Source: Bacteroidaceae bacterium
Lineage (GTDB): Bacteria > Bacteroidota > Bacteroidia > Bacteroidales > Bacteroidaceae
Direction: 5' to 3'
NCBI GenBank assembly: GCA_017642425.1
Contig: JAGCPB010000027.1
Location: forward strand, 1 to 43,119
Length of the DNA: 43,119 nucleotides
Shown here: piece after piece, positions 1-43,119 of the stretch
Numbering within the stretch: position 1 is the stretch's first letter
Layout of the letters: each line of letters starts with the position of its first letter
The notes under the pieces: generated by a model
Told to the model about the DNA's origin: nothing
The model's input: the letters and a program-made list of their open reading frames with translations, nothing else
Databases searched by the model: none
Translations under genes and position numbers: made by a program

Positions 1-105
1 AATGCAATGGAGCAGCTTAGCTCAGGCAAGTTGAGACATCAAAAAAACACTCATACGGTCAAAATCCACAAAGTAAAAATGAGAAACAAATCATACGAAC
101 AAAAA
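1..105. other. window edge, no assignable gene
   Basis: About 100 bases before the first terminator. Short open stretches exist in two forward frames (one ends at a TGA at 32-34), but none can be assigned to a protein family. The terminator at 106-148 implies that a plus-strand gene ends at or before this stretch, so it may be the 3' tail of a gene lying outside the window. Confidence 0.4.
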
Positions 106-148
106 AAGAGACCGGCTAAAAAATGCTTTTTAGTCGGCCTCTTCTTTT
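106..148 (+). terminator. intrinsic terminator of the upstream gene
   Basis: Inverted repeat GAGACCGGCTAAAAA / TTTTTAGTCGGCCTC with a short loop, followed by a T-rich run. The T-run passes directly into the promoter box of the next gene, so terminator and promoter are packed together. Confidence 0.75.
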
Positions 149-156
149 TATCTTTG
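127..156 (+). promoter_or_regulatory. Bacteroidetes-type promoter of the HerA-like gene
   Basis: TATCTTTG at 149-156 matches the Bacteroidetes -7 consensus TAnnTTTG exactly. A T-rich TTTT at 127-130 stands about 18 bases upstream, where the -33 element belongs. Transcription would start near 163, about 30 bases before the ATG at 194. The upstream half overlaps the preceding terminator. Confidence 0.6.
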
Positions 157-193
157 TAGACACAATACAAAAACCAATTAATGCAATAACAAT

Positions 194-1798
194 ATGTACA
201 GTAACGATAAAGGACTATATGTAGCCCATGGTCCCGAGGGCCCCATTTCTATTTGTGGTAAAATGGCCAATCGCCATGGACTTATAGCCGGTGCTACCGG
301 AACAGGTAAAACCGTAACCTTGCAAGTACTGGCAGAGACATTCAGCCAGGCCGGAGTACCCTGTTTCATGGCCGACATGAAGGGTGACCTTAGCGGCATA
401 AGCCAGCCGGGTGCCATGAGCGCCTTCATTGAGAAACGCTGCGCTGAGTTTGGAATCGAGAACCCTCAGTTTGACAAATGCCCTGTCAGGTTCTTTGACG
501 TATTCGGCGAGCAGGGACACCCCATGCGCACCACGATTTCCAATATGGGACCTCAGTTGCTCTCACGCCTGCTTGGACTGTCAGATGTTCAGGAGGGAGT
601 ACTGAACATTGTGTTCCGAGTAGCCGATGAGCGTGGTCTTCTGCTCATTGATATGAAAGACCTACGCTCAATGCTCAATTACGTGGCTCAGCACGCACCT
701 GAACTGACCACCACATACGGAAACGTAAGTTCAGCCAGCATAGGCGCCATACAGCGTGCCTTGCTTACTCTGGAGAACCAGGGTGGTGAGATATTCTTTG
801 CAGAGCCGTCATTTGATATATTTGACCTAATGCAGACTGAAGGAGGCCGCGGCGTGATGAACGTGCTTGCAGCAGACCGTCTGATGCTCAATCCCAAGCT
901 CTACTCCACATTCCTGCTCTGGCTGCTTTCAGACCTCTATGCCCAGCTCCCGGAGGTAGGTGATCTGGAACTGCCACGTCTGGTATTCTTCTTTGATGAG
1001 GCACACACACTGTTTGAGGATACATCGAAAGCTCTTGTAGATAAGATTGAACAGGTGGTACGCCTTATACGCAGTAAGGGTGTTGGTGTATATTTTGTTA
1101 CACAGAGTCCTACCGATATTCCTGAGAACATACTTGGCCAGCTTGGCAACCGTGTCCAGCATGCCCTGCGAGCATACACCCCCAAAGACCAGAAGGCTGT
1201 GCGCACCGCAGCACAGACATTCCGTGCCAATCCCGCATTCAAGACAGAGGATGCCATTATGGAGATGGGTACCGGCGAGGCTCTTGTATCTTTCCTTGAT
1301 GAGAAGGGTGTGCCCGGAATGGTTCAGCGCGCCAGGATACTCTTCCCGCTCAGCCAGATTGGTGCCATAAGCGAGTCACAGCGCAAGCAGTGCATCAATG
1401 CTTCAAGACTGTACGGCAAGTATGACCGCGTGATAGACCGCGAGAGTGCATTCGAGGTTCTTCTGGCTCAATCAGAAAAGGAGCAGGCGGAAATACAGGC
1501 TGCCGCCGAAGAGGAAGAACGTGAACTGCGCAAGGCCAAAGAAGCGAAAGCTGAGAAACCTGTCAAGGAGAAAGACAAGAAGAAATCAAACGGACTGGGT
1601 TCAAAGATATTTGCCGCCGCAGTTGGCGCAGCAATTTCATCGGTAAGCCGCAGCGTAGGAACAACAGTAGCAAACAAGGTAACTGGCAAGAAAACCAAGA
1701 CCGACGGCAAGAGCATTGCCAACAAGGCTATAGGCAACGCCACATCCACCGCTACCCGCACTCTTACCCGCTCACTCCTAGGGAACCTACTGAAATGA
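194..1798 (+). CDS. HerA/DUF853-family P-loop ATPase
   Basis: A 534-residue ATPase of the helicase HerA-like, DUF853 (YjgR-type) family. Walker A GATGTGKT lies at residues 33-40 and a Walker B strand ending in DEAH at about 263-271. The ATP-binding fold sits at the very N-terminus, as is usual for this family. The last 90 residues are a Lys/Glu-rich probable coiled coil followed by an Ala/Ser/Thr-rich basic tail. HerA-type proteins are hexameric DNA-translocating motors; the job of the DUF853 branch is not settled, so DNA translocation is inferred from the fold. It is transcribed alone between a terminator with an embedded promoter and a shared convergent terminator. The start is the first ATG after the -7 box. 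Confidence 0.88.
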
Positions 1799-1819
1799 AA
1801 TTGAGAAATTGAAAATTAT
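1799..1819. repeat. A/T-rich TTGAGAAATTGAAAATT repeat, copy 1
   Basis: The stretch directly after the HerA-like stop codon is an imperfect inverted copy of 1881-1912. The two copies flank the shared terminator, so they could pair around it. A shorter third copy lies at 29433-29446, again next to a terminator. Confidence 0.5.
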
Positions 1820-1851
1820 AAAAAGCGCTCGAAAAAATTCGAGCGCTTTTT
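1820..1851. terminator. bidirectional terminator between convergent genes
   Basis: Near-perfect hairpin: AAAAGCGCTCGAA, short A-rich loop, TTCGAGCGCTTTT. It has A-runs on one side and T-runs on the other, so it works in both directions. It separates the plus-strand ATPase gene from the minus-strand Hdr-like operon. Confidence 0.85.
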
Positions 1852-1880
1852 ATGTCACTGGAATTAACGCACGTGGATGT

Positions 1881-1912
1881 AATTCTCAATTTTCAATTCT
1901 CAATTTTTATAG
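1881..1912. repeat. A/T-rich TTGAGAATTGAAAATT repeat, copy 2
   Basis: On the minus strand this reads as ATTGAGAATTGAAAATTG with flanking extension. It encodes the last residues (IKIEN) and stop codon of the HdrA-like gene, so the repeat lies across the end of the coding sequence. Confidence 0.5.
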
Positions 1913-2921
1913 TGTCCAGGTAGTCCTTGATGGCAAGGGCGGCAGAGCGTGCATCGTTGATGGAGTCTGATACGCTCATGGGGCGCTTGCAGGTGCCGGC
2001 AGCGAAGAGGCCTGGTTTACCGGTCTCGTTGTCATAGAGGTGGGGATTGACGGATTTGATAAAGCCGTAGTCTCCACTGATATCACAAGCCTTGCCCAGC
2101 ACCTTTGTGCCGCATGATGCTTCCATGCCCACCATAAGTACCAGCAAGTCTGTATTCATCTTGAGCGGTAGGCCCATCAGTGTATCCTCACTCTTGAGCT
2201 GGACACGGCCATCGAACGTACCGGCTGCTTCCGATATTCGGCCGCGAACAAAACTTACACCGTACTTTTCCTGTGCGGTGCGGTACATCTCCTCAAATCC
2301 CTGACCCCACATACGCAGGTCCATATAGAATACCGATGCCTCACATTTGGGCAGTTGCTTACGGACCTCAATAGCCTGCTTAACGGCGGTAACGCAGCAT
2401 ATCTTGGAGCAGTAATGGTTGCCGCTCTTCTCGTCACGTGAGCCCACGCACTGCAGGAAAGTAACGCGCTTGGGCTCATCGCCATTTGCGTTGAGTATCT
2501 TGCCGTGCTTTATCATCTGCTCCATATCCAGCGATGTGATTACGCCCTTGTATATGCCGTAACCCAACTCCTCCTTGCGGTGAGCGTCAAATACCTGATA
2601 GCCGGTTGCAATAAGCACTGCATCGGCTACGTATGTCTGTTCCTTGGAGTCGACAAGTTTCCATTCTGCACCCTGCCACTTGACATCGGCAATATCAACA
2701 CCGAACGCAGTTGTGATACGATCAGTAAGCAGTTTACCACTCAGGTCATCAATAATCTCCTGTGCCGACTGGAAATTGGGGAACAGGAACGCCTTGTCCT
2801 GAAGGTTCTTGAGCGGAGTCTCTGATTTCTCAAAAAGAGTTACTTCAACACCATTCCTGGCCAGTATTGATGCGGCCTCTATACCGGCGGGGCCGGCTCC
2901 TATAATTGCAACTTTCTTCAT
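1893..2921 (-). CDS. HdrA/QmoA-like FAD oxidoreductase, short form
   Basis: A 342-residue flavoprotein related to the A subunit of heterodisulfide reductase. It opens with the FAD-binding Rossmann motif GAGPAG (residues 8-13). Midway it has the HdrA-family cysteine cluster (CVGSRD, then HYCSKICC), expected to bind a [4Fe-4S] cluster, and it ends with an FAD-contacting AAGTCKRPMSV segment. Methanogen HdrA is about 650 residues with extra ferredoxin domains; this protein is nearer the QmoA core. It is the last gene of the Hdr-like operon, starting one base after the HdrB-like stop codon. In the family HdrA passes electrons from a donor to the HdrC/HdrB chain; donor and acceptor here are unknown. 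Its final codons are formed by an intergenic repeat. Confidence 0.82.
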   Translation of the reverse strand: MKKVAIIGAGPAGIEAASILARNGVEVTLFEKSETPLKNLQDKAFLFPNFQSAQEIIDDLSGKLLTDRITTAFGVDIADVKWQGAEWKLVDSKEQTYVADAVLIATGYQVFDAHRKEELGYGIYKGVITSLDMEQMIKHGKILNANGDEPKRVTFLQCVGSRDEKSGNHYCSKICCVTAVKQAIEVRKQLPKCEASVFYMDLRMWGQGFEEMYRTAQEKYGVSFVRGRISEAAGTFDGRVQLKSEDTLMGLPLKMNTDLLVLMVGMEASCGTKVLGKACDISGDYGFIKSVNPHLYDNETGKPGLFAAGTCKRPMSVSDSINDARSAALAIKDYLDTIKIEN

Positions 2922-2922
2922 A

Positions 2923-3978
2923 TCACACTAACAGGTTTTCGGGTTTCTCAGGGGCACGCAGAATCTTGCCCGATGCGGAATTGTATTTCTGTTTGGGATC
3001 ATACGGGATGCCTATCTTGTCAAGCAGGCGCTCACACTGTACCTGATGTATCTGCAGGCCCAGTTTCCACGGGTCATAACCCAGAAGCAGACCGGCCATC
3101 TCCTCATATGTGAGCACAGGAATGCCGTAACCTTCACGGTCATATGTCTTATGCTCCATCTCGGCAATGGTATATTGCCAACGGTCCAGGAACATAGAGC
3201 AACCGGGACAGTTGGATACAATGAAATCAGGCTCGTACGGCTCCATTGATTCCAGTTTCTTCTTGGTGTTGGAAACTGAATAGCCTCGGTTTTCCTGAAC
3301 CAGGTACTGGCGGAATCCGAATCCGCAGCAGTGGCGGCGCTCGGGATAATCCACCACATGACCGCCCCATGCCTCAATCATACCGGCCAGAACATATGGG
3401 AATTCTGCCTTGCCCACGCCCTTATCAGGGAACAGTTTGGCATAATGGCATCCTATATGCTCAACTACATTCAGAGGCTTGCCTGTAAAACGGTTCACCA
3501 GACGGTATTTCATCTTTTCGGCCAGTTCAAAGCGGTACTTGAAGATAAGGTCCGATGGATGGGCTATGTTCTTGGGCATGTCAAACTCACGTTTGCAGGC
3601 CTTGTAAAGATTCTCACGGGTCTGCTCCAGAAGTTCAGGATGTTCCTGCCACATATGGCACATCTCAGTAAATACTCCGAACGATGTGATGCATGAGGGT
3701 ACCAGATTCTCATAACCGCGCTCGGTCATAAGTGAGAATATACGTGCCACCACAGTCATTGTGGTCTCAAGTGGAACCACATCGGTATGATAGCCTATTC
3801 CGGTGCAGGTATGAAGACGGAAATCATCAAATATATCCTTGCCCAGTTCCTCACTCATTATCTTGAGGAATGCGGTCTCAGATCCCGGGAAGAAGGTCTG
3901 ACGTATGCAGCTGCGCTCATAGTAATAATGATCGTCAGCTATCGTCTTCTGATATTCGTTCCAATAACGGTTTGCCAT
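2923..3978 (-). CDS. HdrB-like CCG-domain iron-sulfur protein
   Basis: A 351-residue protein with two cysteine-rich CCG-type domains, the fold of heterodisulfide reductase subunit B. The C-terminal domain carries the full set: GCHYAK, HCCGFGF and NCPGC. The N-terminal one is reduced (HTCTGIG, PSCITSF), as often seen. In HdrB these cysteines hold noncubane [4Fe-4S] clusters where the disulfide substrate is split; the substrate here is unknown. The frame can be extended to a TTG at 3990 overlapping the upstream stop, but ATG at 3978, nine bases after that stop, is preferred. It lies between the membrane HdrE/D-like gene and the HdrA-like gene. Confidence 0.82.
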   Translation of the reverse strand: MANRYWNEYQKTIADDHYYYERSCIRQTFFPGSETAFLKIMSEELGKDIFDDFRLHTCTGIGYHTDVVPLETTMTVVARIFSLMTERGYENLVPSCITSFGVFTEMCHMWQEHPELLEQTRENLYKACKREFDMPKNIAHPSDLIFKYRFELAEKMKYRLVNRFTGKPLNVVEHIGCHYAKLFPDKGVGKAEFPYVLAGMIEAWGGHVVDYPERRHCCGFGFRQYLVQENRGYSVSNTKKKLESMEPYEPDFIVSNCPGCSMFLDRWQYTIAEMEHKTYDREGYGIPVLTYEEMAGLLLGYDPWKLGLQIHQVQCERLLDKIGIPYDPKQKYNSASGKILRAPEKPENLLV

Positions 3979-3986
3979 AACTAGGT

Positions 3987-5942
3987 TCAATTTATAAGAT
4001 TCTCTGCCACCACCTCGGCTATATCGCGTACAGGATAGTCATTCGTGGCGTGCTGGAACGCTTTCTTACACATAGGGCAAGCGGTAACGATTGCATCGAC
4101 CGGCTTGCTGGTCAGATTCTGGAGCGATGCATTACGGATTGCGGTCTGCTCCTCAAGACTGAGTTTGGTGTTGCCTAAGTTGAATCCACAGCAGACACTC
4201 TTCTCACGCTGGAACCGTGTCTTCTGCAAATTGGTCACAGCGCCCAACACCTCACGAGGCTCATCATATATCCCGCATCCGCGGCCAAGTTCACAAGGAT
4301 CATGGTATGACACCTTGCGGTCATCATGACGTACCTTCAATCTGCCCTGCTTTATCAGCATATCGATATACTCGGTATGGTGCATGATTGGGATATTCAG
4401 ATTATACTCCTTCTTGAATGACTGATAACAGATGGGGCATGATGTGACAAGCATGGTCGAACCTGATTTCTCAATCATCTCTGTATTCTTCTGTCTCAAC
4501 TCCTCAGCCTGCTTAAGGAATCCCTGCTGCTGTAACGGACGTCCGCAGCAAATGGTCCTGAGTTTGTCCATATACCAATACTTCTGACCGGCAGCATTGA
4601 ATATCTTCTCCATAGACTCCGTAATACCGGGAGTAAGATGAGACATACATCCGCCAAAGTATGCCACACGACCTATGGCATTGAACGGAGTCTGCTTCTT
4701 GGCAAGATACTCATAGTTGCCCGTAGTATCAAGCTTTCCCTTGTCACGGGTCATGCGGCGCAATGAACTCAAATCTATTCCTACCGGGCAATCAACCGTG
4801 CATCGGTCACACATCAGACAGTTGTCGGCAATCATTTTTAGACGGCTGACACGTTCCTGGTTACGCAGGCTACGGATCAGATAGACAGACTGTATCTCAT
4901 GATTCTCCAACACCTTGTCCATGGGACAGCCAGATATGCAGACACCGCAGCGTGAACAGGCGTTAAGTTCAAAGTATGTATATCCGGTCTTCTTATCCCC
5001 TTCAGTCACACCTATCTTGCGGAAATAAATCAGCAGCAGTTCCGTAAAGATATGCATGTAACGGGTAAACGGCATGGTCACAAAGAATACTCCCAGCATC
5101 AGTGAGTAGAGCATCCAGACCGATGTCTCCAGACCGCGGACAATCATCGGGTCGAACAGATTACCCACCGCCTGCGTAAAGAATCCTCCGTTGCCGTAAA
5201 GACATGCAGTGACAGACTCTGCCAGCAGACGCATGGGGAATATCATCCAGAGCGAGAACTTGGCAAAACGGTCAACCAGAGTATGCTTGGTGGTGCGGCG
5301 CATTCCCAGGATCTTGGACCAGAATATCTTGACCATGGCCATAGTAAGTCCCAGGAACACATAGAGCAACAAAGCATCCATAAGATCTGAATATGCCTTG
5401 TGCTGACGGAACGATGCCGGTGCTTTATGAACGAAATAGCGATAGAATATGCCTACGTAGAAAGGACGTTTATACTCTATCCTGGCTATTCCGCCTTCTG
5501 TTTCCACACGATATCGACGCTGGTTCAGATATTCAGGATTCTTGTCCTCACCCGTATTATATACATGCCATCCGTTCTGCTGCTGCAACTCGCGTACGTA
5601 CTCTATTGACTGCTCATGCTGCATGGTAAAGAAAGCGTCACGGCTCTCAATGGCTCCAACCACGATAAGCAGGAACCAGCCCAATGCAAATGCCTGGTGC
5701 ATTATGCCAAGCAACAGATTCTTCTTTATGATGCGTACATGTATCAGGCCCTCACGTATCATCTCCCAAATGGCCGGGAAGATCTTCCATGAGTACCAGT
5801 TGCTGCGTATTACCTTACGCTGCTCATCGCTGAATCGCCTTATCCATTTTACATACTTGAAAATGATGATGGCAAACAGCAGCACGGTTCCGATAAGGAA
5901 CGGTATGACAAAGTCATTATATGGATATGCGTGTATCTTCAT
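3987..5942 (-). CDS. membrane HdrE/HdrD-like (DsrMK-like) fusion
   Basis: A 651-residue protein. Residues 1-310 hold several membrane segments (about 12-30, 80-98, 188-207, 274-292) with His residues that could bind heme, as in NarI/DsrM-type quinone-interacting cytochromes. Residues 329-386 hold two [4Fe-4S] motifs (CSRCGVCISGCP, CLMCDRCTVDCP). Residues 430-630 hold two CCG domains (Cys432, Cys465-466, Cys502/505; Cys550, Cys584-585, Cys622/625), as in HdrD, DsrK or GlpC. The whole looks like a DsrM/DsrK or HdrE/HdrD pair in one chain, able to link menaquinone with a cytoplasmic iron-sulfur chain. An extra-membrane insertion lies between about residues 105 and 185. It is the third of five genes; heme binding is inferred. 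Confidence 0.82.
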   Translation of the reverse strand: MKIHAYPYNDFVIPFLIGTVLLFAIIIFKYVKWIRRFSDEQRKVIRSNWYSWKIFPAIWEMIREGLIHVRIIKKNLLLGIMHQAFALGWFLLIVVGAIESRDAFFTMQHEQSIEYVRELQQQNGWHVYNTGEDKNPEYLNQRRYRVETEGGIARIEYKRPFYVGIFYRYFVHKAPASFRQHKAYSDLMDALLLYVFLGLTMAMVKIFWSKILGMRRTTKHTLVDRFAKFSLWMIFPMRLLAESVTACLYGNGGFFTQAVGNLFDPMIVRGLETSVWMLYSLMLGVFFVTMPFTRYMHIFTELLLIYFRKIGVTEGDKKTGYTYFELNACSRCGVCISGCPMDKVLENHEIQSVYLIRSLRNQERVSRLKMIADNCLMCDRCTVDCPVGIDLSSLRRMTRDKGKLDTTGNYEYLAKKQTPFNAIGRVAYFGGCMSHLTPGITESMEKIFNAAGQKYWYMDKLRTICCGRPLQQQGFLKQAEELRQKNTEMIEKSGSTMLVTSCPICYQSFKKEYNLNIPIMHHTEYIDMLIKQGRLKVRHDDRKVSYHDPCELGRGCGIYDEPREVLGAVTNLQKTRFQREKSVCCGFNLGNTKLSLEEQTAIRNASLQNLTSKPVDAIVTACPMCKKAFQHATNDYPVRDIAEVVAENLIN

Positions 5943-5948
5943 CCTGCC

Positions 5949-6284
5949 TTACTTTTCTGTCTCGTCAAGAATCTGACGCATATTGATAATCAGTGAACGG
6001 AGGTTTACTCCACGCGGACAAACCAATGTACATTTGCCGCAGAGCATGCACTTGCGCAACTCCTGGGCAAGTCCGTCATACTCACCACGACGGAAAGAGG
6101 TATGTACACGGCGTATGCTGAAATCAGTGAACTGACGGGCCGAGCATGTGGCGCTGCAGTTTCCGCACTGGAAACAGCGCTTGAAAGACGGCTCAAGTTC
6201 CAGCAACTTGTGGTATTTTTCAAGCGACACCTTGTCCAGATTCTCCTGTCTGGTCTGCTTTAAGGCGAATCCGAAATCAATCAT
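5949..6284 (-). CDS. HdrC-like ferredoxin with two 4Fe-4S sites
   Basis: A 111-residue protein with two motifs, CFQCGNCSATC and CMLCGKCTLVCP, the HdrC pattern of paired [4Fe-4S] clusters. The frame stays open further upstream, but that part lies inside the previous gene. The ATG at 6284, one base after that gene's stop, gives a protein of normal HdrC size. HdrC relays electrons between the A and B subunits. It lies between a second HdrC-like gene and the membrane subunit gene. Confidence 0.82.
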   Translation of the reverse strand: MIDFGFALKQTRQENLDKVSLEKYHKLLELEPSFKRCFQCGNCSATCSARQFTDFSIRRVHTSFRRGEYDGLAQELRKCMLCGKCTLVCPRGVNLRSLIINMRQILDETEK

Positions 6285-6285
6285 C

Positions 6286-6894
6286 CTACTTACCGTTTTT
6301 AACGGCATCATGGAAATCCATTCCGCCTGTAACCTTGAATATGTTGCGCAATTCCTCCATAGTCTCGGGACATATCTCACGCAGTGCACCAGCACCCTTG
6401 CCATGATAGTTAGCTCCGAACTTGGGTGATACCTCCTTAATATTCTTGATATACCATTCCCATGCAGGACCCTGCTCAGGATGTTTCTCGGGTATCACTT
6501 TATCGGGATGGACGCAATAACCTATCTCAAGAATATTGTCTCCTATACCCTCCATTAAAGCAATTTGCTGACGGCCCATGCGACTCTCCTTGTAGTAACC
6601 CATCTCCTGTGAAACCCTTCGCAGAATATTGATGACAGCACCGGGCACATTGCCGCGCGGACAGCGCGGTTTGCATGACATGCACTGTCCGCAATACCAG
6701 ATGGTATCCTCACGCAGCAGTTTCTCCACCTGTTCCTCATCGCCGCGCTGCACGGTATCGCATATACGGCGGGGGTCATAGTCATAGAACTCGGCAGCCG
6801 GGCATATTGCAGTGCAGATGCCACAGTTCATGCATGCTTTGAGCGAGTCCTCATAGCGGACATCTGACCTTATTAAATCAATGAGGTTTCCCAT
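6286..6894 (-). CDS. HdrC-like 4Fe-4S protein with C-terminal extension
   Basis: A 202-residue protein and the first gene of the Hdr-like operon. Residues 21-32 (CMNCGICTAICP) and about 68-78 (CGQCMSCKPRCP) are two [4Fe-4S] sites. The roughly 100 residues after them are an extension absent from minimal HdrC and unassigned. A gene pair encoding two HdrC-like proteins is unusual; the two share cysteine spacing but little else, so they probably fill different positions in the complex. A -7 box at 6915-6922 gives it its own promoter, separate from the VOC gene upstream. Confidence 0.8.
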   Translation of the reverse strand: MGNLIDLIRSDVRYEDSLKACMNCGICTAICPAAEFYDYDPRRICDTVQRGDEEQVEKLLREDTIWYCGQCMSCKPRCPRGNVPGAVINILRRVSQEMGYYKESRMGRQQIALMEGIGDNILEIGYCVHPDKVIPEKHPEQGPAWEWYIKNIKEVSPKFGANYHGKGAGALREICPETMEELRNIFKVTGGMDFHDAVKNGK

Positions 6895-6914
6895 AAGCTG
6901 TTGATTGTTATTTT

Positions 6915-6922
6915 CAAAGTTA
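6915..6922 (-). promoter_or_regulatory. -7 promoter box of the Hdr-like operon
   Basis: The minus strand reads TAACTTTG, an exact TAnnTTTG match. The expected transcript start is near 6908, about 14 bases before the ATG at 6894. No good TTTG lies at the ideal -33 distance. Confidence 0.55.
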
Positions 6923-7004
6923 GGTTATTAGACAAAACAAAAATGACCTATTTTCAACTAATTGACAAATTGTTACAAATAAGTTCACCTTATTTTACGT
7001 CACC

Positions 7005-8084
7005 TCACCTGTCAAACTTCTTACGGTTCATCTTCATGGCGCGGAACAGCAATTTTGAGAGAGGTTTCTCACGGTTGCGGTATACCAGATTGATGTACCA
7101 GCCCAATTTCTTGGCTACCGATATGCGGTATGTCTCCACAAACTCTATAAGCGTGCCGTCCTGATCCTCAATATATGTGAAACGGCCCGATGCATCACCC
7201 ATGGCAAACTGCTTGCCGTCCGGGCAGCTGTCAACCGTAAAGGGATGTCCGTGGTCGGCGCACCACTTGCCAAGAGCATCCATACCGGTCACGTCAAAGC
7301 ATATCTGGATAAATCCGGGATCACCCCAGTAGCGGCCCTCATAAATCTTGCGCGGCTCACGGTCACGGCACTGTACAAGTTCTATCTGGCCCATGGGGAA
7401 TATGGGGGCAAACGGGCCCTTGTTAGGCTTGGAGCACTTTATCAGCACGCGGCGGAATTCACCGTCACCACCGGCCAAAGGAGCCAGGTCATCAAACTTG
7501 CCATACTCGTTATAAACCAGCTGGTCATAGCCCAGGATATCGGAATATACGGTGCGGGCCTTGTCCATATCGGTCACGCCAATCATGCATCCCAGCATTC
7601 CGCCAAACTCCTTACCCTCATCCAGGAGCAGGTAGTCATCCTGAACGGCTTGGAACCAGTTACCCTCAGGGTCGGTTATATAGAATGTCTTGTTTCCATC
7701 AGGTGTGGTAACTACAGGGCTTACCTTATCCCAACGCTCCGATGCGTACTTGTGAGCGTTCTCCACGTTGCGGCACTTGACCTTGGCACAGAATATACCC
7801 AGGTCACCCACCTGTATCTGGAAATCAACCGGTTTGGGCTTACGCTCTGAGTATTGCCAGATCTCAAATCCGCCACCACCCTGCAGGCTTACAGCAATGG
7901 CGGCGTGACGCTTGCGCGGATGACCACCTGTATATGGAAGCATACGCTCAGCCACGGTATCATCCTCCAAGACCCTTATATCTACACCGAACATCTTTAT
8001 GAACCATTTCCATGAGTCATAAACCGATGTGGTACCTACTCCTACCTGCTGTATTCCTGTTATAAAGAAACCGTTATTGTACAT
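7005..8084 (-). CDS. VOC (glyoxalase/dioxygenase fold) protein
   Basis: A 359-residue protein of the vicinal oxygen chelate superfamily. Repeated beta-alpha-beta modules start near residues 8, 95, 160 and 255. Typical phrases are FYITDPEGNWF, GVTDMDKARTVYSDILGY and YIEDQDGTLIEFVE, each with the acidic residue that ends a VOC metal site. The size suggests four modules, as in extradiol or hydroxyphenylpyruvate dioxygenase relatives, but no specific enzyme can be named. A basic tail (about residues 335-359) may touch membrane or nucleic acid. It lies 110 bases upstream of the Hdr-like operon on the same strand, so a linked role is possible, though each has its own promoter. Confidence 0.75.
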   Translation of the reverse strand: MYNNGFFITGIQQVGVGTTSVYDSWKWFIKMFGVDIRVLEDDTVAERMLPYTGGHPRKRHAAIAVSLQGGGGFEIWQYSERKPKPVDFQIQVGDLGIFCAKVKCRNVENAHKYASERWDKVSPVVTTPDGNKTFYITDPEGNWFQAVQDDYLLLDEGKEFGGMLGCMIGVTDMDKARTVYSDILGYDQLVYNEYGKFDDLAPLAGGDGEFRRVLIKCSKPNKGPFAPIFPMGQIELVQCRDREPRKIYEGRYWGDPGFIQICFDVTGMDALGKWCADHGHPFTVDSCPDGKQFAMGDASGRFTYIEDQDGTLIEFVETYRISVAKKLGWYINLVYRNREKPLSKLLFRAMKMNRKKFDR

Positions 8085-8110
8085 ATTTGTCAGTTTTGCC
8101 TATTAAGATG

Positions 8111-8142
8111 CAATATTAGGCATTTTCTGCGGTTTCTGCAAT
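8111..8142 (-). promoter_or_regulatory. promoter of the VOC gene
   Basis: The minus strand reads ATTG-N20-TAATATTG. The -7 box differs from TAnnTTTG at one base and the spacing is ideal. Transcription would start near 8105, about 20 bases before the ATG at 8084. Confidence 0.5.
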
Positions 8143-8214
8143 CCGCATCAACTCAAAAAGCCCCGTCTGAACAAAAAAAACACAGTACATTCCGGCATAT
8201 TGAGCAAATATGAT

Positions 8215-8222
8215 TACTTTCG
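8215..8222 (+). promoter_or_regulatory. possible -7 box of tatA-tatC
   Basis: TACTTTCG is one base off TAnnTTTG and lies 33 bases before the tatA ATG. No clear -33 element is visible. It is the best candidate in the divergent 8085-8255 gap. Confidence 0.35.
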
Positions 8223-8255
8223 CACATTACAGCAAATCAAAACAAACCAAACGCA

Positions 8256-8489
8256 ATGAAACTTTATCCGCTTTTACTCGGACTTGGAACCGGTGAGATA
8301 ATACTTATAGTTCTTGTATTCCTGCTTTTGTTCGGAGCAAAGCGCATTCCTGAACTCATGAAAAGCATGGGCAAGGGTGTAAAGAGCTTCAAGGAGGGCA
8401 TGAAAGATGTCGAAAAAGAGATCAATGCCCCCGATGAACCCGCAAAAGAGACCACTAAGGAACCTGAGAAGGAGCCTGAATCAAAGTAA
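8256..8489 (+). CDS. tatA: twin-arginine translocase subunit TatA/E
   Basis: A 77-residue protein with the TatA layout. A short N-terminal membrane helix (about residues 12-27) is followed by the LFGAKRIPELM hinge, an amphipathic helix (KSMGKGVKSFKEGMKDV) and a charged Glu/Lys/Pro tail. TatA forms the variable pore through which folded proteins with twin-arginine signals cross the inner membrane. Bacteroidetes often have one TatA and no separate TatB. The tatC gene follows after 15 bases, giving a minimal TatA-TatC system. The ATG at 8256 places the helix where the family expects it. Confidence 0.93.
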   Translation: MKLYPLLLGLGTGEIILIVLVFLLLFGAKRIPELMKSMGKGVKSFKEGMKDVEKEINAPDEPAKETTKEPEKEPESK

Positions 8490-8504
8490 TCCGTTATTTT
8501 AGTC

Positions 8505-9293
8505 ATGGCTGCCCATCAAGACAAGCCAATGACATTCTGGGACCATCTGGACGCTCTCCGGAATGTCATTCTTCGCATACTCGCCGTAGCGGTAGTGGGA
8601 TTCATTGTCGCATTCTGTTTCAAGGAGACTTTATTCCGGCTGATTCTGGCCCCAAGCAGTCCTGATTTCATACTCTACCGTTGGATTACAGCTGTAGCCG
8701 GCGCTATGGGCATAGATGCTTCAGCATTGCAGGATTTCAATGTTGACATGTTCAGCACCACCCTTACCGCCCAGTTCATGATTCACATGAAAATGGCTTT
8801 CTACGTAAGTCTGGTTGTTATAATGCCATATACGCTCTATGCCCTGTTCGGGTTCGTATCGCCCGCCCTGCATCAGAATGAGCGTCAAGGTTCTACCAAG
8901 GTAATAATCTGGTCCTACATCCTTTTCATGGTGGGAATAATACTGGACTACCTTATTATATTCCCCCTTGCTTTCCGTTTTCTGGGCACATATCAGGTAA
9001 GCTCAAGCATACCCAACGTGATTACATTGGAATCCTACACAGACCTGCTCATCACACTTACCCTTCTTATGGGCATTCTTTTTGAACTGCCCATCCTGGC
9101 ATGGTTCTTAAGCAGGATGGGAATAATAGACGCCGCCTTTATGAAGCGTTACCGCCGCCACGCAATAGTGGTAATTCTGATAATCGCTGCAATTATAACG
9201 CCAACAACTGATATATTCACTCTTACAATAGTAACCCTGCCCATCTACCTTCTATATGAGCTGAGCATAGCGATAGTTCGCAAACCAACGTGA
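8505..9293 (+). CDS. tatC: Sec-independent protein translocase TatC
   Basis: A 262-residue polytopic membrane protein. It starts with the TatC signature around MTFWDHLDALRNVI (residues 9-22), which recognises twin-arginine signal peptides, and has about six hydrophobic segments. The conserved FGFVSPALHQNER region (about residues 115-127) and the segment near ITLTLLMGILFELP are typical. Compared with E. coli TatC it has a longer first periplasmic loop (about residues 48-85). It is co-transcribed with tatA and ends before a strong terminator shared with the minus-strand SusD-fusion gene. Confidence 0.93.
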   Translation: MAAHQDKPMTFWDHLDALRNVILRILAVAVVGFIVAFCFKETLFRLILAPSSPDFILYRWITAVAGAMGIDASALQDFNVDMFSTTLTAQFMIHMKMAFYVSLVVIMPYTLYALFGFVSPALHQNERQGSTKVIIWSYILFMVGIILDYLIIFPLAFRFLGTYQVSSSIPNVITLESYTDLLITLTLLMGILFELPILAWFLSRMGIIDAAFMKRYRRHAIVVILIIAAIITPTTDIFTLTIVTLPIYLLYELSIAIVRKPT

Positions 9294-9300
9294 ATAAAAG

Positions 9301-9333
9301 AAAATGGCTTGCCGATAAGCAAGCCATTTTTTT
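9301..9333. terminator. terminator between tatC and the SusD-fusion gene
   Basis: Perfect 12-base stem AAAATGGCTTGC / GCAAGCCATTTT with a six-base loop and trailing T-run. The A-run on the left arm lets it act for both convergent genes. Confidence 0.85.
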
Positions 9334-9350
9334 GTTCAGATTGGAACAAC

Positions 9351-12300
9351 TCAGTTTGCCGTTGCCTCTATAAAGTTATCACCTTTAAGCGATGAAACCT
9401 TTTTTCCGGCAGACGGAGCTCCTTCCCTCTGCCGGGCGGCGGCACGGGCAGGTGCCCAACCCATGGAATAAGGCTCCAAATATACCTGACCTTCTGACCA
9501 GTCTAAATATCCCAAACTGTTACCTTCACTGTCTGCTGCCCAGAAGCCAAAGGCAACCTCTGAATCAGAAGTATTTGTCTTGGCAAAACCGTTTGATGTG
9601 CAATAGAATGTCAACACATTAGAATCTATTGGCCTCAAATATATATAATATGTTCCGCCATAAAGACCTAAATACTGAATGTCTTTTATCACCAATGTAC
9701 CTTCCACCTCATCAAACTCAGCCTCAATCTCACTTCCATCAAACAACAGGTCCCTGATAATCAATGAAGAGGATTCACCTTCAACAATTGAACAGGTAAG
9801 TGTATCCATTGAAGTTGATGAAGTATCACGAGCACTATGGTAAATGAACATATAAGAGCCGGTCATCATATCCGGGGTTATACCTGATGTATAATCATCA
9901 ACCGGCTCCGGAGCATTAGCCTCGGGGTTATTGTCATTCTCGGATATAAGAGGATTTGTCTTTATCTCAGAAACAGGGATTCTCCACAAAAGGATATCGC
10001 TTCCGGCAGGAATATTGAATACCAGATGGCTTTCATAACCTGCTCCGCGACGGTCAACATCCTTGCCCAGTCTCATGATGTCAAACCATGAAAGACCTTC
10101 TCCCCAGAATTCAATCCTACGCTGTCTCCATATTTCATCCTGCAGTTCAGTTCCGGTCACATCGGGACATGTGTAATATGTATCTCTATATCTTCTTACA
10201 AAAGATTCAAGAACCGATTTGGCCGATGCGGCATCACCGCTCATTGCCATTCCTTCGGCCAGAATCAGATACATCTCCTCTATACGCATCAGAGGTATAT
10301 CATTGGCATTGGTATCTGTTCCAAGTTCATTTAAGTAAGGAGCGAACTTGACCTGGGTGTACGCTTTGTAACCGGCATTATAAAGATGATTCAGTTCTTC
10401 CAGACTGAGATTTGGAGAATAGCGGTTTGCATCAATCCACCATCCCTTACGGACATCGGTGCCGCTTATTGAATTAAAGAGAGCCTTACTGATCTGACGT
10501 CCACCGTTAACCTCGCAGTATCCGTAATTGAACGAACCCATGTGAGACGGATAGTTCACAAGACCGGATAGAACCACATCATCATCCTCGTTAATGATTA
10601 TTCCCCACATCCAGTCCGGTTCATCGGCGGTCCAGAAAGCAGGACGTGAAGCCTCGGCCATTGTAGAGGGACGTGCGTCGGATGCATCGATGGCAGCCTG
10701 TGCATCAGCCGCAGCCTCATTCCACAATCCCATTGTCAGGTTGACTCTTGCTCTCAATCCGTAAGCCACCGCAACGTCAAAATGATTCTTGTCTGAACGC
10801 GTCAAACCGGATTTTTTTGCAGAAGCCAATAAGCCGATGGCATTATTGAGGTCACTCTGTATCTGTGCATAAACCTCCGCCACAGTAGCCCTGGGGCAAC
10901 CATTCACAATGGCATCTTCTGCATTACGCTCTGTAATAAGAGGTACGCAAGGCTTGTTCTCGTTGCCTGCATAGTTGAACTGGAACAACTGAGCCAGATT
11001 CCAGTAACTGAATGCTCTCAAGGCAAGCATCTGGCCAAGGTTATACATATCAGCAGGCTTATCGCTATCGTAGCCGATCCTATCGATCATACTGTTGCTT
11101 GATGTAATCAGCACATACAGGTTGTTCCACAAAACCTTTGGTGCAGCGTAAGCATTGTTCCTGTCAAGCAGGCCGAGGCTTGTGCTAAACCAGTTATAAC
11201 CAACGTCTGTCTGAACTTCATCCATACCGTTTGCATCGGTGAACATCATGACTGAAGGATAGCCAAAATCATCAGCCCTGTTACCCAGAGCTTTCATCTT
11301 GGCAAAGACCTCATCAACCAGCATGTCTGTCGTCTTCTCAAAGACCGTTATCCTGCAACTAGCCTCAAAGCCATTGTATCTGGCTGTGATCGTTGCTGTT
11401 CCTATGGTAGAGAATGTTATCACATTTCCATACTCATCAACCTGAGCCACATCAGGATTGTCAGAACTCCAGACCACATCTGTCATATCCGCCATGAATG
11501 AATAATCCTCACTGCCACTCATAAAGTAGCACCCGATAGATATTGAATTATCTGTTGAAACAGACACCGTGTCATACTCCAGTCTTATTGAAGTTATTCC
11601 CGGCCATTTGTCTGACGGGCAAACCGGACGGACGGAGAATCCGTACTTCCTTGAGAAAGAAGACATCCCATAGTAATCTTCTCCCTCACCAAAATAGAAT
11701 CCATATGCGCCTGTAGGATTATTCCGGTACAATGAGTTGGTCCAATAATAACCATAATAGTCCTTATCTGAAACACCGTCTCCTTCTACAAACACTCCGG
11801 CTGCCGGCAGGAATATTGAACGGTCAGTATAGCCGTCCACATTACTTGTAACCTTATATCCCGGCACTCCGTTTATCTCAACCCACTCCCAGGAGCACAG
11901 GAACAACAACTCATATGATTCCAGGTAAGTTGGCATACGCCAGTCTCCTGCCCATGTTACAGATGCAACATCGTCTTTTGTCTCAAGGACAAGCTTATTG
12001 TCAGGCACGCCAAATAAACCATTGCTTATGTCAGTCACATATTTTGAGAACTGTGCATAACCCGTAGAATCATAACCTGTAAAGAACCGGTAGTTCTCCA
12101 TTGCGTAATCGGGAGTAACCTCTACAGAGCCCCACGAATAATAATCACCAGCCATGTCCGGCCTGTAAGCACCCACATTGAAAGTAGCCCAATTCACGCT
12201 TAAGCCCAGATCAACATACTCGGGAGTTACGTCGGCCGGATTAACTACAGTAACCTGACATGAAACAGTCTTGTTTTCATAGATGGCCGTAATGGTGCAT

Positions 12301-14114
12301 TTACCCTCACCAAGAGCATATAATTCACCGTTCCACACAAAAGCCACGCTGTCATTGCTTGACATCCACTCTATGTCTTTCAGATTCACAGTCCTGCCGC
12401 TTGCAGTCATACCCTTGACGTCCAGTGTACAGCTTTCGCCAATAACCAGTTTCAGTTCTGTTTTGTCTATTACAAGGACATCCACATCGGGTGAAACAAA
12501 GGATTTGACAGGACGGATGGTGCGGCCCTGAACACGATAATGGTGCCATATTGAAACCTCGCCATCACCATCAAAGTACAGATATTGGGATTTATCATCA
12601 TTATCCGATAACCATGAGGTCCAATAGTACGCACAGTAACCTTGATCATATGGATATGAGCCGGAATTGAATCCAGATGCAGGCAAGAAGATGGAGTTGC
12701 CTTCATAACCTTTCACCAGACTGGTTACCTCATAACCTTCAACACCATCTCTGATTACCCAATTCCAATTACAGTTCTCCATAAGTTCCTCGAACTCATT
12801 GGGAGTAGGCATTCTCCAGTCATCTCCCCATAGCTCATGAGCAGCGTCATCCTCCAGATCCAATACTATCTTGCCATCCGCTTTACCGTTGGTAGCGTCA
12901 GAGGTGTATTTGGTATAGACACCTGATGCATAATCGAACCATTTGTATGTGCTGTATTCGTATATTGCCTTGGGCCTGGTCTCACCCCAGGCATAATAGA
13001 AACCGTATTTTTCGGGAGAATCGGCACCTAAGTTACAGGTAGCCCACATAACGCTCAATCCCAGATCGACAGGTTCGGCCACAATCTCAGGCTCAAGAAC
13101 TGTTACTACACATTCTGAGGTAAATTCACCAACCTTTGCTATAACCGTCGCGGTTCCGGGAGCGATAGCCTCAATCTGATACCGGTGCATTCTCAGGCAT
13201 GCATCACCTGTAATTGTGATTACGGGCTCCACCCAGAAACTGCACCATATTTCAGGATTAAAGGAATGATACTCACCCAAAGACAATGTCACAGACTCCT
13301 CATTCAGACTGAAACCGTAAACTTCGGCTATGTTTTCGGGCGTATCGGAAGAATAGACAGGACGTATCAGTTCTCCGAACATACGCCCTTCGGCAGAAAT
13401 TTCAACAAACTCTGAACTAAAATCTATTCCGTAGGCATGACCGTTATAATTAGGATTCAGTGAAGCTGAAAGGTAACTGGTACAAGTACCGCCAATACCG
13501 GCCTGACTGTCATCTCTGTAATCTCCCGACGGCAGGAATATGCTGTTGCCGTTAGGGCCGGTAACCGTATAGCCGGTCAATGTGGAATCTATGACAGTCC
13601 ACCGCCATTTGCAGTTATAGACCAGTTCCTCCATCTCCTGGACGGTAGGCATACGCCAGTCACTACCCCAGTTGACCCGGGCGGCATCATCCTCCATGTC
13701 CAGTCCGTGCTTATAATCCACAGCCCCGTAATCAGTCCAATAGTTGTATTTGGTGAATCCGTTCAGGATTGAAGGATTATAATACTTGTAGTTTTCACGT
13801 GTATACGTATCCTTAGTCTCCGTCTCACCCCAAGAGTAATAGTCACCTGCATCATAGGGACTTGTGGCACCGATGTTGCAGTTTGCCCACATCACGCTCA
13901 GACCTAAGTCCACATACTCCACGCCTTGAACAGGAGCCTTCTCATAAGAGAATTTCACACTGTCTACATCAGTGACAAGAAACTTGACTTTCTTTCCGTC
14001 TTTCTGATAGACATTGATATAATATGCCTGCGCTGAGGCTGACAATGTGCCAACCACCAGCAAAATAAGGGCGGCAAAACCCTTCAATGTATGAAATGAT
14101 GAAACGCGTCTCAT
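9351..14114 (-). CDS. giant secreted repeat/Ig-like/SusD fusion protein
   Basis: A 1587-residue protein with a signal peptide (residues 1-30, cleavage near SAQA) and no lipobox cysteine. Three copies of a FISUMP-like domain follow at about 67-253, 348-536 and 632-831. Each carries VDLGLSV, YYxWG, WRMPT, SIFLP and a final RPV, and each is followed by a bacterial Ig-like (Big2-type) domain (265-340, 545-624, 840-925). Residues 928-1400 form a SusD/RagB-like domain, with LWNNLYVLITSSN, LALRAFSYWNLAQLF, RIEEMYLILAE and RRIEFWGEGLSWFDIMRLGK. A beta-rich tail follows (about 1408-1550). SusD proteins are normally about 550-residue lipoproteins next to SusC; neither holds here. The start overlaps the preceding gene by ATGA. 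Surface glycan binding is inferred. Confidence 0.85.
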   Translation of the reverse strand: MRRVSSFHTLKGFAALILLVVGTLSASAQAYYINVYQKDGKKVKFLVTDVDSVKFSYEKAPVQGVEYVDLGLSVMWANCNIGATSPYDAGDYYSWGETETKDTYTRENYKYYNPSILNGFTKYNYWTDYGAVDYKHGLDMEDDAARVNWGSDWRMPTVQEMEELVYNCKWRWTVIDSTLTGYTVTGPNGNSIFLPSGDYRDDSQAGIGGTCTSYLSASLNPNYNGHAYGIDFSSEFVEISAEGRMFGELIRPVYSSDTPENIAEVYGFSLNEESVTLSLGEYHSFNPEIWCSFWVEPVITITGDACLRMHRYQIEAIAPGTATVIAKVGEFTSECVVTVLEPEIVAEPVDLGLSVMWATCNLGADSPEKYGFYYAWGETRPKAIYEYSTYKWFDYASGVYTKYTSDATNGKADGKIVLDLEDDAAHELWGDDWRMPTPNEFEELMENCNWNWVIRDGVEGYEVTSLVKGYEGNSIFLPASGFNSGSYPYDQGYCAYYWTSWLSDNDDKSQYLYFDGDGEVSIWHHYRVQGRTIRPVKSFVSPDVDVLVIDKTELKLVIGESCTLDVKGMTASGRTVNLKDIEWMSSNDSVAFVWNGELYALGEGKCTITAIYENKTVSCQVTVVNPADVTPEYVDLGLSVNWATFNVGAYRPDMAGDYYSWGSVEVTPDYAMENYRFFTGYDSTGYAQFSKYVTDISNGLFGVPDNKLVLETKDDVASVTWAGDWRMPTYLESYELLFLCSWEWVEINGVPGYKVTSNVDGYTDRSIFLPAAGVFVEGDGVSDKDYYGYYWTNSLYRNNPTGAYGFYFGEGEDYYGMSSFSRKYGFSVRPVCPSDKWPGITSIRLEYDTVSVSTDNSISIGCYFMSGSEDYSFMADMTDVVWSSDNPDVAQVDEYGNVITFSTIGTATITARYNGFEASCRITVFEKTTDMLVDEVFAKMKALGNRADDFGYPSVMMFTDANGMDEVQTDVGYNWFSTSLGLLDRNNAYAAPKVLWNNLYVLITSSNSMIDRIGYDSDKPADMYNLGQMLALRAFSYWNLAQLFQFNYAGNENKPCVPLITERNAEDAIVNGCPRATVAEVYAQIQSDLNNAIGLLASAKKSGLTRSDKNHFDVAVAYGLRARVNLTMGLWNEAAADAQAAIDASDARPSTMAEASRPAFWTADEPDWMWGIIINEDDDVVLSGLVNYPSHMGSFNYGYCEVNGGRQISKALFNSISGTDVRKGWWIDANRYSPNLSLEELNHLYNAGYKAYTQVKFAPYLNELGTDTNANDIPLMRIEEMYLILAEGMAMSGDAASAKSVLESFVRRYRDTYYTCPDVTGTELQDEIWRQRRIEFWGEGLSWFDIMRLGKDVDRRGAGYESHLVFNIPAGSDILLWRIPVSEIKTNPLISENDNNPEANAPEPVDDYTSGITPDMMTGSYMFIYHSARDTSSTSMDTLTCSIVEGESSSLIIRDLLFDGSEIEAEFDEVEGTLVIKDIQYLGLYGGTYYIYLRPIDSNVLTFYCTSNGFAKTNTSDSEVAFGFWAADSEGNSLGYLDWSEGQVYLEPYSMGWAPARAAARQREGAPSAGKKVSSLKGDNFIEATAN

Positions 14115-14599
14115 TGTTTCTGGATTTTAACTGTTAGGTCTTCGGAACTGATAATGTAAATGCCGTCAGGCAGTTCAGCGATGCTGAATGAAAGCGACCC
14201 CTCCTTGTCTGTCTTGTATGAACCCACAACCTTGCCGTCCGAAGCAATCAGGCGAACGGCCATTTCAGCCTTGGCTCCGTCTATGCTCACGTTGTATTCA
14301 TCAACGGAGAATGTCACTTTACGTACATCATCCTTGATTTCATCAACATCGGTCGGGCCCGGAATATCCTTTGCGCTGAATGTAAACTTGGTCAGTTTGG
14401 CCAGAGGATATGTTATTCTCAGACCATTTGCAGTTGTCAGGACGACATCAGTCTCAGTGAATGTCACGACAGGCTGATATTTGAATGCAAAATCAATGAG
14501 ACTACCATCCTTAAGATGAATAGTCATCACTTCTTCAGAAAACAAAGCCATTGGCGCAGCCATCAGCAACGCCAGGGCAGCAATCAGGAATTTTCTCAT
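14111..14599 (-). CDS. small secreted beta-rich protein, T9SS-tail-like C-terminus
   Basis: A 162-residue exported protein of unknown function. Residues 1-21 are a signal peptide. The next part (MTIHLKDGSLIDFAF, then a KLTKFTF segment) resembles a short beta-module at the start of the giant downstream protein (INVYQKDGKKVKF to DSVKFSY). The C-terminal 75 residues match the look of a type A sorting domain of the type IX secretion system: a VRLIASDGKVV strand, then LPDGIYIIS and a final VKIQKQ. It shares an ATGA overlap with the giant gene, so the two are translationally coupled and probably act together at the cell surface. A clear promoter lies upstream. Confidence 0.7.
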   Translation of the reverse strand: MRKFLIAALALLMAAPMALFSEEVMTIHLKDGSLIDFAFKYQPVVTFTETDVVLTTANGLRITYPLAKLTKFTFSAKDIPGPTDVDEIKDDVRKVTFSVDEYNVSIDGAKAEMAVRLIASDGKVVGSYKTDKEGSLSFSIAELPDGIYIISSEDLTVKIQKQ

Positions 14600-14653
14600 A
14601 ATCTATAAGTTAGTTTAACAAAGTCCTTTTTGGGATTTTATGCAATCAATTTT

Positions 14654-14685
14654 CAAAAATATCAGTTTTATTTTTTATTCACAAT
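14654..14685 (-). promoter_or_regulatory. promoter of the SusD-fusion operon
   Basis: The minus strand reads ATTG-N20-TATTTTTG; the -7 box matches TAnnTTTG exactly and the spacing is optimal. The start would be near 14647, leaving a leader of about 48 bases. It lies just after the GH43 gene's stop codon. Confidence 0.7.
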
Positions 14686-14698
14686 TTTTTTGCAGTTT

Positions 14699-17404
14699 TT
14701 ATTTCATCCGCCACCAGTCAAAGGCAAACATATCCTTTTCAGCTCCTGTGAACACAAAATAGAGATCATGTACTCCACGTATACGACGCTTGAATTTTTT
14801 GGTGAACTTCCTGAATTCCGTCTTTCCGCCGGTAGGCGTCACTGAAATCAGTGCCTGCAACGGTCCGTCAGGACTGTCCAGACGCACTTCCATACATCCT
14901 ATTCCGTCTGAGCCTATTGACGCGATTATCTTCCTGGCCCCCTTGCCGCCAAAGTCAACACCGCGCAACAATATGTATTCACCATTGTCGATATCGTGTA
15001 CATACATGTTTCTGGGCTTATATCCCACTGCATCATCAAAATCGAACTCAGTATCCAGATAACTTGTCTTGAGTCCATACCCCCATGCCATTGTCTCGGC
15101 CTCCACACGGTGATCCGGATATTCAGGACCGCGACGGTACGGATCAAACGGTTTCAACTGCTCCACCACATTGTCCAGGAAATAGGGAACCTCCTGAATG
15201 GTACCATCCGGATTGTAATGCATCTCTGCCACCGAAACGGAACGCTGCTCCGCATGAGCGAATGTCTTTAGGTGCATTATGTCATAGTTCAACCCGAACA
15301 CATAGCTTCTACCTTTGTACTCTATGATACCCGGATGGTTGCCACGCGTACGGACGGTATGGTCCATTATATGTCCTTTGTACTCCCACGGCCCTTCCGG
15401 ACTGTCACTCATGGCATAACCTATACCCTCAGGGCAGCAGGTGGATGCAAACGCCATGTAATAGTGTCCGTCATGTTTCCAGAACCATGGGCCCTCCTGA
15501 TAATCCTCTATCTTGGGATGTTTCATGATTGGACCTGCCAGTGAAACCATATCCTTGCCCAGCTTTACGGAGTAGAGCTCCGGGTTACCCCAGTACATAT
15601 AGGCCTGGCCGTCATCATCAATCCAGACAGTGGGGTCTATGTCATTCCAATGCTCTTTCTGCCATACCAGAGGCTCTCCCAGAGGATCACGGAACGGACC
15701 GTAAGGAGAATCTGATGTAAGCACCCCTATGCCGTGTCCGTGAATCGGACAGTACATATAATAAGCGCCGTTGGCTTCAACCACCTGTTCTGCCCACGCA
15801 CCGTTCCTGCCGTCAAAGTACTTAAAGTCATCAAGCGATGCCACCGGGCCATAATCCTGCCAGTTGACCATATCATCCGATGTATACAGCAGCCAGTCAA
15901 ACATCTGGAAACCGCGCGCACCGTCCTCATCGTGAGTGGTGTAAAGGAACACCTTGCCGTCAATTACAACAGGTGCGGGATCGGCAGTGAAACGGGTCTG
16001 TACAACCGGCATGTTCGCATGGGCGTTGAACTGCCACCAGTCAAGAGTGAAAGGTTCAGGCGTCTCGCAACGGAATACCAGATATACATCGTGCACGCCC
16101 GTAATGTTCGTATCAATCAGATATGTGAATGCTGCTGTGCGGAAACCGGCATTGTCAGTGTTTACGGGGACCTTGCAGAAAGGTTCACCCTCCATCTTGT
16201 CAGTATAGAACTCTATGGTTCCCTTGCCCTTCTGCTCACCTACCACAACTACTACAGCCTTCTGACCGCAAGTCTTGAAATCAACTGAGCGTACCCGGAT
16301 CCAGTCACCATCGCTTATGTCAGTCACAAAATGGTCCTTGCCGCCACGACGGTCAACCTTGAGTCCGCGTGACTCGGCCTGTGTCTCAGCCTCTACACGT
16401 GTATATGGATCCAGATTCTTTATGGGAGTTATTACACCCTCCTTTGTAAACGGAATGAACGGGAATGAGCCGTCGGCATTCCACTTGAACTCCTCCACGC
16501 AGGCAGAGCGGTTGTAACCGCCGCCACCGGGCAGTCCGCCGTTATGATAGAACATAAAGTCACGGCCCTTGAACGTTATGTTTCCGCCATGAATGGTAAA
16601 GCTGTTCTCAGCCTCATCCATGATACGGCCGCGATAGGTCCACGGTCCGTTTATGGTAGGAGCTGTAGAGTAAGCCATGTGTTCCGGAACACCGCCGGCG
16701 GGATATGACAGGATATATGTGCCGTTGCGCTTCATGAGCCACGGACCCTCCTCATACTGGGTCATCATCTCATTCTGCCCCTTTGCCCAGTTCATCTTAG
16801 ACTGGAGTTCGCCAAAACACTCGGGATCGTGATAGCCCGGAACCTCTTGCCAGCCGTTCTTGAATGATACCATATCATCATTCAGTTCACCGTACCAGAG
16901 ACCCTTGTTTCCCCAGAACAGATAAGCACGACCGTCATCATCGACAAAAACTGTAGGATCTATGAATCCGAAACCTTCGGCCAGAGGTCCGCCTATGCCG
17001 TCGGTCCACGGTCCCTGCGGGTCATCGGCTACAGCAACGGCCAGAGCGTCACCGCCGTTGGCCTTGTTGCAGCATACGTACCAGTACCACTTGCCGTTAC
17101 GCTCCACACCCTGGCTGGCCCAGGCGCGCTGTCCCTGACGGGCCCACTTGAAAACTGAAGTAGTTACCTGGGTTCCCAGATAGGTCCAGTTCACCATATC
17201 CTCGGTGCTGAACAGCGCCCAGTCCTTCATATTGAAGTCACGGTTACGTCCGTCCTCATCATGGTCAACAAACAGATATACCTTGTCACCATGCACGAAC
17301 GGTGCAGGGTCAGGTGTGTACATTGTACTGATTATAGGATTCTGGGCAAAAACCAGAACAGGCAATGCTGCCGTCAAGGTCAGTAATGATTTTAAGGTTT
17401 TCAT
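14699..17404 (-). CDS. tandem GH43-CBM6-GH43-CBM6 glycoside hydrolase
   Basis: A 901-residue secreted enzyme: signal peptide (1-20), GH43 (22-330), CBM6-like (335-460), GH43 (468-755), CBM6-like (765-898). Each GH43 five-bladed propeller keeps its triad: Asp32, Asp149 and Glu219 in the first (PDPAP, IDPTVF, EGPW), Asp475, Asp590 and Glu637 in the second. Both CBM6-like parts start with RVEAET and end with DWW. GH43 enzymes remove arabinose or xylose from plant polysaccharides; which linkage is cut cannot be read from sequence. The halves have diverged clearly, so this is an old duplication or a fusion of two paralogues. It starts 12 bases after maf, apparently in the same operon. Confidence 0.88.
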   Translation of the reverse strand: MKTLKSLLTLTAALPVLVFAQNPIISTMYTPDPAPFVHGDKVYLFVDHDEDGRNRDFNMKDWALFSTEDMVNWTYLGTQVTTSVFKWARQGQRAWASQGVERNGKWYWYVCCNKANGGDALAVAVADDPQGPWTDGIGGPLAEGFGFIDPTVFVDDDGRAYLFWGNKGLWYGELNDDMVSFKNGWQEVPGYHDPECFGELQSKMNWAKGQNEMMTQYEEGPWLMKRNGTYILSYPAGGVPEHMAYSTAPTINGPWTYRGRIMDEAENSFTIHGGNITFKGRDFMFYHNGGLPGGGGYNRSACVEEFKWNADGSFPFIPFTKEGVITPIKNLDPYTRVEAETQAESRGLKVDRRGGKDHFVTDISDGDWIRVRSVDFKTCGQKAVVVVVGEQKGKGTIEFYTDKMEGEPFCKVPVNTDNAGFRTAAFTYLIDTNITGVHDVYLVFRCETPEPFTLDWWQFNAHANMPVVQTRFTADPAPVVIDGKVFLYTTHDEDGARGFQMFDWLLYTSDDMVNWQDYGPVASLDDFKYFDGRNGAWAEQVVEANGAYYMYCPIHGHGIGVLTSDSPYGPFRDPLGEPLVWQKEHWNDIDPTVWIDDDGQAYMYWGNPELYSVKLGKDMVSLAGPIMKHPKIEDYQEGPWFWKHDGHYYMAFASTCCPEGIGYAMSDSPEGPWEYKGHIMDHTVRTRGNHPGIIEYKGRSYVFGLNYDIMHLKTFAHAEQRSVSVAEMHYNPDGTIQEVPYFLDNVVEQLKPFDPYRRGPEYPDHRVEAETMAWGYGLKTSYLDTEFDFDDAVGYKPRNMYVHDIDNGEYILLRGVDFGGKGARKIIASIGSDGIGCMEVRLDSPDGPLQALISVTPTGGKTEFRKFTKKFKRRIRGVHDLYFVFTGAEKDMFAFDWWRMK

Positions 17405-17416
17405 ACGTTTATGGTT

Positions 17417-18001
17417 TTATTTGTCTTTGTAAAAGTTTATAAGTTCGCGATAGAGTCGCTGCACCGGCAGGCCCACCACATTGAAATAGCTTCCCTCAAT
17501 GGCCTCTACCCCGACATATCCTATCCACTCCTGGATTCCGTATGCTCCGGCCTTGTCCATCGGCAGTCCGCTCTCCACATAACTTTTTATCTCATCATCC
17601 GTAAGATTGCAGAACTTCACTTTGGTGGTCACGGCAAAGCTGTGTTCACGCCTTGCAGTCATCAGTGTCACACCTGTTATCACATCATGCCATCGGCCCG
17701 AAATCAGACGGAGCATACGTACGGCATCGGCCTTGTCCTGGGGCTTGCCCAGAACCTCTCCGTCAACATAGACTATGGTATCGGCTGTAATGACAAGTTC
17801 ATCGGTTGCAATTGCGGCTTTATACGGAGCGGCTTTCTCTTTTGATATGAAAAGGGGTATCTCCTCACCTTTCAGGCTATGGGGCCATGATTCGTCTATT
17901 CCGCCAATAACCTTGACGGTAAAGTCTATACCCAGACCGCCCAGCAGTTCACGGCGGCGGGGTGAGTTAGATGCGAGTATTATTTTATAAGGCAACTCCA
18001 T
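17417..18001 (-). CDS. maf: Maf-family nucleotide pyrophosphatase
   Basis: A 194-residue Maf/YhdE-type protein. The N-terminal signature SNSPRRRELL (residues 11-20), the mid-protein ADTIVYVDGEVLGKP segment and the YGIQEW near the C-terminus are all present. These enzymes hydrolyse non-canonical or surplus nucleoside triphosphates (dTTP/UTP in the YhdE group) to monophosphates, and Maf has been tied to septum inhibition in Bacillus. The length is normal. It lies five bases after the KdsC-like gene and 12 before the GH43 gene. Confidence 0.93.
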   Translation of the reverse strand: MELPYKIILASNSPRRRELLGGLGIDFTVKVIGGIDESWPHSLKGEEIPLFISKEKAAPYKAAIATDELVITADTIVYVDGEVLGKPQDKADAVRMLRLISGRWHDVITGVTLMTARREHSFAVTTKVKFCNLTDDEIKSYVESGLPMDKAGAYGIQEWIGYVGVEAIEGSYFNVVGLPVQRLYRELINFYKDK

Positions 18002-18006
18002 TATTT

Positions 18007-18525
18007 TTACCAGCCGAATGCGTGTTCATCCTTCATCCACTTGCCCTGCACCTTGAGTACATGTTCCAGAACATCACGGACACAGCCCTCACCGCCATTA
18101 TACGGTGAAACATATTTGCAGAGTGACTGAATCTCGGGGCATGCATCGGCCGGACAGCAGGGCAGTCCGCACTGGCTCATCACCTGCCAGTCAGGGATAT
18201 CGTCACCCATATAGAGAATCTCCTCCGGTTTTAGGTCATACTTTTGGACAAAGTGGTTGAAATCATTCATCTTGACGCTTGAGCAGATATAGACATCCTT
18301 GATACCCAGCCCCTCGTAGCGCTTGCGGACCTCCTCAACACGGGCACCTGTAATGATGCACAGATGCAGGCCCATCTTAACGGCCAGTTGCATGGCATAG
18401 CCGTCCTTAACGTTTACGGTTCGCACCGGGTCGCCGCTTGGCGAAAGGTTCATTACGGGTTTGCTCAGTACCCCGTCAACATCAAAGATCAGGGCACGGA
18501 TAGAGTTAAGGTCGTAGTTTATCAT
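18007..18525 (-). CDS. KdsC-like HAD phosphatase
   Basis: A 172-residue HAD-superfamily hydrolase of the type C0 (capless) group. The nucleophile motif DVDGVL has Asp15 and Asp17, motif II is the Thr of [11 protein letters not shown], and the metal-binding YMGDDIPDW comes later. This is the family of 3-deoxy-D-manno-octulosonate 8-phosphate phosphatase, which releases KDO for lipopolysaccharide core synthesis. The substrate is not proved, since close relatives act on other sugar phosphates. It overlaps the preceding gene by four bases (ATGA). Confidence 0.85.
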
Positions 18526-19292
18526 TTCAGGTCCTTGTTTATGTCAATTGAAATAAGTTTGTATAGCTCAGCATACTCGGGATTGTCCTTGAGCAGTGCC
18601 AGATGCTCATCAATTATCTTGCGGTCACCGCGGACTGCAGGTCCGGTCTGGGCATCATGGGGGTTTATGCTCTCTACCTTTCGGGCGGTCTCACGCACCA
18701 GCGGCAGCATCACACGGAAAGGCACGCCTTCGGTTGCCAGCAGCTGCTCTGCGATTGCGTACATGTGGTTGCTGAAATTGCAGGTAAACACCGCTGCCAG
18801 ATGCAGTTTCTTACGGCCCTCCGAACTCAGCGGAGTGACATCGGGAGAGACGGAAAGAGCCAGTCCCCTAATGCTTTCAAGTACCGGAGCCGATGAGCCC
18901 TCAATGAACAGCGGCACCTGGCTCCAGTCAATCCTGCTCTCTTTTGAGAATGTCTGCATTGGGTAGAGCACGCCATACTTAAAAGCACCGGCCTCACGCC
19001 AGATATCCATAGGAACGCTTCCGGCGGTATGCATAAGCAATGCACCTTTAAGAGTGTCAGCAATTGCAGGAGCCAGCTCCTTAAGGGCATCGTCCTTAAG
19101 CATCACTATTGCGGCATCCGATGCCGGAACCGCTTTAATATCTGTTGTATATATAGTGCCAAGACGGTCTCCCAGAATACATGCAGATTCCACCGTACGG
19201 CTGTAAACCACCGTTATATCATGCCCGGCCTCCTTGAGTCTGGGACCCAGGCACGTAGCTACTTTTCCAGCTCCTATCAGCGCAATCTTCAT
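18522..19292 (-). CDS. DUF2520 Rossmann-fold oxidoreductase-like protein
   Basis: A 256-residue protein with an N-terminal NAD(P)-binding Rossmann fold ([11 protein letters not shown], residues 6-16) of the F420/ProC-like type. The helical C-terminal part is DUF2520, with the segment around [17 protein letters not shown]. It resembles pyrroline-5-carboxylate or ketopantoate reductases in layout, but its substrate is unknown. It starts one base after the nitroreductase gene and overlaps the KdsC-like gene, so the group is tightly coupled. Such proteins regularly sit beside KdsC and Maf genes in Bacteroidales. Confidence 0.82.
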
Positions 19293-19293
19293 C

Positions 19294-19830
19294 TTAGAAC
19301 TTTCCCCAGTGAACCTTACTCCACTCTATCTTATCATCCTCATAGGGTTTGCGGTCCATATTCTTATGACCGAACCCCACTATGCACAGAGGCTCATACT
19401 GTTCCGGTACGCCCAGCAACTCGGCTAGGTACTGCTTGGTGGACTTGCCGTCGGCACCAAAGCGGCCGCGCTGATGGCACCAGCAACTGCCCAGTCCCAG
19501 GTCCTCGGCCTGCAGCTGCATATCTATGGCTGCAATGGAGCAGTCCTCAACCCAGCAGTCACTCTTGGAGGAATCACCCAGCACCACTACCGCAAACACG
19601 GCCTCGGCCAGGAAACCGGACCCCATCTCACGGCTCTTGGAGAGTGCCTCCAGTACGGCAGGGTCATCAACTGCCACAAACTCCCACCCGCGGTTGTTCT
19701 TGGCGGTGGGTGAAATCAGGGCCGCACGCAGGATTGTCTTCTTCTGCTCCTCGGTCAGTTTCTCTGTGGTGAACTTGCGCATGCTCCTGCGCGTGGCTAT
19801 AAGATTACTGAACTTATCCATATACTGCAA
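19294..19830 (-). CDS. nitroreductase-family flavoprotein
   Basis: A 178-residue FMN-dependent nitroreductase. It has the RRSMRKF start (residues 14-20), the ISPTAKNNRGWEFV motif (about 35-48) and a GLGSCWCHQRGRF loop. Family members reduce nitro compounds, quinones or flavins with NAD(P)H; the physiological substrate cannot be read. Two in-frame ATGs are close: 19830 and 19821. The second leaves a more usual leader after a CGAATATA box (minus strand TATATTCG, 19845-19852) and may be the true start. It is the first gene of the nitroreductase-DUF2520-KdsC-Maf-GH43 run. Confidence 0.85.
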   Translation of the reverse strand: MQYMDKFSNLIATRRSMRKFTTEKLTEEQKKTILRAALISPTAKNNRGWEFVAVDDPAVLEALSKSREMGSGFLAEAVFAVVVLGDSSKSDCWVEDCSIAAIDMQLQAEDLGLGSCWCHQRGRFGADGKSTKQYLAELLGVPEQYEPLCIVGFGHKNMDRKPYEDDKIEWSKVHWGKF

Positions 19831-19844
19831 ATATTTTGGTTTTG

Positions 19845-19852
19845 CGAATATA
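19845..19852 (-). promoter_or_regulatory. possible -7 box of the nitroreductase operon
   Basis: The minus strand reads TATATTCG, one base off TAnnTTTG. No clear -33 element is seen. It is the best candidate upstream of the five-gene run. Confidence 0.35.
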
Positions 19853-19909
19853 ATAAGAAAATCCCGCCCGACATATACTTTGAGAGGTTATTTTGCGTTT
19901 AATGAATGA

Positions 19910-22330
19910 ATGGATTCTATACGACGTACATTCTCCAGGGAGTGCCGCAAAACGCTCCTTCTGTTGGCTGTCTGCATTGCAATACCGGTGCAGGCACGCC
20001 GTGTGCATATCTACGGACGTGTCTATGACGAATCGGGCCAGCCGGTAGAACTTGCCACAATCAACGAGGAAAAAACACTTCACTCCGCCATGACAAACCT
20101 CAAGGGCGAGTATTCGTTCAATGTCAACACTCAGACCGATACGCTGAACCTGATATTCCGCATGGTAGGTCACGAGACGCGCCGCCGCACACTTATCAGC
20201 CCTCCCGATACCGTACGGCTGGACATGTTGCTACCCACATCAAATTATACCCTCGAGAACGTTGACATAAACGCCACGCGACGCCAGACCGACGGTATGC
20301 AGCAGATAAACTCCGAAGAACTCCGTTTTACTGCCGATGCAAACGGCGGCTCCGTGGAGTCTATCATAGCCACCCAGGCCGGCGTAAGCACTCACAATGA
20401 ACTGAGCAGCCAGTACAACGTGCGAGGCGGAAACTTTGACGAGAACAGCGTCTATGTGAACGGAACCGAGATACTGCGTCCGCTGCTGGTACGCGCCGGA
20501 CAGCAGGAGGGCTTGAGCTTTATCAACCCAGATATGGTAGAGTCCATAAGTTTCTCCACAGGCGGATTCAGCGTAGCCTACGGCGACAAGATGTCATCGG
20601 TACTGGACATTACATACCGCAAGCCTAAAGGATTCGAGTCTGTCCTGACCGCCAGCTTGCTTGGGGCAAGCGCATATGTGGGTACCGGAAATGACAGGTT
20701 CAGTTTCTCCGGCAGCATACGCTACAAGACCACAAGCTACCTGCTTGGTACTCTGGACACAAAAGGTGAATATGACCCTTCATTTACAGATTATCAGGCA
20801 TATCTGTGCTGGACACCCGACAGCAAATGGGAGATTGGAGTCATAGGGAATGCCGCAGTCAACAACTATAATTTCACTCCTACAGACCGCAATACGAGTT
20901 TCGGCACAGCCAAGAACCCCAAGCATTTCAAGGTATATTATGATGGCTGGGAGAAAGACCGCTTCAACACACTGTTCGGGGCACTTGACATAAAGCGTCT
21001 GGAGGAAAGGTCTGTCTATCGTTTCAACCTGTCGGCATTCAGGAGCCACGAGAGTGAATCATTTGACATACTGAGCCAATACTGGCTTGACGAGGGCAGT
21101 TCCAATGAAAGTCTGGCCGTTGGCTCGTTCATGCAGCATGCCCGCAACCGGCTCAAGTCTACAGTATATACCGCGTCTTTCAAAGGCAGTCACACAACAG
21201 ACCTTATGGGTAGCATAAACTGGGGGCTTGAATACCGCCACGAGAGTGTCGATGACCACATGCGTGAATGGGAAATGCGTGACTCTGCGGGCTATACACT
21301 ACCCTACACCCAGACCGGTCCCATGGAGATGATATATTCCCTCAAGTCTGACCACGGCGTTTCCAATGACAAGGCCGCCGCATATATCCAGGACACATAC
21401 CGCTTCAGCACATCGGCAGGTCTCTTTACCCTGAATGCAGGAGTAAGGGCGTCATGGTGGAGCTGGAACAGGGAGGTCACCCTAAGCCCCAGGCTGATGG
21501 TTGGATTCACACCAGCCTTCAATGAAGATTTCACCTTCCGTTTCTCTACCGGAGTCTACTACCAGACCCCGTTCTACAAGGAGATAAAGGATACGGTAAA
21601 CACAGGAGGCATCTATCAGGTCAACCTTAACAAAGGGATAAAAGCCCAGCGTTCCGTGCAGTTTGTTTTGGGCGGCGATTATGATTTCAGGGTGTTCAAC
21701 CGGCCATTCAAGTTCACCACAGAGATTTATTACAAGAAGTTGGACCGACTGATTCCGTACAACCTCGATAATGTAAGAATAGTTTACTACGGAGAAAACT
21801 GCGCGCACGGCTATGCGGCAGGCATCGACATGAAACTATACGGAGAGTTTGTACCTGGCACCGCATCGTGGCTCACATTCTCGCTCATGAGTACAAAGGA
21901 GAACATTGGCGGCAAGTGGCTGCCACGCCCCACGGACCAACTCTATAACCTGTCATTATACTTCACTGACTATTTTCCACGCAAGGAGAGCTGGAAAATG
22001 TCACTGCGTTGCACAATGGCTGACGGTCTCCCCTTCGGTCCCACTCACAGCGGCCGTGAAAAGCAGGTGTTCAGAGCCCCCGCATACAAGCGTGTGGACA
22101 TAGGGCTCTCATATAAAATCTTTGATTACAGCAAGCATCCGCACGTATATGGTAAGTCAGGATTTTTCAAAGACATTTGGACCGGTGTTGACTGCCTGAA
22201 CCTTCTGGGCATCAACAATGTCAACTCCTACTACTGGATCACCGATATCCAGAACACCCAATTTGCCGTACCCAACTACCTTACCGGCCGTCAGCTCAAC
22301 CTGAGAATAATCGCAAATATCAGCAGATAG
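19910..22330 (+). CDS. TonB-dependent outer-membrane receptor
   Basis: An 806-residue receptor. A signal peptide (about residues 1-29, with an Arg-rich start) precedes a carboxypeptidase-regulatory-like domain (about 32-108, VHIYGRVYDESGQPVELATI). The plug (about 115-230) contains QYNVRGGNFDENSVYVNG and a GGFSVAYGDKMSSVLDI end. The rest is the 22-strand barrel with alternating aromatic strands. It is shorter than SusC and has no SusD gene beside it, so it is more likely an importer of a chelate, cofactor or small peptide than a canonical polysaccharide SusC. It is transcribed alone and converges on the fused oxidoreductase gene with only seven bases between the stops. Confidence 0.9.
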   Translation: MDSIRRTFSRECRKTLLLLAVCIAIPVQARRVHIYGRVYDESGQPVELATINEEKTLHSAMTNLKGEYSFNVNTQTDTLNLIFRMVGHETRRRTLISPPDTVRLDMLLPTSNYTLENVDINATRRQTDGMQQINSEELRFTADANGGSVESIIATQAGVSTHNELSSQYNVRGGNFDENSVYVNGTEILRPLLVRAGQQEGLSFINPDMVESISFSTGGFSVAYGDKMSSVLDITYRKPKGFESVLTASLLGASAYVGTGNDRFSFSGSIRYKTTSYLLGTLDTKGEYDPSFTDYQAYLCWTPDSKWEIGVIGNAAVNNYNFTPTDRNTSFGTAKNPKHFKVYYDGWEKDRFNTLFGALDIKRLEERSVYRFNLSAFRSHESESFDILSQYWLDEGSSNESLAVGSFMQHARNRLKSTVYTASFKGSHTTDLMGSINWGLEYRHESVDDHMREWEMRDSAGYTLPYTQTGPMEMIYSLKSDHGVSNDKAAAYIQDTYRFSTSAGLFTLNAGVRASWWSWNREVTLSPRLMVGFTPAFNEDFTFRFSTGVYYQTPFYKEIKDTVNTGGIYQVNLNKGIKAQRSVQFVLGGDYDFRVFNRPFKFTTEIYYKKLDRLIPYNLDNVRIVYYGENCAHGYAAGIDMKLYGEFVPGTASWLTFSLMSTKENIGGKWLPRPTDQLYNLSLYFTDYFPRKESWKMSLRCTMADGLPFGPTHSGREKQVFRAPAYKRVDIGLSYKIFDYSKHPHVYGKSGFFKDIWTGVDCLNLLGINNVNSYYWITDIQNTQFAVPNYLTGRQLNLRIIANISR

Positions 22331-22337
22331 CGCCGTC

Positions 22338-24683
22338 TCACTTGGAAAGTGAGGCATGCATTGAAGCTGCGGCACGGCGGCCGTCACCCATGGCTAGGAT
22401 TACTGTTGCACCTCCGCGGACGATGTCACCACCTGCAAATATGGTAGGTATTGATGACTGCATGTTGTCGTTTACTGCGATGGTGTTCTTGCGGCCAAGC
22501 TCCAGACCCTCGATTGACTTGGGAACAATCGGGTTTGGTGATACACCAACTGCTACGATTACCATATCAACATCGATTGTGATGGTCTGGCCGGTGGGAA
22601 CCGGGCTGCGGCGGCCGCTTGCATCGGGCTCGCCAAGCTCCATCTTCTCCAGGACAGCCTGCTTTACGCGACCGTTCTCATCGCCGATGTAACGGATGGG
22701 GTTGTGCAGTGTCATGAACTCTACACCCTCTTCTTTGGCGTGCTTGACCTCCTCCAGACGGGCAGGCATCTCCTCCTCGCTGCGGCGGTAAACGATCATG
22801 GCGCGCTCGGCACCCAGACGGAGGGCGGTGCGGACAGAGTCCATAGCGGTGTTACCGCCACCTACTATCATCATCTTCTTACCGAAGGTGACAGGGGTAT
22901 CGGAATCCTGGCTGGCGGCATCCATAAGGTTGACGCGGGTCAGGTACTCGTTTGATGACATTATATTGATAAGGTTCTCACCCTCAATGTTCATGAAGTT
23001 GGGCAGACCGGCACCTGAGCCAACGAATATGCCCTTGTAGCCCTCAGCCTCAAGCTCGCTTACCTTGATGGTCTTGCCTACGATGCAGTCCTTAACGAAC
23101 TTGACACCCATCTTCTGCAGGTTCTCGATCTCGACGTCAACGATCTTGTTGGGCAGACGGAACTCAGGAATACCGTACTTGAGCACACCGCCGATCTCAT
23201 GCAGGGCCTCGAATACGGTTACGTCATAACCGAACTTGGCCATATCACCAGCGAATGAGAGGCCCGAAGGACCTGAACCGATTACGGCAATCTTCTTTCC
23301 GTTGGGTGCTGCAACCTCAGGAACCGATATGTTGCCGCTCTCACGCTCGTAATCGGCAGCAAAGCGCTCCAGATAACCGATGGCAACAGGCTTCTTACCC
23401 ATTTTAAGGTGTATGCACTTGCTCTCGCACTGCTTTTCCTGGGGGCAAACGCGGCCGCAGACGGCGGGCAGGGCGCTGGTGTGCTTGAGCACCTTGGCGG
23501 CAGCCAGATAGTTACCGCGCTCTATATTCTTGATGAATGAAGGAATCTCAATGTTTACTGGGCAACCCTCCATGCAGGACGGATTTGCGCAGTCAAGACA
23601 GCGCTTGGCCTCAAGCAAGGCCTGTTCCTCAGTCAGTCCCTGGTTAACCTCCTCACGGCGGCTGTGACGACGGTAGTCAGGTGCCAGCTCGTTCATCACG
23701 CAGCGCTCAATGGCTGTGCGGTCCTTGGGTTTCATTGTGCCGCGCAGGTCAACTCTCCACTGGGCGTTGCGGTCAGTCAGGACCTCAATGGGCTCTACCT
23801 CTGCCTTAGCCTTGCTGTCACAGCTGCAGGCAGCCTTATCAACAGCGGGAGCGGCAGCAGCAACTGACTCCTCGAGCTTTTTCATCTCCTCACGCTCAAT
23901 CTCCTTGAATGCGCCCATACGCTTCATCATTCCGTCCCAGTCAACCTCATGACCGTCAAATTCCGGACCGTCCACGCATACGAACCTGGTCTTGCCGCCT
24001 ACGCTTACACGGCAGGCACCGCACATACCGGTACCGTCCACCATGATGGTGTTCAGGGATACATCGGTAGAGATCTCATATTTCTTGGTGAGCAGGCAGC
24101 AGAACTTCATCATAATGGCGGGGCCGATGGCAAAGCACTTGTCAACCTTCTCGCGCTGTATGACCTCTTCCATGCCTACGGTTACCACACCCTTGTTACC
24201 GTATGATCCGTCATCGGTCATGATGATGGTCTCATCGGCATACTTGCGTACCTCATCCTCAAGAATGATGAGCTCCTTGGTACGGCCTGCAAGAACGGCT
24301 ATCACCTTGTTGCCGGCCTCTTTCAAAGCCTTGATGATGGGGAGCATGGGAGCTGTTCCCACACCTCCGCCGGCGCACAGGACTGTACCGAATTTTTCAA
24401 TATGGGTAGCCTGGCCCAGAGGACCTACCACGTCAGTGATCATATCGCCAACCTCCAACTTGCAGAGACGGTTGGTTGAAAGTCCGATGCGTTGTACAAC
24501 CAGTGTGATAGTGCCGCGCTTGACATCAGAATCAGCAATTGTGAGCGGAATACGCTCACCTTTCTCACCGATGCGGATGATTACGAAATGGCCGGCCCTG
24601 CGTGACTTTGCAATGAGCGGAGCCTCAACTTCAAACTTGAAAACGTTCTCTGAAAACTGCTGTTTGGATACAATCCTGTTCAT
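22338..24683 (-). CDS. fused NfnA-NfnB/SudBA-type NADPH oxidoreductase
   Basis: A 781-residue fusion. Residues 1-270 are a ferredoxin-reductase-like flavoprotein (NAD-binding LCAGGGVGTAPML) with the PyrK-type [2Fe-2S] motif GMCGACRVSVGG and a third Cys in RFVCVDG. An Ala/Lys/Glu linker follows. From about 320 on it is a GltD-like NADPH subunit, with Cys-rich Fe-S motifs (CLDCANPSCMEGCP; CGRVCPQEKQCESKC) and Rossmann motifs GSGPSG and GGGNTAMD. This equals NfnA plus NfnB, an electron-bifurcating NADH/ferredoxin:NADP+ enzyme, or sulfide dehydrogenase SudBA. The frame opens at 24734, but the -7 box at 24723-24730 lies inside that extension, so ATG 24683 is chosen. Confidence 0.88.
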   Translation of the reverse strand: MNRIVSKQQFSENVFKFEVEAPLIAKSRRAGHFVIIRIGEKGERIPLTIADSDVKRGTITLVVQRIGLSTNRLCKLEVGDMITDVVGPLGQATHIEKFGTVLCAGGGVGTAPMLPIIKALKEAGNKVIAVLAGRTKELIILEDEVRKYADETIIMTDDGSYGNKGVVTVGMEEVIQREKVDKCFAIGPAIMMKFCCLLTKKYEISTDVSLNTIMVDGTGMCGACRVSVGGKTRFVCVDGPEFDGHEVDWDGMMKRMGAFKEIEREEMKKLEESVAAAAPAVDKAACSCDSKAKAEVEPIEVLTDRNAQWRVDLRGTMKPKDRTAIERCVMNELAPDYRRHSRREEVNQGLTEEQALLEAKRCLDCANPSCMEGCPVNIEIPSFIKNIERGNYLAAAKVLKHTSALPAVCGRVCPQEKQCESKCIHLKMGKKPVAIGYLERFAADYERESGNISVPEVAAPNGKKIAVIGSGPSGLSFAGDMAKFGYDVTVFEALHEIGGVLKYGIPEFRLPNKIVDVEIENLQKMGVKFVKDCIVGKTIKVSELEAEGYKGIFVGSGAGLPNFMNIEGENLINIMSSNEYLTRVNLMDAASQDSDTPVTFGKKMMIVGGGNTAMDSVRTALRLGAERAMIVYRRSEEEMPARLEEVKHAKEEGVEFMTLHNPIRYIGDENGRVKQAVLEKMELGEPDASGRRSPVPTGQTITIDVDMVIVAVGVSPNPIVPKSIEGLELGRKNTIAVNDNMQSSIPTIFAGGDIVRGGATVILAMGDGRRAAASMHASLSK

Positions 24684-24722
24684 ATATAGGTTATTTTTTA
24701 TGCATTCCGCTTTTTTGTCGCG

Positions 24723-24730
24723 CAAAGTTA
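24723..24730 (-). promoter_or_regulatory. -7 box of the Nfn-like gene, decides its start
   Basis: The minus strand reads TAACTTTG, an exact TAnnTTTG match. Transcription would begin near 24717, after the upstream-most in-frame ATG (24734) and before the ATG at 24683, which rules out the longer reading. Confidence 0.6.
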
Positions 24731-24743
24731 CCAATTAAAGTTT

Positions 24744-24774
24744 TTTGTGATTATATTTGTGTTTACTAATTTTG
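24744..24774 (+). promoter_or_regulatory. promoter of the glycogen operon
   Basis: TTTG (24744-24747)-N19-TAATTTTG (24767-24774) is a full match to the Bacteroidetes consensus. The start would be near 24781, giving a leader of about 60 bases. A second box, TATATTTG at 24752-24759, has no good -33 partner. Confidence 0.7.
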
Positions 24775-24843
24775 ATAAAGGACTGATATTTTGCATTTAT
24801 TTGCAAAAACATCGGATAACAAATAAGTATTTATACAAAATCA

Positions 24844-26781
24844 ATGAGCTATCTGCGTTTTGAAAAGACCCTGATGACCAATCTGGAAGAGACGCTTCCA
24901 AGAGAGATCCTGCGCACCAACCGGTCGGGCGCCTACCACTGCACCACGATAGTGGACTGCAACACCCGCAAGTATCATGGCCTGCTGGTGGTCCCACTAC
25001 CGGAACTGGACGATGAGAACCATGTGCTGCTGTCCTCATTGGACGAAACGGTCATTCAGCACGGGGCAGAATTCAATCTGGGCCTGCACCAGTATTGGGG
25101 GTATAATTTCAGCCCCAAGGGTCATAAGTATATACGTGAATTCAACTGTGACAAGGTGCCAACCACCATATACCGTGTAGGTGGCGTGCTGCTCAAGAAG
25201 GAGAAACTCTTTGAGCATAATGAAAACCGCATACTTATACGATATACACTTCTGGACTGCCATTCAGAGACCACTCTGCGTTTCCAGCCGTTCCTGGCTT
25301 TCCGCAGCGTTCGCCAGTTCACTCATGAGAACAGCAACGCCCGCCGTGACTATGAAATGGTGGAGAACGGCATAAAGACCTCCATGTATCCGGGATATCC
25401 GGAACTCTACATGCAGTTCAGCAAGGAGAATGAATTCGTATTCCGCCCCGACTGGTACCGCAAGTTTGAGTACTCCAAGGAGCTGGAACGTGGTTATGAG
25501 TTCAATGAGGACCTGTATGTGCCCGGTTACTTTGAGATGCCGATAAAGAAAGGTGAGAGCATAGTCTTCTCAGCCGGCTTATCGGAGGTAAAGACCAAAG
25601 GACTGAAGCGTACGTTCACGGTTGAGGCCAATGAGCGCACACCGCGTGACAATTTCTATCACTGCCTTAAGAATGCCGCACACCAGTTCCACAACAAGGT
25701 TGGCGGTCACCATTACGTGCTGGCCGGATATCCGTGGTTCAAGTGCCGCGCACGCGATATGTTCATATCCCTGCCCGGTCTTACCCTTTCGCTAAAGGAG
25801 GTGAATGAGTTTGAAAGTGTAATGAATACCGCTCAGGAGGCTATCCGTGACTTTATCAAGGGCGTGCCCGGCAAGCTCCAGATTTATGAGATTGAGCATC
25901 CCGATGTGCTGCTTTGGGCTGTTTGGGCCATTCAGCAGTATGCCAAGGCGACATCACGTGAACAGGCATGGAACAAGTACGGCAAACTGCTCACTGAGAT
26001 CATGGATTTCCTGCGCCACAACCGTCACTACAACTTCTTCCTGCACAGCAACGGCCTTGTTCATATAAACGGCAAGGAGAAAGCCTCCACATGGATGAAC
26101 TCCACAGCAAACGGTGTTCCCGTGATACCGCGTACAGGTTATGTAGTTGAGATAAACGCCCTCTGGTACAACGCCCTAATGTTCGTGGCTGACCTTACAA
26201 AGGAGTTCGGCAAGCCCGATTACTCAAAGCGTCTTGAGACTCTGGCCGCAAATGCCGGCAAGGCATTCGTCAAGACATTCCTGAACCAGTACGGTTATCT
26301 GTATGATTACGTTGACAAGGATGCCCCTGATTGGAGCGTACGTCCCAACCAGATATTCGCCGTAGCGCTTGATTATTCCCCTCTGGACCTGAAACATCAG
26401 AAGGCTGTGGTGGATATAGTGACCAAGGAACTGCTTACCCCAAAGGGACTGCGTTCTCTCAGCCCCAAGAGCATGGGTTACAACCCCAACTATGTAGGTC
26501 CGCAGCGTGAACGTGACTATGCATACCACCAGGGAACGGCATGGCCCTGGCTGGCAGGTTTCTACTTTGAGGCATACCTTAAGGTGTTCAAGATGAGCGG
26601 GCTCTCATTTGTGGAGCGCCAGATGATAGGATATGAAGATGAGATGACATCTCACTGCATAGGTTCTCTGCCTGAACTGTTTGACGGCAATCCTCCTTTC
26701 AAGGGACGTGGTGCCGTATCATTCGCAATGAATGTGGCCGAGATACTGAGGACAATAAAGATGATTAACGAATTTGAATGA
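24844..26781 (+). CDS. glycogen debranching enzyme (GH133)
   Basis: A 645-residue protein with the two-part layout of bacterial debranching enzymes. The N-terminal beta-rich domain (about residues 20-240, with TNRSGAYHCTTIVDCNTRKYHG-type start motif) is followed by an (alpha/alpha)6 amylo-1,6-glucosidase domain (about 280-640). The latter contains AGYPWFKCRARDMFISLPGL and a YHQGTAWPW loop. It removes branch-point glucose from glycogen. It is first of three glycogen genes; the glycosyltransferase gene follows after seven bases. Confidence 0.9.
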   Translation: MSYLRFEKTLMTNLEETLPREILRTNRSGAYHCTTIVDCNTRKYHGLLVVPLPELDDENHVLLSSLDETVIQHGAEFNLGLHQYWGYNFSPKGHKYIREFNCDKVPTTIYRVGGVLLKKEKLFEHNENRILIRYTLLDCHSETTLRFQPFLAFRSVRQFTHENSNARRDYEMVENGIKTSMYPGYPELYMQFSKENEFVFRPDWYRKFEYSKELERGYEFNEDLYVPGYFEMPIKKGESIVFSAGLSEVKTKGLKRTFTVEANERTPRDNFYHCLKNAAHQFHNKVGGHHYVLAGYPWFKCRARDMFISLPGLTLSLKEVNEFESVMNTAQEAIRDFIKGVPGKLQIYEIEHPDVLLWAVWAIQQYAKATSREQAWNKYGKLLTEIMDFLRHNRHYNFFLHSNGLVHINGKEKASTWMNSTANGVPVIPRTGYVVEINALWYNALMFVADLTKEFGKPDYSKRLETLAANAGKAFVKTFLNQYGYLYDYVDKDAPDWSVRPNQIFAVALDYSPLDLKHQKAVVDIVTKELLTPKGLRSLSPKSMGYNPNYVGPQRERDYAYHQGTAWPWLAGFYFEAYLKVFKMSGLSFVERQMIGYEDEMTSHCIGSLPELFDGNPPFKGRGAVSFAMNVAEILRTIKMINEFE

Positions 26782-26788
26782 CAACAAT

Positions 26789-28051
26789 ATGCGAGTACTG
26801 ATGTTCGGCTGGGAGTTCCCTCCCCATATCCTGGGAGGATTGGGAACAGCCAGCTTCGGATTGACAAGAGGACTAGCCAACCAAGGGGACGTGGATATCA
26901 CGTTCTGTCTGCCCAAGCCATGGGGTGATGAGGACCAGAGCTTCATGAAGATTGTAGGCATGAACACCGTTCCGGTGGTGTGGCGCAATCCTGACAACAG
27001 TGTGCTTAAGGAGCGTTATCCGTGGATGGACAGCGAGGACTATTACCGCTTCCGTGACCATATATACTCGGATTTCAGCAACCTTTATACCAATGACCTG
27101 GGTTGCATAGAGTTTTCGGGCCGCTATCCGGATAACCTTCATGAGGAGATAAACAACTACTCCATAGTGGCAGGCGTAGTGGCACGCACACAGGAGTTTG
27201 ATATAATCCATTCGCATGACTGGCTCACATATCCTGCCGGCATACACGCCAAGCAGGTAAGCGGAAAGCCGTTGGTGATACATGTTCACGCTACAGATTT
27301 TGACCGTAGCCGCGGCAATGTCAACCCCACGGTCTATGCCATAGAGAAGAACGGTATGGATTATGCCGACCACATCATGTGCGTAAGCGAACTGACCCGC
27401 CAGACTGTCATCAACAAGTATCATCAGGATCCGCGCAAGGTATCTACCATGCACAATGCCGTTGAGCCGCTGCCACAGGAGATTCAGGATATCGTGCCGC
27501 AAAAGAAACCGCATGAGAAGGTGGTCACCTTCCTGGGACGCATCACCATGCAAAAAGGTCCTGAGTACTTTGTCGAGGCTGCCGCATTGGTGCTTAAGCG
27601 TACTCATGACATCCGTTTCTGTATGGCCGGAAGCGGTGACATGATGAATGCCATGATTACCATGGCAGCTGACCGCGGTATTGCCGACCGTTTCCATTTC
27701 CCGGGATTCATGAAAGGCAAGCAGGTTTATGAGTGCCTCAAGGCAAGTGATGTATATATCATGCCTTCTGTATCGGAACCTTTCGGCATATCACCGTTGG
27801 AGGCCATGCAGTGTGAGGTTCCCACCATCATCTCAAAGCAGTCAGGCTGTGCCGAGATCCTGGACAAGTGCATCAAGGTTGATTACTGGGACATCCACGC
27901 AATGGCCGATGCAATATACTCCATCTGCAATTATCCTGCTCTTTATGAATATCTGAAGGTGGAGGGCAAGAAGGAGGTCGATGCCATAACCTGGGACAAG
28001 GTAGGCGAGCGCATTCTGGCACGCTACAAGAAACTGCTGGGAATCAAATAA
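26789..28051 (+). CDS. GT4 glycosyltransferase, glycogen synthase-like
   Basis: A 420-residue GT-B enzyme. The N-terminal domain carries the GWEFPPHILGGLGTA loop (sugar acceptor/phosphate binding), IIHSHDWLTYPAG and VIHVHATDFDR. The C-terminal domain has FLGRITMQKGPEYFVEAA and the nucleotide-sugar motif SEPFGISPLEAMQ, with its two Glu residues. Bacteroidales annotate this group as glycogen or starch synthase. The frame also opens at a TTG (26774) overlapping the previous gene, but ATG 26789, seven bases past that stop, is the more ordinary start. Its neighbours are a debranching enzyme and a GH57 enzyme. Confidence 0.87.
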   Translation: MRVLMFGWEFPPHILGGLGTASFGLTRGLANQGDVDITFCLPKPWGDEDQSFMKIVGMNTVPVVWRNPDNSVLKERYPWMDSEDYYRFRDHIYSDFSNLYTNDLGCIEFSGRYPDNLHEEINNYSIVAGVVARTQEFDIIHSHDWLTYPAGIHAKQVSGKPLVIHVHATDFDRSRGNVNPTVYAIEKNGMDYADHIMCVSELTRQTVINKYHQDPRKVSTMHNAVEPLPQEIQDIVPQKKPHEKVVTFLGRITMQKGPEYFVEAAALVLKRTHDIRFCMAGSGDMMNAMITMAADRGIADRFHFPGFMKGKQVYECLKASDVYIMPSVSEPFGISPLEAMQCEVPTIISKQSGCAEILDKCIKVDYWDIHAMADAIYSICNYPALYEYLKVEGKKEVDAITWDKVGERILARYKKLLGIK

Positions 28052-28076
28052 TGTGGAATAAATAAAGAATCACGAT

Positions 28077-29387
28077 ATGAAAACAATCTGTCTGTATTTT
28101 GAGATCCATCAGATAATCCATCTCAAGAGATACCGCTTCTTTGACATAGGTACTGACCATTACTATTATGATGACTATGCCAATGAGACAAGTATTTCAA
28201 ACATAGCCGAGAACTCCTATATACCGGCTCTCAAGACCCTGATTGACATGGCCCGCAAAAGTGAGGGTGCATTCAAGGTGGCCCTTTCACTTTCGGGCGT
28301 GGGACTGGAGCAGCTGGAACGTTATGCCCCGCAGGTGATTGACCTGCTGCAGGAACTGAACGGGACCGGATGCGTGGAATTCATTGCCGAGCCTTACTCA
28401 CACGGCCTGGCATCATTGGCTCCTACCGGAGAGCAGTCGTTCCGCGAGGAGGTTAAGCGTCAGGTTGACAAGATAAACCAGCTCTTTGGCCAGAAGCCCA
28501 AGGTTTTCCGCAACTCCAGCCTTATCTATGACGATGAGATAGGCGGTCTTGTGGCCGATATGGGATTCAAGGGAATGCTCACAGAGGGTGCCAAGCATAT
28601 TCTGGGTTGGAAGAGCCCGCACTATCTGTACCACTGCGCCCTTAACCCCAACCTCAAGGTATTTACCCGTGACTACAAACTGTCCGATGACATAAGCCTG
28701 CGTTTCTCAAATTCATCATGGGAGGCATATCCGCTCATGGCAGACAAGTACATGGACTGGATTGCACAGAGCCCCGAGGAGGACGGTGTATTCAACATAT
28801 TCATGGAACTCTGCGCGCTGGGCATTTACCAGCCGCTCAGTTCAAACATCCTTGAGTTCCTGAGCAACCTGCCTGCTGCAGCCAAAGAGCGTGGCATTGG
28901 ATTCCAGACTCCATCGGAGGTAATCAAGACACACAAGTCCGTATCATCCATCGAGGTGCCCTACCCCATGTCATGGAACGATGAGGAGCGTGACATAAGC
29001 TGCTGGCTGGGCAACGTGATGCAGCGCGAGGCATTCAACAAACTCTATTCAATAGGCGAGCGTGTAATCCTGAGTAATGACCGTCATCTGCGTCAGGACT
29101 GGGATTACCTGCAGGCAAGCAACAACTTCCGTTTCATGACAACCAAGAACAATGCGGTGTCAATGGATCGCGGAATATACGAATCACCTTACGATGCATT
29201 CACCAACTACATGAACATTCTGGGTGATTTCCTGCAGAGAGTAAATTGGGCACTGCCTCTGGATATTGACACTGAGGAGCTTAACGCTTTCCAGACTACC
29301 ATCAGCAATCAGGACAAAAAGATTCAGGCTCTTGAAAAGAAAGTGGCCAGACTCAAGGCTGCGGCCGAAAAGCCAAAGAACAAGTGA
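28077..29387 (+). CDS. GH57 family alpha-glucan enzyme
   Basis: A 436-residue member of glycoside hydrolase family 57. It has the early FEIHQIIHLKRYRFF segment (family motif with His), a family-like EFIAEPYSHGLASL region (about residues 100-113) and FRNSSLIYDDEIG (about 143-155), where the acid/nucleophile region lies. A C-terminal coiled coil (about 400-430) ends in a Lys-rich tail. GH57 enzymes act on alpha-1,4 or alpha-1,6 glucans. Position as third gene of the debranching/synthase operon supports a role in glycogen turnover. A strong shared terminator follows. Confidence 0.87.
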   Translation: MKTICLYFEIHQIIHLKRYRFFDIGTDHYYYDDYANETSISNIAENSYIPALKTLIDMARKSEGAFKVALSLSGVGLEQLERYAPQVIDLLQELNGTGCVEFIAEPYSHGLASLAPTGEQSFREEVKRQVDKINQLFGQKPKVFRNSSLIYDDEIGGLVADMGFKGMLTEGAKHILGWKSPHYLYHCALNPNLKVFTRDYKLSDDISLRFSNSSWEAYPLMADKYMDWIAQSPEEDGVFNIFMELCALGIYQPLSSNILEFLSNLPAAAKERGIGFQTPSEVIKTHKSVSSIEVPYPMSWNDEERDISCWLGNVMQREAFNKLYSIGERVILSNDRHLRQDWDYLQASNNFRFMTTKNNAVSMDRGIYESPYDAFTNYMNILGDFLQRVNWALPLDIDTEELNAFQTTISNQDKKIQALEKKVARLKAAAEKPKNK

Positions 29388-29396
29388 TTTAGCAAT

Positions 29397-29432
29397 AAGA
29401 AAGGGGTTCGACAAAAATCGAACCCCTTTCTT
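29397..29432. terminator. bidirectional terminator after the glycogen operon
   Basis: Perfect 15-base stem AAGAAAGGGGTTCGA / TCGAACCCCTTTCTT with a six-base A-rich loop. It lies between the convergent GH57 and DUF4270 genes. Confidence 0.88.
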
Positions 29433-29446
29433 AATTTTCAATTCTT
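29433..29446. repeat. partial copy of the TTGAGAATTGAAAATT repeat
   Basis: AATTTTCAATTCTT lies between the terminator and the DUF4270 stop codon. It matches the core of the repeat at 1881-1912 in the same orientation. Confidence 0.35.
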
Positions 29447-30885
29447 CAGAATCTGGAGCGTATTGTCTTGATCTTGATAGGAGTGTCACCGCCAATCAGT
29501 TTGACCTGATGCATCCATAGGTCAAGATTGTAGCTGATGGCCGAACTTCTGGAATCAAGGACAGGACTTACCGGAATCAGGTAGACCTTGTTCCAGTCCG
29601 GGTTTGCACTCTCAAAAGCGGCGTTATCGCCGTTAAACTGATCAATCCAATCCTCCCTGTCACTGTAAATCTTCTCAACCATAGCTGCAATATTCTCATA
29701 CGTGTATGTTCCGTACTTGGATGAATATGTGGCTATGTAAGATTCAGTATTGTCAACATTGCTGTTTTTTGAGAAGAATTCATTGATTCTTTCCTTGCGG
29801 ATGAGCAACAGGTATGTAGGTATGGAAGGCTTGTACTCGTTTGCAGGAGTAACGGCGGTTGATATCCTCAACTGAGCTGCATTCAGCACATATTCCCGGT
29901 CTCTCATATCATCAATGGGGAGAGATATCTCAGTCAGGACTCCGAACGGGCTTCTTATCCATGTGCAAGTGTTGTCGGCAAGTTCATTATCCAGGCCTGT
30001 CCATTTAAGGACATTCAACTGAAGCACCTCACTGTTACCGGCAAATTCGGCCATAAGGGATTCCATTGCCGGTTCATCGTCATCATCAAGCCCTATGCAT
30101 TTGAAGTTTACCTCAAGTATGGTACGGTCTATATAGAATATGGTGCCGTCACCTTGCGAGCATCGGATGTAGAAACCTTTGAAAAGGTTCTCCATGAATG
30201 ATTTGGAATCTGCAAAATAGTGCCTTGTTTCCGGATTGATATATGATTCCAGTATAGTCTTGGCTATTGAATCTGACAATGGGATTGTTATGCTTGGATA
30301 ATAGCTGCTGGTACTACGGAGTGAATCATTATCCTGTAGATTAAGCCCTGAAACGGTTATGCTTGCCAGCGGCTCGGCACTTGCGTCATAAAACAATGAC
30401 GGATCCGTATTTGGATAGTAAGGCGTCCATTCATCAAGCATCCTGTTAAGTGGATACACCTCTATCTTTATAGGGTTTGAGGGATCACCAAAGTAATTCG
30501 TATAATACAGTTTAAGATTGGCGTAATAAGGCTTCTGGCCGGCTACCGCGCTGTCAAACCATTGCGGGAATACGCTGTTTCCTATGCCATAGAGTGAATC
30601 TGCCAGGAACAGGTTCTCCATACATCCTATCTGAGTAAGATAACCTGCCTCATAAAGTGCACCGCTGCCTTGTTCCGTAAATCGGCCCAAACTGCACTTG
30701 GTATTCATTACAATGAGTGAGTCCGGAGACAGAACGGTACGGGATGATGCAAAGCACGAATCGGCTGTTACCGTAATCACATCGTCCGCAGGAGTGAGAG
30801 AACCTCCCAAACCGGATGTCTCTTCATCGCATGATATAAGAAACAGAACTGCAAGAAGACTGCATACTGTCGCTTTGAAATTCAT
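29446..30885 (-). CDS. DUF4270 family lipoprotein
   Basis: A 479-residue exported lipoprotein. The signal peptide ends in the lipobox LISC (residues 16-19). The remainder looks beta-rich, with the typical DUF4270 opening (GSLTPADDVITVTADSCFA) and a serine-rich pattern of outer-membrane lipoproteins. The function of the family is unknown; it is confined to Bacteroidetes. It starts 11 bases after the GT5-type gene and is presumably co-transcribed. That pairing is why a link to glycan or envelope work can be suspected, but nothing in the sequence proves it. Confidence 0.85.
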   Translation of the reverse strand: MNFKATVCSLLAVLFLISCDEETSGLGGSLTPADDVITVTADSCFASSRTVLSPDSLIVMNTKCSLGRFTEQGSGALYEAGYLTQIGCMENLFLADSLYGIGNSVFPQWFDSAVAGQKPYYANLKLYYTNYFGDPSNPIKIEVYPLNRMLDEWTPYYPNTDPSLFYDASAEPLASITVSGLNLQDNDSLRSTSSYYPSITIPLSDSIAKTILESYINPETRHYFADSKSFMENLFKGFYIRCSQGDGTIFYIDRTILEVNFKCIGLDDDDEPAMESLMAEFAGNSEVLQLNVLKWTGLDNELADNTCTWIRSPFGVLTEISLPIDDMRDREYVLNAAQLRISTAVTPANEYKPSIPTYLLLIRKERINEFFSKNSNVDNTESYIATYSSKYGTYTYENIAAMVEKIYSDREDWIDQFNGDNAAFESANPDWNKVYLIPVSPVLDSRSSAISYNLDLWMHQVKLIGGDTPIKIKTIRSRF

Positions 30886-30896
30886 ATAATGCTAAG

Positions 30897-31700
30897 TCAG
30901 ATTTTGTTGTAGAACTCATTTATGATTTCTGCTCCCATGACGCTTGCGTCGCCCTCCAGGACGGGGATGCCTTTCTCTTTTGCATATGCAGAAAGGCTGG
31001 CGTCTACTGAAGGTGAGTTGCATATAACCCCATCAGAGAAATCTATAGCCTTTTTCATTACTGAATTGTAGTCAATGGGGGTTTCAAAAGTGCCTACGTC
31101 ACTCAGTTGCATATCCTTATTAGGTATTATTTCAGGATATCTTTCACTGAATATTCTGTCAAATGCCTTGTCATAGAGAGAATAAACCACCTTTGAATCG
31201 CGGAAAGCCGGCTCCTCACGATAGGCGGTCTTGATATAAAGGGGTATCAACGCTGAAAGCCAGCCGTGACAATGAATGATATCCGGATTCCAGCGCAGTT
31301 TCTTTACTGTTTCCAGTACACCTCTGGCAAAAAAGATTGTACGCTCATCATTATCCTCATATTCCACGCCATCGCTGTCCGTTACCTGCAGGCGGTTCTG
31401 GAAATAATCTTCATTGTCTATGAAATAGACCTGAATACGGGCAGACTGAAGTGATGCCACCTTTATTATGAGCGGATGGTCCGTGTCATCTATTATCAGG
31501 TTCATTCCGGACAGGCGTATGACCTCATGAAGCTGATTCCGGCGCTCGTTTATGTTACCCCACTTGGGCATAAAGGTACGGATGTCATTACCCAATTCCT
31601 GGATGCTTTGAGGCAGTTGCCTGCAATAATCCGCCATTGGAGATTGAGCCACAAACGGTGTGATCTGATCGGCAATGATAAGGATTTTCTTTTCGCTCAT
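30897..31700 (-). CDS. GT5-type glycogen/starch synthase N-terminal domain only
   Basis: A 267-residue protein matching only the N-terminal GT-B half of glycogen/starch synthases: ADQITPFV start, DIRTFMPKWG, VYFIDNEDYF, WNPDIIHCHGWLSALIPLY and the final EINEFYNKI. The C-terminal ADP-glucose domain and its EPFGL-type motif are absent. Full GlgA is about 480 residues. There is no trace of the second half downstream, and the neighbouring lipoprotein gene starts 11 bases later, so the short form looks settled and not a recent break. It may bind glycan or act with a partner, such as the GT4 enzyme encoded nearby. Confidence 0.83.
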   Translation of the reverse strand: MSEKKILIIADQITPFVAQSPMADYCRQLPQSIQELGNDIRTFMPKWGNINERRNQLHEVIRLSGMNLIIDDTDHPLIIKVASLQSARIQVYFIDNEDYFQNRLQVTDSDGVEYEDNDERTIFFARGVLETVKKLRWNPDIIHCHGWLSALIPLYIKTAYREEPAFRDSKVVYSLYDKAFDRIFSERYPEIIPNKDMQLSDVGTFETPIDYNSVMKKAIDFSDGVICNSPSVDASLSAYAKEKGIPVLEGDASVMGAEIINEFYNKI

Positions 31701-31724
31701 AGAGTGTAACTTTCAATTAGTATG

Positions 31725-31757
31725 CGAAGATACTAAAAAAAAATATGAATTTGGCAA
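31725..31757 (-). promoter_or_regulatory. promoter of the GT5-type/DUF4270 operon
   Basis: The minus strand has TTGC-N21-TATCTTCG; the -7 box is one base off TAnnTTTG. The start would be near 31719, about 18 bases before the ATG at 31700. Confidence 0.45.
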
Positions 31758-31774
31758 GCAGATTGGCCTAAACT

Positions 31775-31805
31775 TTTGAAATACCATAAATATTCACTTA
31801 TTTTG
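31775..31805 (+). promoter_or_regulatory. promoter of panC-panD
   Basis: TTTG (31775-31778)-N19-TTATTTTG (31798-31805), one base off the -7 consensus. The start would be near 31812, about 14 bases before the panC ATG. Confidence 0.6.
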
Positions 31806-31825
31806 CGGACTTTTTCAATTGTATT

Positions 31826-32674
31826 ATGATAAAGGTAATAACGACAGTAAAGGAACTGAAAGAGGCCCTTAAGGCTGGCCGCAAGGCCGGAAAGACGATA
31901 GGTCTTGTACCTACTATGGGTGCTCTTCATGAAGGCCATGCATCACTTGTACGCCGCTCGGTGGCAGAAAATGACATAACCGTAGTAAGTGATTTTGTCA
32001 ATCCCACCCAGTTTAACGATAAGAATGACCTGCAGAACTATCCCCGCACCATGGAGGCCGACTGCCAGTTACTTGAAAAGGTTGGCGCGCAGTTCGTATT
32101 TGCCCCCAGCGTTGAGGAGATGTATCCGGAACCCGATACCCGTACGTTTGATTTCACCCCGTTGGATAAGGTTATGGAAGGCCCCAACCGCCCGGGACAT
32201 TTCAATGGCGTGGCACAGATTGTAAGCAAGCTGTTCTACGCTGTGGAACCTGACCGTGCTTATTTTGGAGAGAAGGATTTCCAGCAGTTGGCCATTATCC
32301 GAGAGATGGTACGCCAGTTGAACCTCAAAATTGAGATAGTAGGCTGCCCCATTGTCCGCGAAGAGGACGGCATGGCACTCAGTTCACGCAACATGCTCCT
32401 GAGTAAAGCCGAGCGTAAGCTTGCAGCCAACATATCACGCACACTCTTTGAGAGCCGCTACTACGCTCGTCATCATACTCTCAATTCAACACGCAAGTAT
32501 GTGATTGACACCATCAACTCATTCAACGGACTTGAGGTTGAATATTACGAGATCGTGGATGGCCGCACCCTTCAGCCTGTAGACAACTGGGATGCCACCG
32601 ATTATATTGTAGGCTGCGTTACCGTACATTGCGGTAAGGTACGTCTTATTGACAACATCAAATACAAGGAATAA
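31826..32674 (+). CDS. panC: pantothenate synthetase PanC
   Basis: A 282-residue enzyme that joins pantoate and beta-alanine with ATP to form pantothenate. The ATP-binding HIGH-type motif lies in [10 protein letters not shown] (about residues 28-37). [34 protein letters not shown] and the second ATP loop SSRNMLL are all present. Length is normal. The stop codon overlaps the panD start by one base (TAATG), coupling the two last steps of vitamin B5 supply. Confidence 0.96.
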
Positions 32675-33000
32675 TGCTGCTTACAGTTCTTAAATCAAAG
32701 TTGCATAGGGTCAAAGTGACCGATGCCAACATAAATTACATAGGTAGCATAACCATTGACGGAAACTGGATGGACGCAGCCGGCATCATTGACGGCGAAC
32801 AGGTTCATGTGGTTGATGTGACAAACGGCGCACGCCTGGTAACATACGTAATCCGCGGTGAGCGCGGTTCCAAGTGTATCTGCCTTAACGGCGCTGCCGC
32901 TCGCCTGGTCTCAATAGGCGATACCGTCATAATCATCGCCTACGCCCAAGTAACCCCAGAGGAAGCCAAAACCTTCAAACCTACAGTCGTCATCCCGTAA
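32674..33000 (+). CDS. panD: aspartate 1-decarboxylase PanD
   Basis: A 108-residue pyruvoyl enzyme that makes beta-alanine from aspartate. The self-cleavage site YIGS is at residues 22-25; Ser25 becomes the pyruvoyl group. [18 protein letters not shown] and [10 protein letters not shown] are family segments. It is slightly shorter than the usual 115-125 residues, lacking part of the C-terminal tail. The beta-alanine is the substrate of PanC, encoded by the overlapping upstream gene. Confidence 0.95.
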
Positions 33001-33042
33001 GTTTACCATTTGATACCGTAAGGTTTCCATTTGCAGTAATAG

Positions 33043-33078
33043 AAAAAATAGCCCTCGTAATTGCGAGGGCTATTTTTT
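33043..33078 (+). terminator. terminator of panC-panD
   Basis: Perfect 15-base stem AAAAAATAGCCCTCG / CGAGGGCTATTTTTT with a six-base loop. T-run follows on the plus strand, A-run on the other side. Confidence 0.88.
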
Positions 33079-33109
33079 ACGCGACTGTAAGGAGCGCCGT
33101 TTGGCTTTG

Positions 33110-33173
33110 CCAAACTAAAAAAAGGTCGGGGAATCCACTTACAATGCTCAACCGAGCATTGTAAGCAGGATTC
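33110..33173 (-). terminator. large hairpin/terminator across the oadB stop codon
   Basis: On the minus strand two stems (GAATCC/GGATTC outer and CTTACAATGCTC/GAGCATTGTAAG inner, four-base loop) form about 18 pairs with a small bulge. A T-run (TTTTTTT) follows after six bases. The TGA of the decarboxylase beta gene (33148-33150) lies at the loop. It ends the propionate operon. Confidence 0.65.
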
Positions 33174-34326
33174 CGGCAGCAACTGCTGAACCTATTACGC
33201 CTGCAACATTCGGGCCCATGGCATGCATGAGCAGGAAGTTGCTGGGGTTCTCCTCCTGGCCTACCTGCTGCGATACGCGGGCAGCCATAGGAACGGCCGA
33301 TACACCTGCGGAGCCGATAAGCGGATTGATCTTCTCTTTTGAGAACACGTTCATCAGCTTGGCAAGCAGGATACCGCCTGCGGTACCGCAACCGAATGCC
33401 ACTACGCCCATAACCATAATCTTGATGGTGCTCCAGTCAAGGAATGAGCTGGCGGTAGCGGTTGCACCTACGGTAAGACCCAGGAATATTACCACGATGT
33501 TCATCAGCTCGTTCTGCATGGTCTTGCTCAGACGGTCCACAACACCGCACTCCTTAGCCAGGTTACCCAGCATGAGGCAGCCTATCAGAGGAGCGGCATC
33601 GGGCAGGATAAGAGCCACGATAGTTGTGATGGCAATCGGGAATATGATCTTCTCGGTCTTGCTTACGGGACGCAGCTGGCTCATCTTGATGGCACGCTCC
33701 TTCTTGGTGGTCAGAGCACGCATGATGGGCGGCTGGATCACGGGAACAAGGGCCATGTATGAATAAGCGGCAATGGCGATAGGGCCAAGCAGCTCAGGAG
33801 CCAGTTTTGATGTAAGGAAGATTGACGTAGGACCGTCAGCACCACCTATGATACCTATTGAGCCGGCCTGAGCCTCGGTAAAGCCCATTGAATTGGCTGC
33901 AAGGAATGTAAGGAAGATACCCAGCTGGGCAGCTGCGCCCAGGAGCAGACTCTTGGGGTTTGCAATCAGCGGACCAAAGTCTGTCATGGCACCTACGCCC
34001 ATGAAGATAAGGCACGGATAGACACCGGCTTTTACACCTATGTAGAGAATGTCCAGCAGACCACCCTCACGCATGATAGTACCATAGCTGTGATAGGCGG
34101 GGCTGTTGGCATCCAGGAACGCTGTCCAAAGCTCTGAATGGTACATGTTTGCACCAGGCAGGTTGGTGAGCAGCATACCGAATGCGATGGGGAGCAGCAA
34201 GAGCGGCTCGTATTGCTTCTTGATGGCCAGGAACAGCAAGAAGAAGCTCAGAAGGAGCATGATTACCTGCTGCAGGCTTATGTTCATGAAGCCCATCTGA
34301 TCAAAGAATTCCAGAATATCACCCAT
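33148..34326 (-). CDS. Na+-pumping decarboxylase beta subunit
   Basis: A 392-residue integral membrane protein of the OadB/MmdB family. It has about nine or more hydrophobic segments and the conserved [20 protein letters not shown] loop (about residues 155-174) and [15 protein letters not shown] region, where the Na+-binding acids lie. The beta subunit releases CO2 from carboxybiotin and couples this to sodium export. With the carboxyltransferase and epimerase genes upstream, methylmalonyl-CoA decarboxylase is the likely complex. It starts 25 bases after the biotin carrier gene. Confidence 0.93.
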
Positions 34327-34351
34327 TTCTGTTCAGATTTTGAAATGTTGA

Positions 34352-35083
34352 TTATCCAAGAACCAGGAGAAGGTCTTCCTGCATCACGTTCTGACCTGCG
34401 GTTACGGCAATCTTGGTTACCTTACCGTCGCGGTCAGCCATAATGGCGTTCTCCATCTTCATACTCTCAAGGGTAAGCAGCGTGTCACCCTTCTTGACAT
34501 CCTGCCCCTCCTGAACCAGAACCTTGATTACAGATCCTGGCAGCGGGCTGGTTACCTTGTAACCGCCTGCGGGAACATCGGCAGCCTTGGGAGCCTCGGC
34601 CTTGGGAGCCGGAGCGGCTTTGGGAGCTTCAGGTTTAGGAGCAGGTGCAGCTGCGGGAGCGGCTGCAACAGCTGCGGTCTCAATTTCAAGCAGCTTATCA
34701 TCCTGCATAACGTTCTTGCCAGGCTCTACGAATATGTTCTTTACAGTTCCGTCGGCCTCAGCGCAGACGTTGTTCTCCATCTTCATGGACTCCATGGTAA
34801 GGAGCACATCACCCTTCTTTACAGCCTGACCGGCCTTGACCAGAACCTTTACTATTGATCCGGGCAGCGGTGACTTTACTGTCTGCAGGCCTGCGGGTGC
34901 TGCGGCAGCAGGAGCGGCGGCAGCGGCGGGACGGCGTACAGCAGCTGCTGCAGGGGCCTCCTCCTTCTCTAACTCTACCTTGTAGGTCTTGCCATTGATT
35001 GTTACCTCGGCAAAGTTGTCCTCAAGTTCGTTGACAGCAGCATTGTATTGCTTGCCGTCTATTGTGAATTTGAATTCTTTCAT
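34352..35083 (-). CDS. double-biotinyl carrier subunit of the decarboxylase
   Basis: A 243-residue biotin carrier with two biotinyl domains. After an N-terminal beta-part (residues 1-40) and an Ala/Pro linker, domain 1 (about 67-135) has ESMKME with Lys101. A second Ala/Pro/Lys linker (136-170) leads to domain 2 (about 173-242) with ESMKME and Lys209. Both domains keep the flanking SPLPGS and GDxLLT features, so both should be biotinylated. The usual MmdC/gamma-type carrier has one such domain at about 140 residues. The extra copy looks like a recent duplication. The start lies in a palindrome. Confidence 0.9.
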   Translation of the reverse strand: MKEFKFTIDGKQYNAAVNELEDNFAEVTINGKTYKVELEKEEAPAAAAVRRPAAAAAPAAAAPAGLQTVKSPLPGSIVKVLVKAGQAVKKGDVLLTMESMKMENNVCAEADGTVKNIFVEPGKNVMQDDKLLEIETAAVAAAPAAAPAPKPEAPKAAPAPKAEAPKAADVPAGGYKVTSPLPGSVIKVLVQEGQDVKKGDTLLTLESMKMENAIMADRDGKVTKIAVTAGQNVMQEDLLLVLG

Positions 35084-35102
35084 TTAAAATTTCATTTTAA
35101 AT
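35082..35102. repeat. palindrome overlapping the biotin carrier start
   Basis: Perfect inverted repeat ATTTAAAAT-TTC-ATTTTAAAT. On the minus strand it covers the ATG of the biotin carrier gene and includes a four-codon mini-frame (ATG AAA TTT TAA) just before it, in frame. It could control translation entry, but this is not shown. Confidence 0.4.
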
Positions 35103-35165
35103 AGATTGTAGGCTGCGCCTCAGTATAAAAACGAGTTTTTCTACATTCGGCTTGCACTACAATTC
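35103..35165 (-). other. structured spacer between decarboxylase genes
   Basis: In an operon with otherwise short gaps this spacer holds an outer stem ATTGTAG/CTACAAT (35105-35111 with 35157-35163) and an inner AAAAAC-GA-GTTTTT hairpin (35127-35140). The flanks GCAAGCCG and TGAGGCGC may also pair in part. It may be an intercistronic RNA structure or a copy of an interspersed repeat. Confidence 0.4.
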
Positions 35166-35172
35166 ATAAATA

Positions 35173-35538
35173 TTAACGATGCAAGTTGTTCATTCCGTAG
35201 AGCTTGGAGTTCCAACCTGAACGCTCTACTCTCTTGATATGGATCTCGGTGGGTTCCACGTCATGTACCCCGTTGAAGTACAGGTGCAGAGCCATTGCTA
35301 TGGCGGCAAGGTCATCATCGGCCGATGCCTTAACGCTTGCCGGAGCAGCCTGGGCGGCGGGAGCGGAGATTGCAGCCTTGGGTTCCGCTGCCTTGGGTGC
35401 CTTAACTGCATTGCTGACAACTGCGCCCAGCAGTTTCAGAATGAAGATGAGCACTACCAGGAGCAGGATGACCATGCAGAATCCCAGTCCGGTTACCATC
35501 CAGACATGTGACCAGTTTATTGCTAATGGTGTCATCAT
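35173..35538 (-). CDS. decarboxylase gamma (OadG-like) subunit
   Basis: A 121-residue protein with one N-terminal membrane helix (about residues 13-38) and an Ala/Pro/Lys-rich linker. The C-terminal part (DDLAAIAMALHLYFNGVHDVE) is the usual OadG/MmdD ending. The gamma subunit anchors the soluble carboxyltransferase to the membrane beta subunit. In this operon the biotin carrier is separate. It lies 12 bases after the carboxyltransferase gene. Confidence 0.85.
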   Translation of the reverse strand: MMTPLAINWSHVWMVTGLGFCMVILLLVVLIFILKLLGAVVSNAVKAPKAAEPKAAISAPAAQAAPASVKASADDDLAAIAMALHLYFNGVHDVEPTEIHIKRVERSGWNSKLYGMNNLHR

Positions 35539-35550
35539 AGACTCTGGCTT

Positions 35551-37107
35551 TTAGAGTGGAATGTTGCTGTGCTTCTTGAGCGGGTTGGTCAAACGCTTGG
35601 TCTGCAACTGCTCGAAGCCGCGAATGATGCGGGCGCGTGTGTAGCGCGGCTCAATAACATCGTCAATATAACCACGGTTGGCAGCCTGATAGGGCGAAGC
35701 GAACTTGTCCTTGTACTCGGCCTCCTTTTCGGCAATGAATTTCTTCTTCTCCTCGGGATCCTCGATAGCCTTGAGAGCCTTGGCCTCAAGTACGCCTACA
35801 GCACCGCTGGCGCCCATAACTGCTATCTCGGCATTGGGCCATGCGTAGCAAAGGTCGCCGCGCAGCTGTTTGCAGCTCATAACGATGTGTGAACCACCGT
35901 ATGACTTACGTACTGTAACGGTTACCTTAGGAACTGTGGCCTCACCGTAAGCGAACATCAACTTTGCGCCGTGATCTATGATACCGGCATACTCCTGACC
36001 TGTACCACACAGGAATCCGGGTACATCAACCAGGGTAAGGATCTGGATGTTGAATGCGTCGCAGAAACGTACAAAGCGGGCAGCCTTGCGTGAAGCGTCG
36101 CAGTCAAGCACGCCTGCCAGCCAGTTGGGCTGGTTTGCTATGATACCGGTTGAGCGGCCGTTGAAACGGGCAAAACCGCAGATAACGTTCTTGGCGTAAT
36201 CCTTGTGAACCTCCATGAAGTCACCGTCATCAACTATAGAGTAGATGATGTTCTTCATATCGTAAGGTTTGTTGGGATCATCGGGAACCATAGAGTTCAG
36301 GGCATCCTCCAGACGTGCGGGATCATCGGTGCAAGGCTTAACGGGAGCCTCCTCCATGTTGTTCTGCGGGATGAAGCTGATAAGACGGCGAACCTCCTTA
36401 ACGGCCTCCTCCTCAGTTGCAGCTACAAAGTGTGTAACACCTGACTTGGTGGCGTGAACGCGGGCACCGCCCAGCTGCTCAACGGTAACGTCCTCACCGG
36501 TAACGCTCTTTACAACCTTAGGTCCGGTAATGAACATGTATGAGTTCTGCTCGGTCATCATGATGAAGTCAGTCAGGGCAGGGCTGTAAACAGCACCACC
36601 GGCGCAGGGGCCGAAAATGACTGAAATCTGGGGAACAACGCCCGATGCCTGGATGTTACGCTCAAAAATCTCGGCGTAACCGGCCAGAGCGCATGCGCCC
36701 TCCTGGATACGTGCACCGCCTGAATCGTTCAGACCTATGATGGGAGCACCCATCTTCATAGCCATATCCATGACCTTGCATATCTTCTGTGCCATAGTCT
36801 CTGACAGAGAACCGCCTATGACTGTGGCATCCTGTGCAAATACAAATACAAGTCGGCCATCGATGGTACCTGAACCTACGGCAACGCCGTCACCCAGGAA
36901 TACCTTCTTGTCCATACCGAAGTCATTGCAACGGTGTGTCAGGAACATATCGACCTCCTCAAATGATCCCTCGTCAAGAAGCATGTTGATACGCTCGCGG
37001 GCAGTGAAGCTGCCTTTTGCGTGATGCTTCTCAATAGCAGCTGCGCCACCGCCGGCCATTGCCTGGGCGCGCTTGTCTACCAGCTTCTGAAGCTTGCTGT
37101 TATCCAT
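35551..37107 (-). CDS. mmdA: methylmalonyl-CoA decarboxylase carboxyltransferase subunit
   Basis: A 518-residue carboxyltransferase of the acyl-CoA carboxylase beta family. It has the N- and C-terminal crotonase-like halves, with GGARIQEG (about residues 129-136), FGPCAGGAVYSPA (oxyanion hole) in the first and GGSHIVMSCKQLRGD and PNAEIAVMGASGAVG in the second. It moves CO2 from methylmalonyl-CoA to carrier biotin. The size and the neighbouring epimerase, biotin, gamma and beta genes favour methylmalonyl-CoA decarboxylase over propionyl-CoA carboxylase, though the reverse reaction is chemically possible. Confidence 0.92.
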   Translation of the reverse strand: MDNSKLQKLVDKRAQAMAGGGAAAIEKHHAKGSFTARERINMLLDEGSFEEVDMFLTHRCNDFGMDKKVFLGDGVAVGSGTIDGRLVFVFAQDATVIGGSLSETMAQKICKVMDMAMKMGAPIIGLNDSGGARIQEGACALAGYAEIFERNIQASGVVPQISVIFGPCAGGAVYSPALTDFIMMTEQNSYMFITGPKVVKSVTGEDVTVEQLGGARVHATKSGVTHFVAATEEEAVKEVRRLISFIPQNNMEEAPVKPCTDDPARLEDALNSMVPDDPNKPYDMKNIIYSIVDDGDFMEVHKDYAKNVICGFARFNGRSTGIIANQPNWLAGVLDCDASRKAARFVRFCDAFNIQILTLVDVPGFLCGTGQEYAGIIDHGAKLMFAYGEATVPKVTVTVRKSYGGSHIVMSCKQLRGDLCYAWPNAEIAVMGASGAVGVLEAKALKAIEDPEEKKKFIAEKEAEYKDKFASPYQAANRGYIDDVIEPRYTRARIIRGFEQLQTKRLTNPLKKHSNIPL

Positions 37108-37118
37108 TTTCTATACAC

Positions 37119-37532
37119 TTATTTGGGTTGTTCACAAAGTTCTGTCAGCACACCGCATGTGTTCTTGGGGTGCAGGAATCCTATCATCAGGTTCTCGGCT
37201 CCCTTGCGGGGCTGCATGTCGATAAGACGGATACCGGCTGCCTCGGCCTCCTTAAGGGCTTCAGCAACATTCTCTACATTGAAAGCAACGTGGTGAATAC
37301 CACCCTTGCCGCCGTTCTTCTCAATGAACTTGGCGATTGTTGACTCGGGGCATGTGGGCTCCAGAAGTTCAATCTTAACCTCGCCAACCTTGAAGAAAGC
37401 GGTCTTTACCTTCTGGTCTGCAACCTCCTCAATGTTGTAGCACTTGCTGCCTGTCAAAAACTCAAAGAACGGCATTGTCTCCTCCAGTGAGGTAACGGCT
37501 ATGCCGAGATGCTCAATGTGTGTGGGTTTCAT
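37119..37532 (-). CDS. mce: methylmalonyl-CoA epimerase
   Basis: A 137-residue VOC-fold enzyme that interconverts the R and S forms of methylmalonyl-CoA. Two beta-alpha-beta modules carry the metal ligands: His8 (THIEHLGIAV, residues 4-13), Glu57 (KIELLEP), His81 (GGIHHVAFNV) and the Glu near the C-terminus (GVLTELCEQ). It supplies the stereoisomer used by the decarboxylase, linking the mutase reaction to propionyl-CoA. It is the first gene of the operon, 11 bases ahead of the carboxyltransferase gene. Confidence 0.93.
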   Translation of the reverse strand: MKPTHIEHLGIAVTSLEETMPFFEFLTGSKCYNIEEVADQKVKTAFFKVGEVKIELLEPTCPESTIAKFIEKNGGKGGIHHVAFNVENVAEALKEAEAAGIRLIDMQPRKGAENLMIGFLHPKNTCGVLTELCEQPK

Positions 37533-37584
37533 AATTGTTTTTGTAATTATTGTTAGTTACTTGTTTGAAGACACGAGTCTATAA

Positions 37585-37601
37585 CCCATATTTTTTATGG
37601 G
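37585..37601 (-). other. short hairpin at the mce transcript start
   Basis: CCCATA-TTTTT-TATGGG lies at the predicted 5' end of the propionate operon transcript. It may protect the RNA end or be an operator; the sequence alone does not tell. Confidence 0.35.
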
Positions 37602-37605
37602 CACG

Positions 37606-37637
37606 CAAATTTACTAAATATACCTTGTAATAAAAAG
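37606..37637 (-). promoter_or_regulatory. promoter of the propionate operon
   Basis: The minus strand reads TAAATTTG (37606-37613), an exact -7 match, with a T-run about 20 bases upstream as -33. The start would be near 37599, leaving a leader of about 67 bases. Confidence 0.55.
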
Positions 37638-37676
37638 AAGAAATGAATCTAATTTGTCAACACAAATCAGGTAAAA

Positions 37677-38045
37677 CTATTTGAGGAATGCAAAGAAAAC
37701 CGCGATTACCAGAAATACAAAGGAAACCAGGTGATTCCAGTGCAGAGACTGTGTCTTGAAACAGAACGCCAGGATAAGTGAGAACACTATCAGTGATATA
37801 CACTCCTGGATAACCTTGAGCTGGACAAGGTTGAACGGACCGCCGTTGATATCGGAACCTATTCGGTTGGCGGGAATCATAACGCAATACTCAAAGAACG
37901 CTACGCCCCATGAGGCCAGTATAATGACAAACAGAGGCCAGTCAGTGCTGACTTTCATCTCCTGAAGCTTGAGGTTGCCATACCATGCAAATGTCATCAG
38001 GACATTTGAAATCACCAGAAGCAGTATCGTCCAAACAGCTTTCAT
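37677..38045 (-). CDS. DUF486 small membrane protein
   Basis: A 122-residue DMT-superfamily-like membrane protein of the DUF486 type. Four hydrophobic segments lie at about residues 3-20, 32-50, 74-95 and 100-121. The conserved SWGVAFFEYCVMIPANRIG segment links the second and third. The function is unknown. The frame opens 13 codons earlier, but the -7 box TACTTTTG (minus strand, 38073-38080) lies inside that extension, so the ATG at 38045 is the true start. Confidence 0.83.
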   Translation of the reverse strand: MKAVWTILLLVISNVLMTFAWYGNLKLQEMKVSTDWPLFVIILASWGVAFFEYCVMIPANRIGSDINGGPFNLVQLKVIQECISLIVFSLILAFCFKTQSLHWNHLVSFVFLVIAVFFAFLK

Positions 38046-38072
38046 ATTATAGTAGTATTTCCGTTTCGGCCG

Positions 38073-38080
38073 CAAAAGTA
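38073..38080 (-). promoter_or_regulatory. -7 box of the DUF486 gene
   Basis: The minus strand reads TACTTTTG, exact TAnnTTTG. It lies in the 91-base divergent gap and leaves a leader of about 20 bases before the ATG at 38045. Confidence 0.55.
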
Positions 38081-38123
38081 GCAAATAGATAATCTCAGTA
38101 TATTATATAGACTGATTTTTATT

Positions 38124-38131
38124 TATCTTTG
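38124..38131 (+). promoter_or_regulatory. -7 box six bases before an ATG
   Basis: TATCTTTG is an exact -7 match and ends five bases before the ATG at 38137. Transcription would start almost at the start codon, implying a leaderless mRNA. No good -33 element is visible. Confidence 0.5.
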
Positions 38132-38136
38132 GCCTT

Positions 38137-39573
38137 ATGAAACACATCAGACTGACCATATTGTCACTGCTTATTAGTCTGGGAGTATCGTCACAGACAC
38201 TCCAGCAGGGACGCACATACTTCTCGGAGGGAAACTATGAGAAAGCCAAGCCGATAATGCTCAAATACCTTAAGCAACAGCCCGACAATGCCAGCCGCAA
38301 CTACTGGTACGGGGTTTGCTGCATGGAAACCGGCGAACAGGAAAAAGCCATCCCTTATCTGGAGAAGGCTGCTGCAAAGAAGATATTCAAGGCATACCAG
38401 GTTCTAGGAGAATACTACCTGAGTAAGGAAAACTACCAGCCCGCCATAACCAACATTGAAGAGTTCGTCAAGGGTATCAAGACCGATAAGGAGCTGCATG
38501 ACCCCGTTGTAGAGGAACGTTACACCACTATGGCCGACAGCCTCAAGATGCTTTTCCGAATGCTCCGCAATGCCAACCGCGTCTGTTTCATTGACAGTAT
38601 CCTGATCAGCAAGGATCAACTGTTTGACAGTTATATTTTGGGAGAGTCAACCGGTTCATTCTATCCCGCAGACGCGTTCTTTGATGACAGCAGCGAAGGT
38701 GAGGTTTTCCTGCCTGAGATGGAACAGAGCATTCTGTACAGCCGCAGGAACGACGCTGGACAGTTCCGCCTGTTCTCCAAATTCAAAAGTTTTGACAAAT
38801 GGACCGATGAGACTCCCATAAACGGACTTGACACTGACGGAGACCTTCGCTATCCGTTTCTTCTCAATGACGGAATCACCATTTACTATGCCGCTACAGG
38901 CAGTGAGTCTTTGGGAGGTCTGGACATATTCGTATCACGATACAACACTGCGACAGGGCGCTACCTTAAACCCGAAAACATAGGTATGCCCTTCAACTCT
39001 GTGGCCAATGACTACCTCTATGTAATTGATGAGGCCAATAATCTGGGATGGTTTGCAACTGACCGCAACCAGCCTCAGGATACGGTCTGCATTTACATTT
39101 TCATTCCTTCGGAACCATTCCCCAAATACAATTACGAGAACGGTGATACAATAGCCATACATCAGGCTGCCCGGTTAACCTCAATTGCCAACACCCAGTC
39201 TGACCTGAACGCAGTCCGTACTGCACGCCAACGCCTCACCCTGCTCCGTTATGAACTGACAGAAAAGGCGCAGAAAGGTTCATTTACCTACATAATTGAT
39301 GACCTTACCACCTATCACGAACTGAGCGACTTTAACAGCAAGGATGCCGCTAACATGTTCCAGCAATGGACGGAACTGAAGCGTCAGTATGAGACCGATC
39401 TGGCAAAACTGGAAAAACAGCGAGATGACTATGCAGACGCATCACGTCAGGAGAAGGAACGTATGGCCGCACAACTGCTTGAGTTTGAGGACAAGGTGCT
39501 CAAAGCAGAGCAGCAGGTCAACAAGATGGAGAACGACATACGCACCACTGAAATCAACTATTTAAACCGATAA
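38137..39573 (+). CDS. exported TPR/beta-propeller/coiled-coil protein
   Basis: A 478-residue exported protein: signal peptide (1-19), about four tetratricopeptide repeats (about 20-150), a beta-propeller-like part (about 170-330) with PD40/WD40-type phrases (GITIYYAATGSESLGGLDIFV), and a C-terminal coiled coil (about 400-478). The layout resembles TPR-PD40 proteins of the Bacteroidetes cell envelope, some of which belong to gliding/type IX secretion machinery, but it lacks an OmpA domain, so no specific role is given. It is followed five bases later by the phosphorylase gene. Confidence 0.78.
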   Translation: MKHIRLTILSLLISLGVSSQTLQQGRTYFSEGNYEKAKPIMLKYLKQQPDNASRNYWYGVCCMETGEQEKAIPYLEKAAAKKIFKAYQVLGEYYLSKENYQPAITNIEEFVKGIKTDKELHDPVVEERYTTMADSLKMLFRMLRNANRVCFIDSILISKDQLFDSYILGESTGSFYPADAFFDDSSEGEVFLPEMEQSILYSRRNDAGQFRLFSKFKSFDKWTDETPINGLDTDGDLRYPFLLNDGITIYYAATGSESLGGLDIFVSRYNTATGRYLKPENIGMPFNSVANDYLYVIDEANNLGWFATDRNQPQDTVCIYIFIPSEPFPKYNYENGDTIAIHQAARLTSIANTQSDLNAVRTARQRLTLLRYELTEKAQKGSFTYIIDDLTTYHELSDFNSKDAANMFQQWTELKRQYETDLAKLEKQRDDYADASRQEKERMAAQLLEFEDKVLKAEQQVNKMENDIRTTEINYLNR

Positions 39574-39578
39574 GCCCT

Positions 39579-40457
39579 ATGAGTACCTATTTTGCACCAT
39601 CAGAACTTATCATAAACGATGACGGATCATGTTTTCACCTGCACCTTAAGCCGGAACAACTGGCCGACAAGGTCATACTGGTAGGTGATCCCGGACGTGT
39701 GGATACCATAGCCGCCATGATGGACAGTGTGGAGTGCACTGTAAGCAACCGCGAATTCCGCACCGCTACCGGTATGTACAAAGGAAAAAGAATTACAGTT
39801 CAGGCCACCGGAATAGGTTGCGACAACATTGATATTGTCATGAATGAGCTGGACACTATGGCCAACATAGACTATGCCACCCGCACAGAAAAGCCGCAGC
39901 ACCGCACACTTGACATAGTACGCATAGGCACCTGCGGAGGCTTGCAGCCCTACACCCCGCTGGGCACTTACCTGTGCTCGGTCAAGAGCATCGGATTTGA
40001 CGGACTGTTGAATTTCTATGCCGGACGTGATGAGGTTTGTGACCTGGAGTTTGAGCGTGCATTCGTGGCCCATATGGAGTGGTCCACCAAGAAAGGCGCC
40101 CCTTACGTGGCTAACGCCAATCAGGAGCTGCTGCAGCGTATTATGGCCGGCGATGAAAAGATGGTTCCGGGTGTGACCATAGCCTGCAACGGGTTCTACG
40201 GCCCGCAGGGACGTGTGCTGCGCGCACAGCTGTCCGACCCAAGGCAGAATGAGAAAGTTGAGAGCTTTGAATACAAGGGTTACCGCATCACTAACTTTGA
40301 GATGGAGAGCTCGGCAGTAGCCGGACTGGCCGCCATCCTGGGGCATCGTGCCATGACGGTCTGCATGGTCATAGCCAACCGCTACGCCAAAGAGATGAAC
40401 ACAGACTACAAGCCTCTGATGAAGGAACTGATAATTCGTATCCTAGACCGCATCTGA
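39579..40457 (+). CDS. nucleoside phosphorylase (uridine phosphorylase-like)
   Basis: A 292-residue PNP/UDP family enzyme. The phosphate-binding GDPGRVDT (about residues 35-42), the IVRIGTCGGLQP motif (about 112-123) and the FEMESSAVAGLA motif with the ribose-contacting Met-Glu pair are all present. It splits nucleosides with phosphate to base and ribose-1-phosphate, most likely uridine, though base specificity cannot be read. It lies between the TPR gene and mnmE with five- and seven-base gaps. Confidence 0.87.
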   Translation: MSTYFAPSELIINDDGSCFHLHLKPEQLADKVILVGDPGRVDTIAAMMDSVECTVSNREFRTATGMYKGKRITVQATGIGCDNIDIVMNELDTMANIDYATRTEKPQHRTLDIVRIGTCGGLQPYTPLGTYLCSVKSIGFDGLLNFYAGRDEVCDLEFERAFVAHMEWSTKKGAPYVANANQELLQRIMAGDEKMVPGVTIACNGFYGPQGRVLRAQLSDPRQNEKVESFEYKGYRITNFEMESSAVAGLAAILGHRAMTVCMVIANRYAKEMNTDYKPLMKELIIRILDRI

Positions 40458-40464
40458 TTTTACA

Positions 40465-41826
40465 GTGACAGAGATTGACGATACCATCTGTGCAGTAGCC
40501 ACCCGCCCTGGCGGTGCGCTGGGAGTGATCCGCGTATCAGGTCCCGATGCAATACGCCTGACCGACAGCATATTCCGCTCTGCATCAAAACATCCGCTTG
40601 CAAGCGCCCGGCCCTATTCTCTCTGCTACGGGCAGATAGTTGACGCCGATGGCTCCGCCGTCGATGATGTGCTTGTGAGCGTGTTCCGTGCCCCCCACTC
40701 CTTTACCGGACAGGACAGCACCGAGATATCATGTCACGGATCCACATACATACTGCAGAAAGTCTGCCAGTTGCTCATAGACGCAGGATGCCGTCAGGCA
40801 GAGCCGGGCGAATACACCCAGCGCGCATTCCTTAACGGCAAGATGGACCTTAGCCAGGCCGAGGCTGTGGCCGACCTTATTGCATCCACATCGGCCGCAT
40901 CACACCGTCTGGCCATGAACCAGATGAAGGGCGGATTCAGCCGTGAGCTGCGCTCCCTGCGTGACCAGCTGCTGCAATTCACATCACTCATAGAGCTGGA
41001 ACTTGATTTCAGCGAGGAGGATGTGGAGTTTGCCGACCGCTCACAGCTGGAGCAACTGGCCGCTCAGATAGATGATATCATAACCCGTCTGGCCCAATCG
41101 TTCAGCACAGGCGATGCCATAAGAAACGGAGTGCCCGTAGCAATCATCGGCCAGACCAACACCGGCAAGAGCACCCTCCTGAACCAGCTGCTGCACGATG
41201 ACCGTGCTCTGGTAAGCGACATCCAGGGCACCACCCGCGACAGCATCGAGGACACCACCACCATAGGCGGCGTGCTGTTCCGCTTTATAGATACCGCCGG
41301 CATACGCCAGACCACCGATACCGTAGAGTCCATGGGTATAGAGCGCTCCTACCGCAAGGCCCGTGAGGCAAGCATCATTCTCTGGATGACCGATGAGGCC
41401 CACCCAGCGGATGCAGAGACAGAGAAAACCATAGGCGAGCTTTCAGAAGGAAAGCATCTGATAAAGGTCCACAACAAATGCGATGATGCCTATGCCCTGC
41501 CCCAGCCCACAGATACGGACGTGTGGATATCGGCCAAATACGGATATGGACTTGAGCAGTTGAATAACCTTCTGGTCAAGGCCGCCGCTATCCCGGAAAT
41601 CAGTGAGCAGGATGTGATTGTAACCAACATGCGTCACTACGAATCCTTAATCAAAGCCCAGGAGTGCATCCGCCGCGTCCGCCAGGGCCTCCGTGACCGC
41701 ATATCGGGCGATTTCCTGAGTCAGGACATCCGCCAGTGCATCCACCACCTCTCCACCATCACCGGCGACATCACCACCGACCAGATCCTTGGCAACATCT
41801 TCCGGCACTTCTGCATCGGAAAGTAG
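40465..41826 (+). CDS. mnmE: tRNA uridine-5-carboxymethylaminomethyl synthase GTPase MnmE
   Basis: A 453-residue full-length MnmE starting with GTG. The N-terminal tetrahydrofolate-binding domain (1-120) is followed by helical parts around an inserted GTPase domain (about 220-375), with G1 GQTNTGKS, G2 TTRDSIED, G3 DTAGI and G4 NKCD. The C-terminus ends in FCIGK, with the functional Cys. With MnmG it modifies the wobble uridine of several tRNAs. The final 18 bases are the site used by SGI1-type islands elsewhere, and an integrase gene begins just after the stop. GTG start is seven bases after the previous stop. Confidence 0.96.
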   Translation: MTEIDDTICAVATRPGGALGVIRVSGPDAIRLTDSIFRSASKHPLASARPYSLCYGQIVDADGSAVDDVLVSVFRAPHSFTGQDSTEISCHGSTYILQKVCQLLIDAGCRQAEPGEYTQRAFLNGKMDLSQAEAVADLIASTSAASHRLAMNQMKGGFSRELRSLRDQLLQFTSLIELELDFSEEDVEFADRSQLEQLAAQIDDIITRLAQSFSTGDAIRNGVPVAIIGQTNTGKSTLLNQLLHDDRALVSDIQGTTRDSIEDTTTIGGVLFRFIDTAGIRQTTDTVESMGIERSYRKAREASIILWMTDEAHPADAETEKTIGELSEGKHLIKVHNKCDDAYALPQPTDTDVWISAKYGYGLEQLNNLLVKAAAIPEISEQDVIVTNMRHYESLIKAQECIRRVRQGLRDRISGDFLSQDIRQCIHHLSTITGDITTDQILGNIFRHFCIGK

Positions 41827-41845
41827 ATTCTGCGTGGGACAATGC
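41809..41845 (+). other. att-like imperfect direct repeat at the mnmE end
   Basis: The last 18 bases of mnmE (41809-41826, TTCTGCATCGGAAAGTAG) resemble the next stretch (41828-41845, TTCTGCGTGGGACAATGC) at 12 of 18 positions. The first copy corresponds to the known SGI1-type attachment core at the mnmE 3' end. The second lies in the integrase frame and could be chance. Confidence 0.4.
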
Positions 41846-42577
41846 AAGTTCAGGGACATCAATGCGAGCCTATGCGAACGGTTCAGGCTTTACCTGCTTC
41901 GTGCCAAGGGACTGCAGCACACTAAGAACAAGCTATCCCGGAACTCTGCAAGTGCTTATTTCAATGCATTCCTTAGCATTGTCCATTTTGCCTATAGGGA
42001 CAATATTCTTTCTGAAGACTACACCACATGCGTAGAAAAGATAAAATGGAACCATGACATTCCAAAGGAATACTTATCAAGTGCGGAAATCAAGCAGTTG
42101 GCAAGTACACCATATGATGACAATCCAGATGTGTACAGGGCTAGTATGTTTTCCATCTATACTGGATTAAGAAGGAGTGACATTCTTGCACTCAGATGGG
42201 AGAACGTACATCATGACCGTGGAAGAAAAGCGTATATCAGGTTCCGTATCAAGAAAACGGGCACTTTGATTCAATTGCCCTTGTCTCTTCCAGCCATCAG
42301 AGTGTTAGGTGAATCGAAATCTGAAGGTAAGCTATTCCCCATGATTACGGAAAGTATTCTTGCAACTCATGTTGATCGATGGATCAGCAAGGCAAGAATC
42401 CGCAAGCATATCACCTTCCATTGCTTCCGGCACACTTTCGCCATGCAGTTGTTGAACAAAGGGGTTGACATTTACACCATTGCTGCACTCCTCGGACATA
42501 AGCAAGTGTCAAGCACACAGAACTACGCCAAGATGTCTTCGAAGAAAATGATTGAAGCTATTATAAAAATGGAATAA
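41827..42577 (+). pseudogene. tyrosine recombinase lacking its N-terminus
   Basis: The open frame from here encodes about 250 residues of a Bacteroidetes phage-integrase-like recombinase. The core-binding SAM-like domain (FRDINASLCERFRLYLL on) and the whole catalytic domain are present, with Arg in TGLRRSDIL, the HCFRHTF box, LGH and the Tyr of NYAK. The roughly 100-residue arm-binding start is missing. The frame runs back into mnmE with an ATG at 41789, which is in the mnmE coding sequence and unlikely to be natural. Full-length relatives have about 400 residues. It abuts the mnmE stop codon, so it looks cut by an integration or deletion event. Confidence 0.75.
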
Positions 42578-42694
42578 AACTATCCTGAATGGTATAGATT
42601 GAGTCATAATTAGAGCGAATTGCCTAATACTATAATACAGGAAACAAGCATTCAACAGATGACTGTCAAAACATTCAAAAATCTATTCCAAATG

Positions 42695-42737
42695 AAAGGG
42701 CATTCAACTACAATGAAAATAGCAGGATGCCTTTTTT
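42695..42737 (+). terminator. possible terminator after the recombinase remnant
   Basis: AAAGGGCATTC and GGATGCCTTTTTT can pair with one bulged G and one wobble, loop about 19 bases, then a T-run. The long loop makes it weaker than the other terminators here. Confidence 0.4.
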
Positions 42738-42803
42738 GATACAAAAAAAAAAAACATAACCACTGTTTATGCAACGATATAATACTATTTTTTATATTTT
42801 ATC

Positions 42804-42834
42804 TTTGCATTTACAATTTTTATTTATATCTTTG
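42804..42834 (+). promoter_or_regulatory. promoter of the HipB-like gene
   Basis: TTTG (42804-42807)-N19-TATCTTTG (42827-42834) is a full consensus match. The TTTG is itself the end of another exact -7 box, TATCTTTG at 42800-42807, so two start sites 27 bases apart are possible. The main start would be near 42841. Confidence 0.7.
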
Positions 42835-42862
42835 CAACCGAAATACATAAGACTTTGATAAT

Positions 42863-43119
42863 ATGTGGACAGAACTTAGTGATACAGCCATATTGAACAA
42901 GCTTGGGACGAGGCTAAAAGCTTCTCGTATATCAAGTGGTCTTAAACAGCAGGAACTGGCTGCGGAGTCAGGCGTTGGAGTAAGTACCATCGCCAAGATA
43001 GAAAGCGGGCAGTCTGTTTCGCTCTCATTACTAATCAGTGTCATGAGAACGCTTGGATTGCTTGAAAACCTAGACTTGCTTGTGCCAGAGCAGAAGCCAT
43101 CGCCAATGGAACTGTTGAA
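42863..43119 (+). CDS. HipB-like antitoxin/XRE regulator, cut by window end
   Basis: The first 85 codons of a helix-turn-helix protein. It starts MWTELSDTAILNKLGTRLKA, then has the HTH (about residues 24-60) with LKQQELAAESGVGVSTIAKIESG. The MWTELSD start and the LLENLDLLVPE phrase are typical of Bacteroidetes HipB-like antitoxins, which pair with a HipA kinase toxin encoded next. No stop codon is reached before the window ends, so length and partner cannot be seen. HipB represses its own promoter, and the tandem boxes upstream would be its target. Confidence 0.78.
   Translation, partial: MWTELSDTAILNKLGTRLKASRISSGLKQQELAAESGVGVSTIAKIESGQSVSLSLLISVMRTLGLLENLDLLVPEQKPSPMELL

Follow-up and report, generated by a model that had tools for sequence, protein, structure and literature searches.

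Introduction

SusD is the known partner of SusC, and some of its relatives, among them RagB, serve peptides (PDB entry 6sln, judged by its title, RagAB). SprA is the translocon of the T9SS. According to the accessible part of PMC10202324, T9SS substrates are recruited via a conserved CTD, and the secretion of other proteins is promoted when the CTD is fused to them. In a rumen Bacteroidales whose genome lacks SusC/SusD loci, CAZymes are reportedly exported by T9SS CTDs carried in cis (PMC5831590, excerpted text), and two small CTD proteins, PorA of P. gingivalis and Fjoh_0547, are able to exit the cell independently of the translocon and to fulfil functions of their own, as stated in the available portion of PMC7712824. 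Here we describe a locus in a 43,119-nt stretch of Bacteroidaceae DNA, hereafter the window, in which a small secreted protein with a CTD-like end and a large SusD-containing protein are encoded by two overlapping genes.

Results

A 1587-residue secreted protein with a complete SusD domain

The second gene of the two-gene cassette (9351..14114, minus strand), as delimited by its ORF, its translation and Pfam matches, encodes a multidomain secreted protein of 1587 aa with an ATG start and no internal stop, as a sequence-only reading of the window had claimed. The signal peptide (14025..14114), read from the translation, is of type I character (...TLSASAQA) and has no lipobox; that is, residues 1-60 contain no Cys at all, and the lipobox typical of the SusD/RagB family is absent, again as first read. 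A short N-terminal strand motif, 'KDG' (13935..14024), resembles one in the small protein according to hhalign. It is followed by three FISUMP/Lcl_C-like domains alternating with three Ig-like domains, all on the minus strand: FISUMP/Lcl_C-like domain 1 (13335..13919, residues 66-260; Pfam and relatives), Ig-like domain 1 (13089..13322, about residues 265-342), FISUMP/Lcl_C-like domain 2 (12495..13079, about residues 346-540; Pfam and NCBIfam), Ig-like domain 2 (12234..12482, about residues 545-627; placed by repeat order and the two Big_2 stretches), FISUMP/Lcl_C-like domain 3 (11610..12221, about residues 632-835; Pfam and relatives) and, immediately ahead of the SusD domain, Ig-like domain 3 (11343..11603, about residues 838-924), where the best Big_2 stretch (875-911) and strands of the structure model are located.

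The motifs VDLGLSV, WRMPT and SIFLP each occur three times in the translation, and the Pfam model Lcl_C matches three stretches (56.8 bits, cut-off 34.9), in agreement with the three FISUMP-like domains proposed earlier. 'FISUMP-like' is the right term for these repeats because the NCBIfam FISUMP model, TIGR02145, reaches 21.4 bits and thus falls under its cut-off of 41.65. Of the three Ig-like domains counted earlier, two stretches are covered by Big_2 (50.4 bits, cut-off 22.8), whereas for domain 1 the one match is to Big-like, at 22.5 bits, under the cut-off of 27.

The SusD domain is complete (9885..11309, minus strand, about residues 936-1410). SusD-like_3 matches residues 984-1126 (52.4 bits, cut-off 27) and SusD_RagB residues 1248-1393 (47.0 bits, cut-off 23.1), so that both family models are found within residues 928-1400, the region in which a full SusD-like domain had been read. 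By sequence, PDB matches include 3snx (95 bits, covering residues 994-1172 and 1269-1358) and 3lew (89 bits across residues 948-1355). In an AlphaFold2 model of residues 835-1587 the pLDDT is mostly 75-98 over the SusD part and lower at model residues 135-145, 354-357 and 363-370, and a Foldseek search with this model retrieved 3snx with an E value of 1.4e-24 and a TM score of 0.80 by target, i.e. the SusD fold.

Behind the SusD domain the model bears out the predicted beta tail (9471..9884, minus strand, about residues 1411-1548), which resembles DUF4984 below cut-off. The C-terminal stretch with the stop codon (9351..9470, minus strand) has low confidence (pLDDT <50) and no CTD. A CTD located within the beta tail was also considered and ruled out, as no T9SS C-terminal model matched the large protein at E 0.05.

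The fusion recurs in the genus and its SusD part is under selection

Among the 37 genomes of the genus searched, FISUMP-SusD fusions with the same domain order were found in five further ones (G024, G029, G033, G034 and G035), where the proteins measure 854 to 2003 residues and carry from 1 to about 5 FISUMP domains; the beta tail is present in G024 and G033 and missing in G029, G034 and G035. All six fusions, that of the window included, directly follow a small gene. The window's genome is a draft (87% complete, 114 contigs), and the fusion could in principle be an assembly join or a mis-called frame; since it recurs in five other genomes, this explanation was rejected as hardly credible.

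In the six fusions the homology to SusD sets in near the first helix, past the segment that bears the lipid anchor, and both the lipid Cys and the N-terminal segment are lacking. The window SusD is 56-61% identical to the SusC-paired SusDs of G029 and G034. Over the SusD part, dN/dS is 0.24 between G024 and G034 (dN 0.020, dS 0.083), and it is 0.13 between the window and G024 and 0.15 between the window and G033, at dS values of 1.4 and 1.2, respectively, which are near saturation. The SusD part is therefore under purifying selection. One could imagine that it is an inert structural spacer or a decaying passenger, given that the related cassettes of G006 and G009 manage without a SusD. The low dN/dS values (0.13 to 0.24) and the repeated capture of SusD described below speak against this idea, which we consider very unlikely.

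The SusD-less cassettes of G006 (L049:7829-9943) and G009 (L050:13742-14947) have the same flanking genes and a large partner with FISUMP/Ig repeats, in which C-terminal regions with a Pfam match to Big_2 only, or to nothing, take the place of SusD.

Origin of the fused SusD

A tree was computed for 41 SusD domains, which were classed as 'lone' or 'fused' by ORF length, with L080, cut by a contig end, counted as fused. The window clade (window, G024, G034, G033 and G029; 100/97) has as its sister group the SusC-adjoining lipoprotein SusDs of G029 and G034 (98/94). In G035, the fused SusD and the SusC-paired SusD of the same genome are sisters (100/100), even though the cassette of this genome shares its flanking genes with the SusD-less ones of G006 and G009. 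Genus g30 contributes a BACON-SusD clade (100/100), whose sister group consists of lone SusDs from g30 and g21. Less certain is the placement of another g30 type and of the g11/g13 proteins, which lie on long branches. All lone SusDs in the tree have a Cys at residues 15-35, the truncated L080 (counted as fused) aside, whereas among the fused proteins L043 alone has one in this range, inside its signal peptide and in no usual lipobox. Judging from this topology, SusD was captured into the cassette slot several times from SusC-paired lipoproteins.

The most elaborate protein encountered was L076:6043-13149 (G215:C17), a secreted protein of 2368 residues with two SusD, SusF_SusE and BACON domains, i.e. 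a near-whole Sus surface set in one chain. It is encoded behind a small CTD gene, and the stretch read contained no SusC-like ORF.

No SusC-like ORF in the fused loci read

No SusC-like ORF was detected within the 43-kb window by phmmer with one SusC query at E 1e-10; on this search rest both the dismissal of a nearby SusC partner and our agreement with the earlier statement that no SusC gene lies close by. With the same program, SusC-like ORFs were found in 10 of 10 lone-SusD loci with long flanks (L044-L048 and L084-L088; the 16 short-flank lone loci L060-L075 were set aside) vs 0 of 15 fused loci, some of which are short. Among further SusD contigs of the window's own genome, a SusC-like ORF accompanies L051, L053 and L054, and none was seen on the short contigs L052 and L055. 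On contig C12 of G276, the fused gene and a SusC are about 15 kb apart, the latter outside the part that was read, and near the fused gene of L083 a 933-aa ORF (6399-9200) starts like a TonB receptor on reading, with no SusC match at 1e-10.

These data bear on the possibility that the fused SusD serves, as a lid in trans, a SusC encoded elsewhere. The genome does hold at least 26 matches to TIGR04056 (SusC), one of which, on C53, adjoins a lone SusD 41% identical to the fused one. Against such a role stand the loss, in all six genus fusions, of the lipid Cys and N-terminal segment that the SusC-paired relatives possess, and the distribution of SusC between fused and long-flank lone loci, and we regard it as improbable. 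A SusD independent of SusC, as postulated in the sequence-only reading, is supported by the genomic context. In that reading, the repeats may form a long stalk that holds a glycan-binding domain away from the membrane.

Neighbouring genes and the possible ligand

Directly upstream of the cassette lies a gene for a GH43-GH43-CBM6 protein (14699..17404, minus strand), which adjoins the cassette in three of eight syntenic loci (window, L089 and L090) and is probably not part of it. The encoded protein, which is xylosidase/arabinofuranosidase-like, combines a CBM6 with two GH43 domains, matched in the PDB at residues 21-349 and 462-748. On the other side, positions 1893-9293 of the window hold an Hdr-like cluster (FAD oxidoreductase, CCG/4Fe-4S proteins and a glyoxalase-like protein) and TatC. 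In the syntenic loci, this cluster with TatC neighbours the cassette at about 84-98% identity, although the edge at which the cassette is located varies.

Because of the GH43-GH43-CBM6 enzyme upstream in three of the eight syntenic loci, a glycan ligand of the fused SusD is plausible. Against it count that some SusD relatives (RagAB) have peptides as their substrates and that the nearest SusC-paired relatives lie among housekeeping-type genes, as judged by eye from ORF lists. The donor locus gave no hint of the substrate: no glycoside hydrolase or other CAZyme was evident, by eye, in the ORF lists around L044-L046 and L048. These four loci (L044, L045, L046 and L048, on G034:C21, G029:C3, G000:C53 and G035:C12, respectively) are SusC/SusD pairs with divergent SusDs in a common housekeeping-type neighbourhood with similar ORF starts, and SprA is encoded on the same contig, about 13-24 kb away.

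The small first gene encodes a CTD-like protein

The first gene of the cassette (14111..14599, minus strand) overlaps the large gene (9351..14114, minus strand) by 4 bases and encodes a secreted protein of 162 aa made up of a signal peptide, a 'KDG' beta-domain and a C-terminal Ig-like domain. Its C-terminal half resembles a T9SS type A CTD. The structure model shows a seven-strand C-terminal sandwich at residues 95-161 (pLDDT about 88-97), and in a Foldseek search the T9SS CTDs of RgpB (7pq4) and RemA (8gl6) ranked first and second, with two further CTD entries at ranks 16 (5hfs) and 25 (8qb1). All four matches have a probability of 1.00 and E values of 0.011 to 0.052, and the search returned no match at E 0.001 or better. 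The list is not exclusive to CTDs, as the DUF3244 proteins 3sd2 and 4g5a also reach probability 1.00 and unrelated proteins are present in the top ten. TIGR04183 scores 17.4 bits on the window protein, against a cut-off of 23, and reaches or exceeds this cut-off on the small proteins of G024 (23.0 bits) and G215 (25.4 bits). In 48 small-protein sequences K158 is invariant and K161 is conserved in at least 90%; this C-terminal Lys motif fits motif E, a feature that the accessible part of PMC10202324 ascribes to type A CTDs. The window protein ends in KIQKQ, and the majority of its relatives in the genus in KILKK or similar.

The N-termini of the small and large proteins align with each other at 95.5% probability in hhalign, over a stretch that takes in part of the signal peptides. 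C10 peptidase partners, introduced below, do not have the KDG motif, and the motif therefore cannot be a universal dock.

A two-gene cassette conserved across the family

Within the genus, 24 of the 37 genomes matched a profile of the small protein at 1e-15. Across the family, with up to 12 candidates scored in each genome, at least 172 of 301 genomes matched at 1e-10, distributed over at least 17 of 30 genera. Fifty-five small genes were read in context, 13 of them picked for SusD, two (L049 and L050) for a FISUMP match and 40 by the small gene alone. By a set rule, 50 have a downstream ORF, and 49 of these ORFs have at least 120 residues. An overlap of exactly 4 bases joins the small to the large gene in 45 of the 49 pairs, compared with 25 of 357 other same-strand neighbour pairs of the same loci. 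In the 40 loci selected by the small gene alone, the 4-base overlap occurs in 32, while five have no downstream ORF by the set rule and three show another spacing.

The partners include FISUMP/Big_2 arrays, SusD fusions, C10 peptidases, one transglutaminase-like and one calycin-like protein, and some have no Pfam match at 0.001. A lipobox-like pattern is present in two of the 49 partners and is doubtful in both. The sequence-only reading, whose fused SusD without a SusC in the window is supported here, had overlooked the CTD-like small gene, the conserved cassette and the repeated capture of SusD.

The window's genome contains a second cassette (G000:C37:85813-86277, L103), in which a small CTD gene is followed by a Big_2 partner of 1264 residues with a below-cut-off VWA match. 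At G000:C53:177275-178980, a weaker small-gene match in a 137-aa frame precedes a 770-aa frame with similarity to FISUMP, and this is perhaps a third cassette of that genome.

CTDs in cis or on the small partner, and co-occurrence with SprA

No T9SS C-terminal model matched, at E 0.05, any of the 44 cassette partners scanned, which included five C10 peptidases; these 44 of the 49 partners, several of them represented by their C-terminal parts, are all except L082, L083, L100, L101 and L130. Likewise, a CTD HMM built from the small proteins had no match in the 49 partners, the large window protein included. C10 peptidases not preceded by a small gene provided a comparison. The sample comprised 80 loci, namely the top match from each of the 78 different genomes listed first and two lower matches (G257 and G104), to which L084 was added, and hence consists of high-scoring loci. 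It yielded 102 C10 ORFs, of which six have a small gene upstream, three are cut at the 3' end and one is short, leaving 92; some of these are cut at the 5' end, and 80 have at least 600 nt of readable upstream sequence. Among these best matches listed, TIGR04183 was detected in cis in 50 of the 92 (E 0.05, 130-residue tails), and for the other 42 no CTD and no small gene was detected. Thus one and the same type of enzyme may bear its own CTD in cis or follow a CTD gene; the two were never seen together. A regular expression for CTD ends, used initially, was too loose, matching 76 of the 92 and yet also four of five cassette C10 proteins, and was replaced by TIGR04183. The five C10 (streptopain-type) peptidases with a complete 3' end that are encoded behind a small CTD gene and have no CTD of their own are L119, L120, L121, L124 and L126; L119 and L120, the two C10 partners scanned with Pfam, contain BspA-type leucine-rich repeats.

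SprA is encoded in the window's own genome. Among the matches listed, 165 of the 172 genomes that contain the small gene also encode SprA, vs 67 of the 129 without it (Fisher p 3.7e-20, uncorrected for kinship), and all 17 genera with the small gene belong to the 21 in which SprA occurs. In seven genomes the small gene is accompanied by no SprA match; six of them are 74-82% complete, and the seventh, G046, rated complete, goes against the rule.

It could be argued that the cassette is real, and that the small CTD protein is nonetheless a separate T9SS cargo, a chaperone or a sensor, the large protein being periplasmic or reaching the surface in some other way. Small CTD proteins with their own roles are indeed known, e.g. 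PorA (PMC7712824, accessible portion), and the KDG motif is absent from the C10 partners. Yet the small gene and the 4-base overlap persist although the payloads vary widely, and a CTD of their own was found in none of the 44 payloads scanned as against a cis CTD in 50 of the 92 non-cassette C10 peptidases (best matches listed). We consider such separate roles rather less likely than not.

Discussion

Short of proof, the evidence favours a split T9SS cargo. Our best reading, to which we give about an even chance, is that a SusC-free SusD is displayed on the cell surface through a CTD-bearing partner. In this reading, the SusD domain stems from a SusC-paired lipoprotein of the same lineage and was taken up into the large member of a two-gene surface cassette. 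The small gene would supply a secreted protein ending in a T9SS CTD-like domain, and the large gene, coupled to it by the 4-base overlap, a payload with a signal peptide and with neither CTD nor lipid anchor. Both proteins would cross the inner membrane via Sec and might associate in the periplasm, perhaps via the KDG strand motif that their N-termini have in common. Next, the CTD partner would take the complex to the translocon of the T9SS and, after being sorted, keep the payload on the cell surface, where the FISUMP/Ig array and the SusD could act together as a modular protein for binding or adhesion, to a ligand or a neighbouring cell, with SusC import not involved. More tentatively, and with somewhat less than an even chance of being right, we suggest that this applies family-wide: a stand-alone CTD protein, encoded by an overlapping gene, would export and anchor in trans large payloads devoid of their own signal for the system, and SusD, in one genome as two SusD domains along with SusF_SusE domains, would repeatedly have changed from a lid of SusC into a SusC-free surface binder.

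If true, repeated and selected SusC-free SusDs in secreted modular proteins would amount to a second life of the fold. The arrangement suggests that bacteria can hang SusD modules on their surface without an outer-membrane pore. If the CTD can indeed reside on a separate, coupled protein, searches for T9SS cargo based on CTDs would miss whole classes of surface proteins. The cassette offers a ready test of whether a T9SS signal acts in trans.

Comparison with known systems

In the open-licence literature, as far as the sources were accessible, we found no published description of this arrangement. Compared with the SusD/RagB lipoproteins (PF07980 and PF14322; e.g. BT_1439, 3snx), the window protein shares the complete SusD fold, with both Pfam halves over cut-off, but it lacks the lipobox, the N-terminal segment and an adjoining SusC, and its SusD follows a series of FISUMP/Ig repeats, the whole protein having roughly three times the length. 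The FISUMP/Lcl_C-Big_2 array proteins of the genus have, in the loci read, the same repeat modules and the same sort of small upstream gene; unlike the window protein they are devoid of SusD, e.g. in G006 and G009.

With T9SS type A cargo (TIGR04183) the locus has in common a signal peptide, surface-type modules, a CTD-like end on the partner and SprA in the genome; here, however, the CTD-like domain is carried by a separate small polypeptide instead of the payload. PorA of P. gingivalis (246 aa, with a FimH-like N-terminal domain and a CTD) is likewise small, with one N-terminal domain and a CTD, but its homologues are reported only in Porphyromonas, it has a role in PorXY-SigP signalling, and a coupled large partner is not mentioned in the accessible portion of PMC7712824. 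Type B cargo with clustered PorP/SprF is similar in that a surface protein and a dedicated partner are encoded together; there, in contrast to the cassette, the partner is a member of the PorP/SprF family, and a type B CTD is present on the cargo itself (PMC10202324, as far as the text is available). The arrangement joins elements of known kinds, the SusD fold and the T9SS CTD.
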